Below are positions 1 through 64,000 of a DNA stretch of 64,000 bases, piece by piece (within the stretch, counting starts at the first letter, position 1; every line of letters starts with the position of its first letter). Made by a program: the position numbers and the translations under genes. The stretch comes from Halogeometricum sp. S1BR25-6. GTDB taxonomy: Archaea; Halobacteriota; Halobacteria; Halobacteriales; Haloferacaceae. The stretch spans positions 496,001 through 560,000 of the forward strand of contig NZ_JAMQOP010000001.1 in assembly GCF_031624495.1 (NCBI RefSeq). The letters are read 5' to 3'. The notes under the pieces were generated by a model that ran no database searches, was not told where the DNA came from, and saw nothing but the letters and a program-made list of their open reading frames with translations.

Positions 1-226
1 CGGTGGCATCTCCGTCCCGCAGGCCGTCGACGTCGCGCCCCAGCGCCGCGTCGACCAGGCGCTGAAGTTCCTCGCCGACGGCACCGCCAGCGGCTCCTAC
101 AAGTCCACGACGAGCGCCGCCGAGGCGCTCGCCCAGCAACTCGTCGGCGCGTCGAACTACGACGTGCAGACGTACGCCATCAACCAGAAGGAAGAGCGCG
201 AACGCGTGGCCGAAGCGGCCCGATAA
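1..226 (+). CDS. rps7: 30S ribosomal protein S7 (3' end only)
   Basis: The window opens inside this gene; only the last 74 codons are present, read from base 2 to the TAA at 224-226. The fragment has the S7 signature [20 protein letters not shown] near its start and the conserved C-terminal helix ending in basic and acidic residues. S7 binds the 3' major domain of 16S rRNA in the small subunit head. Its position directly before EF-2 is the conserved archaeal str arrangement. The identification rests on the fragment plus this context. Confidence 0.93.
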
Positions 227-333
227 GCCCGGTTCCGTTCTCTCTCGTCTCTCTTCGTCTCCTCTCCGATTTCGAACTGCCGAGCGACGGCCGAGTCGGT
301 CTCTCGAAGACGTCTCCAAGACGAGGCGTCGCC

Positions 334-1104
334 TCAGTCGGCCGCCGCGGACCCGCCGCTCGTCTTCGTCCCGACGGCGTAGGCCCGCGTCACGTCCACG
401 AGCGCCTTCCGGTAGTCGCTCTCGGTGGGGTCGGCCGCCAGCGAGCGGAACCGCCGCTTGAAGGCGGGGAGTTCCACGCTCGGGGCGTCGTCGGCGGCGG
501 CGTGGGCCAAGTCGTAGATGCGGTGGTCGTCGTCGATGAGGTCGTGTCGCTCCACCAGCGCGAGGGCGAACGCGGCGTTGACGGCGGTTATCTCGGGGTC
601 GGCGTCCGCGGTGACGAGTCGGGAGTCGGGCCACGGCGACGGGCCGGGGTTGGCGGCGACGGCGCGCGCGAGTTCGGATTCGAGGAAGTGAACGAGTTTC
701 TCCGCCGGCGCCAACGACAGCGTGATGTCGTCGGCGTAGATGTCCTTCATGTGGTTCGCTATCTGGTAGCAGTGCGCGAGCTTCCTGCGCTCGACGGAGT
801 TCCCGGAGAGCGCGAGGTAGAGCGCCTCCTCGGTCGACTGGACGTGCGAGGCGTGGCGCTCCTCGTTGCGGGCCATGTGAGAGAGTTCGTGGAGGACGAG
901 TTCGCGGGCCATGGCGCTCGTCGCGGCCTGCCGGGAGATGTTCAGGTCGTGTCTGTCGTCGTAGTGGGCCGCCCACGTCCGTTCGTCGGGGTCGTCGCGG
1001 ACGGAGACGTGAACGGGCTTCTCCAGGTCGTACTCAGTCTCGAAGAGGTCGACGGCGCTGAGAAACGGATCCGGCGGCGCGGACCCGAGCACTCGTATAT
1101 CCAT
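334..1104 (-). CDS. Conserved haloarchaeal protein with HExxH motif (DUF5781-like)
   Basis: About 256 residues from the ATG at 1104; a GTG five codons further upstream (1119) is an alternative start. The visible hallmark is HELSH near residue 73, followed by a second histidine-rich stretch (RHASH), which resembles the zinc-binding helix of gluzincin-like metallopeptidases. No signal peptide or membrane segment is seen, so it is probably cytoplasmic. The family assignment is from memory of haloarchaeal proteins at this locus between S7 and EF-2; peptidase activity is inference from the motif. It is transcribed against its translation-gene neighbours. Confidence 0.75.
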
Positions 1105-1314
1105 GCGTATCGGTATCACGGCGTCTGCGACAAAGACTCTTGTGCCGACCGACGGATTCGGTCCCGGCCGCGCGGCGGCCGTCGGGGCGCGACCCGCCGA
1201 TATCCGGTATCGTGGGAAAAAGAGTCATACCGCGGCGAGAGCGCCGCGCAGCGGCCGTTTCGCCACCGGCAAAACACTACCCTTTTGACCCTCCTACCAG
1301 TACGAACCGGTATA

Positions 1315-3504
1315 ATGGGCCGACGAAAGAAAATCGTCCAAGAATGTGAGAAGCTGATGGACAAGCCGGAGCAGATCCGGAACATCGCCATCGCCGCTCA
1401 CGTCGACCACGGGAAGACCACCCTGACAGACAACCTCCTCGCCGGCGCGGGTATGATCGCCGACGAGGGCGAGGCGACGCGCCTCATGATGGACACCGAG
1501 GAGGACGAACAGGAACGCGGTATCACCATCGACGCGGCGAACGTGTCGATGACGCACGAGTACCAGGACAACAACCACCTCATCAACCTCATCGACACGC
1601 CGGGCCACGTCGACTTCGGTGGCGACGTGACGCGCGCGATGCGCGCCGTCGACGGCGCACTGGTCGTCGTCGACGCCGTCGAGGGTGCGATGCCGCAGAC
1701 CGAGACGGTCGTCCGGCAGGCGCTCCGCGAGGGCGTCAAGCCCGCGCTGTTCATCAACAAGGTCGACCGCCTCATCTCCGAACTGCAGGAGGGTCCCGAG
1801 GAGATGCAGCAGCGTCTCACCGACGTCATCGGCGACGTCAACGAACTCATCCGCGGGATGACCGAGGACAGAGACGACATCGACGACTGGACCGTCTCCG
1901 TCGAGGACGGCACCGTCGCCTTCGGGTCCGCCCTGTACAAGTGGGGCGTCTCGCTCCCGTCGATGCAGGAGACGGGCATGTCGTTCGGCGACATCATCGA
2001 ACTCGAACAGGACGGCAAGCGGCAGGAACTCCACGAGCGCACGCCCCTGTCGGACGTCGTCCTCGACATGGTCGCCAAGCACTTCCCCAACCCGCTCGAC
2101 GCCCAGCCCCGTCGTATCCCGCGCGTCTGGCGCGGCGACGACCAAACCGAACTCGCGCGGCAGATGCGCGAGGTCGACGACGACGGCGACGTCGTCTTCA
2201 TGGTGACCGACATCTCGATGGACCCCCACGCGGGCGAAATCGCGACCGGTCGCCTGTTCTCGGGGACCATCAAGAAGGGTCAAGAGCTGTACGTCTCGGG
2301 CACCGCGGGCAAGAACCGCGTACAGTCCGTCGGTATCTTCATGGGCGGCGAACGGGAGGAGTTGGACCGCGGCGTCCCCGCGGGGAACATCGCGGCCGTC
2401 ACGGGTCTCCGCGACGCCATCGCCGGTTCCACCGTCTCCTCCATCGAGATGACGCCGTTCGAGTCCATCGAGCACATCTCCGAGCCGGTCATCACGAAGT
2501 CCGTCGAGGCCAAGAGCATGGACGACCTGCCGAAACTCATCGAGACGCTCCAGCAGGTCGCAAAGGAGGACCCCACCATCCGCGTCGAGATTAACGAGGA
2601 CACCGGCGAGCACCTCATCAGCGGGCAGGGCGAACTCCACCTCGAGGTCATCACCCAGCGCATCCAGAAGAACCAGGGCATCCCGGTCCAGACCGGTGAG
2701 CCCATCGTGGTCTACCGCGAGGCGCCGCAGGACGCCTCCCGCGAGGTCGAGGGCGTCTCTCCGAACCGCCACAACAAGTTCTACATCACCGTCCAACCCC
2801 TCTCTGAGGACATCGTCGAGCAGATTCAGCTCGGCGAGGTGTCGATGGACATGCCCGAACTGGAGCGCCGCGAGGCGCTGCAGGAGGCCGGCATGGACAA
2901 AGACTCCTCGCAGAACGTCGAGCACATCCACGGGACGAACATCCTCCTCGACGACACGAAGGGTATCCAGCACCTGAACGAGACGATGGAACTCGTCATC
3001 GAGGGCCTCGACGAGGCGCTCGACGACGGTCCGCTGGCTGCCGAACCCGTACAGGGCGCGCTGCTGCGCCTGCACGACGCGCGACTCCACGAGGACACCA
3101 TCCACCGCGGTCCCGCGCAGGTCATCCCCGCGGTCCGCGAGGCCGTCCACCGCGCGCTCATCGACGCCAACATCAAGATGCTCGAACCCATCCAGAACGT
3201 CCGCATCGACGTTCCGTCCGAGCACATGGGGTCGGCATCCGGCGAGATTCAGGGTCGACGCGGCCGCGTCGACGACATGTACCAGGAGGGCGACCTCATG
3301 GTCATCGAGGGCATCGCGCCCGTCGAAGAGATGATCGGGTTCTCCTCGGACATCCGCTCGGCCACCGAGGGCCGCGCGTCGTGGAACACGGAGAACGCCG
3401 GCTTCCGCGTGCTCGCGGACAACCTCCAGCGCGACATCATCATGGAGATCCGAGAGCGCAAGGGAATGAAGCTCGAACTGCCGCAGTCCATCGACCAGTT
3501 CTGA
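1315..3504 (+). CDS. aef2: Translation elongation factor 2 (EF-2)
   Basis: 729 residues, the usual archaeal length. GTPase motifs are intact: AHVDHGKT at 28-35, DTPGH at 94-98 and NKVD at 148-151. The C-terminal domain IV carries the IHRG motif, whose histidine at about 597 is the expected diphthamide site. The factor drives GTP-dependent translocation on the ribosome. The start at 1315 is chosen because the protein then begins at [15 protein letters not shown], typical of the family; the open frame extends upstream but over non-coding sequence. A T-rich CTTTTGA about 27 bases upstream could be the TATA element of a leaderless message. Confidence 0.98.
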
Positions 3505-3637
3505 GCTGAGAGACGCGACGGCGGCGCGTCCGTCGCCGCGTCACCGCTTCCCCCGCCGTCGGCCCGCTCCGTTTCGTTATCTTTCTCGATAATTAACACT
3601 GAGAATACCTGTTCTCGCGCCCCGTCCATTCGGACGT

Positions 3638-4769
3638 ATGCTCACGAGAGTTCTTACGCTCGCGGAGCGCGTCGGGTTCGGGTCGCCCCCCGAGTCCGCC
3701 GTGCGGCAGTCGACCTCTGCAGTTCGCGTCGCCGCCAGCGGCCTCGTCGCGCTGACCGGTTTCGTCCTCCTCGTCCCGAACCTCGCGCCGTTCCTCCGCG
3801 GCGCGGACGACGGCCTCGTCGTCGCCCTCTCGCTGCTCGGGTCGGCCGTCTCGGCCGGACTCGTCGCCGCCGGCGGCCTGCTGTACCGGAGTCGCTTCAG
3901 CGACCGCAACGCCGCCCGTATCGCCGTCTGGAACCTCCTCGGCGTCTCGTCCTCGGAAGCGTCATGGCCGCGCACGCCGCCGCGCAGGGGGTGTTCGCGG
4001 GCGGCGTCGACGCCGCGGCGTTCACCGTCGGCAATCTTCTAGCTATTGGCGCGGCCGCGCACGTCATCATCGGCGTCTACGACGCCCGCCGGGTCCGCGC
4101 GGAGCAACTCGCGCGACAGCGCCGGCAGACGGCCGTGTTGAACCGCGTCCTCCGGCACAACCTCCGCAACGAGGCGCAGGTGCTCACCGGGCACGCGGAC
4201 ATCGTCGCCGGCGCCGCCGGCGATGACGGAACCCTCGCGCGGTCGGCGGCGGCGCTTCAGCGGAGTTCCGGCGCGGTCAGCAGCCTCGCCGACGGCGCGA
4301 AGGCCATCACGCAGGCGCAAGAGCGCGAGGCGTCCGAGTACGTCGAAACCGACCTCTCGGCCGTCGCGCGCGCGCCGCCGACGCCGCCCGCGGGCGCTAC
4401 CCGGAGGCGACCGTTCGCCTCGACGCCGAGGCCGGCCTCGACGCGACGGTGCTCGGTAGCGCGGGCGTCCGCACGGCGCTGGACGAACTTCTGAAGAACT
4501 CAGTGGAACACGGCGGCTCGGCCGTCGACGTGGGGGTCTACGTCTCGCCCGACGCCGTCGAACTCCGCGTGAGCGACGACGGGCCGGGCATCCCGGCCCA
4601 CGAACGCGACGTGGTCACCGGCGACGCCGAGATAACCTCGCTCACGCACGGCAGCGGCCTCGGCCTGTGGGTCGTCGAAGCCGTCGCCGCCTCGCACGGG
4701 GCGACGCTGACGTTCGCCGACCGGGAGGACGGCGGCGCCGTCGTCTCCCTGACGTTCCCGCGGGCGTAG
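3638..4769 (+). pseudogene. Membrane sensor histidine kinase, disrupted by two frameshifts
   Basis: Three consecutive reading frames together make one haloarchaeal sensor kinase. The first (from ATG 3638) encodes hydrophobic N-terminal helices; the second continues with a further membrane helix and the H-box VLRHNLRNE; the third contains the ATPase boxes ELLKNSVEH (N), DDGPGIP (G1) and GSGLGLW (G2), ending at TAG 4767-4769. The phase changes at about 3941-3950 and again at about 4367-4382 in a GCGCGCGCC-rich stretch, each equivalent to one lost base. Every key motif survives, so the decay is recent, or the shifts are sequence errors. No response regulator lies nearby. Confidence 0.8.
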
Positions 4770-4955
4770 GCGCCCCTCGACGCTTTCTCCTCCCCGCCGG
4801 CCGCCCGGACCCGACGCAGTTCGCCCGCTGACGCCGAGCGGTTCGTGCGGTTCACGACCGCACGCTCCCGGTTCCGGGATACCGCTGTTTCCTCATCGGT
4901 AACGCAGGACACGCCTCGCGGTCGCGGACGGCGGACAGATTTGCAATCGACGAAG

Positions 4956-4964
4956 GCTTATAAC
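4956..4964 (+). promoter_or_regulatory. TATA box for the ACT-hom transcript
   Basis: TTATAA at 4958-4963, centred about 27 bases before the ATG at 4988. In haloarchaea transcription starts about 25-30 bases after the TATA centre, so the message would begin at or next to that ATG. The placement is seen in the sequence; the start site is inferred. Confidence 0.6.
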
Positions 4965-4987
4965 GCGCGCACCGAGTGCACGATAGT

Positions 4988-5092
4988 ATGCTGACGGGGT
5001 CACACCGCCCGGCACGCATCGGTACGGAGCCACAGCGCGATTCCTCCCTGCCGACGACACCGGCGCCGGGTGTCGCGGGGGTGGCGCGATGA
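4988..5092 (+). CDS. Candidate 34-residue leader peptide ahead of the ACT-hom operon
   Basis: A 34-codon ORF from ATG 4988 whose TGA (5090-5092) overlaps the ATG of the next gene (ATGA). It lies where a TATA box predicts a leaderless transcript to begin, so it would be the first thing translated. Its sequence is basic and rich in Pro, Thr and Gly and resembles no family I know. Four of its 34 codons are Thr codons, and threonine is an end product of the downstream pathway. It may be a leader that couples or regulates translation of the operon, or chance coding; the confidence reflects that. Confidence 0.35.
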   Translation: MLTGSHRPARIGTEPQRDSSLPTTPAPGVAGVAR

Positions 5093-5673
5093 CGGGCGCC
5101 GGGGCCGGGGTCGAACCCGAATCCGAGTCCGAGGCCGCTCCCGAGACTGACGGCGGTGAGCAGCCGAAGCCGCACACGATACGGCTGGAACTCGCCGACG
5201 AACCGGGGCAGCTCCTCGACGCGCTCCGCCCCATCTCCGAGAACGGCGGCAACCTCCTCTCCATCTTCCACGAGCGGGGGAACCTCACCCCCCGCGGCCG
5301 CATCCCGGTCGAGGTCGACTTGGAGTGTCTGCCCGAGCGGTTCGAGACTATCGTCGACGCCCTCCGCTCGGAGGGGGTGAACGTCATCCAGGCGGGCGCC
5401 GAGCACTACGGGGAGACACTGACGGTCCTGCTCGTGGGTCACCTCGTCGATACCGACCTCTCCGATACGCTCCGGCGCATCGAGCAGTGCTCCTCGGCGT
5501 CGCTGACGAACGTCTCGCTGAGCGCGCCCGAGGGCCGCGACGACGTGTCGAGCGCCAGCCTCCGGTTGGCGACGCACACGGGTCGGACCGAGGACGCCCT
5601 CGAAGTCGTCCGCGACGTGGCCGCGGAGAAGGACCTGCACGTCGTCGAACCGCTCACGGAGGCGGGCCAATGA
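5089..5673 (+). CDS. Protein with two ACT amino-acid-binding domains
   Basis: 194 residues: an acidic, low-complexity N-terminus (about 1-27), one ACT domain at about 30-100 beginning HTIRLELADEPGQLLDAL, and a second ACT-like domain at about 108-188. ACT domains bind amino acids and usually confer feedback control. The stop overlaps the homoserine dehydrogenase start (ATGA at 5670-5673), implying translational coupling. The downstream enzyme is of the short form lacking its own C-terminal ACT domain, so this is probably its separate regulatory subunit sensing threonine or another end product (inference). The ATG at 5089 overlaps the stop of the short upstream ORF. Confidence 0.88.
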   Translation: MTGAGAGVEPESESEAAPETDGGEQPKPHTIRLELADEPGQLLDALRPISENGGNLLSIFHERGNLTPRGRIPVEVDLECLPERFETIVDALRSEGVNVIQAGAEHYGETLTVLLVGHLVDTDLSDTLRRIEQCSSASLTNVSLSAPEGRDDVSSASLRLATHTGRTEDALEVVRDVAAEKDLHVVEPLTEAGQ

Positions 5674-6626
5674 GCGGCAAGCGCCTCGCCGTCGTCGGCG
5701 CCGGCGCCGTGGGCGGGTCGGTGGTCGAACTCGCCCGCGAGTACGGCCACACCGTCACGGCGTTCGCGGACTCGTCTTCGGCCGTCGTCGACGCCGACGG
5801 CATCGACGTCGACTCGACGCTCTCGCGCAAGGAGTCGGAGGGTCGCGTCGGGTCGGCCGACCCGGAGGCGGCGCTGGACGCCGAGTACGACGTGCTCGTC
5901 GAGGCGACGCCGACGACGCTCGGCGACGCCGAACCGGGCTTCTCGCACCTGCGGACCGCGCTCGAACGCGACCGACACGTCGTGCTGGCGAACAAGGGGC
6001 CGGTCGCCGAGCGGTACGCGGACCTGACGGCGCTCGAACGCGAGAGCGCGGGCGAGGTGCGCTTCGAGGCCACCGTCGGCGGCGCCATCCCGGTGCTCTC
6101 GACGGTCGAGGACCTCACGCCCGGCCACGTCACCGCCGCGCGCGGCGTTCTCAACGGGACGGCGAACTTCATCCTCTCGCGGATGGCCGCGGAGGGACTC
6201 GGCTACGAACACGTCCTCGCGGAGGCGCAAGACCTCGGCGTGGCCGAGGCCGACCCCGCCTTCGACGTCGAGGGGACGGACGCGGCGCTGAAGTGCGTCA
6301 TCCTCGCGAACGTCCTCGCGGAGGGCGACCGCGAGTACACCCTCGCGGACGCAGACGTGGAGGGCATCCAGAACGTCCCCGGGAGCGCCCTGGAACTCGC
6401 CGCGGAGGACGGACAGACGATACGCCTCATCGGCGAGTGCACGCCGGAAGCGGTTCGGGTCAGCCCCCGTCTCGTGCCGCAGAACGCGGCGCTCGCCGTC
6501 ACCGGCACGCGGAACATCGTTCAGTTGGAGACCGAACACGCCGGTCAGTTGAACATCAGCGGCCGCGGCGCGGGCGGCCCGGAAACGGCCTCGGCGGTGC
6601 TGGCCGACGTCGGTCGTCTCGACTAG
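5670..6626 (+). CDS. hom: Homoserine dehydrogenase
   Basis: 318 residues. An N-terminal Rossmann fold has VGAGAVGG at 9-16 for NAD(P)H, the conserved NKGPVA segment starts at about 108, and the catalytic domain follows with GGAIPVLS and LNGTANFILS. The enzyme reduces aspartate semialdehyde to homoserine, the branch point to threonine, isoleucine and methionine. The protein stops after the catalytic domain and lacks the C-terminal ACT domain of many bacterial enzymes; that function appears to be supplied by the overlapping upstream gene. The ATGA overlap fixes the start at 5670. Confidence 0.95.
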   Translation: MSGKRLAVVGAGAVGGSVVELAREYGHTVTAFADSSSAVVDADGIDVDSTLSRKESEGRVGSADPEAALDAEYDVLVEATPTTLGDAEPGFSHLRTALERDRHVVLANKGPVAERYADLTALERESAGEVRFEATVGGAIPVLSTVEDLTPGHVTAARGVLNGTANFILSRMAAEGLGYEHVLAEAQDLGVAEADPAFDVEGTDAALKCVILANVLAEGDREYTLADADVEGIQNVPGSALELAAEDGQTIRLIGECTPEAVRVSPRLVPQNAALAVTGTRNIVQLETEHAGQLNISGRGAGGPETASAVLADVGRLD

Positions 6627-6810
6627 CAGACCGCCGACTCGCGCGCTCTCTGCGCCGAAACTGACGGGTCGTGACACGCGCTCGCAGTCGTGCGGTGCGC
6701 TCGCATAAAACGCGGTACGCGGCCGTCTCGGCGCGTATACGTATCGAAATGGTTTTAGGTCCATCTGGCTAAACACGCCAACACAGAGCGCCTTAGCGCG
6801 TGACCTACCC

Positions 6811-8076
6811 ATGAGTGACAAACCGCACCAGAACTTGGCCATCATCGGCCACGTTGACCACGGCAAGAGTACGCTGGTCGGACGACTCCTGTTCGAGACA
6901 GGATCCGTTCCGGAACACGTAATCGAGCAGCACCGAGAAGAAGCAGAGGAGAAGGGCAAGGGCGGCTTCGAGTTCGCCTACGTCATGGACAACCTCGCCG
7001 AAGAGCGAGAGCGCGGTGTCACCATCGACATCGCCCACCAGGAGTTCGACACGGACGAGTACTACTTCACCATCGTCGACTGTCCTGGCCACCGCGACTT
7101 CGTGAAGAACATGATCACGGGGGCCTCGCAGGCCGACAACGCCGTCCTCGTGGTCGCCGCCGACGACGGCGTCGCACCTCAGACCCGAGAGCACGTCTTC
7201 CTGGCCCGCACGCTGGGTATCAACGAGCTCATCATCGCGGTCAACAAGATGGACGTCGTCGACTACAGCGAGGACACCTACAACGAGGTCAAAGAGGAGG
7301 TTCAGCAGCTCCTCAAGCAGGTCCGTTTCCGTTCGGACGACGCGACCTACATCCCCATCTCGGCGTTCGAGGGCGACAACATAGCCGAGCGCTCGGACAA
7401 CACCGACTGGTACGACGGCGAGATCCTGCTCGAGGCTCTCAACAGTCTGCCGGAGACGGAGCCGCCGACGGACGCGCCGCTTCGCCTCCCCATCCAGGAC
7501 GTCTACACCATCTCGGGCATCGGTACCGTCCCCGTCGGACGTATCGAGACCGGTACGCTCAACCCCGGTAACAACGTCTCCTTCCAGCCCTCGGACGTGG
7601 GCGGCGAAGTGAAGACGGTCGAGATGCACCACGAGGAAGTCGACAGCGCCGGGCCCGGCGACAACGTCGGGTTCAACGTGCGCGGCGTCGGCAAGGACGA
7701 CATCCGCCGCGGCGACGTCTGCGGTCCCGCGGACGACCCGCCGTCGGTCGCCGAGACGTTCAAGGCCCAGATCGTCGTGATGCAGCACCCCTCGGTCATC
7801 ACCGCGGGTTACACGCCGGTCTTCCACGCGCACACCGCGCAGGTCGCGTGTACCATCGAGGCCATCGACCAGAAGCTCGACCCCGCGTCGGGCGAGGTCG
7901 CAGAGGAGAACCCCGACTTCATCAAGTCCGGCGACGCGGCGGTCGTCACCGTCCGCCCGCAGAAGCCGCTTAGCATCGAACCGTCCGGCGAGATTCCGGA
8001 GCTCGGTTCCTTCGCAGTCCGCGACATGGGTCAGACCATCGCGGCCGGGAAGGTCCTCGAGGTCAACGAGCGATAG
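6811..8076 (+). CDS. tuf: Translation elongation factor 1-alpha
   Basis: 421 residues. GTP-binding motifs: GHVDHGKS at 13-20, DCPGH at 90-94 and NKMD at 145-148, followed by two beta-barrel domains. It delivers aminoacyl-tRNA to the ribosomal A site. The start at 6811 gives the canonical archaeal N-terminus [19 protein letters not shown]. The stop (8074-8076) abuts the ATG of rps10 with no gap, so the two are co-transcribed, as elsewhere in archaea. A T-rich GGTTTTAGG at about 6751-6759 is a possible TATA element, which would leave a leader of roughly 30 bases. Confidence 0.98.
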
Positions 8077-8385
8077 ATGCAGCAGGCACGCGTTCGTCTC
8101 GCCGGGACCAGCCCGGACGACCTCGACGACATCTGCGACGACGTCCGCGAAATCGCGAACAAGACGGGCGTCAACCTCAGCGGACCGATTCCGCTGCCGA
8201 CGAAGACCCTGGAGGTTCCCACCCGCAAGTCCCCCGACGGCGAGGGGACGGCGACGTGGGAGCACTGGGAGATGCGCGTCCACAAGCGTCTCATCGACAT
8301 CGACGCCGACGAACGCGCCCTGCGTCAGCTGATGCGGATTCAGGTGCCGAGCGACGTCAGCATCGAGATCGTTCTCGAAGACTGA
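8077..8385 (+). CDS. rps10: 30S ribosomal protein S10
   Basis: 102 residues with S10 hallmarks: the start [20 protein letters not shown], the loop segment [10 protein letters not shown], and the end [15 protein letters not shown]10 sits in the 30S head; its bacterial homologue also works in antitermination (NusE). It follows EF-1alpha with zero spacing, so its translation is probably coupled to it. Confidence 0.97.
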
Positions 8386-8651
8386 CTCGCTTCCCTGCCG
8401 CATCGACTCGCGTCGTCCACGCGGACGACGAACCGGCGCGCGTCTGGCCGCTCGACTCGAAGCCACGACGCTAAGGCGCACGCGCCGCTTTCTCTCGCGT
8501 TTCTCGCTCCGGTGAGCGGCTGCTTTGTTTCGCCCTCGCCGTTCGTCGGCCTGCGGAGACCGCACGACTGCGGTCGTGTCCCGTGTCAGTGCCTCTCTCG
8601 CCGGCTGCGAAACAGAAGGTACAAATGACCGGACGCCTTCGAACGAAGTGC

Positions 8652-8723
8652 GGGCTCGTAGATCAGTGGCAGATCGCTTCCTTCGCAAGGAAGAGGCCCG
8701 GGGTTCAAATCCCCGCGAGTCCA
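8652..8723 (+). tRNA. tRNA-Ala (anticodon CGC)
   Basis: A 72-base cloverleaf without intron and without an encoded CCA tail. The acceptor stem GGGCTCG pairs with CGAGTCC, followed by discriminator A. The anticodon stem CTTCC/GGAAG encloses loop TTCGCAA with anticodon CGC at 8684-8686, which decodes GCG alanine codons. The T-arm is GGGG-TTCAAAT-CCCC. The gene lies downstream of rps10. Its 3' end is repeated twice further downstream (see the repeat entries). Confidence 0.96.
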
Positions 8724-8732
8724 CTACATTCT

Positions 8733-8773
8733 CTCGACACCACCGACGAGCGAAGCGAGTCGCGTGTGTCGAG
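8733..8773 (+). repeat. Inverted repeat just after tRNA-Ala
   Basis: CTCGACAC at 8733-8740 is the exact reverse complement of GTGTCGAG at 8766-8773, giving an 8-bp stem with an AG-rich loop. It begins 10 bases after the tRNA end. It may aid 3' processing or termination, or be part of the integration scar. Confidence 0.5.
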
Positions 8774-8833
8774 TGCTGACGTGTACTGTCCGAGCGGAGA
8801 TTTGAGCAGCGAGCGAACGTAGTGAGCGAGTGA

Positions 8834-8854
8834 GTTCAAATCCCCGCGAGTCCA
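8834..8854 (+). repeat. Second copy of the tRNA-Ala 3' end (att-like)
   Basis: These 21 bases are identical to the tRNA 3' segment at 8703-8723 (T-loop, T-stem 3' strand, acceptor 3' strand and discriminator). The rest of the tRNA is absent, so this is not a gene. Direct repeats of a tRNA 3' end are what tyrosine-integrase elements leave behind. No integrase is present here. Confidence 0.8.
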
Positions 8855-8904
8855 TTTCCTTTCGCTCACTTCGTTCGCTCCAGTCGATGGACTCGCTTGC
8901 TGCT

Positions 8905-8978
8905 CGAAAATCTTCGATTTTCGGCATGACGAGACGGCTTCGCCGTCTCGAACCACCCCGCTCGCTTCGCTCGCGGGG
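8905..8978. repeat. Three consecutive perfect hairpins
   Basis: Stem CGAAAATC/GATTTTCG (8905-8923, loop TTC), stem CGAGACGGC/GCCGTCTCG (8930-8950, loop TTC) and stem CCCCGC/GCGGGG (8956-8978). They lie between the second and third tRNA 3' fragments. Similar TTC-loop palindromes are common in haloarchaeal intergenic DNA; their function here is unknown. Confidence 0.75.
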
Positions 8979-8979
8979 A

Positions 8980-9022
8980 CCCCGCGAGTCCACTAACTTC
9001 TCTCGACACCGTTGATGAGCGA
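8980..9022 (+). repeat. Third copy of the tRNA-Ala 3' end with its natural flank
   Basis: CCCCGCGAGTCCACTA at 8980-8995 repeats tRNA bases 8711-8723 plus three flanking bases. The similarity continues with TTCTCTCGACACC and a GATGAGCG-like tail, matching the DNA directly after the real tRNA (8724-8753). The shared flank indicates that the DNA between the copies was inserted or duplicated at this site. Confidence 0.75.
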
Positions 9023-9148
9023 CCTACGCGCCGACACCTCGCACGCCACTCGTCCAAACCACTGCAACCGCAGATTTTTCTAATCTGACAACGGTGACAC
9101 GAGTAGGAAACGCCGCGATTCGCGCGACGCGAGCGGCGAGGACAACCA

Positions 9149-9421
9149 ATGACGAAACAGACCACCTCCACCGGGCCGGACGGACGCTCGATACCAGACC
9201 TCTCCTACGACGAACTGGCGAACGAAATCGTCGGCGTCGTCGCCGAAACGAAGGGCTGCGACCCGACGACGCTGCGTCCGGTCTCCCAGGTGATGGACGC
9301 CGAGGCGGCCGACAGAGTGCTCGAAAACCCGAACACGGGTCTCTCGGTCGCCTTCGAGTACGAGGATGGCGTCGTCCGCGTGGACGACCACGAAGTCCGA
9401 TTCGAGATGTCGAAGGAGTAG
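9149..9421 (+). CDS. HalOD1 output-domain protein
   Basis: 90 residues. The whole protein matches the HalOD1 pattern: a YDELANEIVGVVAE helix, a D-TTLRPV strand, and a C-terminal VAFEYEDGVVRVDDHEVRF beta hairpin. HalOD1 is a small haloarchaeal domain found alone or at the end of signalling proteins; it is proposed to act as an output module, with biochemistry unknown. It is the first gene after the tRNA-Ala scar. A second HalOD1 gene lies at 30028-30297. Confidence 0.85.
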   Translation: MTKQTTSTGPDGRSIPDLSYDELANEIVGVVAETKGCDPTTLRPVSQVMDAEAADRVLENPNTGLSVAFEYEDGVVRVDDHEVRFEMSKE

Positions 9422-9462
9422 CGACCGGCCGCGTCCGCGTCGGTCGGGGCCGGTTGAGCGAC

Positions 9463-9624
9463 TTACCGCCGTTCGTCGGTCGGTTTCTCGAACACGCGTT
9501 GGAGTTCGTCGCCGATACCGTCCTGCCACTTCCGACCGCACTCCTCGCAGACGTAGTCGGCGCCGTCCGCGCTGTGCGGGTCGGGGTCCGCTAGCGTCTC
9601 GCCGCAGTTAGGACAGTCGGTCAC
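9463..9624 (-). CDS. Small zinc-ribbon protein
   Basis: 53 residues if started at the GTG at 9624; an ATG nine codons upstream (9651) is possible but would overlap DNA upstream of the divergent gene. Two CxxC pairs, CPNC near the N-terminus and CEEC about 20 residues later, make a complete zinc ribbon, followed by a short polar tail. Haloarchaea carry many such small zinc-finger proteins of mostly unknown function. No partner is evident; it is convergent with the HalOD1 gene. Confidence 0.72.
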   Translation of the reverse strand: MTDCPNCGETLADPDPHSADGADYVCEECGRKWQDGIGDELQRVFEKPTDERR

Positions 9625-9760
9625 GTGAACGACGAGGGCACCCGCGCGCATGAGTGTGGTGGCGCTCTCGGAGGGCGCGCTCGACGGCCCCCGTCCTCTC
9701 TCCCGACGAGAATCAGCCGCCGCGTATACTCCCTCCGAGCGCCTCCCTTCGCTCGAACAC

Positions 9761-10198
9761 ATGTCCGCCACGTCCGAATCCTCGTCCCGGAGGCTCGCCC
9801 GCGCACCGCGACTGCTCGGTCCGCTCGCCGCCTGGGCGCTGATGGCCGTCGTCGCTGTTCTCAATGGGGTCTTCCGCGAGACGGTGCTCGTCCCGCGCAT
9901 CGGCGAGTACGTCGGCCACGTTCTCAGCACCGGACTCCTCGCGGCCGCGATTGCAGCCGTCTCGTACGCCTTCTTCGCGACCACCGACGCCGAGTACGCG
10001 CGCGGCGAACTGTTGGCGGTCGGTACGGGGTGGACCGTCCTGACCGTCGGCTTCGAGTTCCTCGTCGGCTACGTCGAGGGGACGCCCGTCTCCGTGACGC
10101 TCGGACAATACGACGTCCTCGCGGGACAGGTGTGGATTCTCGTGCCGCTGACGCTGTTCGTGACGCCGCTGCTGTTCGGTCGCCGGTTCCGCCGGTAG
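9761..10198 (+). CDS. Multi-pass membrane protein, function unknown
   Basis: 145 residues from ATG 9761. That start is preferred over 9650 because the upstream 37 codons are low-complexity and include a TATA-like GTATACT about 35 bases before the ATG. There are about four hydrophobic segments: after an Arg-rich start (GPLAAWALMAVVAVLNGVF), around 60-80, around 90-110, and near the C-terminus. The protein ends in a basic tail, RRFRR. I do not recognise the family. Confidence 0.75.
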   Translation: MSATSESSSRRLARAPRLLGPLAAWALMAVVAVLNGVFRETVLVPRIGEYVGHVLSTGLLAAAIAAVSYAFFATTDAEYARGELLAVGTGWTVLTVGFEFLVGYVEGTPVSVTLGQYDVLAGQVWILVPLTLFVTPLLFGRRFRR

Positions 10199-10281
10199 AG
10201 GCTCGCGCCGCCGCGCGCCCCTGCGAGGATTCTCCGGGCCGTCGGCGCTACCCTTATGGACCGACCCCTCGACGTACGTCC

Positions 10282-10686
10282 ATGGAGGATATTTTCGTCG
10301 CGCGCCTGATGTCGACATCGACGCACACCGTCTCGCCCGACACGCTCGTCGAGGACGCCGCGCAGATGATGATGGAGGAGGGCATCGGTTCGGTGATGGT
10401 CGTCGACGACGACAATCAGGTGGTCGGCATCCTCACCAACACCGACTTCGTGAGAATCGTCGCCGAACGCAAGCCGAAGGACCGCACGCCCGTCTCCGAG
10501 TACATGACCGAGGACGTGGTGACGACGACGGCGCAGGTGTCCATCCGCGACGTGGCCGACACGATGATGAACCACGGATTCCACCACGTGCCCGTCGTCG
10601 ACGAGGAGGAGGGCGTCATCGGCATCATAACGACGACCGACCTCGCCGCCTACCTCTCGACGGCCGAGGCGCCCAGTCCCTCCTGA
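10282..10686 (+). CDS. CBS domain-pair protein
   Basis: 134 residues consisting of two CBS domains, about 9-62 (VSPDTLVEDAAQMMMEEGIG to GILTNTDFVRIV) and about 73-128 (ending GIITTTDLAAYL). A CBS pair forms a Bateman module that binds adenosine nucleotides or similar ligands. There is no fused catalytic domain, so it is probably a stand-alone energy or ligand sensor; the partner is unknown. The gene has its own intergenic region. Confidence 0.9.
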   Translation: MEDIFVARLMSTSTHTVSPDTLVEDAAQMMMEEGIGSVMVVDDDNQVVGILTNTDFVRIVAERKPKDRTPVSEYMTEDVVTTTAQVSIRDVADTMMNHGFHHVPVVDEEEGVIGIITTTDLAAYLSTAEAPSPS

Positions 10687-10784
10687 GGACGGACGCCGAA
10701 CCGCACGACCGACCGCTCTTCTTCGCCCGTCGCTTCCGACGTGCTCATCGGTACCACTAAGCGTTCCCTCTGCGCACGGAGGGT

Positions 10785-11018
10785 ATGGACGACGCGGAGT
10801 ACGACGAACTCACCTCCTCGTTGACGCCGAACGAGGCCGTCGACGGGGTCACGACGTACCGCAACACCGTGAGCATCGCCTGTCCCGCCTGCGGGGACCC
10901 GTTCGACGACTTGGTCGTCTGCGAGGGCGAGTACAGCAGCCTCGAACTCAGCCGTATGCTCGACCTCTGCGTGTCGACGCACGAGGACGAGGTCGTGCTG
11001 TTCACGCACAAACAGTAA
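10785..11018 (+). CDS. Small conserved haloarchaeal protein with a CxxC knuckle (DUF7385-like)
   Basis: 77 residues, acidic. One CPAC knuckle occurs at about residue 34 and another cysteine follows in VVCEGEYSSLELSR; a further cysteine is in DLCVSTHEDE. The cysteine pattern suggests metal binding, but the second ligand pair is not a clean CxxC. The family name is from memory and uncertain. It is convergent with the RNase gene downstream. Confidence 0.72.
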   Translation: MDDAEYDELTSSLTPNEAVDGVTTYRNTVSIACPACGDPFDDLVVCEGEYSSLELSRMLDLCVSTHEDEVVLFTHKQ

Positions 11019-11051
11019 CAAAAAATCCGGCGGCGAACCGTCCGCCTGCGC

Positions 11052-12377
11052 CTACGCCTCTTCTTCCGGCGGCAGACCGTTCTCGTCAACGACCTCGCCG
11101 TCGTCGTCGACGGTGACGATGCCGCGGTTGTTCACCGCGTAGGGGTCGAGGCCGACCTCTTCGAGGAACTGTTTGTACAGTCGCTCGGCCGTTTCGGCGT
11201 CCTTCTGCCGGTCGGAGGCCCGGTCGCAGAGTTCGATGAGGTCCTCGGGGACGTCGTTCTCGTGGACGATCCAGTGGTTGATGAGGTCCGAGAGCCGACG
11301 GATGGGCGAGGTGAAGTGCCCGTAGATGTCGAAGTTCAGGGCGTGGTGCCCGCCGAAGGGGTCGTTCATGTACTTCGCGCGCGGCATCACCTTCAGTACG
11401 GCGCGCTGAATCTTGTTCAGGGCGCGGCCCGGCGAGTCTTCCAAGGCGGCGTTGACGGCCTTCCGCGGGTCGTCGAACGACGCGCTCGGGATGGAGACGC
11501 CGTCGAGTTCCATGATTTCGCGCAGCGCCTTGTCCCACTGGTCGGGCGTCGGTTGCGGGTGGACGCGGTACATCGCCTCGACGCCGCGACCCCACATCAG
11601 TTCGTGCGTGACGGCCTTGTTCGCCTTCAGCATGCACTCCTCGATGATGGTGTGCGCGCGGTCGCGACTCGGATTCAGAACGAGAGAGCCGTCTTCCTTC
11701 CGCTGTTCGTGCATTCGGTCGGCGAGTTCGTAGACGAGCGTGCACTCCTCGTGGAGGGCGGCGTCCTCGTCTTCGAGGCGCTTCTCGGCCTGCGAGTAGG
11801 TGAGCCGTTCGTCCGACTCGATGACGGACTTGTAGATATCGATGGTCTCGAAGGAGAGGTTCTCCTTGTCTATCTCCATCTCGACGGTGTGCGCCAAGCG
11901 GTCCTCGTTGGGGACCAGCGAACACACCGTCTCCGCCAGCGTCGGCGGCAGCATGTGGATGGTGTAGGCGGGGAGGTAGACGGTGTTGCCCCGCTTGACC
12001 GCCTCGGCCCACATCTCCGACCCGGGGTGGACGTAGTGGGTCACGTCGGCGATGTGGACCCACAGTGTGTACGTCTCCTCGTCCTCCGCGATGGAGATTG
12101 CGTCGTCGAAGTCCTGCGCGTCGATGGGGTCGGTCGTCCACGTTGTCAGTTCCCGGAGGTCCTGCCGTTCGTCGACCTCCTCTCGAATCTCCGCCTGTAC
12201 GTCTTTCGTGCGCTCTCTGGCCTCCGTGAGGACGGGGCCGGGGAACGCGTCGCGTATCTCGAACTCCTCGAAGAGTTCTTCGCGCTTCTCCTGCAGTTGC
12301 CGGGCGACGTCGGGACTGATCTCGACGGGGCCCTGCCCCTCAGCCGTCCCGGCCTGCGCCTGCGCGTCGTTCGACAT
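11052..12377 (-). CDS. rnr: RNB-domain 3'-5' exoribonuclease (RNase II/R type)
   Basis: 441 residues, shorter than bacterial RNase R (about 700-800) because the cold-shock and S1 domains are missing; this is the haloarchaeal short form. The catalytic RNB core is intact: DPIDAQDFDDA at 83-93 provides the metal-binding aspartates, followed by LWVHIADVTHYV, YLPAYTIHMLPP and the C-terminal FTSPIRRLSDL. Haloarchaea lack the archaeal exosome and depend on this RNase R-like enzyme for 3'-5' decay (established for Haloferax). The N-terminus is Gln/Ala-rich and probably disordered. Confidence 0.93.
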   Translation of the reverse strand: MSNDAQAQAGTAEGQGPVEISPDVARQLQEKREELFEEFEIRDAFPGPVLTEARERTKDVQAEIREEVDERQDLRELTTWTTDPIDAQDFDDAISIAEDEETYTLWVHIADVTHYVHPGSEMWAEAVKRGNTVYLPAYTIHMLPPTLAETVCSLVPNEDRLAHTVEMEIDKENLSFETIDIYKSVIESDERLTYSQAEKRLEDEDAALHEECTLVYELADRMHEQRKEDGSLVLNPSRDRAHTIIEECMLKANKAVTHELMWGRGVEAMYRVHPQPTPDQWDKALREIMELDGVSIPSASFDDPRKAVNAALEDSPGRALNKIQRAVLKVMPRAKYMNDPFGGHHALNFDIYGHFTSPIRRLSDLINHWIVHENDVPEDLIELCDRASDRQKDAETAERLYKQFLEEVGLDPYAVNNRGIVTVDDDGEVVDENGLPPEEEA

Positions 12378-12478
12378 GCCCTCGACTAAACGCGAGAGGT
12401 AGTTAGGCGTGTCGCACTATCCGATTCGCGCTCGCCTCGGAGAAGCGCCGCCGTCCGACGTCGAGACGGGCCGCGCGG

Positions 12479-12787
12479 CTACCGTTCCCGCTCCGTCTCC
12501 TCGGCGGGACCGTATCGCTCTTCGACGGCGTCGACGTACCGCCGCAGGAACTCCGTTTGCTGCAGGCCGTCCGCCTCGATGTCCACGAGGAGCGACTCCA
12601 GTTCCGCGCGCGGTTGGTGGCACAGTCCGCGGTAACACTCCTTGCAGAGGTGCTCGAACTCCTTGCCGCGCCGGTTCCAGCGGTCTCCTTCCTTGTCGTA
12701 CTCTCGCGCCTCTCCCCGAAGGATCGACGTCCCGCAAGCGATACAGACGACCGTCTTCTGACCCCGGTTGGTCCGGGAACGCCACAT
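12479..12787 (-). CDS. Small zinc-binding protein (DUF7562-like)
   Basis: 102 residues from ATG 12787; an ATG four codons upstream (12799) is an alternative. CIAC and, about 35 residues later, CKEC form a plausible zinc site, followed by a helical C-terminal region (AELESLLVDIEADGLQQTEF). No membrane segment. It lies just upstream of the RNase gene on the same strand with about 100 bases between them. The family name is from memory. Confidence 0.72.
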   Translation of the reverse strand: MWRSRTNRGQKTVVCIACGTSILRGEAREYDKEGDRWNRRGKEFEHLCKECYRGLCHQPRAELESLLVDIEADGLQQTEFLRRYVDAVEERYGPAEETERER

Positions 12788-12920
12788 AGAAGCCAGCATG
12801 AACCCGCGTTACTTAGCGTTTGTTCCGCGTCCGCACCCGACGGGCGCCGCTCACCCGCGGACGCCTGACGCTGCCCCGGATAGCGGTCGATTTATTCACC
12901 GCGGTCGCGTGGTCGGGGGT

Positions 12921-13403
12921 ATGAAGGTCAAGTCCCGCCACCACCTTCGCTCGGACGAGATTTCGGAGTTGGAGGACGCCATCGCCGAACAGACCGGCGT
13001 GGCGCTGGACGGCGACACCTACGAGATGGTCGAACTCGCCGACGCCGACTTCGACGTGGTCCTCGTCGACGGCGACCCGGTGGTCGTCTATATGGACGAC
13101 GAGCGCCCCTTCCTCACCGTTGCGGGCGCCAACGGCTACGAACCGACGTCGAACGTCGTCACCGTCGACGCGGGCGCCGTCTCGTTCGTCAGCGACGGCG
13201 CAGACGTGATGCGCCCCGGCATCGTCGACGCCGACGACGGCATCGAGGCGGGCGACCTGGTCCTGATAGCCGAGGAGACGCACGGCAAGGTGCTCGCTGT
13301 CGGCCGCGCCCTCGAAGCCGGGTCGGAGATGGTCGGCGACTCGGGCAAGGTCGTCGAATCGCTCCACCACGTCGGCGACGACCTGTTCCAGTTCTCCGTC
13401 TGA
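12921..13403 (+). CDS. PUA-domain RNA-binding protein
   Basis: 160 residues from ATG 12921. An N-terminal pre-PUA segment, MKVKSRHHLRSDEISELE, is followed at about 78-155 by a PUA domain (VTVDAGAVSFVSDGADVMRP then GDLVLIAEETHGKVLAVGRA). The arrangement resembles archaeal homologues of MCT-1/Tma20, which bind RNA and the small ribosomal subunit in translation initiation and recycling. The role here is inferred by homology. The upstream in-frame extension is low-complexity and was excluded. Confidence 0.88.
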   Translation: MKVKSRHHLRSDEISELEDAIAEQTGVALDGDTYEMVELADADFDVVLVDGDPVVVYMDDERPFLTVAGANGYEPTSNVVTVDAGAVSFVSDGADVMRPGIVDADDGIEAGDLVLIAEETHGKVLAVGRALEAGSEMVGDSGKVVESLHHVGDDLFQFSV

Positions 13404-13426
13404 GCGGCGTCGTCGCCGCCGCCCGC

Positions 13427-14101
13427 TCACTCCTGATACTTCTCGACCGCCGCCTCGTACCCCTCCCGGGCCGTCTCGTACGTCTCTCGAAGGTCCGAAA
13501 CCGGCGTCCGCGTCGCGTCGACGCGCAGGTCGTCGTAGTACGGCCGCGGCGACAGTTCCTCGGTGGTCTCGACCACCAGCGCGGCGCTCTGCACTTCCAG
13601 GTCCTCGCGCTTGTCGCCGCCCGCCTCGTGGCCCGCGTCGAGGGCGTCCACCAATCGCTTCGCCAGCGGTTCGTCCCGGTTCCCGGACTCGTACGCCTCG
13701 GCGGCGGCGTCGAGGACGGACTCGCCGACGAGGAGGTTGCCCGCGACGGTGTAGTTCTCGCCGACGCGGTGACCGAACCAGCCCTGACACTCCTCGCCGG
13801 AGAACGCGAACTCCCCCTCCGACCCGACGCCGTGCAGTTGTCGCTGCTCGCGCCCGCCGTCGGCGTTCAGGAGGGCCTGCAGGGCGTCGTCGACGGCGAG
13901 GCCGTCGTCGAGGTAGGCGATTCCCTTCTGCCCCAACTCGACGTTCACGAGGCTCTGCGTCGCCACCGCGCCGTGCTCGGAGGCGAACGGACAGAGCGTC
14001 CCGACGCCCGGCAGGCGCGTCGTGACGGCGACGCCGAACCGCGTCTGCTCCTCGCCCAGTTCGTCCTCGTACCGCTCGCGGACGCAGATGCTGAACGTCA
14101 C
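13427..14101 (-). CDS. DUF1028 family protein (putative Ntn-type hydrolase)
   Basis: 224 residues from the GTG at 14101, which gives the family start MTFSICVRE; a longer frame to 14239 exists but overlaps sepF. Conserved stretches are FGVAVTTRLPGVG, GAVATQSLVN, GLAVDDALQALL and YTVAGNLLVG. DUF1028 proteins adopt an Ntn-hydrolase-like fold; their substrates are not established, though they often sit near peptidase genes. Here the neighbour is sepF, divergently transcribed. Confidence 0.85.
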   Translation of the reverse strand: MTFSICVRERYEDELGEEQTRFGVAVTTRLPGVGTLCPFASEHGAVATQSLVNVELGQKGIAYLDDGLAVDDALQALLNADGGREQRQLHGVGSEGEFAFSGEECQGWFGHRVGENYTVAGNLLVGESVLDAAAEAYESGNRDEPLAKRLVDALDAGHEAGGDKREDLEVQSAALVVETTEELSPRPYYDDLRVDATRTPVSDLRETYETAREGYEAAVEKYQE

Positions 14102-14222
14102 GTTCGCGGGTCGGCCGCCCGGCGCAAAAACCCCGGTATCCCGGCTCGTCGCGCCCGTTCTGTCGGACGTCTGACGAGCGTCTGACGTAAGAACTATCCC
14201 GGCCGTAGCGGTTGTAGCCGAC

Positions 14223-14576
14223 ATGGGAATCATGAGCAAAATCCTCAGCGGCGGTGAGAGTCACACCACTGAGGACTACGTCGAACTCGACTTGGACGAC
14301 TTCGACACCGCTCGCGGCGAAGCGGGGATGAGCGTCCGCATCGCAAGTATCGGCGGCAAGCAGGACGTCGTCGCCATCAAGGACGCCGTCTACGACGGCA
14401 ACCTCGTCATCGCGGACATCACGCGGCACACCACCTCCGACAGCACGATGGAACACATCGTCGACGACCTGCGACAGGTGGCCGACGAGGTGGACGGCGA
14501 CATCGTCCAGAAGGGCGACGACCAGATAATCATCGCTCCCACGGGCGTCACCATCGCCCGCGAGAAACTGTCGTAG
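14223..14576 (+). CDS. sepF: Cell division protein SepF
   Basis: 117 residues. The N-terminal MGIMSKIL resembles the membrane-targeting amphipathic helix; an acidic linker (DYVELDLDDFD) leads to the SepF domain at about 35-115. In archaea SepF anchors FtsZ to the membrane and is essential for division (established in Haloferax volcanii and Methanobrevibacter). ATG 14232 is a possible alternative start but would remove part of the membrane anchor. Two CGTCTGACG repeats lie about 45-55 bases upstream. Confidence 0.94.
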   Translation: MGIMSKILSGGESHTTEDYVELDLDDFDTARGEAGMSVRIASIGGKQDVVAIKDAVYDGNLVIADITRHTTSDSTMEHIVDDLRQVADEVDGDIVQKGDDQIIIAPTGVTIAREKLS

Positions 14577-14683
14577 TCCGTCGCTCGCGCCCGCCCCGAC
14601 GCGACCGCGAACCGCCGCGCTGAGGTGTGCTATCCTACCACAACCGATGGGTTTAGCCGTCCGCTCACCTTAGCCGAGCGTAG

Positions 14684-17632
14684 ATGAGCAAGGACTTCAT
14701 CGAGGTGCGAGGCGCCGAAGAACACAACCTCAAAGACCTCGACGTCCGGATTCCCCGCGAAGCGTTCACCGTCGTCACCGGCCTCTCGGGGTCGGGCAAG
14801 TCGTCGCTCGCTTTCGAGACGATTTACGCCGAGGGACAACGACGGTACATCGAGTCGCTGTCGGCGTACGCCCGCAACTTCCTCGGGCAGATGGACAAAC
14901 CGCAGGTCGAGGCGGTCGAGGGTCTCTCGCCCGCCATCTCCATCGACCAGAAGAACGCGGCGAACAACCCGCGTTCGACCGTCGGCACGGTGACCGAACT
15001 CCACGACTACCTCCGTCTGCTGTACGCCCGCGTGGGCACGCAGTACGACCCCATCACGGGCGAGGAAGTCGGCGAGCAGTCCGCACAGGACATGGTGACG
15101 CAGATTCTCTCGCTGCCGGAGGGGACGCGCGCGAAGATTATCGCGCCCGTCGTCCGCGACCAGAAGGGGGCCTTCGAGGACCTGTTCGACGACTTGGTCG
15201 CCGACGGTTACGCCCGCGTCGAAGTCGACGGCGAGGAGTTCGACCTCACGGTCGAGCGACCGGACCTCGACAAGAACTACGACCACACCGTCGACGTGGT
15301 GGTCGACCGAGTGAAGATACGCCCGGAGGACCGCTCCAGAATCGGCGACAGCGTCGAGACGGCGTTGGAGGAGGCCGACGGTATGCTAAAACTCGTCGTG
15401 CCGGACCCGCCCGAGGACGTGCCGTTCGCGTCGAACACCCGCTCTACGGGTGACCTCGCGGGCGAGGGCGACGACCGACTCGTCGTGCAGTTCTCCGAGG
15501 AACTGGGCAACCCCAACTCGGAGTTCCAGTTCTCCGAGATAGAGACGCGGTCGTTCTCGTTCAACAGTCCGCACGGCGCCTGTCCGGCCTGCGAGGGTCT
15601 CGGTCAGACGAAGGAGGTAGACGAGGAACTCGTCGTCGTCGACCCCTCGAAACCCATCAAGGACGTCTTCGAGCCGTGGTCGTACAACCGCTCGTACTAC
15701 CGCACGCGCCTCGACTCGGTGGCGGCGCACTTCGACGTGAGCGTCGACACGCCGTTCGAGGAACTGCACGAGGCCGTTCAGGGCGCGTTCCTCTACGGCA
15801 CCGACGAACAGGTCGTCTTCGAGCGACAGACGCGCAACGGGACTCGGCGAAAGGAGAAGCGCTTCGAGGGCGTCATTCCGAACCTCGAACGCCGCCACGT
15901 CGAGACGGACTCCGACTCCACGCGCGACCACATCGAGAAGTACATGGCGACGACCACCTGCCCCGAGTGCGACGGCACGCGCCTGAAAGAGCAGTCCCGG
16001 CACGTCCTCGTCGCCGACACCGCCATCACCGAAGTCAACCGGATGAGCATCGGCGACGCCCTCGAACACTTCGAGGGATTAGAGGCCGAACTCGGCGAGC
16101 GAGAACTGACCATCGCCGAGGAGATTCTCAAGGAGATTCGCGCCCGCCTCGGCTTCATGGAGGAAGTTGGGTTAGAGTACCTCACCTTGGACCGCGAGGC
16201 GGCCACCCTGTCGGGCGGGGAGAGCCAGCGCATCCGCCTGGCCACGCAGGTCGGGTCCGGTCTGGTCGGCGTCCTCTACGTGCTCGACGAACCGTCCATC
16301 GGTCTCCACCAGCGGGACAACGACCGCCTGCTAAACACCTTGGAGGGTCTCAGAGACCTCGGGAACACCCTCATCGTCGTCGAACACGACGAGGAGACGA
16401 TGCGCCGCGCGGACACCGTCGTGGACATGGGTCCCGGTCCGGGCAAGCGCGGCGGCGAAGTCGTCGCGCAGGGCGACTTCGACGACATCTGCGCGGCCGA
16501 GGAGTCCCTCACGGGCGAGTACCTCTCGGGCCGACGGGAGATTCCCGTCCCCGAGGAGCGCCGCACCTCGGAGGGGGCGCTCACCGTCCGCGGCGCGCGC
16601 CAGCACAACCTGAAGAACCTCGACGTCGACCTACCCATCGGGCAGTTCACCGCCATCACCGGCGTCTCCGGGTCGGGTAAGTCGACGCTGATGCACGAGA
16701 TACTGTACAAGGGACTCGCGCGGACGATGAACGACAACACGTCGGTTCACCCCGGCGAACACGACGCCATCGAGGGCACCGAGCACATCGAGACGGTGCG
16801 CCTCATCGACCAATCGCCCATCGGTCGGACGCCCCGGTCGAACCCCGCGACGTACACCGGCGTGTTCGACTACATCCGCGAACTGTTCGCGCAGACGAAA
16901 CTGTCGAAGCAGCGCGGCTACGAGAAGGGCCGCTTCTCGTTCAACGTGAAGGGCGGGCGCTGTGAGGCCTGCGGCGGGCAGGGGACGGTGAAGATAGAGA
17001 TGAACTTCCTCTCGGACGTGTACGTCCCCTGCGAGGAGTGCGGCGGCGCGCGCTACAACGACGCGACGCTGGACGTCACGTACAAGGACAAGACCATCTC
17101 GGACGTCCTCGACATGGAAGTCGCGGACGCCTTGGAGTTCTTCGAGTCGAACCGCCAGATTCGCCGCCGACTCCAACTCCTGAAGGACGTCGGCCTCGGC
17201 TACATGACGCTCGGCCAGCCCTCCACCACCCTCTCGGGCGGGGAGGCCCAGCGCGTCAAACTCGCCGAGGAGTTGGGGAAGAAGCAGACCGGCGAGACGC
17301 TCTACCTCCTGGACGAACCGACGACGGGCCTGCACAAAGAAGACGAGCGAAAACTCATCGACGTGCTCCAGCGACTCACCGACAACGGCAACACCGTCGT
17401 CGTCGTCGAACACGAACTCGATCTGGTGAAGAACGCCGACAACATCGTCGACTTGGGTCCCGAGGGCGGCGAGCACGGCGGCGAAATCGTCGCCGCCGGC
17501 ACGCCCGAGGACGTCGCGCAGGTGGAGGAGTCCCACACGGGGCGGTATCTCCGCGACCTGCTCCCCGACGTCGACATCGAGGGACCGCGCTCGGACCGTC
17601 GCAAGCCGGCGAAGGCGCCGAGCGACGACTGA
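14684..17632 (+). CDS. uvrA: Excinuclease ABC subunit A
   Basis: 982 residues, the normal length. Two ABC ATPase modules: Walker [10 protein letters not shown] at 33-41 and GVSGSGKST at about 660-668, with signatures [12 protein letters not shown] and [12 protein letters not shown]. Zinc-finger cysteines are at about 300/303 with 426/429 and at 760/763 with 783/786. UvrA dimers scan DNA for helix-distorting lesions and load UvrB in nucleotide excision repair. No uvrB or uvrC is in this window. A T-rich GGGTTTAGCC about 30 bases upstream may be its TATA region. Confidence 0.98.
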
Positions 17633-17654
17633 CGGCTGACGGCTGACGGCTGAC
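17629..17654 (+). repeat. Tandem 7-mer CTGACGG x3.7 at the uvrA stop
   Basis: The heptamer CTGACGG repeats three times and is followed by CTGAC. The uvrA TGA (17630-17632) lies in the first unit; the 7-base period puts further TGA codons in the other two frames as well. It is probably a slippage product. Confidence 0.85.
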
Positions 17655-17777
17655 TCGCGACCGCGGTCGCGTCCCTCGCGGAGCAGTCGCCGGTCTCCGG
17701 CGGCGTTCGTCGCTCCGCTCGCTTCCGCTTCGGTTCTCGAAGTTGATTTCCCGACGTTCTCGAAGAGCGTCTCGCGC

Positions 17778-17981
17778 TCACTCCACCGTCGCCAACAGCG
17801 TCGCGGCGGCTACCAAGGAGACGGCAAGCGCGAAGATGCCGATGCTTTTCGTCGCCGTGGCGGCGTTCGGGCTTGCGGCGGCGGCGCTGTCGACCGATAG
17901 GAGGAACCCCGCGAGCCAGAATCCGCCGACGGCGACGCCGCTCATTCCCAGTGCGTATCTCGCCGTCCAGTTCGCGGACAT
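17778..17981 (-). CDS. Small membrane protein with two transmembrane helices
   Basis: 67 residues. Hydrophobic segments are at about 8-30 (ALGMSGVAVGGFWLAGFLLS) and about 45-64 (IGIFALAVSLVAAATLLA), joined by an Ala/Ser-rich loop. No recognised family. It is convergent with uvrA and divergent from the BNR-repeat gene. The supported points are length, composition and placement. Confidence 0.6.
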   Translation of the reverse strand: MSANWTARYALGMSGVAVGGFWLAGFLLSVDSAAAASPNAATATKSIGIFALAVSLVAAATLLATVE

Positions 17982-18131
17982 ACATCGGCTCTCTCGTCGG
18001 TGACAAAGAAACTGACCCTCCGGTTATCGAATTGGATACTTGGGCGCTCCGCAGTCGGCGGTCGACGTCCGTGCTCGGTGCCCGTGCGTACCCACGCAAC
18101 CGTCAAGGCCGGCGGTGCGTTACGTTCGCGT

Positions 18132-19163
18132 ATGACGACCTGCTACGTCGCGATGGCGGAGGACGTCCTCGTCGTCGGGGACGCCGAGACGGAGTCGCCG
18201 ACGGCGCGCCGGACGTTCGAGGGGCACGAGGTGGAGTGTCTCGCCGCGGGCGACGACGCGCCGGCCCGCGCGTTCTGCGGGACGTTCGAGTCGGGTCTTC
18301 ACCGGACCGACGACGCCGGGGAAACGTGGGACCGGGTCGGCGCCGACGCGATTCCCGAATCCGTGACGAGCGTCGCCGTCTCGCCGCACGACCCCGCCGT
18401 CGTCTACGCCGGGACGGAACCGAGCGCGGTCTTCGAATCGACCGACGCCGGCGAGACGTGGACGGAATTCGACGGCCTCGCGGACCTGCCGTCCGCCTCG
18501 GAGTGGTCGTTCCCGCCGCGCCCGGACACCCACCACGCGCGGTGGGTCGAACCGGACCCGGCGGACCCCGACCACCTGTACGTCGGCGTCGAGGCGGGTG
18601 CCCTCGTCCAGACGCGCGACGGCGGCGAGACGTGGGAGGACCGCGTCCCCTCGGCCCGGCGGGACACCCACTCGATGACGACGCACGGCGACGAACCGGG
18701 CCGCGCGTGGGTCGCCGCCGGCGACGGCTACGCCGAGACGCGCGACGGCGGCGAGACGTGGACGCACCCGCAGGCGGGACTGGACCACCGGTACTGCTGG
18801 AGCGTCGTCGTGGACGAGGCGGACCCCTCGCGCATCCTCCTCTCGTCGGCGTCCGGACCGCGCTCGGCGCACAATCCGGCGTCCGCCGAGTCGTACCTCT
18901 ACCGACGCGAGGGCGGGACCGGTGACGACGGCGGCGCGTGGGAGCGACTCGACGACGCCGGGATTCCGACCGGTTCGGGCGTCGTCCGCGCGGTGCTCGC
19001 CCGCGGGCGTGACGCAGGCGCGTTCTACGCGGTCACCAACCGCGGCCTCTACCGCACCGCCGACGGGGGCGACTCGTTCGACCGCCTCGACGTGCCGTGG
19101 CCGGACGCCTACGAGGGGCAGACGCCGTCCGGCCTGGCCGTCGTCGGGGAGGCGAACCGCTGA
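18132..19163 (+). CDS. BNR/sortilin-type beta-propeller protein
   Basis: 343 residues from ATG 18132. Repeated Asp-box motifs appear: TDDAGETWDRV, TDAGETWTEF, RDGGETWED, RDGGETWTHP and TADGGDSFDRL. These mark blades of a beta-propeller like those of sialidase/VPS10 proteins and related glycosidases. No signal peptide is visible, so it may be cytoplasmic. Catalytic sialidase residues cannot be assigned by eye, so the function is unknown; such proteins are often annotated as putative glycosyl hydrolases without proof. Confidence 0.85.
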   Translation: MTTCYVAMAEDVLVVGDAETESPTARRTFEGHEVECLAAGDDAPARAFCGTFESGLHRTDDAGETWDRVGADAIPESVTSVAVSPHDPAVVYAGTEPSAVFESTDAGETWTEFDGLADLPSASEWSFPPRPDTHHARWVEPDPADPDHLYVGVEAGALVQTRDGGETWEDRVPSARRDTHSMTTHGDEPGRAWVAAGDGYAETRDGGETWTHPQAGLDHRYCWSVVVDEADPSRILLSSASGPRSAHNPASAESYLYRREGGTGDDGGAWERLDDAGIPTGSGVVRAVLARGRDAGAFYAVTNRGLYRTADGGDSFDRLDVPWPDAYEGQTPSGLAVVGEANR

Positions 19164-19169
19164 ACGGTC

Positions 19170-19925
19170 TCACGCCCCGATACTCGAATCGCCGGCGTGC
19201 ATCCGTCGGAGTCGCGCCTCCCCCTCGGCCGCCAGCAGGGCGAGAACCAGCGGGAGAACCCAGCCGACGGCGTACAGCGCGCCGAACGACAGGCCGTCGC
19301 CGGAGGGGACGACGAGGACGAACCCGAGGCCGGCGCCGACGACGGCGGCCGGGGAGAGGCGACTGGTCTTGACGGCGACGTAGACGGGGACGGAACCGAC
19401 GAGGACGAGTCCGACCGTGACCCAGACGGCGAGTCCGACGGTCGCGGGGTCGAGCGTCCGGAACTGGAGTCCGGAGAAGCCGACGACGACGGCGGCGTGG
19501 AGGACCCCGGCGGCGAGGGCGCCGACGCCCGTCTCGCCGTCGAGAGCGTCGTTGACGCGGGGGTGTCTGAGCGCGAGGTACTCGACGGCGGCGAGGGAGA
19601 CGATGACCGCCTCCGCGAGGGCGACGCCGACGAGGAAGTCCGGGGCGACGAGCGAGTCGGGGGCGACGCCGCCCCGCCCGGTCCCGAGGCGCGGCCCGAA
19701 CCCGATCCACGGCACCAACAGCAGCAGCGACGTGGTGATAGGGAGCGGAGTGAGAAGTCCGAGGTGATGTCCGACGACGACCACCAACCCGGCGGCGGCG
19801 AGCAAGACGACGAACAGTAGGGCGGTTCGAGCGTCGCCCATCGCGCCCGAGACACCCAAACTGAGGAGATAGCTCGTGAACGCGACGGGGGCGATGACGG
19901 CGGCGAGGAGAGCGTCCCGGCGCAT
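19170..19925 (-). CDS. Polytopic membrane protein, function unknown
   Basis: 251 residues from ATG 19925 with about seven hydrophobic helices, starting with LLAAVIAPVAFTSYLLSLGV and ending with YAVGWVLPLVLALLAA. Short polar loops contain few charges. A longer frame upstream (to 20189) overlaps the promoter of the divergent reductase gene and was rejected. No family recognised. It converges with the BNR-repeat gene, the two stops being only a few bases apart. Confidence 0.78.
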   Translation of the reverse strand: MRRDALLAAVIAPVAFTSYLLSLGVSGAMGDARTALLFVVLLAAAGLVVVVGHHLGLLTPLPITTSLLLLVPWIGFGPRLGTGRGGVAPDSLVAPDFLVGVALAEAVIVSLAAVEYLALRHPRVNDALDGETGVGALAAGVLHAAVVVGFSGLQFRTLDPATVGLAVWVTVGLVLVGSVPVYVAVKTSRLSPAAVVGAGLGFVLVVPSGDGLSFGALYAVGWVLPLVLALLAAEGEARLRRMHAGDSSIGA

Positions 19926-20010
19926 ACGTCCTTCTTCTCTATGCGTTGACTTATCACTACGCCCCGGCGTCAGTCTCTGCGCTCGCTCCGAAGTCGTGCA
20001 GACAGCGAAG

Positions 20011-20022
20011 GTATTTGTTCGC
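20011..20022 (+). promoter_or_regulatory. Promoter element GTATTTGTTCGC of the reductase gene
   Basis: An AT-rich 12-mer 33 bases before the ATG at 20044, at TATA-box distance for a leaderless message. The identical 12-mer occurs 31 bases before the next gene on this strand (21199-21210). Confidence 0.5.
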
Positions 20023-20043
20023 CGGCGGCCGAACCCGTAGCAA

Positions 20044-21126
20044 ATGTATGATTTTGCCGTCGTCGGCGTCGGCCCCGCGGGCGCGCGCTTCGCCCGCCGG
20101 GCCGCGGCGGCCGGCCACGACGTCATCGCCTTCGAGAAGGGCGAGGTCGGCACGCCCCTGGCCTGTTCGGGCCACGTCAGCACCGACATCTGGGAGTACG
20201 TCCCTGACGGGGCGAAAGAGCGTCTCCTCCAAAACCGCGTCTACGGCGCGAACTTCCACGTCGGCGGCGCGGACTCGAACTCCTATCCCTTCTACAAGAC
20301 CGAGGAGGTGTCGAACGTCATCGACCGCGTCGAACTCGACCGGACGCTCGCCGACTGCGCGCGCGAGGCGGGCGCCGACGTGCGGGAGCGACACACCGTC
20401 ACGAGCGTCGAGGAGTTCCACGACCGCGTCGAACTCACCGTCTCGGCCGCCGGCGAGGAGGAGACGGTCGAGGCGAAGATGGCCGCCGGGTGTGACGGTC
20501 CGGTCTCGCGCGTCCGCCGGCAGGTCGGCCTCGACGAACCCGAGGAGATTCTGCACGGCGTCCTCGCGTTCGACGAAGCGCCCGACGACGGCGACTTCGT
20601 CGACGTCCACCTCACCGTCCCGCGCTTCTTCGCGTGGCGCATCCCGCGCGGCGACGCGGGCGTCGAGTACGGCCTCGCCGCGCCGCCGGGCGCGGAGGTC
20701 AACGAGATGTTCGACGTGCTCACCGACCAGTACGACGTGGAGACGACGCACTTCTGTTCGGGCGGCATCCCCATCGGACCTCCCGAACGCGTCACCACGC
20801 GCCGCGTCTTCCTCCTCGGTGACGCCGCCGCGCAGACGAAACCGTTCACCGGCGGCGGAATCCTGTACGGCATGACGGCCGCCGACCGCGCGGTGGAGAC
20901 CGTCGACCCCGACGACCCGGCGACGCTCCGCGACTACGAGTCCGCGTGGCGGTCGGAGCTATCGAAGGAGATATCGATGGGTCGCTGGGTCCGCCGGGCG
21001 TACTCGCTCCCGGAACGGGTCCAACATCTCGGTCTGCGGTCGCTCTCGGGCGAGATTGCCGTCCACATGGACAAGCCGACGTCGTTCTTCTCGCGGGAGC
21101 ACCTCGGGACGCTGTTGGGTCGCTGA
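20044..21126 (+). CDS. Geranylgeranyl reductase-family FAD-dependent oxidoreductase
   Basis: 360 residues. The FAD-binding start DFAVVGVGPAGARFARRAA is followed by FEKGEVGTPLACSGHVS, typical of the geranylgeranyl reductase family, and GDAAAQTKPFTGGGILYGM is the second FAD motif. Family members saturate isoprenoid chains, in archaea those of membrane ether lipids and menaquinone. Which substrate this paralogue uses cannot be read from sequence. It is a single gene, divergent from the membrane protein. Confidence 0.9.
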   Translation: MYDFAVVGVGPAGARFARRAAAAGHDVIAFEKGEVGTPLACSGHVSTDIWEYVPDGAKERLLQNRVYGANFHVGGADSNSYPFYKTEEVSNVIDRVELDRTLADCAREAGADVRERHTVTSVEEFHDRVELTVSAAGEEETVEAKMAAGCDGPVSRVRRQVGLDEPEEILHGVLAFDEAPDDGDFVDVHLTVPRFFAWRIPRGDAGVEYGLAAPPGAEVNEMFDVLTDQYDVETTHFCSGGIPIGPPERVTTRRVFLLGDAAAQTKPFTGGGILYGMTAADRAVETVDPDDPATLRDYESAWRSELSKEISMGRWVRRAYSLPERVQHLGLRSLSGEIAVHMDKPTSFFSREHLGTLLGR

Positions 21127-21198
21127 GGCCTCTGAGGTCCCCGTCGGACTACTGGTTCCCCATCGCTCGCTTCGCTGACGGATTTTCCCCGTCGAAAA

Positions 21199-21210
21199 GT
21201 ATTTGTTCGC
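21199..21210 (+). promoter_or_regulatory. Promoter element GTATTTGTTCGC of the small membrane gene
   Basis: It is identical to the element upstream of the reductase gene and lies 31 bases before ATG 21230, within a longer AT-rich run (AAAAGTATTTG). Confidence 0.5.
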
Positions 21211-21229
21211 TATCGGACTGTTCTCTCGT

Positions 21230-21385
21230 ATGGTTGACATAGGCGGCGGTGACGACTCGTGGCCGGTGCCGCAGGTGTCCGAGGGTGAGCGAGGGTCCTC
21301 CGAGAACCGCTGGGACGTGTTTTGGTTCCTGCTCCCGGTCGTCCTCGTCTTCGTCGTCTTCGTGGCGGCGCTGTACGTCTGGTAG
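21230..21385 (+). CDS. Single-helix small membrane protein
   Basis: 51 residues: a Gly/Asp/Ser-rich soluble N-terminus of about 28 residues, then one transmembrane helix (WFLLPVVLVFVVFVAALYVW) running to the very C-terminus, a tail-anchored layout. No family recognised. The start at 21230 is chosen for its promoter spacing; an upstream in-frame ATG at 21203 falls on the promoter element. It converges with the GcvT-like gene. Confidence 0.68.
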   Translation: MVDIGGGDDSWPVPQVSEGERGSSENRWDVFWFLLPVVLVFVVFVAALYVW

Positions 21386-21423
21386 CGTTCGGTCGTCGGT
21401 TCCGATTCCGCTCGTCGCCCCGC

Positions 21424-22518
21424 CTATTCGCGCTCCAGATACGTCGGTAGCCGCCGCGACGTGTCGCTCCCCTCTACGAACGGGAGCGCCGTCACCTCGG
21501 CGTCCACCTCCTCGCCGTCGACGCGGACCGTCACGTCGTCCGCGCCGAGGTCGAAGTCCACCAGCGCCAGTGCGATGGGCGCTTCCAGCGACGGACTCTG
21601 CACGCCGCGCGTCACCTCGCCGACCGAGGCGTCGCCCGCGAAGACGGCCGCGCCCGACTCGGGGACCTCCTCCGGGAGCAGACCGACGAGGCGCTTGCTC
21701 GGCTGTCCTCGATTCTCGACCTTCGAGACGACCTCCTGGCCGACGTAACAGCCCTTCTCGAAGTCGAGGGCGTTCCGGAGGCCGAGGACGTTCGGGACGT
21801 TCCCTTCCAGTTCCGAATCGAACAGCGGCGTGCCCGCCTCGGCGGTGAGCGTCTCCCACGTCGCGTAGCCGAACGGCGGCGCGTTCATTCCGTTGGTGAG
21901 GAGCGTCTCGAAGACGCGCGCGGCGTCGTCGGCCGCGCAGACTACTTCGTACCCCTCCTCGCCCGCGAGGCCGTCGCCCGCGATGACGGTGACGCCCTCG
22001 TCGCCCATCGACCCGCGGACGAACGTCAGCGCGGGTTCCGGCGCGGCGGCGCCGTTGAGCACGCTCGCCACCTTCTCGGTCGACTGCGGGCCGTGGACGC
22101 CGAACACGCCGAAGTCGGTGGAGGCGTTCCGAATCGACACGTCCTGGATGAACACCTTCCCCGACCAGTCTTCGACCAGCGGTTCGGCCCGTTCGGGCGG
22201 CATGAAGCAGAGCAGTCGCTCGCCGGCGTTGTAGACGTACATATCCGTCTCGATTCGGCCCTGCGGGTCGAGCAGGAGGGTGTAGACGCCCTCCCCGTCG
22301 GCGTCGGGCACGCGGTTCGACACCGCGTTGTCGACGAACTCGACCCGGTCGTCGCCCTCGACGACGACGACGCCGTAGCCCATCTCCATCACCGCCGCGC
22401 CGTTGCGGACCGCACGGTGAGTCCGCGCCGGGCGGCCGTAGTCGCGGACGACCCGCCGGCCCGCGCGGGTCTCGAACGTCGCCCCGTACCGCTCGTGCAT
22501 CTCCTCTACGACGGTCAT
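21424..22518 (-). CDS. Aminomethyltransferase (GcvT/YgfZ)-like folate-binding protein
   Basis: 364 residues from ATG 22518. The GcvT fold is visible: GVFGVHGPQSTEKVASVL, LAGEEGYEVVCAADDAARVF, and the YgfZ-type motif KGCYVGQEVVSKVENRGQPS. The last motif, K-GCYxGQE, marks YgfZ/IBA57-like proteins that use folate in repair or assembly of Fe-S enzymes, so this may be a YgfZ-type protein rather than a glycine-cleavage T-protein. No other glycine-cleavage genes are nearby, which favours YgfZ (inference). Confidence 0.88.
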   Translation of the reverse strand: MTVVEEMHERYGATFETRAGRRVVRDYGRPARTHRAVRNGAAVMEMGYGVVVVEGDDRVEFVDNAVSNRVPDADGEGVYTLLLDPQGRIETDMYVYNAGERLLCFMPPERAEPLVEDWSGKVFIQDVSIRNASTDFGVFGVHGPQSTEKVASVLNGAAAPEPALTFVRGSMGDEGVTVIAGDGLAGEEGYEVVCAADDAARVFETLLTNGMNAPPFGYATWETLTAEAGTPLFDSELEGNVPNVLGLRNALDFEKGCYVGQEVVSKVENRGQPSKRLVGLLPEEVPESGAAVFAGDASVGEVTRGVQSPSLEAPIALALVDFDLGADDVTVRVDGEEVDAEVTALPFVEGSDTSRRLPTYLERE

Positions 22519-22602
22519 TACTCCACTCTCCGCGCTCGGGCCTGAAAACGTCCACGTCACGCGGCCGTCTCGAATGCCCCGTTTCCGCTTACGCGCGCCG
22601 AG

Positions 22603-22902
22603 TCACAGCCCGAACTTCTCGCGGACGGCGTCGATGAAGCTCTGCTCCCCCTCCGGTTCCGCCGTCGGGTCCGGGACGACTCGGTCGGCCGGGAGGATGA
22701 CGACGCGGTCCTCGCCGCTGTCGACCGAGATGAGTCCGTCGGATTTCAGCGCCGACAGGGCTTCCTCGATGGTGTCGATGTCCGCGTCGACGGCCGCGCG
22801 CAACTCGAAGACGGTCATGCCCTCCTCGGCCCGGTCGACGAGTGCGTCGAGGAGGTCGACCTCTACATCCCGCCGGTTTCGAAACTCCCGCCGCGCTCTC
22901 AT
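22603..22902 (-). CDS. Winged-helix DNA-binding protein (DUF6432-like)
   Basis: 99 residues from ATG 22902. A helix-turn-helix core of about 20-60 residues (MTVFELRAAVDADIDTIEEALSALKSDGLISVD) is followed by a short strand and an acidic tail. It looks like a small winged-helix regulator; the family name is from memory. The upstream extension to 23022 runs through the promoter of the divergent gene and was excluded. Confidence 0.8.
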   Translation of the reverse strand: MRARREFRNRRDVEVDLLDALVDRAEEGMTVFELRAAVDADIDTIEEALSALKSDGLISVDSGEDRVVILPADRVVPDPTAEPEGEQSFIDAVREKFGL

Positions 22903-23028
22903 GGTCGGTACATCGTCCGCGGTCGGTTTATACTGTCCCCCAGCCGTGCTCCCGACTGGCACACCGGACGACCGGCGTCGGACGGCGAGGGGGTACATTT
23001 TAGTCGCTGAGTTTCCGAACACCGGGTA

Positions 23029-24177
23029 ATGGGACTCAAGTGCCGTCTACTCGGGCATCAGTACGGGGACCCCGAGATAGAACGCGACCGTGAGGAGCGG
23101 GGCGACGAAGTCGTCGTCACCATCCGCGAGATTCAGGTGTGCCAGCAGTGCGGGGCCGAACACGTCGTTAGCGAGAACAAGGAGGTCACCACCATCCGAA
23201 GCGCGCAGGAGGTCGGACTGGACCGCCAATCCGACGCCGCGCCCGAGGCGGCCGACCCCGCGGCCGCCGACGACGCCCCGGCCGGTCCCGAGACCTCCCC
23301 CGTCGACGACCCCGACGCCCGCGTCCCTGAGGCCGAGTCGGAGGGCGACGCTCCGAACCCGTTCTCGCCGGAGGCCGCGGGCGACGTCCCCGACTCGACC
23401 GAGACGGCCGACGCCCCCGACGCCGCCCCGGACCCCGAGGCGGAGACCGACGCCGACTCGGAGTCGTTCAACGACGACGACTTCGAACCCCCGTCGGACC
23501 CCGAGGAGGACGACGCGGTCATCCTCGGCGAGGAGGACACCGAACGCGACGAGACGCAGTGGCCCGAGGACGCGGGCGCCGACCCCGCGACGGCGGCCCG
23601 AGAGTCGGCGGCGGGAGACCCGCCGGCGCGGGACCCGACGGCGCGGGACCCGACGATGCAGGACGCCGCGGCCGAGGAGTCCGCGGACGGACAACCGGTC
23701 CCGACCGACCCGCCCGCCGAGGAGGACGAACCCGTCACCGACGACGCGGAGTTCATCGACGCCGACGAGGAAGCGGCCGACATCCCCGGTGACCGCGGCC
23801 ACGGAGAGTGGCCCGAACGGACCGACCTCGAAGAGCGACAGACCACCTGGCCCGTCCAGAACGGCGAGGACGAGGGTTTCGACGCGGAACCGTCCGACGG
23901 TGCGCCGGCGGAGGTGTCGTTCGGCGGACTCGCACCCGAGGCGAACGGCCGGTCGTCCGACGGAGCCGACCGGGGGAGTTCCGACGCCGGCACCGCCGCC
24001 GCCGACGAATCCACCAGCGCGGAGCCGCGAGAGGACCGACCCGACGTGCCCGACGACCGGGTCGAGTTCTACTGTCCGAACTGCGGACACGCTCGCGGTG
24101 CGGGCGTCTCCTCGATGCGCGCGGGCGACATCTGCCCCGAGTGTCGACAGGGGTACATCGGCGAGCGCCGACTGTAG
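23029..24177 (+). CDS. Protein with terminal zinc ribbons and a long acidic linker (DUF7093-like)
   Basis: 382 residues. The N-terminal about 60 residues form a folded unit (MGLKCRLLGHQYGDPEIERD, then CQQC at about 39-42). The C-terminus carries CPNC and CPEC, a second zinc ribbon. Between them lie about 270 residues rich in Asp, Glu, Pro and Ala, including a short RDPT repeat, very probably disordered. Terminal zinc modules on an acidic tether suggest a scaffold or nucleic-acid adaptor, but the function is unknown. It is divergent from the DUF6432-like gene. Confidence 0.8.
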   Translation: MGLKCRLLGHQYGDPEIERDREERGDEVVVTIREIQVCQQCGAEHVVSENKEVTTIRSAQEVGLDRQSDAAPEAADPAAADDAPAGPETSPVDDPDARVPEAESEGDAPNPFSPEAAGDVPDSTETADAPDAAPDPEAETDADSESFNDDDFEPPSDPEEDDAVILGEEDTERDETQWPEDAGADPATAARESAAGDPPARDPTARDPTMQDAAAEESADGQPVPTDPPAEEDEPVTDDAEFIDADEEAADIPGDRGHGEWPERTDLEERQTTWPVQNGEDEGFDAEPSDGAPAEVSFGGLAPEANGRSSDGADRGSSDAGTAAADESTSAEPREDRPDVPDDRVEFYCPNCGHARGAGVSSMRAGDICPECRQGYIGERRL

Positions 24178-24206
24178 TTCGACTCGCCGCCCTCACTTGT
24201 AAACGT

Positions 24207-24234
24207 CTTATAGGGGCGCGAGACGCTTTTATAC
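24207..24234 (+). promoter_or_regulatory. Two TATA-like boxes before the DUF5611 gene
   Basis: CTTATA at 24207-24212 and TTTTATAC at 24227-24234. The start codon is at 24293, so either box would give a leader of about 35-57 bases, unusual in a leaderless-prone lineage. Confidence 0.45.
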
Positions 24235-24251
24235 GGCATAAGAAGCGACGA

Positions 24252-24279
24252 GGGACGAAACAGGTAAACCGTCCCCTGT
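24252..24279 (+). promoter_or_regulatory. Possible pseudoknot in the DUF5611 mRNA leader
   Basis: GGGAC (24252-24256) can pair with GTCCC (24271-24275), while ACAGG (24260-24264) can pair with CCTGT (24275-24279). The order stem1-5', stem2-5', stem1-3', stem2-3' is that of an H-type pseudoknot; one C is shared, so one stem would lose a pair. It is seen in sequence, but function is speculative. Confidence 0.25.
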
Positions 24280-24292
24280 CAAACGACGGGCC

Positions 24293-24673
24293 ATGAAGGA
24301 GTACAAGATGCGCCGCGGCGAGACCCTCGACGAGCGAGTACCCGACATGGAGTCGTACGTCGAGGAGATGTTCGGACCCATCACCGAGACGATGGACTAC
24401 AAGGGCAGCGACCTCTACGTCGTCGGCGAACCCTCGAACCCCGTCTTCGAGAAGATCGTCGCCGGCGCGGTCGAGTACAGCGGCAAGAAGGACAAACTCG
24501 CCGTCGAGTTCCACGAACGCGACCCGACGGAACTCGGCCCCGACGAACTCGAAGCGGCCGGCGACGCCGTCGACGCCAAGAACACGTTCCTCCTCGAGGC
24601 GACCGGCCGGGACGCCAAGTCGCGCCGCGACTCGCTGAAGCGGTCCGTCGAGGACGAGTCCCCCGACTACTGA
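24293..24673 (+). CDS. DUF5611 family protein
   Basis: 126 residues, acidic and mixed alpha/beta, with no membrane segment. Conserved-looking stretches are MKEYKMRRGETLDERVPDM and KGSDLYVVGEPSNPVF. The family is archaeal (haloarchaea and relatives) and uncharacterised; the name is from memory of these sequences. ATG 24305 is an alternative start. The 5' leader is longer than usual and structured. The gene converges with the SDR gene. Confidence 0.83.
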   Translation: MKEYKMRRGETLDERVPDMESYVEEMFGPITETMDYKGSDLYVVGEPSNPVFEKIVAGAVEYSGKKDKLAVEFHERDPTELGPDELEAAGDAVDAKNTFLLEATGRDAKSRRDSLKRSVEDESPDY

Positions 24674-24763
24674 ACCGAGCGAGTCCCTTCTCCGCGCGAG
24701 CGACGCCTTCGTCCGCGCCGTCGGCCATCCCGGAGCGACCGTCTCCCGCCGCGAACGTTCCGA

Positions 24764-25504
24764 TCAGAGCCGTTCGGGGAGCCATCCCCCGTCGACTTCG
24801 ACGTTCTCGCCCGAGAGGTACTCCGACCCCTCGTCCCAGAAGAAGGAGACGGCGTGGGCGACGTCGTCGACGGTCGCCCACCGGCCTCGGGGGGCGTCCT
24901 CGGGGAACTCGTCGGACGTCTCGACGACGTACGGCGAGACGGCGTTCACCGTCACGCCGTCGTCCTGCGTGTCCGCCGCGAGCATCCGCGTGAACATCAA
25001 CACGCCCGTCTTCGCCACGAAGTACGGGAAGTTTTTCGGGTGGACGAGCGCCTTCTCGCTGCCGGCGTAGCCGACGTTGACGATGCGCCCCCACGACTGC
25101 TCACGCATTCCCGGGAGCGCGCGCTTCGAGCAGAGCACCGTCCCGTAGAAGTTCGTCTCGACGACCCGCCGCCACGTCTCGAACGCTATCTCCTCCCAGT
25201 GGGCGGGCGCGAAGTCGCCGACGTTGTTCACCAACACGTCGACGCTCCCCAGTTCCGCCTCGGCGGCGTCGAACATCGCGTCGACGCCGTCGGGGTCCGT
25301 CACGTCCCCCTGCACCGTCGTCGCGGCGGGAGCGCCGAGTTCGCGGGCCTCGGCGGCCGCCTCTGTGGCCGCCTCCTTGCTGGAGTGGTAGTGTATCGCC
25401 ACGGACGCGCCGGCGGCGGCGGCGCGGAGGGCTATCGCCCGACCGATACCGCCCGAACTCCCGGTGACCAACGCGACGCGATCGTCCAACTCTGGTGAAA
25501 GCAC
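24764..25504 (-). CDS. Short-chain dehydrogenase/reductase
   Basis: 246 residues, classical SDR. The cofactor motif TGSSGGIGRAIA is near residue 15, NNVGDFAP near 90, a catalytic serine lies in the strand after, and YFVAK supplies the YxxxK pair. The C-terminal PYVVET and SGENVEVDGGW segments resemble 3-oxoacyl-ACP reductase (FabG)-like SDRs. The substrate is unknown; haloarchaea use such enzymes for hydroxyacyl, sugar or steroid-like substrates. It stands alone on the minus strand. Confidence 0.92.
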   Translation of the reverse strand: MLSPELDDRVALVTGSSGGIGRAIALRAAAAGASVAIHYHSSKEAATEAAAEARELGAPAATTVQGDVTDPDGVDAMFDAAEAELGSVDVLVNNVGDFAPAHWEEIAFETWRRVVETNFYGTVLCSKRALPGMREQSWGRIVNVGYAGSEKALVHPKNFPYFVAKTGVLMFTRMLAADTQDDGVTVNAVSPYVVETSDEFPEDAPRGRWATVDDVAHAVSFFWDEGSEYLSGENVEVDGGWLPERL

Positions 25505-25724
25505 GTCCGCCCCTTAGAGGGAAACCACATTACGCCGTCGCCCGGGAACCGGCGGCCGTCGATTTTCCGACCGACCCGCCCGCGTCGTTCCGGAGAAAGC
25601 TACATGGCAGTCGCACGTGATGTGAGGCCGTAAGCCACGACCGGTAGCGACCCGCTTGAAGATTTATCTCGAATCTGGGTAAATAATCGTTACAGCTAAG
25701 TCGTCGGGCGGTGATGTCGGAGCC

Positions 25725-26183
25725 ATGGCCATCAAGACCATCCTGTTAGCCATCGGCCCGGGAGACGCGGACCGACTCGACCGACTCGCCGAGGAGACGA
25801 TAGACGTCGCCGGACCGACCGGCGCCCGCGTCATCCTCGGACACGTCTTCACGCGCGAGGAGTATGATTCGGCCCTCGACAACCTTGACTTCGACCGGAC
25901 GGCAGACGAGGTGACCCCGGACGACGTGGCGACGCGACACTCGACGGTCCGCGAACTCGTCGCGAAACTCGACGAGGCCGGCGTCGAATACGGGATTCGC
26001 GGACGCGTCGGCGAGCACGGGGAGTCCATCGTGAACCTCGCGAAGAACGTCGACGCCGACCGCGTCATAGTCGGCGGCCGCCGCCGGTCGCCCGCCGGGA
26101 AGGCGGTCTTCGGCAGCGTCGCACAGGAGGTCATGCTCTCTGCGCCCTGCCCGGTCACGTTCGTCCGCGCGGACACGAAGTGA
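25725..26183 (+). CDS. Universal stress protein (UspA family)
   Basis: 152 residues with the UspA fold: an N-terminal strand, MAIKTILLAIGPGD, and the C-terminal nucleotide-binding signature VGGRRRSPAGKAVFGSVAQE, corresponding to G-2x-G-9x-G-S. Members bind ATP and aid survival under stress; the particular role is unknown. An AT-rich ATTTATC / AAATAATCG stretch at about 25662-25688 is its probable promoter. A second UspA gene lies at 54927-55352. Confidence 0.93.
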   Translation: MAIKTILLAIGPGDADRLDRLAEETIDVAGPTGARVILGHVFTREEYDSALDNLDFDRTADEVTPDDVATRHSTVRELVAKLDEAGVEYGIRGRVGEHGESIVNLAKNVDADRVIVGGRRRSPAGKAVFGSVAQEVMLSAPCPVTFVRADTK

Positions 26184-26310
26184 GTCAGGACGTGACCGCA
26201 CGCAGGGGTCGCGTCCCCGACGCGTGCGACGCCTTCGGTGCGTGCAAATCGAACTCGGATTCGTGTGAGAAACCTCTTAGTTAAGTGCGGGGCAAACGGG
26301 TATCGGTACA

Positions 26311-27282
26311 ATGGCCTACTACGTGGGTGTCGATCTCGGGGCGACCAACGTCCGCGCGGTCGTAGCCGACGAAGACGGCACGGTCCTCAGCAGTCGCAGC
26401 GACGGGACGCCTCGCGGTCCGACCGGTATCGCCATCACGGAGGCGATCCTCCGAATCGTCCGCGAGGCGTGTTCGGACGCGGACATCGACCCCGGCGAGG
26501 TGGTCGCCGCCGGCGTCGCCTCCATCGGTCCCCTCGATCTCGCCGAGGGCGCCGTCGAGAACCCCGCGAACCTCCCCGACACCATCGATAGAATCCCGCT
26601 CACGGGACCGCTCTCGGTCCTCCTCGACACCGACCGCGTCTACCTCCACAACGACACGAACGCGGGCGCCATCGGCGAACGGTTCCACTCCGAACGGAAC
26701 CCCGACGACATGGTGTACGTCACCATCTCCTCCGGCGTCGGCGCGGGCGTCTGCGTCGACGGCAACGTACTTTCGGGGTGGGACGGCAACGCCGGCGAAG
26801 TCGGACACATGACGCTCGACCCGCAGGGCGAGCTCACCTGCGGATGCGGACACGACGGTCACTGGGAGGCGTACTGTTCGGGGAACAACATCCCCCGGTA
26901 CGCGAAGTTCCTCTACGAGGAGGACGGCAGCATCGACACCGTCCTCCCTATCGAAGACCCCGACTTCTCGGCGGTGGATATCTTCGAACACGCCGAGGAC
27001 GACGAGTTCGCCCGCTACGTGGTCGACCAGGTCGGCCACTGGAACGCGATGGGCATCGCCAACATCGTCCACGCGTACGCTCCGCTCACCATCTACGTCG
27101 GCGGCGCCGTCGCGCTCAACAACCCCGACCTCATCCTCGACCCCATCCGCGAGCGAATGGACGAGATGGTGATGGTGAACGTCCCGCAGATAGAACTGAC
27201 GACGCTCGGCGACGAAGTCGTCGTGCAGGGCGCGTTGGCGAGTGCGCTGACCGGGGGCACTGGTGACCGTTCGCGCCTGTAG
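26311..27282 (+). CDS. ROK-family sugar kinase (putative glucokinase)
   Basis: 323 residues. The ATP-binding motif is DLGATN near residue 7, the sugar-binding segments include HNDTNAGAIGE, and SSGVGAGVCVDG precedes GNAGEVGHM. The ROK zinc motif is CGCGHDGHWE at about 177-186: two cysteines remain and the usual third cysteine is a histidine, with another cysteine soon after in YCSG. In haloarchaea such proteins are annotated as ATP-dependent glucokinases; the substrate here is inferred. A TTAGTTAAG sequence about 33 bases upstream may be its TATA element. Confidence 0.9.
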   Translation: MAYYVGVDLGATNVRAVVADEDGTVLSSRSDGTPRGPTGIAITEAILRIVREACSDADIDPGEVVAAGVASIGPLDLAEGAVENPANLPDTIDRIPLTGPLSVLLDTDRVYLHNDTNAGAIGERFHSERNPDDMVYVTISSGVGAGVCVDGNVLSGWDGNAGEVGHMTLDPQGELTCGCGHDGHWEAYCSGNNIPRYAKFLYEEDGSIDTVLPIEDPDFSAVDIFEHAEDDEFARYVVDQVGHWNAMGIANIVHAYAPLTIYVGGAVALNNPDLILDPIRERMDEMVMVNVPQIELTTLGDEVVVQGALASALTGGTGDRSRL

Positions 27283-27408
27283 GGCGCGAAAATTCACGAG
27301 TGGTCCCGCAGGTGGGACCGGCGACCGGTCTCGTCTGTAGGGCGACGATTCGAACGGACCCGGTCGCTCGAACCGCCGACTTATCCCGCTCGAACTCCGA
27401 ACGGGCGC

Positions 27409-28893
27409 ATGCGCCGCCGCGACTTCCTCCGCACCGGGGCGCTCGCCGGTGCGACCGCCCTCCTCCCCGCCGCCGCGACGCCGACGGCCGTCCATCCCGG
27501 CCCGTACCAACCGTACGGCCACGTCGACGTTCCGGGGACGAAGGAGGCCGTCACTTCGCCGGACGGGAACGTCGCCTACCTCGCCACCAGCACCGGGTAC
27601 GCGACGGTCGACGTCTCCGTTCCCGACCGCCCGGAACTCCTCGCCGACGTGCGCGAACCCCTCGCGGACCACGAGTCCGGACCCCTCCGCGGAATCTACG
27701 ACGTGAAACTCGACGCGACGGACTCCGAGACGCTGGTCGTCGTCGGCCCGGCGAACCCCCTCCCCGGCGCCGTCGCGGGCGTCCTCGTCGTCGACGTTAC
27801 CGACCCCGCCGCGCCCGAACGCGTCGCCTTCCACGAGACCGACTATCCGATTCACAACTGCTTCGCGCGCGACGGCCTGGCGTACCTGACGAAGAACGAC
27901 GGCGAGACGAACGCCCTCGTGATACTCGACCTCGACTCCGGCGAGACGCTCTCGGAGTGGACGCTCACGGACGTCGACGGCGCGTGGGCGGACGTGCGCA
28001 ACGGGCGTCGGTCCGTCCACGACGTGTACGTCCGCGGGGACGCCGCCTACCTCGCCCACTGGGACGCGGGCACGTGGATTCTGGACGTGTCGGACCCGGC
28101 CGCCCCCGAACGCGTCGGCGGCGTCGCGGTTCCCGACCCGACCGAACTCGCGGCCTCGACAGCCGAGAACGGGCGCGGAGGTATCCTCCCGCCCGGCAAC
28201 CACCACTACGTCGCCACCGACGAATCGGGGACGCTCCTCGCCGTCGGGAGGGAGTCGTGGGCGCGACGCGTCGGCGGGGGCGACGGGAGCGAAGAGTCCG
28301 AGTCGCGCCTCGTCGGCGGCCCCTCCGGCATCGACCTCTGGGACGTGTCGGACCCCGCCGCGCCGGAGAAGCTATCGACCATCGACCCGCCGCCGTCACC
28401 GGACCCGACGTACGGCGGCGTCTGGACCACCGCGCACAACTTCGAGCTCGCCGACGGCCGCCTGTACTCCTCGTGGTACCGCGGCGGCGTCAAGCGCCAC
28501 GACGTCTCGGACCCGCGGAACCCCGAACAACTGTCGCGGTGGCGGATGCCCGACGAAGCGTCGTTCTGGACCGCCCGCCTCGCGAAACCCGGCGCGCAGG
28601 AGGGTTTTTTCGTCGGGGCGAGTCGCGGCGTCGGCGACGTGCCGGGCCGCCTGTACACGTTCCCCGACCACGCGGGCCAACAGGCCTCGGCGCCGTCGCT
28701 CGCCCCCGAGAGAGCGAGCGAGACGGAGTCGCTCGTGGTGACGGGGACGGAGACAGAGACGTCGTCAGACGGACGCGCCGCAGAGACGGACGACGGCGCG
28801 TCGGCGTCCGCACCCGGATTCGGCGCGGGGGCCGCCGCGGGTGCACTCGGCCTCGCCGCGTGGCGACTCCGCCGGCGCGTCCGGCGGGAGTGA
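27409..28893 (+). CDS. Secreted LVIVD-repeat protein with Tat signal and PGF-CTERM-like tail
   Basis: 494 residues. The N-terminus has a twin-arginine signal ([20 protein letters not shown]), implying export of a folded protein. The body carries repeated LVIVD-type units with the hallmark VSDPAAPE or V(T/S)D(P)xxPE in at least five copies, predicting a beta-propeller. After a Thr/Glu/Ser-rich stalk the C-terminus is [17 protein letters not shown] then RRRVRRE, which fits the PGF-CTERM signal processed by archaeosortase with lipid attachment. It would therefore be surface-anchored; the ligand is unknown. Confidence 0.88.
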
Positions 28894-29000
28894 CCCCAAC
28901 GCCCGAATCCGAGCGATAGAACGTGAGAGACATCCGTCCGCGCGCCGAGCGTCTGACGGTAACCGGAAGGCATCAAAGTGTGGGGCGCGAAGAGGGAGGT

Positions 29001-29333
29001 ATGACCGACGACGGGGACTCGCTGAAACGGCGTATCGAGGACTGGATGGTCGGCCAGATGCCCATCATCCAGATGCACGGCGGCGACAGCGTCGTCCGCA
29101 AGGCCGACCCCGAGTCCGGCGAAGTCGTCGTCGAACTCGGCGGCGCCTGTTCGGGGTGCGGCATCTCGAACATCACCGCGAACAACATCAAATCCGACCT
29201 CATCATGGACTTCGAGGACGTGACCGACGTGCAGGTGAAGGTCCCGAGTTCCGGCGACCACGGGGCCAGCACGGTCGAGGGCGGCCGCGGCGGCGAACTC
29301 CAGTACGGCGAGGAAGACACGGGGCACTTCTAA
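29001..29333 (+). CDS. NifU-like C-terminal domain protein
   Basis: 110 residues from ATG 29001. The NifU/Nfu domain is evident: [17 protein letters not shown], then [17 protein letters not shown] with the CxxC that carries a bridging Fe-S cluster in dimers. Such proteins act as Fe-S carriers delivering clusters to apo-enzymes. The C-terminal tail ([18 protein letters not shown]) is Gly-rich and probably flexible. A GGAGGT sequence touches the start codon with no spacer, so it is not a functional Shine-Dalgarno in the normal sense. Confidence 0.9.
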
Positions 29334-29340
29334 ACCCACC

Positions 29341-29394
29341 TTTTTGGCGGGGTCCTCGACGACGGCGAAGCCGTCGCCTCGACCCCCGCCAAAA
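29341..29394 (+). terminator. Large hairpin after the NifU-like gene
   Basis: An outer arm TTTTTGGCGGGG (29341-29352) faces CCCCCGCCAAAAG (about 29382-29394), and the inner core GACGGC-GAA-GCCGTC (29361-29375) is perfect. It starts 7 bases after the stop codon. It may be a terminator or mRNA stabiliser. Confidence 0.55.
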
Positions 29395-29539
29395 GCCTGG
29401 AGGGAAAAAGCCGCGACTCGCTTCGCTGGCGCTCGCTCGCCGCGGTACGACCGCTCGGAGTCTCCATTAGCCGCCGCTTCTCGCCGAAATCCACGGCGAG
29501 CGTGCAATACGGAATTCGGCTACGTTGAAACGCTCGGTT

Positions 29540-30003
29540 GCTGATAGTTTGCTAGGGCTGTGCTGAATAGAGAGCGCAAATCGGTCACGGACTCGGCACC
29601 TGCTGTAAGAGAATTGAATCGCTCAGAATAGGGGAGGTACGAATCGTTCGGTGAAGAAAGGTTACTTACCAGTACAATTCGTACAGACAGCCAATGAACG
29701 GGGCTTCTACTCTTCCCACCAAGTGTCCTGAATGCGGGGCAATTGAGTCCTATGTGAGGCGATTTGAGACTGGCGGAGGTTGGCGGTCCGTTTATCGGTG
29801 TTCAAACTGCGGACGGCAACATGTTCCATCGGACGGAGACACTGTTTCTTTCTGAATACGCACGTCTCTACTGAACGGCTGTTTCGCAATCAACGGCGTG
29901 AAACGAATCGCAGTGGCGTGCTGAATACGTCCTCTGTAGTCAACACGCGGTCTGTGTCAAGTACCACTGATTGCAACAGAAATAGATCTTCGGCTCGCTA
30001 ACC
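29540..30003. other. AT-rich accessory islet
   Basis: About 460 bases of visibly lower GC between the NifU-like gene and the HalOD1 gene. Besides the zinc-ribbon ORF, I see a short direct repeat, TGCTGAATA (about 29561 and 29919), and no other convincing coding sequence. There are no clear terminal inverted repeats. It is probably a decayed mobile-element fragment or horizontally acquired DNA. Confidence 0.55.
29694..29855 (+). CDS. Orphan zinc-ribbon protein in a low-GC islet
   Basis: 53 residues: CPEC at 11-14 and CSNC at 36-39, with YRCSNCGRQ resembling the N-terminal zinc ribbon of some transposases (for example IS1/IS1595-type) as well as stand-alone haloarchaeal zinc-finger proteins. 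No transposase catalytic domain follows. Base composition is near 50 percent GC across about 29540-30000, and codons such as TCT, ACT and GTT are common, unlike the strongly G/C-ending neighbours. It is probably acquired DNA: either a free-standing small protein or a transposase remnant. Confidence 0.6.
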   Translation: MNGASTLPTKCPECGAIESYVRRFETGGGWRSVYRCSNCGRQHVPSDGDTVSF

Positions 30004-30027
30004 GCTCTCCACCTCCGATTCGCCCGC

Positions 30028-30297
30028 TCACACTTTCACGAACTGCGCGCGTCCGCTCTGTCCGACCGTGATGCGGTAGCCCTCGTAGGTGAACGTCACC
30101 TCCACCTGCGCCTCCGGCGCGGGCGGGTTCGAGAACAGGTGGTCCAGCATGTGGTCGATCTGCGTATACGTCGGTTCGAGTCGGTCCGCAGCGGTTCCCT
30201 CCAACTCGGCAACGATTTCGGCCACCTGTACCGCCGGCTCCTCGGCGCTCGTCCGTAGCTGTCGCTGAATTATCGCGTCGTCCGGCGTCTCATCCAT
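30028..30297 (-). CDS. HalOD1 output-domain protein
   Basis: 89 residues from ATG 30297. An N-terminal helix (SAEEPAVQVAEIVAELEG), a short turn with LEPTYTQIDHML, and a C-terminal hairpin (VEVTFTYEGYRITVGQSG) match HalOD1. This is the second HalOD1 gene in the window. It could be a regulatory output module; no sensor kinase is adjacent. It is downstream of, and on the same strand as, the FAU-1-like operon. Confidence 0.8.
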   Translation of the reverse strand: MDETPDDAIIQRQLRTSAEEPAVQVAEIVAELEGTAADRLEPTYTQIDHMLDHLFSNPPAPEAQVEVTFTYEGYRITVGQSGRAQFVKV

Positions 30298-30363
30298 CCC
30301 ACTAACTCCTCGCAACCGCCCGACAAATAATTCGCGTTCGTTCGTCGTTCCCGCGACCGACTC

Positions 30364-31821
30364 TCACTTCGAGAGCGCGTTCTCCAGACTCGACGCCACC
30401 GACCGCGCCTTCTCGGCGAGGTCCTCGCCGACGTTCCCCGCTTCGACCGCCGCGTCCAGTTCGTCGTCGTCGACGCGTTCGACCGTCCCGTCGGGGTGTT
30501 TTATCACGTCGACGTGCAGGTCGACGTAGCGCGCCTCGTCGGGGAAGCACTCGACGGGCGTGCAGACGTTCACGTACGTCCCCTTCAGGTCGCCGTCGGC
30601 GCTCCGGTAGACGGTCGGATACCACCACCGACCCTCGCGGAACTTCGTCAGGGCGGTGTCGCCCGACTCCCGCGGCGTTCCGAGGGCGTCGTACGTCCCG
30701 CCGCCGGAGAGCGACCGCTCCACGGAGAGAGTTCCGTCGGCGTCCCACTCGACCACCTCGCCCCGGCCCAACTGGAACGCCCGCCCGTCGGGCTTGCCGT
30801 GCCCGATGGCGACCCTGTCACCCTCGACGGGACCGAACTGTCGCGTCACCACGCCGAACGGGAACTCCCCCGAGGGAGCGCACATCGCCTCCACGAAGTC
30901 CACCCCGGCGCTGGCGGCCTCGCAGGAGGCTTTCGTCCGGTGGTGACCCGGCATCGTCGTCTCCACGTCCCGCCGGTGCTCGTCCAACGCGAAACGCGAC
31001 TCGCGACCGAACCAGACCCACCGGCCCGCCCCGGGAACGGCGAGTCGCCGGAGCGGTTCGGGGTCGTCGTCCGCGTCCGCGAGGGCGTCGTCCATCGCTT
31101 CGGCGCGGTCGACTGCGCGTTCGAGGGCCGCGCCGAGGGCGTCCATGTCGGCCTTCGTGGCCGCGTGCGACCACTCGATGCCCCATCCCTCCGGTAGGTC
31201 GACGGAGAGGAAGTCGGTCATGCCGACGAGTTCGCGTCCGGCGGCGTCGTCGCGGGTGTCCACCGTGACGCCGTCGCGTCCGCGAACCAGCGTCGCGAGT
31301 CCCGCGCCGGCGCGCACGCCGGTTCCGAGCGACGCTCTCCGGTCGCTCCACGGCGGTTCCGGGTCGCGAACCTGCACGCGGACGGCGTCGCCCTCCTCGA
31401 TTCGTTCGTCCGCCTCGCGGAACGGGAGGAAGCCCTCCGACTCACCGAGCGAGCAGACCGCTCCGGAGCCTTTCGTCTCCGTCACGCGGGCGTCGAAGAC
31501 GGCGCCCGGCGGCGCGGGGTCGGCCCAGACGAACGTATCGATACCGACGGCTCCGAGTAGGTCCGTCACGGACCCGACGGCGTCGGCGTCGCCGTGGACG
31601 CCGACTCCCCGCCGGTCGTCCGTCGTCGCCGCCGTCACCTCGTGGTGGCCGTCCTCGAACTCCGCCTCAAAGCGGTCGCGGATGGGTTCGGAGGCCTGCA
31701 CCACCTCGTGGCCGGCCTCCAACAGGAGGCGTGTCAGGGCCGTCGTGTAGATGCCGCGGACGCGGACGCGCGCGGACTCGGGTTCGGGTTCGGAGGCGGG
31801 CCCGGATTCCTCCTCGCTCAT
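30364..31821 (-). CDS. FAU-1-like RNA-binding/RNase protein with DUF402 domain
   Basis: 485 residues from ATG 31821. An S1-like beta-barrel occurs at about 95-165 (GAVFDARVTETKGSGAVCSL), and the C-terminal DUF402 domain includes YVNVCTPVECFPDEARYVDLH and the following DVIKHPDGTVERVDDDE. This architecture matches archaeal FAU-1, an AU-rich-RNA-binding protein reported to have RNase E-like activity in Pyrococcus. The role here is inferred by homology. Its start overlaps the stop of the upstream DUF7532-like gene (ATGA), so the two form a coupled operon. Confidence 0.88.
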   Translation of the reverse strand: MSEEESGPASEPEPESARVRVRGIYTTALTRLLLEAGHEVVQASEPIRDRFEAEFEDGHHEVTAATTDDRRGVGVHGDADAVGSVTDLLGAVGIDTFVWADPAPPGAVFDARVTETKGSGAVCSLGESEGFLPFREADERIEEGDAVRVQVRDPEPPWSDRRASLGTGVRAGAGLATLVRGRDGVTVDTRDDAAGRELVGMTDFLSVDLPEGWGIEWSHAATKADMDALGAALERAVDRAEAMDDALADADDDPEPLRRLAVPGAGRWVWFGRESRFALDEHRRDVETTMPGHHRTKASCEAASAGVDFVEAMCAPSGEFPFGVVTRQFGPVEGDRVAIGHGKPDGRAFQLGRGEVVEWDADGTLSVERSLSGGGTYDALGTPRESGDTALTKFREGRWWYPTVYRSADGDLKGTYVNVCTPVECFPDEARYVDLHVDVIKHPDGTVERVDDDELDAAVEAGNVGEDLAEKARSVASSLENALSK

Positions 31822-32195
31822 CGCAACGAGTCCGGGTCGCGGGCAAACCGGACGCGGGCGTCGACGGTCGGTCCGAGCGACAGTTCGACCGTCTCGTCGT
31901 TCAACACTCGTCCGCCCTCGACGGGAACGCCCCACGAGTCGAAGCGGAGGTAGCCCCGCAGGTCGCTGCCGTGCGTGAACAGGTCGACGAACTCCACCTC
32001 GTGTTCCTGTATCTCGTCGGCGCTGTGGGCCATCTCCATGTCGGAGTACATCGTTCCGCCGTCCTCGAAGAACGCGCGGATGGTCTCGGCGTCGCGTTCG
32101 ACCGCGTCGGCGACGGCGTCGGAGGCGGTTCGAATCTCCTCGGTCGTGAGGCCGGCGTCGCGGAGGGCGGCCTGCGTGCGTTGGTCGAAGTGCAT
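31818..32195 (-). CDS. Conserved haloarchaeal protein (DUF7532-like)
   Basis: 125 residues from ATG 32195. The protein is acidic with a helical first half (TTEEIRTASDAVADAVERDA) and a beta-rich second half (LRGYLRFDSWGVPVEGG). No catalytic motif or metal site is apparent. The 4-base overlap with the FAU-1-like gene points to coordinated synthesis and perhaps a shared role in RNA metabolism (inference). The family name is from memory. Confidence 0.75.
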   Translation of the reverse strand: MHFDQRTQAALRDAGLTTEEIRTASDAVADAVERDAETIRAFFEDGGTMYSDMEMAHSADEIQEHEVEFVDLFTHGSDLRGYLRFDSWGVPVEGGRVLNDETVELSLGPTVDARVRFARDPDSLR

Positions 32196-32301
32196 GTCGT
32201 CGGGAGTAGGTTCCCACACCCTTTCAAGCGCCCGTTTTCGGCCGCCGACGCCGCGGTCGGCCGAAGACGTTACGGGGTGCCCATTGTATTGTCAGGGCGA
32301 G

Positions 32302-33312
32302 ATGGCAGAGAGACGAGACCCGGTCGAACGAGCATCGGAGCCCTCGACGGACCTCTACGACGTCTCCACGTGGGAGGAGCGGACGTCCGTCGACGGTCTC
32401 GCCGTGGCGCTGTATCGCCTCTTCACCGCGTCGGCCCGCATCGTCGTCGTCCTCCTCGCCCTGATACTCCTCCTCGCCATCGGCGGGTTCGCGGCGCTCA
32501 CCACCCCCGAGATAGGCCTGCTCACGGCCCTCTCGGCGATTCCCGCGCTGGGACTCGCCGGCTACGTCTACTACACCGACGCGACGACGAACGAACCGCT
32601 GTCGCTCCTCGTCGGGACGTTCCTCCTCGGCGTGCTGACCGCCAACTTCGCCGCCGTCCTCAACGGCGCCCTCCAGCAGTACTTCCAGGCGCTCGGCGGC
32701 CTCGGCATGATACTGTTCTTCTACCTCGTCGTCGGCCCTGTCGAGGAGACGGTGAAACTCCTCGCGGTGCGCCTGTACGCCTACACCGACGACCGGTTCG
32801 ACGCCGTCGTCGACGGCGCCGTCTACGGTGCGATGGCGGGTCTCGGCTTCGCGGTCATCGAGAACGCCCTCTACATCACCCGCCAACTCCCGCAGGGCGG
32901 CGACGGACTGGAGTTCGGCCTCGGCCTCATCGGCGCCGGCGGCGGCATCACGGCCGTCCGCGCCCTCGCGGGTCCGGGGCACGTCATCTACTCCGCCATC
33001 GCGGGCTACTACCTCGGACTCGCGAAGTTCAACCGCGAGAACCGCGGCCCCATCGTCGTCAAGGGCCTGCTCATCGCGGCGTTCGTCCACGCGACGTACA
33101 ACGCCACCGTGAGCATCGGCGCCGGACTCATCCAGACGTTCACGCCGCTCAGCGGTCTCTGGGCGTTCCTCGCGTACGTCCTCATCTACGACAGCATCTT
33201 CGGCCTCTACCTCATCCGGAAGATTCGACGGTACCGGCAGGCGTACCGGCGGGCGCACACGCCGATGCAGGACGACGGGTCGATCCAGTCGGAACAGACC
33301 GAGTTCGAGTAG
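32302..33312 (+). CDS. PrsW-family intramembrane metalloprotease
   Basis: 336 residues with about eight hydrophobic segments. The PrsW signature is present: VGPVEETVKLLAVRLYAYT (EExxK), GAMAGLGFAVIENALYI (FxxxEN) and two histidine-bearing helices, GPGHVIYSAIAGYYLGL and AAFVHATYNATVSI, which supply zinc ligands. PrsW proteases cleave membrane anti-sigma factors in Bacillus; the archaeal substrates are unknown. The N-terminal 40 residues are acidic and cytoplasmic. It is divergent from the DUF7532/FAU-1 operon. Confidence 0.92.
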   Translation: MAERRDPVERASEPSTDLYDVSTWEERTSVDGLAVALYRLFTASARIVVVLLALILLLAIGGFAALTTPEIGLLTALSAIPALGLAGYVYYTDATTNEPLSLLVGTFLLGVLTANFAAVLNGALQQYFQALGGLGMILFFYLVVGPVEETVKLLAVRLYAYTDDRFDAVVDGAVYGAMAGLGFAVIENALYITRQLPQGGDGLEFGLGLIGAGGGITAVRALAGPGHVIYSAIAGYYLGLAKFNRENRGPIVVKGLLIAAFVHATYNATVSIGAGLIQTFTPLSGLWAFLAYVLIYDSIFGLYLIRKIRRYRQAYRRAHTPMQDDGSIQSEQTEFE

Positions 33313-33345
33313 TCGGGTCGGTCGCCTCGGCGTTCTCGGTCGTTT

Positions 33346-33975
33346 TCAGTCGCTTCGGAGCGCGTCGGCGTACCCCGACACCATGTTCTCGACGTACTTC
33401 GCCACCACGTCCACCTCGACGTGGACGGGGTCGCCCACCGACTTCTCCGAGAGCGTCGTCACCTCGTACGTCGTCGGGATGACGGCGACGGCGAAATCGC
33501 CCTCGTGGCGGTCCGCGACGGTGAGGCTGATGCCGTCGAGACAGACGGAGCCCTTTCCCACGACGTAGTTCGCTATCGACTCGGGCAGGTCGAACTCGAA
33601 GTACCAGTCGTCGCCGACGCGTTCGATTCCGGTCACCGTCGTCGTCGTGTCGACGTGCCCCTGCACGATGTGGCCGTCGAGGCGGCCGTCGGCCCTGAGA
33701 GCGCGTTCGAGGTTGACCCGGTCGCCCTCTCCCACGTCTCCGAGATACGTCTTCTCGACCGTCTCGCTGGCGAGAAACACCTCGAACCAGCCCCCCTCCC
33801 CGTCCGCGCCGACCGAGAACTCCTCGACGGTGAGACAGACGCCGCCGACGGCGATGGACTGGCCGTGGCGGAGGTCCTCGAACGCCGCTTCGGGGGCGAT
33901 GCGGAGGCGCCGGCCGCCCTCGTCGTCCGTCGCGGCGACGACGACGCCGGTGCACTCGACGATTCCGGTGAACAT
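33346..33975 (-). CDS. ribE: Riboflavin synthase (bacterial-type alpha subunit)
   Basis: 209 residues forming two lumazine-binding repeats. It begins with the diagnostic MFTGIVE; GQSIAVGGVCLTV and GKGSVCLDGISLTV are the paired repeats, and GHIVQGHVDT joins them. It dismutates 6,7-dimethyl-8-ribityllumazine to riboflavin. Most archaea use an unrelated RibC-type enzyme, while haloarchaea carry this bacterial-type enzyme, an old transfer (established generally). It converges with the PrsW gene; the two stops lie about 33 bases apart. Confidence 0.96.
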   Translation of the reverse strand: MFTGIVECTGVVVAATDDEGGRRLRIAPEAAFEDLRHGQSIAVGGVCLTVEEFSVGADGEGGWFEVFLASETVEKTYLGDVGEGDRVNLERALRADGRLDGHIVQGHVDTTTTVTGIERVGDDWYFEFDLPESIANYVVGKGSVCLDGISLTVADRHEGDFAVAVIPTTYEVTTLSEKSVGDPVHVEVDVVAKYVENMVSGYADALRSD

Positions 33976-34123
33976 ACCTCCCGTCGCGTCCCGCGCGTGA
34001 AAAGCATCACGAGTTTGGTCCGCCGCGGGCCGCCGTCGGCGGGTGAATCGCGGTCGACGTTCCGGGCCCGCACACTCTCAGGCCGGGATACGCTTTTGTC
34101 GTCACTCGCCAACGCATCTCACA

Positions 34124-34768
34124 ATGACGCTCCTCTCACGGCTCCGAACCAGTTTCATCGCGGGGCTGTTCCTCGTCGCACCGCTGGCGGTGACGGTGTT
34201 CATCCTCGATTTCGTCTTCGACCGCCTGACGGCCATCATCCTCAACCCCATCGTGAACACGGCGGGGTTGACGAACGTGACCGGCGACGAGTTGCTGCTC
34301 GCGCAACTGCTGGCGGCGATGCTGCTCGCCGTTTCGCTCGTCGCCGTCGGCCACGTCGCCTCGCGCGAACTCGGCCGCCGCCTGTTCGGGGGGTTCGAGC
34401 GCGGCGTCAGCCTCATCCCTCTCGTCCGCACCGTCTACTTCGGGGTCCGACAGGTCTCGGAGTCGCTGTCCAGACAGAGCGACGGCTTCGACCACGTCGT
34501 CCTCGTGGAGTACCCTCGCGAGGGTCTGTACGCCATCGGCTTCGTGACGAACGACGCTCCCCGGTCAGCCGAGTCGGCGACCGACTCCGAGGAACTGCTC
34601 ACGGTGTTCGTCCCGCACAGCCCCAACCCGACGGCGGGGACGCTGGTGATGGCGCCGCCCGAGGAGGTGTTCGAGGTGGACATGTCCGTCCGGCGCGGCC
34701 TCCGCCTCGTCGTCACGACGGGCCTCGGCGTCGAAGAGGAGAAGTTGCCCGAGGGCGTCGTCAGGTGA
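34124..34768 (+). CDS. DUF502 family membrane protein
   Basis: 214 residues from ATG 34124. Two transmembrane helices at about 10-30 (FIAGLFLVAPLAVTVFILDF) and about 62-80 are followed by an extended cytosolic or surface domain with GVSLIPLVRTVYFGVRQV and the conserved FVPHSPNPTAGTL. DUF502 proteins occur in bacteria and archaea; their function is not established. The stop nearly touches that of the convergent transporter gene. Confidence 0.92.
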   Translation: MTLLSRLRTSFIAGLFLVAPLAVTVFILDFVFDRLTAIILNPIVNTAGLTNVTGDELLLAQLLAAMLLAVSLVAVGHVASRELGRRLFGGFERGVSLIPLVRTVYFGVRQVSESLSRQSDGFDHVVLVEYPREGLYAIGFVTNDAPRSAESATDSEELLTVFVPHSPNPTAGTLVMAPPEEVFEVDMSVRRGLRLVVTTGLGVEEEKLPEGVVR

Positions 34769-34769
34769 C

Positions 34770-36632
34770 CTAAAGTCCCCAGTACAGCGCGATACCGGCG
34801 GAGGTGACGACGGCGAGCAGCAGTTGCAGGGGCGCGCCGACGCGGACGTAATCCGAGAAGCGGTAGCCGCCGGGGCCGTACACCATGAGGTTCGTCTGGT
34901 AGCCGACGGGCGTCGTGAACGCCGTCGACGCCGCGAACGTCACCGCGAGGGCGAACGAGAACGGGTCGGCGCCGGCGCGGGCGGCCGTCGAGACGGCGAC
35001 GGGTAAGAAGAGGACGACGCTGGCGACGGGCGTGATGACGTTGGCGAACGCGCCCGTCAGCAGGTAGAACAGGGCGAGGACGACGACGGGCGCGAGGCCG
35101 GCCGTCGCGACGACGAGCGAATCGGCGACGAGCGCCACCGCCCCCGTCTCCCGGAGGGCGATGCCGAGGGGGACGACGCCCGCGAGGAGGAAGACGACGT
35201 TCCAGTTCACCGCGTCGTACGCCTCGTTCGGCGAGAGGACGCCCGAGACGACCATGGCGACGACGCCCGCGAGGGCGGCGACGGCGATGGGAAGTACGTC
35301 CAACGCGGCGAGGGTGACGACGCCGAACAGGACGGCAAAGGCGGCGACGGCGGTCCGACTCACGCCGCCCTCGCGCGCCCGCGCCATCACCTCGTCGAAC
35401 GCCTCGTTCGTCACGACGAAGTCGTCGTTCTCCGCGAGGAACTCCGCGGCCCGCTCGGTCGTCTGCATCAGGAGGGCGTCGCCGCCGCGCAGTTCCGTCG
35501 CGCCGATGCCGTCGCGGACGAGTTCGCCCCCGGCCCGTCGGACGGCGAGGACGGTGGCGTCGTAGCGCTCGCGGAGGCGGGCGCTCTCGACCGTCTCGCC
35601 CTCCAGCGCCGACTCCGGCGGGACGGCGAGTTCGATTAGCGTGCTGCGCTCGGGATTGTCGAGTTCGGCGTCCGTGACGGCGGCCCGCGGCAGTCGGCGC
35701 AGCGAGGCGAACTCGACGAACCGCTGGATGGTCGCGGGGTCACCTCGAACGGTGAGGACGTCCCTACTTTCCAACTCCCTGTCGGAGTCGACGGCGACGA
35801 AGTGCTCTCCGCCCCGCACAACGTCCAGCACGTCCAGTCCCAAGTCGCGACGCGCGTCCTCGGCGACCGTCTGCGCGAACGCGCCGACCAGCGGTGACCG
35901 CGAGGTGACGAGGACGCGCGCGAGGTACGACTGCACCTCGTATCGCTCGGTGCGCGATCCCGGCGGGACGCGGGCGGGCAACAGCCACTTCCCGACGGTG
36001 AGCAGGTACGCCGCGCCGACGAGGAAGACGACGACGCCGAGCGGCGTCAACTCGAAGACCCCGAACGGCCGGCCGATGAGTTCGGCCGATAGTTCGGAGG
36101 CGACGAGGTTCGTCGCGGTGCCGAACAGGGTGAGCGTCCCGGCGAGCATCGACGCGTAGGAGAGAGGGATGAGCAGTTTCGAAGGGGAGACGCCCGCCTC
36201 GTTGGCCAGGTCGGTCACCATCGGGATGAAGACGGCGACGACCGGCGTGTTGTTGACGATGCCGGCGATGGGGCCGGTGAGACCGATGACGGCCGCGAGG
36301 AGTCGGTTCTCGCTCCCGCGCGTCAGATGGGCGACTTCGACGCCGAGGCGGCGCACGACGCCCGTGCGTTGGATGCCGTCGCTCAGGACGTACATCGCCA
36401 TGACGGTCACCGTCGCGGAACTCGAAAACCCCGACAGCCCCGCCGCCGCCGACACCCCCGTGTACGGTTCGAGGGCGACGAGGACGACGATGACGGCGAT
36501 GGCCGTCACGTCGGGCGACACCGCCTCGGTGACGAACAGGGTGACGGTGCCGAGGAGGACGGCGGCGACGACGAGGACGCCGAGAGGGAGGTCCGCGCCG
36601 AGGAGTCCGACCGGGGGTGCCGTCGGTACCAT
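34770..36632 (-). CDS. SLC13-type permease with RCK_C domains
   Basis: 620 residues. An N-terminal block of transmembrane helices (LGVLVVAAVLLGTVTLF and following) contains the GIVNNTPVVAVFIP loop typical of divalent anion/sodium symporters. It is interrupted at about 215-390 by two TrkA-C (RCK_C) regulatory domains (including VDSDRELESRDVLTVRG and ELRGGDALLMQTT), then a second membrane block ends in NVITPVASVVLFLP and LMVYGPGGYRFSDYVRVG. Such proteins transport dicarboxylate, sulfate or phosphate; the substrate is not readable here. No cognate regulator is near. Confidence 0.9.
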   Translation of the reverse strand: MVPTAPPVGLLGADLPLGVLVVAAVLLGTVTLFVTEAVSPDVTAIAVIVVLVALEPYTGVSAAAGLSGFSSSATVTVMAMYVLSDGIQRTGVVRRLGVEVAHLTRGSENRLLAAVIGLTGPIAGIVNNTPVVAVFIPMVTDLANEAGVSPSKLLIPLSYASMLAGTLTLFGTATNLVASELSAELIGRPFGVFELTPLGVVVFLVGAAYLLTVGKWLLPARVPPGSRTERYEVQSYLARVLVTSRSPLVGAFAQTVAEDARRDLGLDVLDVVRGGEHFVAVDSDRELESRDVLTVRGDPATIQRFVEFASLRRLPRAAVTDAELDNPERSTLIELAVPPESALEGETVESARLRERYDATVLAVRRAGGELVRDGIGATELRGGDALLMQTTERAAEFLAENDDFVVTNEAFDEVMARAREGGVSRTAVAAFAVLFGVVTLAALDVLPIAVAALAGVVAMVVSGVLSPNEAYDAVNWNVVFLLAGVVPLGIALRETGAVALVADSLVVATAGLAPVVVLALFYLLTGAFANVITPVASVVLFLPVAVSTAARAGADPFSFALAVTFAASTAFTTPVGYQTNLMVYGPGGYRFSDYVRVGAPLQLLLAVVTSAGIALYWGL

Positions 36633-36799
36633 ATCCCCATCTCTCCGTCCGCCGGGTTAGCCGTGTCGCCGCGTCGCCGGTCGGTCCGGACGTCGATTCG
36701 GCGTGTCGCGTCGGTTCTGTTCCCTCCGTCTCCGGTGTGACGCGGACTCGCTCGCGCGCACCGAGACGCTTTTTCCCCCGGCCGGCCATCGCTCGGACG

Positions 36800-37045
36800 A
36801 TGCGATTGGGAATCATCGGGACGATTCAGCTCGCGGCGACGCTGATATTCGCCGTTCCGCTCGGTATCTTCGGGCTGAACGCGTTCCTCGACGGGCAGCG
36901 ACTGCTCGGCGGCGGCCTCCTCGCCGTCGCGGTGCTGATGGTCGTCCTCCCGCGCATGGTGACGACGCCCGGCGACATCCCCTCGAAGGTGGTCGAATCG
37001 GTCGTCGGAAAAGCCGTGAAGACGCCCGACGACGACGAGAAGTGA
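36800..37045 (+). CDS. Small two-helix membrane protein (DUF7533-like)
   Basis: 81 residues from ATG 36800. Two hydrophobic helices, about 5-25 (IIGTIQLAATLIFAVPLGIF) and about 36-53 (GGGLLAVAVLMVVLP), are followed by a soluble tail with GDIPSKVVESVVGKAVK and an acidic end. No known function; the family name is from memory. It is divergent from the transporter gene and convergent with the M24 peptidase gene. Confidence 0.75.
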   Translation: MRLGIIGTIQLAATLIFAVPLGIFGLNAFLDGQRLLGGGLLAVAVLMVVLPRMVTTPGDIPSKVVESVVGKAVKTPDDDEK

Positions 37046-37081
37046 GCGCGGGCGGGGCCGGACGGCCCCGCGTTCGGTCCC

Positions 37082-38245
37082 CTACTCCGCCCGCGGCGCG
37101 AACGACCGCGGGTACTCGTGGAGAATCTCGTACCCCTCCGCCGTGACCGCGACCAACTCCTCCAACCGAACGCCGCCCTGCTCGGGGTCGTAGACGCCGG
37201 GTTCGACGGTGAACACCATTCCTGCGTCCAGTTCGACGGCCTCGCGTAGCGACGGCGCCTCGTGCAGGGAGACGCCGACGCCGTGGCCCGTCCCGTGCGT
37301 GAACCCGGCCGCGCCCTCGTCGGCGTTCGGGTCGAAACCGTGGGCGGTGAGTTCGGCGGCCGCCTCGCGGTGTACGTCGTTGGCCCGCGCGCCGGGTTCT
37401 ATCTCGTCCAGCGCGGCCCGCAACGCGGCTTCGACGGCCACGTAGGCGCGGCGCTCCCACCCGCCGTCGCTGTCGACGACGTAGGTGCGCGAGAGGTCGC
37501 CGTAGTAGCCGTGCGGGCCGCGCGGCGAGAGGTCCAACAGAACCGTCTCGCCCGGTCGGAGGACGGCAGTGCCGGTGTAGTGTAAGTCGGCCGCGGTCGG
37601 CCCGGCGCCGACGACGGTGTTGCCCGCGTCGCGGACGCCGTAGGCGGCGAACTCGGCGTTCACCTGTCTTCGAAGGCGTTCGGTCGACAGCGGCGCCCCC
37701 TCCCACAGCAGTTCGTCGCCGTCGGATTCGGCCGCTGCGAGTATCTCCTCGGCGCGGGCCATCCCGCGGACGGCGGCGCGTTGGACTCGCCGGAGGCAGT
37801 CGAGTTCGGCGTCGGTCTTCACGAGGCGGGCGTCGGCGACGGCCGTCGTCGATTCGAGGTCGTAGCCCGCGCGTTCGAGGTGGACCGCGGCGTCGTGCGG
37901 AATCCGCCGCGGGACGAGCACCGTCCCGGAGTCGACGCCGAGGGCGGAGAGCGCCGCCGCCGCGCGGACGCCGGCGGGGTCGGACTGACTCTCCGTCCGT
38001 ACCGTCCCATCGAACTCCCGTTCGGCCTGTTCGGCGAACAGGCTCGGTGCGCAGAGGACGGCCTCGCCCGCCGCGCGGACGAACGCGTAGTCGCGGTCCG
38101 GTCCCGAAAAGCGCGTGAGATACCGCAGGTCGTCGTCGGAGCGGCCGCCGACGGCGACGAACGCCGCGGCGTCCGCCGCCGAGAGCGCCCCGTCGAGGAA
38201 CGAGACGTCCGTCGACGGGGCGGGAAGCGGGTCGGATTCCTCCAT
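37082..38245 (-). CDS. M24-family metallopeptidase (Xaa-Pro dipeptidase-like)
   Basis: 387 residues: a creatinase-type N-terminal domain (about 1-150) and a pita-bread catalytic domain with the metal ligands in order. These are the DLS and YGDLSRTYVVD aspartates, the histidine in GTGHGVGVSLHE, EPGVY and RLEELV. Members cleave N-terminal residues before proline or are related amidases. The stop of the helicase start region lies about 10 bases upstream; the two genes may be co-transcribed on the minus strand. Confidence 0.93.
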   Translation of the reverse strand: MEESDPLPAPSTDVSFLDGALSAADAAAFVAVGGRSDDDLRYLTRFSGPDRDYAFVRAAGEAVLCAPSLFAEQAEREFDGTVRTESQSDPAGVRAAAALSALGVDSGTVLVPRRIPHDAAVHLERAGYDLESTTAVADARLVKTDAELDCLRRVQRAAVRGMARAEEILAAAESDGDELLWEGAPLSTERLRRQVNAEFAAYGVRDAGNTVVGAGPTAADLHYTGTAVLRPGETVLLDLSPRGPHGYYGDLSRTYVVDSDGGWERRAYVAVEAALRAALDEIEPGARANDVHREAAAELTAHGFDPNADEGAAGFTHGTGHGVGVSLHEAPSLREAVELDAGMVFTVEPGVYDPEQGGVRLEELVAVTAEGYEILHEYPRSFAPRAE

Positions 38246-38255
38246 GCCGTCTCGG

Positions 38256-40112
38256 CTACGGGTCCGGTTCGGGCGCCGGCGTGTCGCCGGTCTGGGCCTC
38301 TTCGAGCAGTTCCTTCAGCGGCGTGTCCCGCACCTCGTTGTGCAGGAGGACGCTCACGGGGAGCGTCGGCGCCCCCTTGACGAGGTTCTCCAGGATGACG
38401 AGGCGTTCGCGGGCCCGCGACATCCCGACGTAGAACACGCGGCGTTCGTTGTCGGTGAGGATGGGGACGGGGTCCGTCGTGGAGGTGAACTCCTCGACGC
38501 CCTCGACCTCCTCGTCGTCGACGGAGGCGGCCATCTGTTCGACCACCTTCTCGGTCAGGTCCGTGGAGACGAACACGTGGTCGGCCTCTCGACCCTTCGC
38601 GGAGTGGATGGTGCCGACGCGGACGCGGTTGGGGTCCATCCCCTGATACTCGCCCTCGAAGTAGGCCTCGACGGACTTGCGCTGGAACGAGGTGACCTTG
38701 CGGACCATGTCGCCGGCGGCGGCGCCGTCGGGGACGAACGGGGCGTGGTCCTCGATGGTCTCCGGCGTCACTTCGAGGTCGGTCAGGTCCTCGACCCCTT
38801 CGAGTTCCTGCAGGTCGTCGATGTAGTCGAACAGGTCGTCACGCTCGTTCGATCCGAAGGCGGAGTCCTGCAGCATGTCGGCCAGACGCCGCGCCTCCAA
38901 CCCGGTGATGTTCTCGTCCCGGTCGAGTTTCTCGATGGCCTCGACGTACTGGGTGAGTCGGTCGGTCCACATCCGCTGGTCCGTGAGGACGGAGAAGGGG
39001 ACGCCCAGCGGCAGGAACTCGTCGATGAACTGGAACATCTGGTAGCGCGCGCGGAACAGCACCATGATGCTCTCGCCGTCGTCGTCGTTCTCGATGGTGT
39101 AGCGCACGTTCCGCGCGAGGTCGAGCATCGAGGGATTGGCGACGCCCTCGACGACGCCGCCCTCCTTGCGCGGGTGGAGGTCCTTCTCCTGGCGCTTCTC
39201 GATGTGGCGAATCTCCTTGTTCACCACGTCCAGAATCTTCGAGGGAAGCCGATAGGAGTTCGGCAGCACCACGTCCTCGTCGCGTTCGGTGTCCAAGAGG
39301 AGGTTCGGGTCAGCGCCCTGCCAGGCGTAGACGACCTGGTCGTCGTCGCCGGCGATGAGGGCGCCCTTCAGGTGCGGGAGCCACTCCTGATAGACGTCGT
39401 ACTGCAGCGTCGTGATGTCCTGGAATTCGTCGATGACGAGGTAGTCGACGTTCGGGACGAGCGAGCGCTGCTTCACCCGTTCGAGCATGTCGGCGAAGCC
39501 GACGAGGCCGTTGTCCCCCTTGTACTTGCGCCACCCGCGGATGACGCTCGGCACGTCGATGCGGTCGTCGTCGGAGGGCCACGTCGGCGTGTACTTGTTG
39601 CCCTCCTGGGCGTTGGGGTCGACCTCCGGCGGGAGGCGGACCTCCTCGACGTCCCAGTTGAACGGCACGTCGTACCACTCGGAGACGTCCCGGCGGGTCC
39701 GCTGAAGCCACTGGCTCGTGGCGATGATCTTGTTGCCGATGGTCGTCGACCGGGCGGTGCGGCGGCCGGCGCCGCCGTACTCGTCTTCGAACTCGACGCC
39801 GAAGTCGTCGCAGAACTCCTCTTTGTCCTTCTCGCCGACTACGTCGTTGCGCGAGAGGTCGAGCAGTTCGTACGCCTTCGCGTGCATCGTGGAGACGTTG
39901 CCCTGCAACGCCCGCGGGGAGACGTCGAGTCGCTCCGCGAGGCGTTCTCGAATCTCCGCGGCCGCGGCGCGGGTGTAGGAGACGACGAGGATGTCGCGAA
40001 TCGTCACGTCGTCGTCTTCGAGAATCTCCTCGACTCGGTCGAGAAGCGCCGTCGTCTTCCCGCTCCCCGGACCCCCGAACAGACGGGTGACTGTCGCGTC
40101 GGAGTCGCTCAT
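38256..40112 (-). CDS. UvrD/Rep-type superfamily 1 DNA helicase
   Basis: 618 residues. Walker A GGPGSGKTT at about 13-21, motif II VIDEFQD, DDDQVVYAWQGADP (motif III), YRLP (motif IV-like), and the C-terminal TIHSAKGREADHVFV and YVGMSRARERLVIL (motifs V-VI). UvrD-type helicases move 3'-5' and act in repair or recombination; the precise role here is unknown. It is transcribed with the M24 gene downstream. An AT-rich stretch, TCATAAACTG, just upstream could be the promoter. Confidence 0.95.
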   Translation of the reverse strand: MSDSDATVTRLFGGPGSGKTTALLDRVEEILEDDDVTIRDILVVSYTRAAAAEIRERLAERLDVSPRALQGNVSTMHAKAYELLDLSRNDVVGEKDKEEFCDDFGVEFEDEYGGAGRRTARSTTIGNKIIATSQWLQRTRRDVSEWYDVPFNWDVEEVRLPPEVDPNAQEGNKYTPTWPSDDDRIDVPSVIRGWRKYKGDNGLVGFADMLERVKQRSLVPNVDYLVIDEFQDITTLQYDVYQEWLPHLKGALIAGDDDQVVYAWQGADPNLLLDTERDEDVVLPNSYRLPSKILDVVNKEIRHIEKRQEKDLHPRKEGGVVEGVANPSMLDLARNVRYTIENDDDGESIMVLFRARYQMFQFIDEFLPLGVPFSVLTDQRMWTDRLTQYVEAIEKLDRDENITGLEARRLADMLQDSAFGSNERDDLFDYIDDLQELEGVEDLTDLEVTPETIEDHAPFVPDGAAAGDMVRKVTSFQRKSVEAYFEGEYQGMDPNRVRVGTIHSAKGREADHVFVSTDLTEKVVEQMAASVDDEEVEGVEEFTSTTDPVPILTDNERRVFYVGMSRARERLVILENLVKGAPTLPVSVLLHNEVRDTPLKELLEEAQTGDTPAPEPDP

Positions 40113-40221
40113 TGTACCCGTTCACGCTCTAGTCCCTCATAAACTGCCTGCTTTCGGGGACCGCTCTCATCGTCGGAAAACGCGAGTCAGAAGTCGATTC
40201 GCGGAGGTCGAGCGGGGGCCG

Positions 40222-40407
40222 TCAGGCGCGCGGGTCCCACCCGCAGACGGTACAGTCGACCGCCGCCTCGTCGTGGAGCGCACCGCAGTCCGGACACTGC
40301 TTCTTCTTATAAGATGTCTCCCAGTTTTGCGGTTCGGATACGTCGTGACCGCGGTCGTCCAAGAACTGGTCGAACAGCGCCTCGTCGGAGTCGGGTGCTG
40401 AGGCCAT
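40222..40407 (-). CDS. HVO_0416-type small zinc-finger protein
   Basis: 61 residues from ATG 40407. An acidic helical start (SDEALFDQFLDDRGHDV) is followed by a zinc ribbon of CPDC and, 13 residues later, CTVC, ending GWDPRA. It matches my memory of the HVO_0416 family of haloarchaeal zinc-finger micro-proteins. Function unknown. In-frame ATGs further upstream (40416, 40434) exist but the family start is MASAP-like. Confidence 0.85.
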   Translation of the reverse strand: MASAPDSDEALFDQFLDDRGHDVSEPQNWETSYKKKQCPDCGALHDEAAVDCTVCGWDPRA

Positions 40408-40520
40408 ACATGGCATGCTACGGCGTACCATCACTTAGTCCTGTTGACGGTGCCCACGCCTTGGGAGCGGTCGATAGTTTCCGGAGACGGAAGGACACCG
40501 TTTCGACTCGAACGGCCGCC

Positions 40521-42023
40521 TCAGAGCCCGTACAGCGACTCGAACTTTTCGGTCGCGTACGCGCAGAACGTGTCCGCGGAGAGCGGTTCGCCCGTCGCCT
40601 CGACGACGAGTTCGTCCGTCGGGTACCGCCGTCCGTGTCGGTGGACGTTCGCACCCAACCACTCGTGTATCGGCCCGAACTCGCCCGCACGAATCAGACC
40701 GTCCACGTCGTCGACGTCCTCGCGCATCGCCGCGTCCAACTGCGCGGCGAGGACGCTCCCGACGGTGTAGTTCTGGAAGGCGGCGAGGTAGCCCGCCGTC
40801 CAGTGGATGTCCTGCAGACAGCCTTCCGAGTCCGTCTCGGGTCGCACGCCGAGGTACTCCTTCATCTTGTCGTTCCACACTGCGGGCACCTCCGACACCT
40901 CGATGTCGCCGCCGAGGAGGGCTTTCTCCGTCTCGAAGCGCACGAGGATGTGGAGGTGGTAGGTCAACTCGTCCGCCTCGACGCGGACGAGGGTATCGGG
41001 CTTCACGCGGTTGACCGCGGCGTACGCCGACTCGGCCGTGGCGTCGGAGCCGAGTCGGTCGTTCACGGTGCCGACGAACCCCTCCCAGAACGGTTTCGAC
41101 CGCCCGACGTGGTTCTCGAAGAATCTGGATTGAGACTCGTGGACGCCGTGACTGCCCGACTCGCCCAGCGGCGTCGCGTAGTGCTCGTCGGGCAGGCCGA
41201 GGTTGTACGTCGCGTGCCCGAATTCGTGAACCGTGGAGGTGAGGCCGGCGAGGGGGTCCGACTCGTCGAAGCGCGTCGTCACCCGGCAGTCGAACTGGTT
41301 CCCGAAGGTGAACGGGTGCGCGGCGGTGTCGAGTCGGCCGCGGGTCCAGTCGTAGCCGAGGCGGTCCAAAACGTCCTCCGAGAGCGCCGTCTGCGACGCC
41401 TCGTCGTACGTTCCGTCGAACGGCGTCGGCAGTTCCTCGGCGGCGCGAATCTCCTCGACGAGGGGCACGAGCGTCGCCTTCAGGTCCTCGAATATCTCCT
41501 CGACGGTCGAGAGGGGGAGAAACGGTTCGGAGTCCCCGTAAATCGCCTCGAACGGGTGCTTCGAGGCATCGAGGTGTTCCGCCCGCTCGCGGTACAGGTC
41601 GACGATGCGTTCGAGCGTCGGCGCCAGGGCGTCGAAGTCGTCCTCGGCCTTCGCGTCCACCCACGTCTCGTGGGCGCTCGACTCGACGCGGGCGATGTCG
41701 GCGACCACGTCGTCGGGTACGCGAACGGCGCGTTCGTGCTGGCGGCGAATCTCCCTGACGGCGGCGCGTTCGGCGTCGCCGGTCGCCGCCTCCGCCGCGC
41801 GGTCCAGCAGTCGTCCGAGTTCGTCGTCGGCGAGCAACTCGTGTTCCAGCGAGGAGAGCGTCGAACGCTGTTCGGCCCGGGCGGGAGTGCCGCCGGCCGG
41901 CATCGTCGTCTGCTGGTCCCACATCAGTATCCCGTCGGCCTGCCGGAGGTTCGAGACCCGGCGGTAGTAGTCGAGGAGGGCGTCGTAGGCGCCGTCGCCG
42001 CCGGCCGTGTCGGTCGATGACAT
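40521..42023 (-). CDS. M32 carboxypeptidase Taq-type metalloprotease (copy 1)
   Basis: 500 residues from ATG 42023. Zinc motif HEFGH at 266-270, the downstream glutamate within HESQSRFFEN, and the family-specific MWDQQTTMPAGG and GVRPETDSEGCLQDIHW are all present. M32 enzymes are zinc carboxypeptidases that trim C-terminal residues, and are common in thermophiles and haloarchaea. A very similar M32 gene lies directly upstream (42109-43647), a tandem duplication. Both appear intact. Confidence 0.94.
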   Translation of the reverse strand: MSSTDTAGGDGAYDALLDYYRRVSNLRQADGILMWDQQTTMPAGGTPARAEQRSTLSSLEHELLADDELGRLLDRAAEAATGDAERAAVREIRRQHERAVRVPDDVVADIARVESSAHETWVDAKAEDDFDALAPTLERIVDLYRERAEHLDASKHPFEAIYGDSEPFLPLSTVEEIFEDLKATLVPLVEEIRAAEELPTPFDGTYDEASQTALSEDVLDRLGYDWTRGRLDTAAHPFTFGNQFDCRVTTRFDESDPLAGLTSTVHEFGHATYNLGLPDEHYATPLGESGSHGVHESQSRFFENHVGRSKPFWEGFVGTVNDRLGSDATAESAYAAVNRVKPDTLVRVEADELTYHLHILVRFETEKALLGGDIEVSEVPAVWNDKMKEYLGVRPETDSEGCLQDIHWTAGYLAAFQNYTVGSVLAAQLDAAMREDVDDVDGLIRAGEFGPIHEWLGANVHRHGRRYPTDELVVEATGEPLSADTFCAYATEKFESLYGL

Positions 42024-42108
42024 ACCCGCGGGTCGACTCGGACTCGTATCAAACTCCGTCTGCCGGCAGTCGGCGAAAAAGTCGGTCATCGGGGGTAGCT
42101 CGCGCCCT

Positions 42109-43647
42109 CTACGCGTCGATGTCGTACAGGTCGCCGTACTTCTCGGTAACGTAGTCGGTGAACGCCTCGGCGGTGAAGTCCTCGCCCGTCGCCCCCACCA
42201 CGAGGTCGTTCGTCTCGTAGCGCGCGCCGTGTCGGTGGACGTTCTCGGTCAACCATTCGTGCAGCGGTTCGAAGTCGCCCTCCTCGATACGTCCTTCCAA
42301 GTCGTCGATATCGTCCTCGGCGGCGTCGTACAACTGCGCGGCCATGACCGACCCGAGCGAGTACGTCGGGAAGTAGCCGAAGTTGCCGTGGCTCCAGTGG
42401 ATGTCCTGCAGACAGCCTTCCGAGTCCGTCTCGGGACGGACGCCGAGGTACTCCTCGTACTTGTCGTTCCACACCTCGGGCACCTCCTCGACGTCGATGT
42501 CGCCCGCGATGAGCGCTCGCTCTATCTCGAAGCGGACGATGATGTGGAGGTGGTAGGTCAACTCGTCCGCCTCGACGCGGATGAGGTTGTCCTCGTACAC
42601 CTGATTGGCGGCCTCGTAGGCCTCCGCTACGGTCACGTCCTCGGCCTTCGGGAAGTGCTCTTTGAACGTCGGGAGCAGCACGTTCCAGAACGCCTTCGAC
42701 CGGCCGACGTGGTTCTCCCAGAGGCGCGATTGGGACTCGTGGACCGACAGGTCGCGCGACTCGCCAAGCGGCGTCGCGTAGTGCTCGTCAGGCAGGCCGT
42801 GGGTGTACGTCGCGTGCCCGAACTCGTGGACCGTCGAGAGCAGCGACCCGAGGGGGTCGGACTCATCGAAGCGCGTCGTCACGCGCGAGTCGAACGTCGT
42901 CCCCGAGGAGAACGGATGCGAAGATGTGTCGAGGCGGCCGCGCTCCCAGTCGTAGCCGAGCGTCGAGAGCACGTCGCGGCAGAGTTCCTCTTGGTCCTCC
43001 TCGGGGTACTCGCCCGCCTTCGTGAACGCGTCGGTGGCGATGTCGTCGCCCGATTCGCGAATCTCCTCTATCATCGGGACGAGCGTGTCGCGGAGTTCTT
43101 CGAGGATGGACTCGGCCTGTTCGAGGGGGAGGCACGGCTCGAAGTCCTCGAACAGCACCTCGTAGGGGTCCCGGTCGGGGTCGATGTGCTCGGCGTACTC
43201 GCGCTTGAGTTCGATGTGCTTCTCCAAGTGGGGCGCGAACGTCGAAAAGTCGTCCTCGGCCTTCGCCTCCTCCCACGCGGGCAGCGCCTCCGAGGAGGCG
43301 GTCGATATCTCCTCGACCAACTCGGAGGGGACGCTGACGGCGCGGTCGTACTTGCGCCGAATCTCGCGGACGACGGCGGCCTGCTCGTCGGTCAGGTCGG
43401 CGTCCGCCAGTTCGTTGAGTCGCTCGCCCACCTCGTCGTCGGTGAGCAGTTCGTGCGACAGCGAGGAGAGCGTCGACAACTGCTGGGAGCGCGCGGGGGT
43501 GCCGCCCTCGGGCATCATCACCTGCTGGTCCCACGAGAGCAGTCCGGCCGCGTTCTGCACGTTCGAGACCCGCGTGTACGTTTCGAGGAGTTCCGCGTAA
43601 GCGTCTGGCGCCGACTCGGCGTCGGCCCCGGCGGCGTCGGTAGCCAT
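42109..43647 (-). CDS. M32 carboxypeptidase Taq-type metalloprotease (copy 2)
   Basis: 512 residues from ATG 43647. HEFGH at 274-278, HESQSRLWEN, LLSWDQQVMMPEGG and GVRPETDSEGCLQDIHW are conserved. It is a paralogue of the next gene, with about 85 bases between them, and the same motifs at nearly the same spacing. The copies differ most in the N-terminal helices and in the region before the C-terminus, so they are not recent identical duplicates. They may differ in substrate preference (inference). Confidence 0.94.
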   Translation of the reverse strand: MATDAAGADAESAPDAYAELLETYTRVSNVQNAAGLLSWDQQVMMPEGGTPARSQQLSTLSSLSHELLTDDEVGERLNELADADLTDEQAAVVREIRRKYDRAVSVPSELVEEISTASSEALPAWEEAKAEDDFSTFAPHLEKHIELKREYAEHIDPDRDPYEVLFEDFEPCLPLEQAESILEELRDTLVPMIEEIRESGDDIATDAFTKAGEYPEEDQEELCRDVLSTLGYDWERGRLDTSSHPFSSGTTFDSRVTTRFDESDPLGSLLSTVHEFGHATYTHGLPDEHYATPLGESRDLSVHESQSRLWENHVGRSKAFWNVLLPTFKEHFPKAEDVTVAEAYEAANQVYEDNLIRVEADELTYHLHIIVRFEIERALIAGDIDVEEVPEVWNDKYEEYLGVRPETDSEGCLQDIHWSHGNFGYFPTYSLGSVMAAQLYDAAEDDIDDLEGRIEEGDFEPLHEWLTENVHRHGARYETNDLVVGATGEDFTAEAFTDYVTEKYGDLYDIDA

Positions 43648-43712
43648 ATCGAATCGAAACACCTCCCGCGTTATCAACTATGTGCATGCGGAGGGTCGCC
43701 GCGCCGCGGGCG

Positions 43713-44789
43713 CTACGCCGCCGGCCAAGACTCGGCCGCGTCGCGGTATATCTCGTAGCACCGTTCGAGGACGGAGAGGGAGACGCTCTCGGTCTTCGTG
43801 TGCGCCTCGCCCGGTTCCGAGGCGCCGCAGACGACGCACGTCGTCCCCGCCCCCGCCAACCACCCGGCGTCCGTGGCGTGCGGCTTCGTCACGAGTTCGG
43901 GGGTCGACTCCTGCGCCCGCGTGGCCGATTCGAGGACGGCCTCCGCGAACGCCTCGTCGTCACAGCCCATTGGTGGCAAGTCCTGTTCGACCGCCCACTC
44001 GACGCCCTCGACCGCCTCGACCCGTTCGAGGGCCGCGTAGTCGCCGGGGACGGTCCGCTCGTCCACGGTCACCTCGCAGCGCTCCGGGACGACGTTCCAC
44101 GCCGACCCGCCGTCCACCTCGGTGACGACGACGCTCCCGGAGAGGCGTTCGCCGAACACGTCCGCCTCGGGCGCGTCGAGGTCTCGGATGACGTCGACGG
44201 CGTCGCAGGCGCGGTAGACGGCGTTCTCGCCCGCCTCGGGTTCGCTCGCGTGCGAGGCGATGCCGCGGGCGACGACGGTGGAGGCGCGCCGCCCCTTGTG
44301 CGCGACGACCACGTCCGTCACGTTGTCGCCCGAGTAGTTCGTCGACCCCTCGCCGACGACGGCGTAGTCGGGCGCGAACCCGTCCGCGATGGCGCCGCGG
44401 GCGCCCTCGCCGCCCACCTCCTCGCCGACGAACGAGGCGAAGACGAGTTCGCCCGCCGGGTCGGCGTCGCGGAAGGCGAGCATCGACGCCGCGACGGCAC
44501 CTTTCATGTCCGCCGTCCCGCGGCCGTACAGGCGGCCGTCGCGTTCCTCGACGACGTACTCGCCGTTGTCCACCTGCGAGTCGTCCGGCGGCACCACGTC
44601 GTGGTGCCCCACGAGGGCGAGCGACGTCCCCGCGCCCCGCCGGGCGAGGACGTTGCCGTGTCCGTCCCGCGTCACGTCGGCGTCCGTCTCCCCGCGGAGC
44701 CACGACTCGACGACGTCGCCGCAGGCCGACTCGTCCTCGTGGCTCGGCGTCGAGACGAGTTCTCGGGTGAGTTCGCGCAGTTCTCGCAT
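43713..44789 (-). CDS. M20-family metallohydrolase (ArgE/DapE-like)
   Basis: 358 residues. Metal-site motifs LVGHHDVVPPDD, YGRGTADMKGAVAAS and GEEVGGEGARG are intact, with a lid or dimerisation domain at about 170-280. Members deacylate N-acyl amino acids or succinyl-diaminopimelate, or act as di/tripeptidases. The enzyme resembles acetylornithine deacetylase-like proteins of haloarchaea, but the substrate is not certain; no arginine or lysine genes lie beside it. Confidence 0.92.
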   Translation of the reverse strand: MRELRELTRELVSTPSHEDESACGDVVESWLRGETDADVTRDGHGNVLARRGAGTSLALVGHHDVVPPDDSQVDNGEYVVEERDGRLYGRGTADMKGAVAASMLAFRDADPAGELVFASFVGEEVGGEGARGAIADGFAPDYAVVGEGSTNYSGDNVTDVVVAHKGRRASTVVARGIASHASEPEAGENAVYRACDAVDVIRDLDAPEADVFGERLSGSVVVTEVDGGSAWNVVPERCEVTVDERTVPGDYAALERVEAVEGVEWAVEQDLPPMGCDDEAFAEAVLESATRAQESTPELVTKPHATDAGWLAGAGTTCVVCGASEPGEAHTKTESVSLSVLERCYEIYRDAAESWPAA

Positions 44790-44838
44790 GCGCGGAGATA
44801 TCCCGCGAGCGGTATAAGTTCCGACGGCTCGGTGTGCG

Positions 44839-45516
44839 TCACCGGTCCGGACCGTCCGCGTAGGCGGTCATCACGCGGCGCTCGATTCGCTGGAGGCGGT
44901 CGCTCACGGTGCCCGCCGCGACGCCCAGTCGGTCGGCGAGCGCGCGGTGCGTCGTCTCCCGGGGGACCTCGTAGTACCCCTCCTCGACCGCGAGTTCGAG
45001 CAGCGCCGCCTGCCGGTCGGTCAGGAGGGGTGCCGATTCGGTCCGCGACTCGAACCGGCCGACCTGTTCGACCGAGAGGCCGACGGCGTCCGGGACGGCG
45101 GCGGCCGACCGACGGATGCCCGCGCCCGTCCCGATGACAGTGAACCGAATCTCGGACCCCGCCTCCGTCCGCCGGTGTTCGATGGGCCAATCGAGGACGA
45201 TGTCGTTGCGGTAGAGGATGGCGAGGAGGTCGCCGACCGGGCCGACGCTCCGGTAGTGGGCGTAGACGATGCCGTGCCCCGCGGCCCCGGCCACGTCGTA
45301 CCGGAGCACCCCGTCGCCGTCGGCCAGCAGGTCGCGGGCGACGCCGAGGTCGCCACGCAGGTCCGACAGGCCGACGTACTCCCCGTTCTCGACCGGACCG
45401 AGATACCGAGTGGCCTCGACCCGGACGGACGGGGAGCGATCGAACCGGTCGAACACGGGCAGTTGGACCGCCCCGGAAAGCGTGAGCGTGGCGTAGCGGA
45501 GACTGTCTGCGGACAT
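44839..45516 (-). CDS. HTH_10 (bacterio-opsin activator-type) transcriptional regulator
   Basis: 225 residues from ATG 45516. The C-terminal HTH_10 domain is clear at about 165-215: LTDRQAALLELAVEEGYYEVP, then HRALADRLGVAAGTVSDRLQRIE. The N-terminal 150 residues form a beta-rich sensory-type domain with no recognised ligand site. It is divergent from the cytochrome P450 gene with about 100 bases between starts and an imperfect palindrome in that gap, so it may control the P450 and itself (inference). Confidence 0.9.
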   Translation of the reverse strand: MSADSLRYATLTLSGAVQLPVFDRFDRSPSVRVEATRYLGPVENGEYVGLSDLRGDLGVARDLLADGDGVLRYDVAGAAGHGIVYAHYRSVGPVGDLLAILYRNDIVLDWPIEHRRTEAGSEIRFTVIGTGAGIRRSAAAVPDAVGLSVEQVGRFESRTESAPLLTDRQAALLELAVEEGYYEVPRETTHRALADRLGVAAGTVSDRLQRIERRVMTAYADGPDR

Positions 45517-45550
45517 GGTTCGGTGTCCCCGTCGTACGCCGGACGGACGG

Positions 45551-45562
45551 ATAGGAATAACC
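45551..45562 (-). promoter_or_regulatory. TATA-like element of the HTH_10 regulator
   Basis: On the minus strand this reads GGTTATTCCTAT, about 35-46 bases before the regulator ATG at 45516. That spacing implies a short leader of about 10 bases. Confidence 0.4.
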
Positions 45563-45564
45563 GG

Positions 45565-45580
45565 TTCTAGCATGCTGGAA
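45565..45580. promoter_or_regulatory. Imperfect palindrome, candidate operator between regulator and P450
   Basis: TTCTAGCATGCTGGAA matches its reverse complement at 14 of 16 positions. It lies next to the regulator's TATA-like element and 38 bases before the P450 ATG, the only such palindrome in the gap. Confidence 0.4.
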
Positions 45581-45617
45581 GGAATCCTCAACCGAGCGGC
45601 CGGCGTACGTTTTCTCG

Positions 45618-46994
45618 ATGAGCGACGACGAAACCGCCGTCGAGTTCCCGCCCGGCCCCTCGGGGCTGCCGGTGGTCGGTTCGATGGTGCAGGCGAACCT
45701 CGGCGGCTTGGAGTTCAGAGAGCGCATGGCTGAAGAGTACGGCGACGTCGTCCACTGGAAGAGCCCCGACGGTCACGTCTACCAGCTCAACCACCCGGAG
45801 GACATCGAACGCGTGCTGGTCCACAACAACGCCAACTACGTGAAGGGCGAGCAGTTTCAGCGCGTGCTCGGTCCGCTGCTCGGCAACGGTCTCCTGAACA
45901 GCGAAGGCGAGGAGTGGCGGCGCAACCGCCATCTCGTCCAGCCGTCGTTCCACCCCGATCGGATCGAGGTGTACGCCGAGATGATGACGGACCTCACCGA
46001 GGAGGCGATAGCGGGGTGGGCGGACGGGCAGACACGCGCGATCCACGACGACATGATGGAGTTGACGCTCCGCATCGTCGCGCGGGCGCTGTTCGGCGTC
46101 GACATCGGCCGCTACGTCGACGACATCGAGGGGGCGATCAACGACTTCCTGCCGGCGACGACCAGCCTCCCAAACCTCCTGCTGCCCGACGAGGTCCCCC
46201 TCCCGTCCCGGCGGAAGATGGCGCGCGCGAGGGAGACGCTCGACGACGTGGTCGACGACATCATCCGACGGAAGCGGCGGGACCCCGGCGAACACGACGT
46301 GGTGTCGATGCTCCTTGACGCGCGCGACGACGACGGAAACCCCCTCTCGGAGGAACAGATCCGCGACGAGGCGATCACGCTGATCACGGCGGGCCACGAG
46401 ACCACCGCGGTGTCGCTGACGTACACCGCCTACCTCCTCGCCCAGCACCCCGAGGTCGAGGCGAAACTGGTCGCGGAACTCGACGCGGTGCTCGGCGGCG
46501 ACGCCCCGACGATGGCCGACCTCTCCGATCTCACCTACACGGAGAAAGTCGTCAAGGAGTCGATGCGGCTGTTCCCGCCGGTGCCGGGGATCAGCCGCGA
46601 GGCGAGGGCGGCCGACGAGGTCGGCGGCTACGCGATCCCCGCCGGCGCGCGGGTGTTCATGAATCAGTGGGTCGTTCACCGCGACGCCCGCTGGTACGAC
46701 GACCCGCTGGCGTTCGACCCCGGGCGCTGGACGCGGGAGTTCGAGCGCTCGCTACCCAACCTCGCGTACTTCCCGTTCGCGGCGGGACCGCGGCGCTGCA
46801 TCGGCGACCGGTTCGCGATGCTGGAAGCCCGACTCATCCTCGCGACAATCTATCGGAAGTACCACCTCGAACTCGTCTCCGACCGGAATCTGGAGGTGGT
46901 CCCGACGATCACCTCGCGCCCGAAGGAGGAGGTGTCGATGGTGGTCCGCGAGCGTTCGGGCGGGGGCGGGGGCGCGGCCGCCCCGAGCGACTGA
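45618..46994 (+). CDS. Cytochrome P450
   Basis: 458 residues. The I-helix oxygen-activation motif AGHETTA begins at about 258, the ExxR pair is KESMR, and the heme loop FPFAAGPRRCIGDRFA places the thiolate cysteine at 394. No membrane anchor, so it is a soluble monooxygenase. Haloarchaeal P450s of this kind (CYP174-like) have poorly known substrates. No ferredoxin or reductase gene is adjacent. The gene contains about 11 GATC sites in 1.4 kb compared with one in the 2.9-kb uvrA, suggesting a different origin. It ends in a Gly-rich tail. Confidence 0.95.
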   Translation: MSDDETAVEFPPGPSGLPVVGSMVQANLGGLEFRERMAEEYGDVVHWKSPDGHVYQLNHPEDIERVLVHNNANYVKGEQFQRVLGPLLGNGLLNSEGEEWRRNRHLVQPSFHPDRIEVYAEMMTDLTEEAIAGWADGQTRAIHDDMMELTLRIVARALFGVDIGRYVDDIEGAINDFLPATTSLPNLLLPDEVPLPSRRKMARARETLDDVVDDIIRRKRRDPGEHDVVSMLLDARDDDGNPLSEEQIRDEAITLITAGHETTAVSLTYTAYLLAQHPEVEAKLVAELDAVLGGDAPTMADLSDLTYTEKVVKESMRLFPPVPGISREARAADEVGGYAIPAGARVFMNQWVVHRDARWYDDPLAFDPGRWTREFERSLPNLAYFPFAAGPRRCIGDRFAMLEARLILATIYRKYHLELVSDRNLEVVPTITSRPKEEVSMVVRERSGGGGGAAAPSD

Positions 46995-47080
46995 CCGCCC
47001 GCCGCGGCCGCCACGAGTCACAAGCGGCCGGCATATACAGGTAATGCGCCCTTCGGGCTCTCGCCCCTACCTCGATCCGC

Positions 47081-47290
47081 ATGACCGACGACGACACCGA
47101 CGCCGAGAAGGAACAACAGGAACAGTACGGCGGCGGCGAGGGCGACGTCGACGCCGTCGAACAGACCGAGGCTCTCGGCGACGGGGACTTGGACTCGGAT
47201 TCGGACTCCGACGACGAGAGCGAGGCCGACGCCGACGAAGAGGAGTGGGAAGAAGCGGAGCACGAGAACCCCGACGACCGCGAAGACTGA
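47081..47290 (+). CDS. Short highly acidic protein, low complexity
   Basis: 69 residues of which about half are Asp or Glu, with Gln- and Gly-rich patches (KEQQEQYGGGEGDVDAVEQ). No hydrophobic core or motif; probably disordered. It could be a real small haloarchaeal protein or an over-predicted frame; an ATG after an intergenic region and a termination shortly after argue weakly for a gene. Confidence 0.5.
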   Translation: MTDDDTDAEKEQQEQYGGGEGDVDAVEQTEALGDGDLDSDSDSDDESEADADEEEWEEAEHENPDDRED

Positions 47291-47478
47291 TACTGACTGC
47301 GTTCACTATTCACCGGTGATCGCGACCCTCAGTCCCGTCGGTCACCGGTAAGAGACGAGAGCAGTCAGTATGAAGCGTCGCTCCTGACGCTCTTTTCAGC
47401 GAGAACTCCGACCCGAATCAGTTCCGGTCCGGGGCGCTCATCCGAGAGCGGCGCGACCGACGGACGCGGCGTCCGTCG

Positions 47479-48291
47479 TCAGTTCACTTCGTTGTACATC
47501 TCGTCGATGACCTTCTCGACGTTCGGCGGGCCGCCGTCGGGTTGCTCGGACGTGTAGGAGTACTCCGACTTCCCGTCGTGGGAGGTACCGGTCGTCCACG
47601 GCTGTTCGGGGTCCGCGCGTTCCTCGCGCATCGTGGACATGAACGTGTAGTTGTAGTCCTGGTTCTCCTTCTCCTGCGGGAAACTCGCGGGGACGGGGAG
47701 GTGCTCGTCGAAGGAGTCGATGACCGAGTGCCACTGGTTCTGGTGCATCGTGTCGCGGGCGATGAGGTACTCAAGCATGTCCTCCATACCCGGGTCGTCG
47801 GTGAACTCGTAGAGGCGCGTCGCCAGTGTGCGGCCGGTGGACTCGGCCATCACGTTGGCGTACATGTCGGCGGCGAGGTTGCCGCTGGCGACAACGTAGT
47901 TGCCGGTGAACGGCACGCCGTTGCTGTCGACGGGCATCGCGTGCAGACCGGCCGAGAGCGCCTGTCGAGGCTGACCGCTGCGCATCATCTCGTCGATGAC
48001 GGCGTCCTCGCGGGCCGACTCGCGGGCCTCGGGGGAGGCGCCTTCGAGGTTCTTGGCAACCGCCGTCGCCAGCATCTCGATGTGGCCCATCTCCTCCATC
48101 GCCGTCTCCATGAGGAGCGTCTTGTACTCGCTCATCTCGCTGGGCACGGCGAACGACTGGAACATGTACTGCAGGGCGACGCGCATCTCGCCCTCGGCAC
48201 CGCCGATGGCCTGCTGGAGCATCTTCGCGAACTGCGGGTTCGGGTCCTCGACTTCGACCTCGTACTGGAGGCCGTTTTCGTGGTAGAACAT
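47479..48291 (-). CDS. Manganese (non-heme) catalase
   Basis: 270 residues. The ferritin-like four-helix core is visible: GGAEGEMRVALQYMFQSFAV supplies the first Glu ligand, ETAMEEMGHIEML the ExxH pair, and the second pair is in LIARDTMHQNQWH with a Glu in DMLEYL. The enzyme disproportionates hydrogen peroxide without heme. The C-terminal tail (after about 220) is polar, as in other family members. A TATA-like run lies 30-42 bases upstream. No adjacent partner gene. Confidence 0.94.
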   Translation of the reverse strand: MFYHENGLQYEVEVEDPNPQFAKMLQQAIGGAEGEMRVALQYMFQSFAVPSEMSEYKTLLMETAMEEMGHIEMLATAVAKNLEGASPEARESAREDAVIDEMMRSGQPRQALSAGLHAMPVDSNGVPFTGNYVVASGNLAADMYANVMAESTGRTLATRLYEFTDDPGMEDMLEYLIARDTMHQNQWHSVIDSFDEHLPVPASFPQEKENQDYNYTFMSTMREERADPEQPWTTGTSHDGKSEYSYTSEQPDGGPPNVEKVIDEMYNEVN

Positions 48292-48321
48292 CGTTACAAT
48301 TTCTCCGAGAAGCGGTGTACT

Positions 48322-48333
48322 AAAATAATTTTT
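48322..48333 (-). promoter_or_regulatory. TATA region of the manganese catalase gene
   Basis: The run AAAATAATTTTT on the plus strand reads as an AT-only box on the minus strand, 31-42 bases before ATG 48291, the only such run in the upstream region. Confidence 0.55.
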
Positions 48334-48429
48334 TGCCGACAGCCAAGTTCTGTGACGATGCGGAAAAAGGGAGACCCATAATCTTCAAAAACAAAGTCTC
48401 ACTTCGCCGTCATTCCGGTACTCGGATAC

Positions 48430-48513
48430 TATAGTAGCGTCTGCAAGTCATCACTCACTCGACCGCACGACGGCGCGCGGTCGGATGAGAAGACAGTTGC
48501 AGACGTTACTATA
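48430..48513. repeat. 84-bp nested inverted repeat (MITE-like)
   Basis: Outer arms of 17 bp, 48430-48446 and 48497-48513, are reverse complements with one mismatch (core TAGCGTCTGCAA against TTGCAGACGTTA). Inside, CGACCGC (48460-48466) pairs with GCGGTCG (48477-48483). No ORF is enclosed. It resembles a miniature inverted-repeat element; a regulatory or terminator role between the catalase and PIN-ATPase genes is also possible. Confidence 0.6.
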
Positions 48514-48571
48514 TTCACCGAGGCATCACGTCGCCGGGGGCGGCCGGTCGTCGGTCCGCCGTGATACGTTC

Positions 48572-48577
48572 TTTTAT
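48572..48577 (+). promoter_or_regulatory. TATA box of the PIN-ATPase gene
   Basis: TTTTAT, 26-31 bases before ATG 48603, the spacing expected for a leaderless transcript. It lies outside the MITE-like repeat, about 58 bases downstream of it. Confidence 0.55.
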
Positions 48578-48602
48578 CCGTCTCCCACGCCAAGCCGGGG
48601 CC

Positions 48603-50453
48603 ATGAAGCTAGTGCCGGACACGAGCGCGGTCATCGACGGTCGCGTGTCCGAGCGAGTCGAGTCGGGCGGCGACGTGGAGACGGTCTGCGTGCCCGAAGC
48701 CGTCGTCGGCGAACTCGAATCACAGGCGAACAGCGGTTACGACACGGGCTGGGAGGGGCTCTCCGAACTCCAGCGCCTCACCGAACTCGCCGACGAGGGG
48801 TCGGTGACCGTCGAGTACGTCGGTCGGCGGACGAAACCGAGCGAGGCCACCGGCGCGCACGAGGGTGACATCGACGCCGTCATCCGCGACATCGCCGAGG
48901 AGCACGGGGCGACGCTCCTGACGAGCGACCAGGTGCAGGCCGAAGTCGCCCGCGCGAAGGGCATCGACGTGGAGTTCGTCGAGGCTCGCACCCGCGGGTC
49001 CGGCGGCCTCGTCATCGAGGAGTTCTTCGACGACGAGACGATGTCCGTTCACCTCAAGACCGGCACGAAACCGAAGGCGAAACGCGGCGCCATCGGCGAG
49101 ATGCACTACCAGACCATCAGCGAGGAGGTGTCCGACGAGGAGACGATGAAGGCGTGGGCCGACGACATCGAGAACTCCGCCCGCGCGAGTCCCGAGGGCT
49201 TCGTCGAACTCTCCGAACCGGGCATGAGCATCGTCCAGTTCCGCGACTACCGCATCGCCCTCGCTCGCCCGCCGTTCGCCGACGGCATCGAGATAACCGC
49301 CGTCCGGCCCATCGTCAAGACCGACCTCGACGACTACGAGTTCGCCGACGAACTCCGCGACCGCCTCTCGGAACGTCAGCGCGGCGTCCTCATCTCGGGG
49401 GCGCCCGGCGCCGGGAAGTCCACGTTCGCGCAGGCCGTCGCAGAGTTCCTCAACGACAGCGACTACGCGGTCAAGACGATGGAGAAACCGCGCGACCTGC
49501 AGGTCGGCCCCGAGATAACCCAGTACACCGCGCTCGACGGCCAGATGGCGAAGACGGCCGACTCGCTCCTCCTCGTCCGCCCCGACTACACCATCTACGA
49601 CGAGGTGCGCAAAACCGACGACTTCGAGGTGTTCGCCGACATGCGCCTGGCCGGCGTCGGCATGGTCGGCGTCGTCCACGCCACGCGCGCCATCGACGCC
49701 CTCCAGCGACTCGTCGGCCGCGTCGAACTCGGCATGATTCCCCAAGTCGTCGACACCGTCGTCTACATCGAGGACGGCCGCGTCGACACCGTCTACGACG
49801 TGCGGACGGAGGTGAAGGTGCCCGAGGGTCTCACCGCCGAGGACCTCGCCCGGCCCGTCATCCAGGTCACCGACTTCGAGACGGACACGCCCGCCTACGA
49901 GATTTACACGTTCAACCGGCAGGTCGTCACCGTCCCCCTCGGGGACGAGGCGGAGGGCCGCGACGAGACGGGCGTGAGCCGACTCGCGCGACAGGAGATA
50001 GAGCGGGAGATTCGCTCCATCGCCCGCGGTCACGTCGAGGTGGAACTGCAGGGTCAGGAGAAGGCGACCGTCTACGTCGACGAGGACGACATCTCCTACG
50101 TCATCGGGAAGGGCGGCGGCAGAATCTCCGACATCGAGGACCGCCTCGGAATCGACATCGACGTGCGGACCCACGAGGACAACCCTGCCCAGTCGTCGGC
50201 GTCCGACGGGTCGGGCGGGTCGGGCGGTGACGATGGCGACGTCGTCACCCCCGAAGTGACCTCCCGGCACGTCGTCGTCCGGATGGACGACCACGTCGGC
50301 GAGACCGTCGAAGTGCGCGCCGACGGCGACTACCTCTTCACCGCGACGGTCGGCCGCGGCGGTGACATCCAAGTCTCCCGGGGGAGCGCCATCGCCGACG
50401 AACTCGAACAGGCCATCGACCGAAAACAGAAGATTACGGTCCACCCGACGTAG
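48603..50453 (+). CDS. PIN-ATPase-KH protein (PINc/VapC family ATPase)
   Basis: 616 residues. An N-terminal PIN nuclease-type domain (about 1-135) has LVPDTSAVIDG with the first metal aspartate at residue 6 and ends in LLTSDQVQAEVA. A P-loop ATPase with GAPGAGKST at about 266-274 resembles type II/IV secretion-family ATPases (PilT/VirB11-like). A C-terminal KH domain includes VYVDEDDISYVIGKGGGRIS. The combination is conserved in archaea and suggests an RNA-handling ATPase, but its function is not well established. It has its own promoter. Confidence 0.9.
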   Translation: MKLVPDTSAVIDGRVSERVESGGDVETVCVPEAVVGELESQANSGYDTGWEGLSELQRLTELADEGSVTVEYVGRRTKPSEATGAHEGDIDAVIRDIAEEHGATLLTSDQVQAEVARAKGIDVEFVEARTRGSGGLVIEEFFDDETMSVHLKTGTKPKAKRGAIGEMHYQTISEEVSDEETMKAWADDIENSARASPEGFVELSEPGMSIVQFRDYRIALARPPFADGIEITAVRPIVKTDLDDYEFADELRDRLSERQRGVLISGAPGAGKSTFAQAVAEFLNDSDYAVKTMEKPRDLQVGPEITQYTALDGQMAKTADSLLLVRPDYTIYDEVRKTDDFEVFADMRLAGVGMVGVVHATRAIDALQRLVGRVELGMIPQVVDTVVYIEDGRVDTVYDVRTEVKVPEGLTAEDLARPVIQVTDFETDTPAYEIYTFNRQVVTVPLGDEAEGRDETGVSRLARQEIEREIRSIARGHVEVELQGQEKATVYVDEDDISYVIGKGGGRISDIEDRLGIDIDVRTHEDNPAQSSASDGSGGSGGDDGDVVTPEVTSRHVVVRMDDHVGETVEVRADGDYLFTATVGRGGDIQVSRGSAIADELEQAIDRKQKITVHPT

Positions 50454-50572
50454 ACCGTTCTCTCTCCTCGTCTCCGTCCGTTTCGCCGTCACCGACGTTT
50501 CGCTCCTCGCGCGTGGTAGTCACTCCCAAGGGCGTGTGATACAAGCAGGCGGCGGTCGTAGACCGGAGTACG

Positions 50573-50770
50573 ATGTCGAGCGAGTCACCCCGCCGACTGT
50601 TACTCGTCGTCGCCGCGGTCGGTATCGCGGCGATTGCGCAGGCGTACAGGCTCTTCCTCGGCGAGGGCGGTGCCTGGGCGCTCGTCGCTCTCGTCGGCTT
50701 CTCGTTGGTCGCTCTCGTGTCGGGGTGGCAACTGTGGTCCGTTCGTCGCTCGGGAACACCCCGTCGCTGA
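50573..50770 (+). CDS. Small two-helix membrane protein
   Basis: 65 residues. Hydrophobic segments are about 9-28 (LLLVVAAVGIAAIAQAYRLF) and about 34-51 (WALVALVGFSLVALVSGW), with a basic C-terminus (RRSGTPRR), giving a hairpin with both ends inside. No recognised family. It is placed between the PIN-ATPase gene and a convergent regulator. Confidence 0.6.
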   Translation: MSSESPRRLLLVVAAVGIAAIAQAYRLFLGEGGAWALVALVGFSLVALVSGWQLWSVRRSGTPRR

Positions 50771-50909
50771 GGAGCGTTCTCACTCCGCTTGGCCGCACCG
50801 AACGCCGTCGCTCGCCGAGCGGAAAGAGAGAAGGTTAGTTTTCCACGCCGTCGCGGAGTGGTCGTATGTCGGTGCGCGCGTGCGGTGAGCCGGTGACGGT
50901 GCGACGGAG

Positions 50910-51206
50910 CTACTCCGCGCAGCAGGCTTCCGCCTCGTCGGCGTCGCCCTCCGAGGGTCGCTTCGGGGCCGCGTCGGTGAGTTGGTAGAGATTCTGCCGC
51001 GCGTCCGCGAAGTAGACGTCCTCGTCGACGACGCCGATTCCCTCCAGCCGTTCGAGCGCGTAGCGAACCGTCCGGGCCGACAGCATCGACTCCTGAACGA
51101 TTCCCTTCTGCGTGAGCGGGCCGTTGTATTCGAGTACTTTGAAAACTAACTTCGCACTCGGGGGGAGGTCGTCGAGACTCTCCTGTTCTTGTTCTGCCTC
51201 TGCCAT
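50910..51206 (-). CDS. Small helix-turn-helix (MarR-like) regulator
   Basis: 98 residues. A winged-helix core at about 16-75, from PPSAKLVFKVLEYNGPLTQ to ARTVRYALERLEGIGVVDED, is followed by an acidic tail ending EACCAE. The adjacent cysteines might bind metal or be redox active, but this is not shown. Similar small MarR/TrmB-like regulators are common in haloarchaea. It is divergent from the EMC6-like gene. Confidence 0.82.
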   Translation of the reverse strand: MAEAEQEQESLDDLPPSAKLVFKVLEYNGPLTQKGIVQESMLSARTVRYALERLEGIGVVDEDVYFADARQNLYQLTDAAPKRPSEGDADEAEACCAE

Positions 51207-51353
51207 CGTTACGAATCGAAACGTGCAAACGCCATAAACCTTCGTGGACGGCCGCGGCCGAACGATTCAACTTCGACGCGTATCGCGGCGGAGCGCGCCG
51301 CCCCCGCGTGCGGGAACGAACGCCTTTTGATGCCGGGTATCGGAGTCGTACCC

Positions 51354-51680
51354 ATGGCAACGGAAACGCAGACGGGCCTCTCGGGTCACATGCGGGGGGT
51401 CACGGTCACCACGCTCGCCTGCCTCGCCGGCGTCGCGGCCGCGTTGGCGTCGGGCACGCTCGTCGGACTGGGGTCGGTCCCCGTGTCCGAGGCGGCGACG
51501 AACCAGCAGGCGCTGGCGGTGCTGGGGGCGGCCGTCCTCGCGCAGTTTCCCCTTCTGAAGGTCGTCGGCGTCGACGTCTCAGAGTTCGGCGCGAAGGACT
51601 ACCTCTACATCGCCTTCATGACGTTCACCCTCTGGTTCATCGCGTTCGGCATCCTGCTCACCTCGGGAGCGACCCTGTAA
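51354..51680 (+). CDS. EMC6-like membrane protein
   Basis: 108 residues with three hydrophobic segments at about 18-36 (TVTTLACLAGVAAALASGT), about 50-68 and about 84-104 (LYIAFMTFTLWFIAFGILL). It fits archaeal EMC6-like proteins; eukaryotic EMC6 is part of the ER membrane-insertion complex. An insertion role here is inference. It ends three bases before the ABCE1 start, so the two are almost certainly co-transcribed. Confidence 0.8.
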   Translation: MATETQTGLSGHMRGVTVTTLACLAGVAAALASGTLVGLGSVPVSEAATNQQALAVLGAAVLAQFPLLKVVGVDVSEFGAKDYLYIAFMTFTLWFIAFGILLTSGATL

Positions 51681-51683
51681 TTC

Positions 51684-53516
51684 ATGGCGGAAGACAGCAT
51701 CGCGGTCGTCGACCTCGACCGGTGTCAACCGGACCGCTGCAGTTACGAGTGCGCCAACTACTGCCCGCCGAACCGAACGGGTAAAGAGTGCATCGTCACG
51801 CGCGGAGAGTACTTCGAGGAGGACGAACCGTACGACGGCGGCCCCGACCAGATACGCATCTCCGAGGAGGTCTGCCTCGGCGAAACGTGCGGCATCTGCG
51901 TCGAGAAATGTCCGTTCGACGCCATCGAGATAATCAACCTCCCCACGGAACTGCAGGAGGACCCCGTCCACCGCTACGGCGACAACGCCTTCGCCCTCTA
52001 CGGCCTCCCCGTGCCCGAGTCGGGCGGAGTGACGGGTATCCTCGGTCCGAACGGTATCGGGAAGACGACGGCCGTCCACGCCCTCGCGGGCGAAATGGTC
52101 CCTAACCTCGGGAACTACGACGAGGAGGCGACGTGGGAGGCCGTCCTCGAACGCTACCGGGGGACGGAACTCCAGAACTACATCGAACGCGTCCGCGAGG
52201 AGCAGGTCTCCATCGCGCGCAAACCGCAGTACGTCGACCAGATTCCCAAGCAGTTCGACGGCGTCACGAGCGACCTGCTGGCCGCGACGGACGAACGCGG
52301 GAAACTCGACGAGTACGTCGAGCGACTCGGCATCGCCCCCGTCGTCGACCAACCGCTCGACACCCTCTCCGGCGGCGAACTCCAGCGCGTCGCCCTCGCA
52401 GCGACGATGGCCCGCGACCGCGACTTCTACTTCCTCGACGAGATAACGCCGTACCTCGACATCGGTCAGCGCGTCACCGCGGCGCGACTCATCCGCGAAC
52501 TCGCCGAGGAGGAGGACAAGGCCGTCCTCGTCGTCGAACACGACCTGGCCATCCTGGACCTCCTCGCCGACACGCTCCACATCGCCTACGGTGAACCCGG
52601 CGCCTACGGCGTCGTCACCGACCCGAAGTCGGTGCGCAACGGAATCAACGAGTATCTCAAAGGCTACCTCTCGAACGAGAACATGCGCATCCGGCCCGAC
52701 GAGATACAGTTCCACCAGCACGCGCCGCGCGAGACGAGCAAGAGCGCCCCCCTCGTCGACTATCCGGACCTCTCGAAGTCCTACGGCGACGGGGAGTTCT
52801 CCCTCGACGTCGAGGGCGGCACCATCTACCAGTCGGAGGTGCTCGGTATCGTCGGTCCGAACGGCATCGGGAAGTCCACCTTGGCGCAGATGTTCGCGGG
52901 GTCGCTCGAACCCGACGAGGGCGAACTCGACTTCCGCCTCGACATCGCGTACAAACCGCAGTACATCGAAATCGACCAGCCGATGCGCGTCGACGCGTTC
53001 CTCTCCTCCATCACCGAGGACTTCGGCACCTCCTACTGGAAGACCGAAGTCGCCAATCCGCTCCAACTCGGCCGCATCATGGAGCGCAACCTCGACGACC
53101 TCTCGGGCGGGGAGCGTCAGCGCGTCGCAATCGCGGCCTGCCTCTCCGAGGACGCCGACCTGTACGTGCTGGACGAACCCTCGGCCCACCTCGACGTGGA
53201 ACAGCGAGTGCAGGCGACGACGGCCATCCGCCGCTACGCCGAGAACCACGACGCGACGGTGATGGTCATCGACCACGACATCTACATGATCGACCTGCTC
53301 GCGGACCGCCTGATGGTGTTCGACGGCGAACCCTCGGTACACGGTCACGCCGGAACGCCGCAGGAGATGCGCGCCGGGATGAACGACTTCCTCTCGGACC
53401 TCGACATCACGTTCCGTCGCGACGAGCGCACCCAACGACCCCGCATCAACAAACCGGGCTCGCAACTCGACAGCAAGCAGAAGCGCTCGGGCGAGTACTA
53501 CTACTCGTCGGACTGA
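51684..53516 (+). CDS. Ribosome recycling ATPase ABCE1 (RLI)
   Basis: 610 residues. The N-terminal Fe-S domain has CQPDRCSYECANYCPPN and CLGETCGICVEKCPF, holding two [4Fe-4S] clusters. Twin ABC modules have Walker A GPNGIGKTT at about 121-129 and GPNGIGKST at about 391-399, with signatures LSGGELQRVALA and LSGGERQRVAIA. ABCE1 splits ribosomes after termination using ATP; it is essential in archaea and eukaryotes. It is co-transcribed with the EMC6-like gene upstream. Confidence 0.98.
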   Translation: MAEDSIAVVDLDRCQPDRCSYECANYCPPNRTGKECIVTRGEYFEEDEPYDGGPDQIRISEEVCLGETCGICVEKCPFDAIEIINLPTELQEDPVHRYGDNAFALYGLPVPESGGVTGILGPNGIGKTTAVHALAGEMVPNLGNYDEEATWEAVLERYRGTELQNYIERVREEQVSIARKPQYVDQIPKQFDGVTSDLLAATDERGKLDEYVERLGIAPVVDQPLDTLSGGELQRVALAATMARDRDFYFLDEITPYLDIGQRVTAARLIRELAEEEDKAVLVVEHDLAILDLLADTLHIAYGEPGAYGVVTDPKSVRNGINEYLKGYLSNENMRIRPDEIQFHQHAPRETSKSAPLVDYPDLSKSYGDGEFSLDVEGGTIYQSEVLGIVGPNGIGKSTLAQMFAGSLEPDEGELDFRLDIAYKPQYIEIDQPMRVDAFLSSITEDFGTSYWKTEVANPLQLGRIMERNLDDLSGGERQRVAIAACLSEDADLYVLDEPSAHLDVEQRVQATTAIRRYAENHDATVMVIDHDIYMIDLLADRLMVFDGEPSVHGHAGTPQEMRAGMNDFLSDLDITFRRDERTQRPRINKPGSQLDSKQKRSGEYYYSSD

Positions 53517-53638
53517 CGGCTCCGTCGAATTGAGTTCGAGTTCGAGTTCGGATTCGACTCCGCGTTCCACCCGCTTTTTCCTCGGATTCGGCGATTCGGC
53601 CTCAAACGTTAACGGCCTCGACCGTCGATACGGAGTAC

Positions 53639-53857
53639 ATGAAACAGCAAGTGCTGAAGCAGTTCCTCGGTTCGAAGAAGTCGCGTCAACTCGGCGTCGT
53701 CATCCCGCTGGTCCAGGCGGCGCTCGCACTCCTCAAGAAGAAGCCCAAGCGGGCGCTCCTCCTCGTCGGCGTCGCCCTCGTGTCGAGTCGGTCGACGAAA
53801 CTCGGCACCGTCGCGCAGGTCCTGCTCAAGGTCTTCGGCCGCCGTCTCGACGCCTAG
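53639..53857 (+). CDS. Small basic protein with a hydrophobic core, function unknown
   Basis: 72 residues, unusually basic for a haloarchaeon (many Lys/Arg: KKSRQLG, LKKKPKRAL, and the FGRRLDA tail). Two moderately hydrophobic stretches (LGVVIPLVQAALALL and ALLLVGVALVSS) could be membrane helices or an amphipathic hairpin. No family recognised. It may bind membrane or nucleic acid; nothing in the context distinguishes these. Confidence 0.65.
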   Translation: MKQQVLKQFLGSKKSRQLGVVIPLVQAALALLKKKPKRALLLVGVALVSSRSTKLGTVAQVLLKVFGRRLDA

Positions 53858-53918
53858 CTGGAGCGCTTGACGCGACTGACCGCCGTCCGCGGCCCGCTCG
53901 ATTCTTCGCGGCGTCCGA

Positions 53919-54926
53919 CTACTCTCGCAGCGGTGCGGACGCCACCGCGCCCTCGTTTCCCTCCGCTATCTCCAGTTCGTAGCCGAACGCCCGTATCACC
54001 GCGGCGTTCGTTCGCACGTGGTCGGTGACGCGCGGTAGCCGCACCGCGCCGCCGGCGAGAGCGACCCACGGGAGCAGTTGGTCGCCGAGGTGCTCGTCCA
54101 CCGGCGCGCCCGTCGCCCGCCACCCGCGGAACGCCTCGACGGCCTCCTCGGCAACCGACTCGGAGGGAACGCCGCGTTCCCCGAGGACGCCGAACCCCGC
54201 CCGCGCGTCGCCGCAGTCGGCGACGAGGGTGAGGACGGCGCCCGGCGACGCCGTCTCGGCGTACGTCGCCGTCGTCTCCGTCGGCACCGCGGTCCGGTCC
54301 GCGACGGCGTCGGCCATCCGCTCGGCCACCGACGCGGATTCGAGAGACTCGGCGGCGACGGCGCGCGCGGAGAGTCCCCGAACCGGGCCGCGTTCTCGGA
54401 GGCGCAGTCCGGCGACCGTCGACGGGCGGACGGTCAGCGAGAGCGTCCCGCCGCCGGCGGGGTAGAAGCCGCGCCGTTCGACCGAGACGTCGGCGTCGAC
54501 GTCGAGGCCCCGCAGGAACGGGAGTTTCGCGTGCAGGAGGTAGTCCGCCGGCGGCGACCACTTCACGTCCGTGCCGCCGCGAACGCGGACGGTCAGCGGT
54601 TCCTCGAGGACGACGGCGAGGGGGAGGAGGGCGTCGCAGACGAGCGTCGCGCTCCCGGCCGTGCCCACGTCGACGGCGAACTCGCCGCCCGGCGGGGCGG
54701 TCGGTTCGAAGGTGAACGCGTCTCCGCCCGCCTCGGCGCCCTCGACGGTCGCCTCCGTCGCCGCCGCCACGGCCTCGATGGCGGCGACGTGCTGGGCTTT
54801 CAAGCCGGGGTCCGGTCGCTCGGCGCGGACGTTCTCGACGCGTATCGACCGCCCCTCGACGGCGGCCAAGGAGAGGGCGGTTCTGACCTGCTGGCCGCCG
54901 CCCGCGCGTCCGTCGACGTCGAGCAT
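53919..54926 (-). CDS. rtcA: RNA 3'-terminal phosphate cyclase
   Basis: 335 residues. The RtcA fold is evident: the start MLDVDGRAGGGQQVRTALSL carries the conserved GGGQ; GLKAQHVAAIEA, GTAGSATLVCDALLPLAV and the later VDEHLGDQLLPWVALAGG with H and D residues match the family. It converts RNA 3'-phosphates to 2',3'-cyclic phosphates with ATP through an adenylylated histidine, as the VDEHLGDQL motif indicates. It abuts the UspA gene with no gap (stop of one, start of the next). Confidence 0.95.
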   Translation of the reverse strand: MLDVDGRAGGGQQVRTALSLAAVEGRSIRVENVRAERPDPGLKAQHVAAIEAVAAATEATVEGAEAGGDAFTFEPTAPPGGEFAVDVGTAGSATLVCDALLPLAVVLEEPLTVRVRGGTDVKWSPPADYLLHAKLPFLRGLDVDADVSVERRGFYPAGGGTLSLTVRPSTVAGLRLRERGPVRGLSARAVAAESLESASVAERMADAVADRTAVPTETTATYAETASPGAVLTLVADCGDARAGFGVLGERGVPSESVAEEAVEAFRGWRATGAPVDEHLGDQLLPWVALAGGAVRLPRVTDHVRTNAAVIRAFGYELEIAEGNEGAVASAPLRE

Positions 54927-55352
54927 CTAGCGGACCACGGTCACCGGGACGGCGGCGTTCGCGACGAGGCGCTTGGCGACGCTTCCGACCATCCCCTCGA
55001 CGCGGTCGGAGAGGCCGCGGTGACCGACGACGATGCCGTCGACGCCGTTCTCGGTCGCGTACGCCGCGATGGTCTCGACGGCGTCGCCGTACAGCAGAAC
55101 CGCCTCGGCGTCGACGCCGTCCTCGACGGCGCGTTCTGTCGCGTCGGCGACGACCCGTTCGCCGCGCGCCTCGGCGTCGTCCGGGTCCTCGGTGTAGAGG
55201 CTGTCGTCGCCGTCCGCGTTCTCTTCGACGGCGTTCGGTTCGACGGCGTGGACGATCGTCAGCGACGCGTCCAGGGCCGTAGAGAGCATCACCGCGTGGT
55301 CGAGTGCTCTGTCGCTCGGTTCGGATCCGTCGACGGCGACGAGGTAGTGCAT
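54927..55352 (-). CDS. Universal stress protein (UspA family)
   Basis: 141 residues. The start MHYLVAVDGSEPSDRALDHA and the C-terminal GHRGLSDRVEGMVGSVAKRL give the nucleotide-binding G-2x-G-9x-G-S pattern. It is read before rtcA on the same strand with zero intergenic bases, implying an operon and perhaps a shared stress response (inference). Confidence 0.94.
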   Translation of the reverse strand: MHYLVAVDGSEPSDRALDHAVMLSTALDASLTIVHAVEPNAVEENADGDDSLYTEDPDDAEARGERVVADATERAVEDGVDAEAVLLYGDAVETIAAYATENGVDGIVVGHRGLSDRVEGMVGSVAKRLVANAAVPVTVVR

Positions 55353-55445
55353 CTTTTCACCGTCCGTACTACGCCCCGGAGGCGGTTAGCTGTGGCTGTG
55401 ACGTTGGGGTTCTCGGTGGGGACATCGCCTCGTGGTCCGGGGTCC

Positions 55446-55967
55446 TCAGTGGACCAACCGACTGCAGGTGCCGCAGAGGTTCTCCTCTTTGACGTCGACT
55501 TCGCGGACCGTGGGAGAGAAAGACATGACGCATTTGGAGTTGTCGCAGTGTTCGAGACCGAGGGTGTGGCCGATTTCGTGGACGACCTCTTTTCGGACGC
55601 GGTCGGCGAACACCTCCGATTGGGGCTTGGTCGTAATTCCGCCGTCGGAAGACGTTTGGAGGCGGTACGTCGAGATGACGGAGCCGTTGCCGTTCAGGTA
55701 CGCGAGTCCGAAGACGTAGTTCCGGCGCCGGTAGTAGAGGTCCTGTGCGGTGATGCCGATGTTCTTCTCGCCGCTGCCGACCCGACTCGCGAGTTCGATG
55801 AACTGCTCGGCACGGTACTGGTTGCGCCCGCGGTCGAACGCGCCCTCGGGAATCGACTGCTCGTTGTGAACCGTGACGTCGCAGTCGTAGACGCCGCGGA
55901 GGGCCGCAGATGCCTCGCGCTTGACCTGCGCGGGAAGGTCCCCGATGGGCACGATGTCGACAAGCAT
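55446..55967 (-). CDS. amzA: Archaemetzincin-type zinc metalloprotease
   Basis: 173 residues from ATG 55967. The zinc-binding motif HEIGHTLGLEH at 130-140 is the metzincin consensus, followed by C141 and CVM and a CGTC pair near the C-terminus that bind a second zinc. The start MLVDIVPIG is typical of the family. Archaemetzincins are soluble proteases whose in vivo substrates are unknown. A TATA box (ATATTTATGG on the minus strand, about 55991-56000) lies 24-33 bases upstream. Confidence 0.95.
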   Translation of the reverse strand: MLVDIVPIGDLPAQVKREASAALRGVYDCDVTVHNEQSIPEGAFDRGRNQYRAEQFIELASRVGSGEKNIGITAQDLYYRRRNYVFGLAYLNGNGSVISTYRLQTSSDGGITTKPQSEVFADRVRKEVVHEIGHTLGLEHCDNSKCVMSFSPTVREVDVKEENLCGTCSRLVH

Positions 55968-55990
55968 GAAAGTTGTTAAGCAGGGCGGTG

Positions 55991-56000
55991 CCATAAATAT
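55991..56000 (-). promoter_or_regulatory. TATA box of the archaemetzincin gene
   Basis: On the minus strand this reads ATATTTATGG, 24-33 bases upstream of ATG 55967, which fits a leaderless message. The divergent UPF0146 gene starts only 7 bases away on the other strand, so the two promoters must overlap. Confidence 0.55.
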
Positions 56001-56006
56001 CCCGCC

Positions 56007-56471
56007 GTGGAATCCGAGATTACGGCGGCTCTCGCTTCGCGTCTCGGACGTTACAAGGCGCTGACAGAGGTCGGCGTCGGCCGACGTCCGGCGGTCGCGC
56101 TCGCACTTCGGCGCGCCGGACGGGACGTGACCGTCACGGACGTGCGCGCCGTCGACGTCCCCCCCGAACTCCGCTTCGTCGAGGACGACGTGGTGGCTGC
56201 GAGCGAACGCGCCGACCCCGGCGACGCCTACCGCTCGGCGGCCGTCTACGCGCTGAACCTTCCGGAAGAACTCCACCGCCCCGCCCGCGACGTGGCCGCC
56301 GCCGTCGGCGCGGACTTCCTCTTCACGACGCTCGGGTTCGACTCCCCGACGGTCCCCTGCGAGTCGGAGACGCTGGCCGGCGGGCGGGAGACGCTGTACG
56401 TCGTCGAGGTAGTCGACGGTCCGAGCGGGCGCCGAGGACCCGACGGCCGCCGTTCCGAAGGACAACGCTAA
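56007..56471 (+). CDS. UPF0146 family protein
   Basis: 154 residues from the GTG at 56007, giving the start [48 protein letters not shown] forms a Rossmann-like strand-helix-strand that resembles a methyltransferase nucleotide-binding core, but without a clear SAM loop. The family is archaeal and uncharacterised. It is followed after about 25 bases by the HAD gene on the same strand, so a small operon is likely. Confidence 0.85.
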
Positions 56472-56496
56472 CGGTGCCGTGCCGCCGTCTTCCGGT

Positions 56497-57375
56497 ATGC
56501 ACGCAGACGCAGTCGTCCTCGACGTGGACGGCGTCCTCGTCGACGTGGCCGACTCCTACCGGCGCGCCATCGTGGAGTCGGTCGCGCGCCTGTACGACCG
56601 GACCGTCGACCGCTCGGAGATTCAACTGTTCAAGGACGCCGGCGGCTTCAACAACGACTGGGAACTGACGTACGCCGCCGCGCTGTACGTCCTCGCGGAC
56701 GACCGCGAACCGCTCGACATCCGCGAGTTCACCGACCAAATCGCCGAGCGAGGCGGCGGCCTCTCCGCCGCCGAGGCCGTCGTCGACGGCCATCTCTCCG
56801 CCGCCGACCACAACGCCGTCCGCGAGGCGTGGGACCCCGACGGCCTCCGCGCCGTCTTCCAGGCGCTCTACCTCGGCGCGGACCTCTTTCGGGACCTAGA
56901 GGGCGGAGCGCCGCCGTTCGAGGCGCCGGGCTACATCCACGACGAACCCGTCTTGGTGGACGGAGAGACGCTGGACTACCTCACCTCGCGGCACCGCGTC
57001 GGTGTCCTCACGGGTCGCCCCGCCGCCGAGGCGGACATCGCCCTCTCGCGGGCGCACCTCGCGGTTCCCGAGCACCACCGGTTCACGATGGACGACTGGG
57101 AGGAGGGGAAACCCCACCCGCGCGCGCTCACGACGCTCGCCGAACGACTCGACGCCGACACCGTCGTCTTCGTCGGCGACACGCTCGACGACGTGCGGAC
57201 GGCCGTCAACGCCGCGGAGGCGGACGGTTCCCGGACGTACCGCGGAATCGGCGTCCTCACCGGCGGCCTGACGGGCGAAACGGGGCGCGAGAAGTTCGAG
57301 TCGGCCGGCGCGTCGGCCGTCCTCGACTCGGTGAACGACCTGCCGGAACTCCTCTCGAACGAGGAACACGCTTAG
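56497..57375 (+). CDS. HAD-superfamily hydrolase (TIGR01548-like)
   Basis: 292 residues from ATG 56497. HAD motif I is LDVDGVLVD at about 7-15, motif II is in LTGRP, and motif III/IV are at the lysine of EEGKPHP and in [15 protein letters not shown] large helical cap (about 30-150) lies between motifs I and II. Many HADs are phosphatases; the TIGR01548 subgroup's substrate is not established, and haloarchaeal members are sometimes linked to histidine biosynthesis. Two small membrane genes follow. Confidence 0.88.
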
Positions 57376-57401
57376 GTCGTCCGCGCTCGACATCGCACCA
57401 C

Positions 57402-57785
57402 ATGGACGCGCTCCGACTCGAACGACTCGTCTGGTCCGTCCTCTTCGGCCTGTTCGTCGGGACTACGGTCACCCTCCTCTTCGCACCGAACCCGACGGGC
57501 CTCGTCGCGTTCGCCCTCGCGGCCGTCGCCTTCGCCGTCTCGGCCGCCGTCGCGTTCCGCGTCTTCGCGTTCTCCGAGTCGCCGACGGCCGAAGCGGGCG
57601 ACATGAGCGTCCGGTTCGTCGCCTTCCTCCTCGTCGCGACCGCCCTCCAGTTCGGCCTCGCAGCCGTCGGATTCGACGGATTGGCGGGACGAGTCGCCGG
57701 GTTCGCGGGCGGGTGGCTGGCGGCCCACTACGCCTCGGCGCGGCTGAATCCCCGTCGATGGGGAAGCGGGGGTGTCGCCCCGTGA
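57402..57785 (+). CDS. Four-helix membrane protein, function unknown
   Basis: 127 residues from ATG 57402 with four hydrophobic segments, including LERLVWSVLFGLFVGTTVTL and GLVAFALAAVAFAVSAAVAF. It starts 26 bases after the HAD stop. Its TGA overlaps the GTG of the next gene (GTGA at 57782-57785), indicating translational coupling. No recognised family. Confidence 0.75.
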   Translation: MDALRLERLVWSVLFGLFVGTTVTLLFAPNPTGLVAFALAAVAFAVSAAVAFRVFAFSESPTAEAGDMSVRFVAFLLVATALQFGLAAVGFDGLAGRVAGFAGGWLAAHYASARLNPRRWGSGGVAP

Positions 57786-57973
57786 GAGACACCCTGCAAC
57801 ACCTCTCGCGGTTCCTCACGGTGATGCTGCTCGTCGACTTCCTCGGCCTCGGCGTCTGGGTCATCCTGCCGGCGTCGGCGGGGTTCAGACGGTACGTCCT
57901 CTTGGGGACGCTCGTCGTCGCGCCGCTCATCGCCCTCCTCGTCACCTACGGCCCGGAGTTCGGGGACGTCTGA
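57782..57973 (+). CDS. Small two-helix membrane protein, overlapping start
   Basis: 63 residues from GTG 57782. Hydrophobic segments are about 12-30 (LTVMLLVDFLGLGVWVILP) and about 38-56 (YVLLGTLVVAPLIALLV). The 4-base overlap with the upstream membrane gene makes the pair a likely complex or co-expressed unit. No family recognised. It would be missed if only ATG starts were accepted. Confidence 0.7.
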   Translation: MRDTLQHLSRFLTVMLLVDFLGLGVWVILPASAGFRRYVLLGTLVVAPLIALLVTYGPEFGDV

Positions 57974-58054
57974 CCGCTCGCGCCTCCGTCCGCGACTGCG
58001 GCAGGCGTTCGCGGTCACGCAACGCTTTACCCCCCGCCGTCCGCACGCGGTAGC

Positions 58055-58723
58055 ATGCGAATCGCACTCCTCGGTGGGACCGGCGACATCGGCGAGGGAC
58101 TCGCCCTGCGCTGGGCCTACCACACCGACCACGAGGTCGTCGTCGGGTCGCGCGACCCCGAGAAAGCCCGCGCGAAAGCCGACGAGTACGAGACGGAACT
58201 CGACAGCCGCGGCCGCGAGGTGAAGGTCAACGGCTTCACCAACGAGATGGCGGCCGACCGCGCCCGCGTCGTCGTCCTCGCGGTGCCGCCGTACCATATC
58301 GCCGACACCATCGACGCCGTCGCCGACGGACTCGACGAGAACGACATCCTCGTGACGCCCGCCGCCGGCATCAAGCGCGAGGACGACGGCTTCCACTACC
58401 ATCCGCCGAACGTCGGCAGCGTCACGCAGTTGGTCGACGACGCCGCCCCCGACGGCGTTCCCGTCGTCGGCGCGTTCCACAACCTCGCGGCGGGCCGCCT
58501 CGCGGACCTCGACGCCGAGTTAGACATCGACACGTTGCTGGTCGCCGACGACTACGACGCCAAGGACATCGTATCGCGACTCGCCGAGGACATCGACGGC
58601 CTCCGCGCCCTCGACGCCGGCGGTATCTCCAACGCCGCGGAGGTCGAATCGGTGACGCCGCTTCTCATCAACGTCGCGCAGAACAACGAGGGGATGCACG
58701 ACCTGGGGATTCAGTTCCGTTGA
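58055..58723 (+). CDS. npdG: F420-dependent NADP oxidoreductase-like protein
   Basis: 222 residues. The N-terminal NADP-binding motif LGGTGDIGEGLALRWA, then VVGSRDPEKARAKADEYE, is the F420:NADP+ reductase (Fno/NpdG) pattern; VVVLAVPPYHIADTIDAV and SVTQLVDDAAPDGVPVVGAF follow. The family transfers hydride between reduced F420 and NADP+. Haloarchaea contain F420, so this function is plausible, though the F420 contacts cannot be checked by eye. Confidence 0.9.
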   Translation: MRIALLGGTGDIGEGLALRWAYHTDHEVVVGSRDPEKARAKADEYETELDSRGREVKVNGFTNEMAADRARVVVLAVPPYHIADTIDAVADGLDENDILVTPAAGIKREDDGFHYHPPNVGSVTQLVDDAAPDGVPVVGAFHNLAAGRLADLDAELDIDTLLVADDYDAKDIVSRLAEDIDGLRALDAGGISNAAEVESVTPLLINVAQNNEGMHDLGIQFR

Positions 58724-58739
58724 GTCGAGTCGAACGGGC

Positions 58740-59990
58740 TCACAGCTCCGAGCGCGGAGCCGTCGCCCTCTCCCCGTACAGCGTCCGCGCGACGAGCATC
58801 CCGACGAGAACGACGAGGGCGACGCAGGCGAGATACTCGACGCGGAAGCCGACGAGTTCGACTAAGGGCACCGCCACGAGGGGACCGAGCGTCGACCCCG
58901 CGTCGCCGAACACGTTGTAGACGCCGCCGAGTTTCCCCACGTCGTCGGCCGGGCTGAGGTCGCCGAGGTAGGCGAGCAGCGGCGGGTTCGACCCGCCGAC
59001 GCCGACGCCGATGAGCGCGACGCCCGCCAGCGCCGAGTGCAGCGTCGGTACGAGCGCCAACAGCGCGTAGCCCGCGGCGAGGACCCCCAAGGCCGGCAGC
59101 GTCAGCGCCGCGCGGTTCGACAGGCGGTCGGAGTACCGCCCGACGACGAGCGTCGTGACGCTGGAGGCGACGACGCCGACGGCCATCACGAAGCCGCTGA
59201 CGCCCGTCTCGGAGAGCGCGCCGACGGTGATGTCGTACTCCGCGGCGTACAGCACGGCGGTCGAGAGCAGGACGCCGGCGAACAGAAAGCGGACGGTGAA
59301 GTTGACGGCGCCGACGGTGAAGATGCGCGCGTCGGCGGCGACCAGTCGCGGCACCTCTCGGAGCGAACTGGCCGCGTCCACGTCGGTGTGCACGTCCGGG
59401 AGCACGGACGCCGCGACGAGGGCGGCGAACAGACCCGCACACCCCGCGACGACGAACGCCGTCGCGTAGCCGAACGCGTCGGTGACGAGGCCGCCGACGA
59501 CGAGGCCGGCGGGGAAGCCGAGGCTCTGCCCGCCGCGCATGTAGCCGACCCATTTTCCTCTATTTTCGGCCGTCGTGACGTGCGTGATGGTGCTGAACGC
59601 GCCGACGAACACGAACGCCGACCCGACGCCCCAGCAGGCCCGCGACAGCAGGAACACCGTGGCGCTGTCGAGGGGGACGGGACCGGGGTCGAGTCCGAGG
59701 ACGTAGCCGAACGGCGCCAGCCCCTGCACGAGGAAGCCGGCTATCATCGGTCGGCGCGTCCCCATGGTGTCGAGCACCTGCCCGGCGGGTGTGTTCATCA
59801 CCAGGCGAGTGAACCGGTTCGTCGAGAGGATGAGACCGACCAGAAACGGCGAGATGCCGAGGATGGGGCCGAGCGTCGGCAGCGTCGGGAAGGCGACGCC
59901 GGCGCCGACGCCGCCGAAGAAGACGCCCGCGATGAGGCTCCCGGCGACGAACTCCACGGAGGGCTCCTCGCCGCCGAACAGTCGGCTCAC
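58740..59990 (-). CDS. Major facilitator superfamily transporter
   Basis: 416 residues from the GTG at 59990; a longer frame to 60095 adds 35 Arg/Pro-rich residues and was judged less likely. About twelve transmembrane helices are visible, with the MFS loop motif TPAGQVLDTMGTRRPMIAGF between helices 2 and 3 and VVGRYSDRLSNRAAL in the second half. It resembles drug/metabolite MFS exporters; the substrate is unknown. It converges with the F420 gene. Confidence 0.88.
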   Translation of the reverse strand: MSRLFGGEEPSVEFVAGSLIAGVFFGGVGAGVAFPTLPTLGPILGISPFLVGLILSTNRFTRLVMNTPAGQVLDTMGTRRPMIAGFLVQGLAPFGYVLGLDPGPVPLDSATVFLLSRACWGVGSAFVFVGAFSTITHVTTAENRGKWVGYMRGGQSLGFPAGLVVGGLVTDAFGYATAFVVAGCAGLFAALVAASVLPDVHTDVDAASSLREVPRLVAADARIFTVGAVNFTVRFLFAGVLLSTAVLYAAEYDITVGALSETGVSGFVMAVGVVASSVTTLVVGRYSDRLSNRAALTLPALGVLAAGYALLALVPTLHSALAGVALIGVGVGGSNPPLLAYLGDLSPADDVGKLGGVYNVFGDAGSTLGPLVAVPLVELVGFRVEYLACVALVVLVGMLVARTLYGERATAPRSEL

Positions 59991-60147
59991 GCGGCGGGAC
60001 TCCGACGGTCGGGCGGTCGAGGGCGGACGGAGAGAGCGGACGGCATCCTGATTCGTGGGGCGTACACGGACGGGTACGCTGTCGTGAGCGCACACCCTTG
60101 GCGCTTTGCAATCGGGCGCTCCCGTCCGGGAACGGCGGCCGACGTCG

Positions 60148-60687
60148 CTACTTCGACCGGAGCGCCTGCTCCAGATTCTCCGCCGCCGCCTCGTCCTCCG
60201 TCATCAGGACGAACTCCCCGTTCCACTCGCCGTCGGCCATGTCCGTTGCGAGGTTCCGCGCGATTCCGAACCGGCTTCGCTCCTCGCCGTCCCGCCGCAG
60301 GACGAACTCGAACGCCTCGGGCCTCTCGTTGACCCCGGCGGCGCTCAGGTCGTCGCCGATGCGCTCCGTCGCGTCGTCGTCGAGCGTTATCGGCAGCCCG
60401 TACGACGTCTGATAGCGCTGCGCCTCGCCGACCCGCGCCACGTCCGCACCGGTGAACAGCACCCGGTCCGTCTCGGGGCCGACGAGTCGCATCTCGAACG
60501 CCGCGGGCGCGCCGGCCGTCCCAGACGGTTCGGCGTCCGTCTCCGCACCCGAATCCGGCCCGGCCGTCGACTCGACCGCGTCGCGGGTTTCGGTCGGATT
60601 CGGGCTTCCATCGGCCGCACAACCGGCGATGAGGGCGACCGTCGCGCTTCCGAGCAGTCCGAGCGTCGCGCGTCTGGAGGGCGACAT
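60148..60687 (-). CDS. Lipoprotein with SecD-like domain
   Basis: 179 residues from ATG 60687. An N-terminal signal with a twin-arginine-like start, SPSRRATLGLLGSATVALIA, and lipobox AGCA make the cysteine at about 22 a lipid-modified anchor. After a Ser/Thr/Glu-rich spacer, the domain at about 65-170 (VGPETDRVLFTGADVARVGE, then YQTSYGLPITLD) resembles the P1-head domain of SecD. A role near the translocon is possible but not shown. Confidence 0.78.
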   Translation of the reverse strand: MSPSRRATLGLLGSATVALIAGCAADGSPNPTETRDAVESTAGPDSGAETDAEPSGTAGAPAAFEMRLVGPETDRVLFTGADVARVGEAQRYQTSYGLPITLDDDATERIGDDLSAAGVNERPEAFEFVLRRDGEERSRFGIARNLATDMADGEWNGEFVLMTEDEAAAENLEQALRSK

Positions 60688-60747
60688 ACGTTCAGATTGT
60701 CGACATGTGAGCAAAGCTCTTGTGCCGCCGGTCGGCGCCGTCCCCGC

Positions 60748-61050
60748 TCAGAATCGGTCGCGCAGTTCCGCCCGCAGGTCGTCCAGCGAGACGCCCTTCA
60801 TCGCCAGGAGGACCAGAAGGTGATACGCCAAGTCGGCGCTCTCGGCCAGCAGTTCCTCCCGGTCGTCGTCTTTGGCGGCCAGAATCACTTCCGTCGCCTC
60901 CTCGCCGACCTTCTCCAGCACGTAGTTCTCGCCCTTCTCGTGGGTAAACAGCGACGTCGTGTAGGAGCCTTCGGGCAACTCGGCCTTCCGCGACTCGATG
61001 GTCGAGAACAGTTCGTCCAACACCTCGTCGGTGGGCGTGTCGGCGTCCAT
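60748..61050 (-). CDS. hisE: Phosphoribosyl-ATP diphosphatase
   Basis: 100 residues from ATG 61050; a GTG two codons upstream (61056) is an alternative. The MazG-like helical fold is evident: SYTTSLFTHEKGENYVLEKV, then GEEATEVILAAKDDDREELLAESADLAYHLLVLL with the metal-binding EExxE and ExxD. It hydrolyses PR-ATP to PR-AMP in histidine biosynthesis. It stands alone here, without other his genes. Confidence 0.95.
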   Translation of the reverse strand: MDADTPTDEVLDELFSTIESRKAELPEGSYTTSLFTHEKGENYVLEKVGEEATEVILAAKDDDREELLAESADLAYHLLVLLAMKGVSLDDLRAELRDRF

Positions 61051-61147
61051 GCTCACAGGTGAGACGACGCGGGGAAAAACACGTCCGGTTCCTCCTCGAC
61101 GGTCGCGCGTGTGGTCTGCGACACCGCGGGTCGGTTCTCTCGCCGAC

Positions 61148-61750
61148 TCAGTCGGCGGCGTCGGCTTCCACTCGGTCGAAGAACGCCAAATCGTGCAGGC
61201 GGCTGTCGGTGGTCAACTCGGGGTGAAAGGAGGTGCCGACGACGGGGCCCTGCCGGACGGCGACGGGCGTGCCCTCCCACTCGGCCAGCACCTCGACGCC
61301 CTCGCCCACCTCGTCGATGAGGGGCGCGCGGATGAACACCGCCGGGAACGGTTCGTCCATCCCGGTGACGTCGAGAGGGGCCTCGAAGCTGTCGACCTGC
61401 CGGCCGAACGCGTTGCGGTCGACGGTCACGTCTATCAAATCGAGCGTCTCCACTCGCTCGTCCTTCGCGTCTACGGACGCCACGATGAGGCCGGCGCACG
61501 TCGCCAGCACGGGTTTTCCCGCGGCGACGTGTTCGCGTATCTCCTCGTCGATGCCTTCTCCTCGCAGGAGACGGGAGATGGCCGTCGACTCGCCGCCGGG
61601 GACGAGAAGCACGTCGCAGTCCGGGACGTGGCCCGACTGCCGAATCTCGACGACTTCGACTTCCTCACCGTGGGCGGCCGCGGCGCGGCGGATGGCCGCG
61701 GCGTGTTCGGATACGTCGCCCTGAACGGCGACGACGCCTGCGCGTAGCAT
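61148..61750 (-). CDS. pdxT: Pyridoxal 5'-phosphate synthase glutaminase subunit
   Basis: 200 residues. The class I amidotransferase triad is intact: the nucleophile in LATCAGLIVAS, the histidine in SFHPEL, and the neighbouring glutamate. LLVPGGESTAISRLL is the family-specific loop. PdxT releases ammonia from glutamine for PdxS, which makes PLP from ribose 5-phosphate and glyceraldehyde 3-phosphate. pdxS is not in this window. Confidence 0.96.
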   Translation of the reverse strand: MLRAGVVAVQGDVSEHAAAIRRAAAAHGEEVEVVEIRQSGHVPDCDVLLVPGGESTAISRLLRGEGIDEEIREHVAAGKPVLATCAGLIVASVDAKDERVETLDLIDVTVDRNAFGRQVDSFEAPLDVTGMDEPFPAVFIRAPLIDEVGEGVEVLAEWEGTPVAVRQGPVVGTSFHPELTTDSRLHDLAFFDRVEADAAD

Positions 61751-61806
61751 ACGTGTCCGTCGGTGGCCCGGGGTGAAAAACCGAGCGTTCGGAGGACTCG
61801 TTCGCC

Positions 61807-61971
61807 TCAGAAGGCGACCGAGTTCAGGACGATGACGAGGACGCCGAAGAGGAGGCCGAAGGCGACGATGGTCTTGGGGTCGATGCGGATGGCGTTGCGG
61901 TCCTCGGCGTCGAAGTACCGAACGAGACCCGCACTAGACATCAAGCCGCCGCTGTTCTGTCCACTGCTCAT
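61807..61971 (-). CDS. secG: Preprotein translocase subunit Sec61-beta
   Basis: 54 residues, encoded on the minus strand from ATG 61971. It begins [20 protein letters not shown], the conserved cytosolic segment of archaeal Sec61-beta, and ends with one transmembrane helix ([20 protein letters not shown]). It is the small third subunit of the SecYE translocon, tail-anchored. The gene is short and easily overlooked, but the sequence is characteristic. Confidence 0.92.
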
Positions 61972-62077
61972 GTCATCTTCTGTGAGTTCCCCCGTCCTAA
62001 ACGTTTCGACTCCGCGCGAACCCGGCGGGGTTGAGAAACCCTTATGCGCGGGGACAGGCTATCACACGGCGGACACT

Positions 62078-62344
62078 ATGACCGTTCGACTCAAGGATTT
62101 CTACGCCGATTGGTGCGGCCCGTGTAAGACGCAGGACCCCATCCTGGAGGAGTTGGAGGCCGACTACGCGGACGTCGAGTTCGAGAAGGTCGACGTGGAC
62201 GACGAGCAGGACGTGGCCAACGAGTACCAGGTTCGCTCGCTCCCGACGCTCATCGTCGAGAACGACGACGGCATCGTGGACCGCTTCGTCGGCGTCACTC
62301 AGCGCGAAGACATCGAGTCGGCGCTGCAGAAGGCGGGCGCCTGA
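62078..62344 (+). CDS. Thioredoxin-family protein
   Basis: 88 residues from ATG 62078. The active site is WCGPC at about 12-16, followed by the cis-proline segment RSLPTLIVENDDG. It is short for a thioredoxin because the N-terminal strand and helix before the active site are trimmed, a form seen in several archaea. It is expected to reduce protein disulfides, though the partner reductase is not here. Confidence 0.93.
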   Translation: MTVRLKDFYADWCGPCKTQDPILEELEADYADVEFEKVDVDDEQDVANEYQVRSLPTLIVENDDGIVDRFVGVTQREDIESALQKAGA

Positions 62345-62446
62345 GACGACGGCACGACTTCTCGTCGGTTCTCCGCTTCCGAGAGCGGCGGCGCCGGTGT
62401 CCCCCGTCTCGCAAGCGTTATACGGACGGCTGGGGAAACGTCCTGC

Positions 62447-62596
62447 ATGCCCAGCAACGAATCCGCAACGAAGCGAACGCTCGAAAAGCAGATCTGTATG
62501 CGTTGCAACGCGCGCAACCCGCCGCGAGCGGACAGTTGTCGCAAGTGCGGCTACAAGAACCTCCGTCCGAAGTCGAAGGAACGCCGCGCCGCGTAA
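62447..62596 (+). CDS. rpl40e: 50S ribosomal protein L40e
   Basis: 49 residues from ATG 62447. The zinc ribbon CMRC...CRKC lies in [20 protein letters not shown], the L40e pattern, followed by a basic tail, [12 protein letters not shown] very small ribosomal protein of the large subunit in archaea and eukaryotes (fused to ubiquitin in the latter). Upstream GTTATACGG at about 62417-62425 may be its TATA box. Confidence 0.95.
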
Positions 62597-62611
62597 TCGA
62601 GCGACTTCGCC

Positions 62612-63238
62612 CTACTCCTCGGGATACTTCGGTTCGCGACGCTCCGCGCGCATCAGCGCCCGCTGTATCACCTCGCGCACCGAGTCGCCGTCCGGTTCGT
62701 TCCGGAACACGTCGCCGTGGCCCGCGTACAGTTCTTCGACGGACTCGGGCGTCCGTTCGAGGAGCGTATCGAGGCTCTGGACGAGTCGCTCGCGCGACTG
62801 CCCGGACATGTCCGTGCGGCCGAAACTGCCGTCGTCGAACGCGCCGTCGTTGTACACCACCACGTCGCCGCTGAACAGGCGCGTCTCGCTCACGAACGAG
62901 ACGTGGTCGGAGGCGTGTCCCGGCGTGTACACCACCTCGAACGTCTCCTCACCCATCGTCACCTCGTCGCCGTCTTCGAGGGCGCCGTCGCGGCGCGGGT
63001 GCTCCGCGTAGGCGTACAGGTCGGCGTCGAACCGGTCCAACACGGCGTCGAGTTCCGCGACGTGGTCGGTGTGCTGGTGCGTGAGGACGACTGCGTCCAC
63101 CTCTTCCGTGTGCTCGGCGACGACGTCCTCGACGCCGGGCATCGCGCCGGCGTCGACGAGAACGGTCCGGTCGCCGACCACGAGGTACGCGTTGCAGGTG
63201 AACTGCTCGGCGCCCTCGGTCACCGCGAATATCTCCAT
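62612..63238 (-). CDS. Metallo-beta-lactamase-fold hydrolase
   Basis: 208 residues. The zinc-binding motif HQHTDH begins at about residue 54, a further histidine lies in YTPGHASDHVSF, and an aspartate in LFSGDVVVYND completes the bimetal site. MBL hydrolases include glyoxalase II, lactonases and RNases; the short length and lack of a C-terminal extension suggest a glyoxalase II-like or lactonase role, not resolved. Confidence 0.93.
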   Translation of the reverse strand: MEIFAVTEGAEQFTCNAYLVVGDRTVLVDAGAMPGVEDVVAEHTEEVDAVVLTHQHTDHVAELDAVLDRFDADLYAYAEHPRRDGALEDGDEVTMGEETFEVVYTPGHASDHVSFVSETRLFSGDVVVYNDGAFDDGSFGRTDMSGQSRERLVQSLDTLLERTPESVEELYAGHGDVFRNEPDGDSVREVIQRALMRAERREPKYPEE

Positions 63239-63404
63239 ACCGTCCGGTGCATCCCCGCGACGGAAAAAGTCCCCCGAGTCGGCAAGACCCTAGGCGGTCG
63301 AACCCCACGGATCGGGCAAAATCGTATATTTCCTACGTTCAGGCACCGAACAAAATCCCGATTAGCGTATCACTTTTCCGTCCGAACGTGCTATGTGGAA
63401 GTGT

Positions 63405-63581
63405 ATGGGATTTGGGAGCTACGACGAGTCAGAACAAGAGAGTCAGGACTACGACCAAGATCTCGACGAGAACGACGGCGTCGCGACCTCCGAGAGCGAC
63501 CACAAGGGCGAGGTGAACTTCGAGAACGGGGCCTCGAACGACGAACTGCTGGACCGCCTCAAAGAGATCAAGGACGACTGA
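63405..63581 (+). CDS. DUF5786 family protein
   Basis: 58 residues from ATG 63405, starting MGFGSYDESEQESQDY, which matches my memory of the DUF5786 family. An in-frame ATG at 63393 adds four residues. It is very acidic, with a central segment HKGEVNFENGASNDELLDRL that could be a small folded helix. No function known. It ends 9 bases before the next gene. Confidence 0.82.
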   Translation: MGFGSYDESEQESQDYDQDLDENDGVATSESDHKGEVNFENGASNDELLDRLKEIKDD

Positions 63582-63590
63582 CGACCCGTC

Positions 63591-64000
63591 GTGACGCCGA
63601 CGCTGAAGTCGGGCACGCGGGCACTCGGCGTAGCGGAGTCGTACGCTGATCAACGGTCGCCGAAGGGTCGGGGCGTCGACGCGAGCGAACGGCCCGACGC
63701 GGAGAGCGTGCTGTGCGGCGCGGTCGTCCGCGCGGACCGCGTCGTCGACGGCGCGGCCTACGGTACCTGCGCCGTCGGCGGCACGGATTCGACGGACGCG
63801 ATACGTCGGCTTTTCTCGGACCTCGGACGCGAAGACGTGCGTCTGCTGTTCGTCGCGGGGGTCGCCCCCGCGTGGTTCAATCTCGTCGACCTCGAACGAC
63901 TCGCCGACGCCGTCGAGCGACCCGTCCTCTCGGTCTCCTTCGAGGGGAGTTCGGGGCTGGCGTCGGCGCTCCGCGAGCAGTTCTCCGGCGACGCACTCGA
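63591..64000 (+). CDS. DUF99/UPF0215 family protein, endonuclease dU-like (5' part)
   Basis: 136 codons from the GTG at 63591, then cut by the window end. The start SGTRALGVAESYADQRSPKG and the later FVAGVAPAWFNLVDLERLAD are the family motifs. Family members in archaea and bacteria include endonuclease dU, which cleaves DNA at deoxyuridine or damaged bases; I infer the same here. The C-terminal part is not visible. Confidence 0.85.
   Translation, partial: MTPTLKSGTRALGVAESYADQRSPKGRGVDASERPDAESVLCGAVVRADRVVDGAAYGTCAVGGTDSTDAIRRLFSDLGREDVRLLFVAGVAPAWFNLVDLERLADAVERPVLSVSFEGSSGLASALREQFSGDAL

Follow-up and report, generated by a model that had tools for sequence, protein, structure and literature searches.

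A probable array of hairpin mini-elements behind tRNA-Ala(CGC) of Halogeometricum sp. S1BR25-6 suggests that a type of very small mobile DNA is widespread at haloarchaeal tRNA genes

The window, i.e., the whole 64-kb stretch of Halogeometricum sp. S1BR25-6 DNA that was analysed, contains one tRNA gene, a tRNA-Ala(CGC) at 8652-8723 (Rfam RF00005, 68 bits; ARAGORN placed its end at 8724), which anchors the features described here; gene and features are given on the forward strand. The last bases of the mature tRNA, the 21-nt sequence GTTCAAATCCCCGCGAGTCCA at 8703-8723, recur as an exact copy at 8834-8854 (copy 1). The shorter CCCCGCGAGTCCA is present at 8711, 8842 and 8980 and, with one mismatch allowed, at no other site in the 64 kb; in shuffled sequences it occurred 0.45 times on average and reached three occurrences in 1 of 100 cases. 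The third occurrence comprises 13 nt of the tRNA 3' end (copy 2, 8980-8992), or 16 nt together with the flank. The two recurrences reported by an earlier, sequence-only reading of this DNA, 21 nt exact at 8834-8854 and 16 nt with flank at 8980, were thus confirmed. Between the tRNA gene and copy 2 lie two units, each ending in a copy of the tRNA tail. Unit A (8724-8854, 131 bp including the terminal copy) has an architecture that matches the corresponding locus of H. pallidum (L081) and loci at other tRNAs. It starts with a left hairpin (8733-8773), in which CTCGACAC at 8733-8740 pairs with GTGTCGAG at 8766-8773; between A units of different loci the stem of this hairpin varied with complementarity kept, as judged by eye and uncounted. 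An antisense arm, CGGAGATTTGA at 8795-8805, is the reverse complement of the tRNA T-loop and the 3' strand of the T-stem with one mismatch, and its counterpart in H. pallidum is the perfect CGGGGATTTGA. Copy 1 provides the 3' arm of the unit A hairpin. Unit B (8855-8992, 138 bp including the terminal copy) was delimited by comparison with H. pallidum, where it measures 88 bp; the extra bases in the window look like further palindromes. Its antisense arm, TGGACTCGC at 8888-8896, is the reverse complement of the acceptor 3' strand of the tRNA, and an inner hairpin, CCCCGC...GCGGGG at 8956-8978, was assigned from its position and the DNA fold. The 13 nt of copy 2 are identical to the sequence that bounds an integrase-bearing island in a sibling species (G004). 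Folded as single-stranded DNA, 8725-8980 gave a z-score of -5.7, and 0 of 200 shuffled sequences folded as well.

The segment 8711-8753 has 86 % identity over 43 nt to 8980-9022, and outside of the core 24 of 30 positions are identical between 8724-8753 and 8993-9022. The sequence-only reading had taken the resemblance after the third copy for the natural flank of the tRNA. In H. denitrificans the position equivalent to window 8993 onward holds an A unit truncated inside its hairpin. On this comparison and the resemblance to 8724-8753, the sequence following copy 2 (8993-9050, right end approximate) is probably what remains of the left portion of an A-type unit that is older and has decayed, rather than natural flank. 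With 131 and 138 bp the two complete units are below the size for an integrase gene, and the open reading frames listed over them are short or run through from neighbouring genes. In an Rfam search of 8500-9160 only the tRNA itself passed the cut-off, hence the region of the units holds no RNA family beside the tRNA in that collection.

A unique scar at one tRNA gene can be ruled out, as the same plan was found behind many tRNAs. In the genome of strain S1BR25-6, 20 of 47 tRNA entries were followed, at a distance of up to 600 bp, by an exact repeat of 13 nt or more from their own 3' end. The controls, upstream copies and copies of the 5' end, gave 2 of 47 each, in both cases the two tandem tRNA pairs; two of the 20 positive entries are such tandem neighbours (Asp, Gly), so that about 18 remain. 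The 47 entries are Rfam matches. They list one tRNA-Phe two times, in one case with 54 bp of downstream sequence, and treat the two identical tRNA-Arg(GCG) genes as one, so that the counts may be off by one or two. The two tRNA-Arg(GCG) genes lie 1.8 kb apart (L031, C1:619935-621798), each with its own A unit, which suggests a joint duplication of gene and unit. At another site (L193, C1 near 390.6 kb), where no tRNA was called, an A-type unit stands behind a tRNA-like 3' end; a tRNA may have been overlooked here, perhaps on account of an intron, or the end may be a former attachment copy. For tRNA-Ala(CGC) in named relatives, 80 loci were located through the neighbouring ribosomal protein S10 and six were dropped (four with the tRNA not found, two too short). 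Among the remaining 74 loci, 24 had an exact 13-nt copy downstream and none upstream; 8 of the 24 carried a long and 19 a short copy, some of them both. The distribution was patchy within a genus, with two copies in Haloferax sulfurifontis, one in H. denitrificans and none in H. prahovense. A larger pool of up to 206 tRNA loci had a copy of at least 12 nt downstream in 87 and upstream in 1 of 206 cases. A part of this pool was chosen for containing hairpins and is biased for frequency; unbiased in this respect are only the 47-tRNA count, the 74-locus count and the scan of the S1BR25-6 genome for the hairpin pattern described below.

Copy lengths in the 206-locus pool were bimodal, with 54 copies of 12-17 nt, 67 of 21-25 nt and a single one of 19 nt, and define two classes of units. 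The inserts often measure about 80-175 bases, end in a copy of the tail of the neighbouring tRNA and fold into a hairpin with this copy. In class A, the 21-25-nt copy begins near the first bases of the T-loop and reaches to the discriminator base, and the median spacing is 123 bp (quartiles 111-146); in class B, with a copy of 12-17 nt, the median spacing is 89.5 bp (quartiles 82-143). A typical A unit starts with a left hairpin, followed by the antisense arm, which corresponds to the T-loop and the 3' strand of the T-stem; about 20-70 nt of loop separate this arm from the copy. In a B unit the antisense arm is complementary to the 3' strand of the acceptor, and an inner hairpin precedes the short copy. 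The antisense arms follow the local tRNA: in 94 A units, selected on the T-loop with the stem left free, the arm formed 3.49 of 5 Watson-Crick pairs with its own T-stem on average, and the maximum of 1000 shuffles was 3.01. Only 20 of 53 class B copies were accompanied by a clear antisense arm to the acceptor (8 or 9 of 9 pairs), compared to 5 % of the decoys. Similar loop sequences were seen by eye at different tRNAs and in different genera, with stems tracking the local tRNA. The loop motif GAGCGNAGCGAG was considered as a tRNA-specific signal and rejected, as it was not enriched (50 matches versus 58 for the reversed control); the longer GAGCGAAYGNAGTGAGCGA had 13 matches, 8 of them at most 300 bp downstream of a tRNA. 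Some distal loops are of the form GC-GNA-GC with flanking G.A mismatches. Loops of this type form very stable hairpins in single-stranded DNA, and a like role here is only suggestive. As RNA, the A hairpins had a median fold z-score of -5.4 (60 of 91 hairpins, simple custom shuffle).

These strong folds, the co-variation of arm and tRNA and a location nearly always close downstream of a tRNA would suit a function in the host, with the hairpins acting as RNA in the termination of transcription or in guiding the 3' processing of the pre-tRNA. We consider such functional trailers very unlikely: occurrence is patchy within genera, as in the three Haloferax species, 50 of the 74 tRNA-Ala(CGC) loci are without the exact 13-nt copy, decayed units stand behind intact ones, and the Rfam result given above includes no family except the tRNA.

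The A hairpin was searched with the pattern GGATTYGA-N20..50-TTCRAATCC. The S1BR25-6 genome has 8 distinct sites, all just downstream of tRNAs (the eighth, C2:953657, 46 bp past the tRNA at C2:953539-953611), and the reversed pattern had none. In the order, 130 of 145 sampled genomes had a match, with up to 26 forward-strand matches per genome, mostly not checked singly. Thirty-seven distinct sites were checked, seven from the S1BR25-6 genome and 30 loci from the order-wide scan, and 34 of these lie 32-233 bp downstream of a tRNA. The exceptions are a displaced site whose core matches a tRNA-Leu(TAG) 2.4 kb away (L251) and two sites with no tRNA within 700 bp (L232, L236). Outside of the order, 13 of 189 genomes of the phylum had a match: 11 with no tRNA in the stretch examined, one with a match inside a tRNA-Ser gene (L398), and one with a real array. 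The latter, in a genome of another order (G294; L396:1480-2099), repeats the 28-nt end of tRNA-Ala(TGC) three times, with 1, 1 and 2 mismatches, at 177, 361 and 538 bp behind the tRNA, with antisense T-arms and a spacing of about 180 bp. Haloarchaea thus show the phenomenon frequently, and at least one case exists beyond them. Haloviruses, plasmids and phages were considered as carriers or sources and rejected. For 80 of 120 viral-contig stretches listed, which were screened for symmetric matches or high GC, the matches were by eye mostly chance or bacterial-type tRNAs; among those listed, one match (L284) is a hairpin of the A type that follows a tRNA-Glu at 46 bp. Twelve plasmid records had short matches covering 11-20 % of the query, and the best 20 of 67 phage rows were tRNA-Thr genes of mycobacterial phages.

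Comparison with empty sites demonstrated a precise gain of units. In Natrialba chahannaoensis (L103) an A unit and a decayed B unit, together 197 bp, are absent from two relatives (L087, L099). With these 197 bp skipped, the flank matched the empty sites at 99 of 109 and 97 of 109 positions, compared to 54 of 85 and 52 of 85 directly after the tRNA. Corresponding values were 84 of 109 versus 54 of 96 for Natronococcus pandeyae (L108 against L122) and 78 of 104 versus 57 of 90 for Natrinema zhouii (L114 against L099). Six filled loci were aligned in total; for L149 against L148 the signal was unclear, and the counterpart used for L096 was itself a filled site. The insert is flanked by a direct repeat of the tRNA 3' end, and the tRNA stays intact. 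These tRNA-tail repeats act like traces of precise insertion at the tRNA 3' end, which bears out the view of the sequence-only reading that the copies are integration footprints. It had also named the same structure in distant genera, with islands never found there, as an observation that would speak against this origin: the structure does span distant genera, but islands were found there as well.

New material enters next to the tRNA, and older units, some of them decayed, are located downstream. Direct cases of stacking are the sibling species G004, where about 32 kb separate tRNA-Ala(CGC) from an older B unit, the tRNA-Thr(CGT) of S1BR25-6 (L054, L194; C1:1.098-1.110 Mb), followed by about 11 kb, a core copy and then a displaced A unit, and H. 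denitrificans with a B unit in front of the truncated A unit. The polarity of copy decay agreed with this order to a degree that depends on the mismatch threshold. With up to 2 mismatches of 13, 46 loci had at least two copies and the proximal copy was the better one in 15, the distal in 3, with 28 ties (p 0.0075; upstream background 1 of 206). With up to 1 mismatch the numbers were 8, 2 and 25 (p 0.11), and with up to 3 mismatches 27, 6 and 30, at an upstream chance background of 37 of 206. The dependence on the threshold is offset by the direct stacking cases, and the array in G294 widens the range, so our weighing of the readings was left unchanged.

Tandem arrays also occur. Behind a tRNA-Lys (L259:1839-2171) three 111-bp units are identical, and behind a tRNA-Gln (L262:1600-2137) 111-bp unit repeats have 0 and 1 differences; ordinary unequal recombination could have produced such exact arrays. 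In two further loci (L120, L040) single N positions were observed inside repeated units, hence arrays may break or collapse in draft assemblies. Exact arrays would also be expected if the units were errors of replication or repair, in which the self-complementary tRNA 3' end causes template switching and the products then spread through gene conversion and unequal recombination. This explanation accounts for inverted and direct copies of the local tRNA end in one unit and for arms that match the local tRNA, easily obtained if templated on the spot, and the three-copy array in G294 indicates a process not strictly confined to haloarchaea. It has to be seen as unlikely, as loops appear similar by eye at different tRNAs and genera, the two core-length classes have fixed boundaries, and outside the order 1 of 189 genomes has such an array, whereas 130 of 145 genomes within the order have the pattern. 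The sequence-only reading had proposed a different history for the window, an element lost or shrunk to small units. Against it speaks that units of such a size turn up with one hairpin plan at 30 tRNA anticodon types, in two copy-length classes and in exact tandem arrays; they are better regarded as units in their own right, and the shrunken-element idea is probably wrong. Discrete units inserted serially at tRNA 3' ends are very likely.

Larger insertions share the site. An island with a tyrosine integrase and a matching core at tRNA-Ala(CGC), of the kind that the sequence-only reading had advised to look for in relatives, was found: in G004 (L190/L191, C6 about 192.9-225.0 kb) an island of about 32 kb is located between tRNA-Ala(CGC) and the 13-nt core and ends with an open reading frame for a 336-aa tyrosine integrase adjoining the CCCCGCGAGTCCA core. 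Among the genes of the island are a BREX-like set (PglX, PglZ, BrxHII) and a candidate defence gene of the SIR2 type, which makes it a defence island at tRNA-Ala(CGC). In comparison to a phage collection, the integrase had 65.4 % identity to Harhisp1, 42.7 % to HHPV4 and 39.8 % to Saline Natrinema sp. J7-1 virus 2, which we take to be SNJ2; by its sequence it resembles the SNJ2 type. For a Halovivax provirus of the SNJ2 type a review (PMC8371274) lists 13 bp, and it locates SNJ2-type sites at the amino-acid end of the tRNA. Since B units share the core of the G004 island, an SNJ2-type integrase acting in trans on this core would be the best candidate for class B. A further genome (G011) has an integrase-like open reading frame 280 bp downstream of tRNA-Ala(CGC), with a weak profile match below the cut-off. 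For class A, with its core of 21-25 nt, no recombinase could be tied to the units. PMC3119063 describes a 22-nt tRNA-Ala duplication beside an integrase for a Haloquadratum prophage. At a tRNA-Glu (L256:2860-8007) an exact 155-nt repeat, 4.9 kb apart, holds 42 nt of the tRNA and an A unit, and the segment has an open reading frame of 294 aa matching HSTV-2-type integrases (46.5 %); A units may therefore also travel with larger elements. At a tRNA-Phe (L257:3277-7192) 3.7 kb with GTPase-like and ATPase-like open reading frames, assigned by eye, are directly followed by a second, near-identical A unit, possibly a gene-carrying cassette; no core is visible ahead of the second unit, where the core may have decayed, in contrast to L256, which has its own core. 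Directly behind a tRNA-Met of S1BR25-6 (C1:627389-628376) a tyrosine recombinase match below the TIGR02249 cut-off was observed, possibly a further integrated element.

Direct repeats of a tRNA end are what integrative elements leave, and integrase-bearing insertions at tRNA-Ala(CGC) as well as the tRNA-Glu segment with its repeat-borne A unit would agree with units that are deletion remnants, each a normal integrative element minus everything between its two ends. Such remnants are improbable, about to the same degree as template switching: against them stand a fairly narrow unit spacing (medians 89.5 and 123 bp), one hairpin plan at 30 anticodon types and exact tandem copies. In addition, two large insertions (at tRNA-Ala of G004 and tRNA-Thr of S1BR25-6), whose ends were inspected by eye, showed neither A nor B hairpins there, thus no autonomous parent was found.

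Compared with the closest known systems, the units are similar to the SNJ2-type integrative elements of haloarchaeal pleolipoviruses and islands in sharing a short tRNA 3'-end core, its duplication on insertion and the same tRNA. They differ in the size of the class B units, mostly about 80-140 bp and devoid of an integrase, and in the antisense arm and hairpins of B units, which were not seen at the ends of the G004 island. HSTV-2-type integrases also target 3' parts of tRNAs, and the L256 repeat includes an A unit, but their core (42 nt in L256) is about twice the class A length. Integron cassette arrays share with the units the serial insertion beside a fixed anchor and an inverted and a direct core per unit, and attC sites are imperfect hairpins of similar size. 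The attC core has the consensus GTTRRRY, whereas the core of our units is a tRNA end that begins with GTTCAAA or GTTCGAA in the units read and breaks the consensus at the first R. Membership in the integrons was rejected, with the integron integrase profile TIGR02249 over its cut-off in 0 of 60 relatives; weaker matches in 43 of the 60 genomes and in 14 of 14 control genomes are as expected of tyrosine recombinases generally. The main text of Ghaly et al. 2022 (PMC9668308) contains no occurrence of 'Halobact'. MITEs and the small mobile repeats of haloarchaea (SMR, PATE in Haloquadratum) are likewise short, non-coding, palindromic and mobile with no enzyme of their own, and are described in PMC3119063 as either lacking target duplication or tied to known transposons. 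Our units, in contrast, are located at the 3' end of a tRNA gene and carry copies of that tRNA. Viewed as MITEs are, their duplication is the tRNA end and their inverted arm is tRNA sequence; precise presence and absence against relatives was found in the alignments of L103, L108 and L114, while a presence/absence difference within a species or an excised form was not seen. No description of the units was found in the largely open-access literature searched, including passages of PMC3119063, PMC8371274, PMC11078007 and PMC9668308.

We therefore read the window as holding a short array of non-autonomous hairpin mini-elements, two intact and one probably decayed, that arose by serial site-specific insertion. 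Taken loosely, as the combined best explanation, this reading is probable, clearly less so than serial insertion by itself. A unit would enter at the 3' end of the tRNA, leave the gene intact and end in a copy of the tail, from the T-loop to the discriminator base in class A and of the last 12-17 nt in class B. A later unit or a full island would enter at the tRNA again and leave the older units downstream, where decay would follow. As many units have an antisense copy of the core, one strand could fold into a hairpin that recreates the double-stranded tRNA end, and a tyrosine recombinase may act in trans on this folded end. Catalysis by a recombinase, use of the folded form and mobilisation in trans are what we infer. 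Tyrosine recombinases that move the units in trans are a serious possibility, slightly short of an even chance, and the folded single strand as the substrate of recombination is a tentative suggestion, considerably less probable. A length of 80-175 bp is short for a double-stranded circle and counts against the best explanation in general. Doubtful to a similar degree as the folded substrate is the further idea that tRNA genes serve as attI-like anchors for attC-like cassettes, which would move as folded single strands and be joined to the chromosomal tRNA by a tyrosine recombinase. If true, it would be an integron-like capture system unrelated to integrons, for which the tRNA genes throughout an archaeal order would serve as platforms.

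In practical terms, the arrays add attachment-like cores next to tRNA genes, by which programs for island detection or assembly could be misled. The evidence suggests that a type of very small mobile DNA is widespread at haloarchaeal tRNA genes, which would offer a natural system for studying the recognition of tRNA genes by integrases, the mobilisation of mini-elements in trans and single-strand recombination outside of integrons. For the haloarchaea themselves, the observations suggest that the 3' flanks of many tRNA genes in this order were built by the repeated insertion of tiny hairpin elements, and such insertion would leave at each tRNA a layered, roughly ordered record of insertions.
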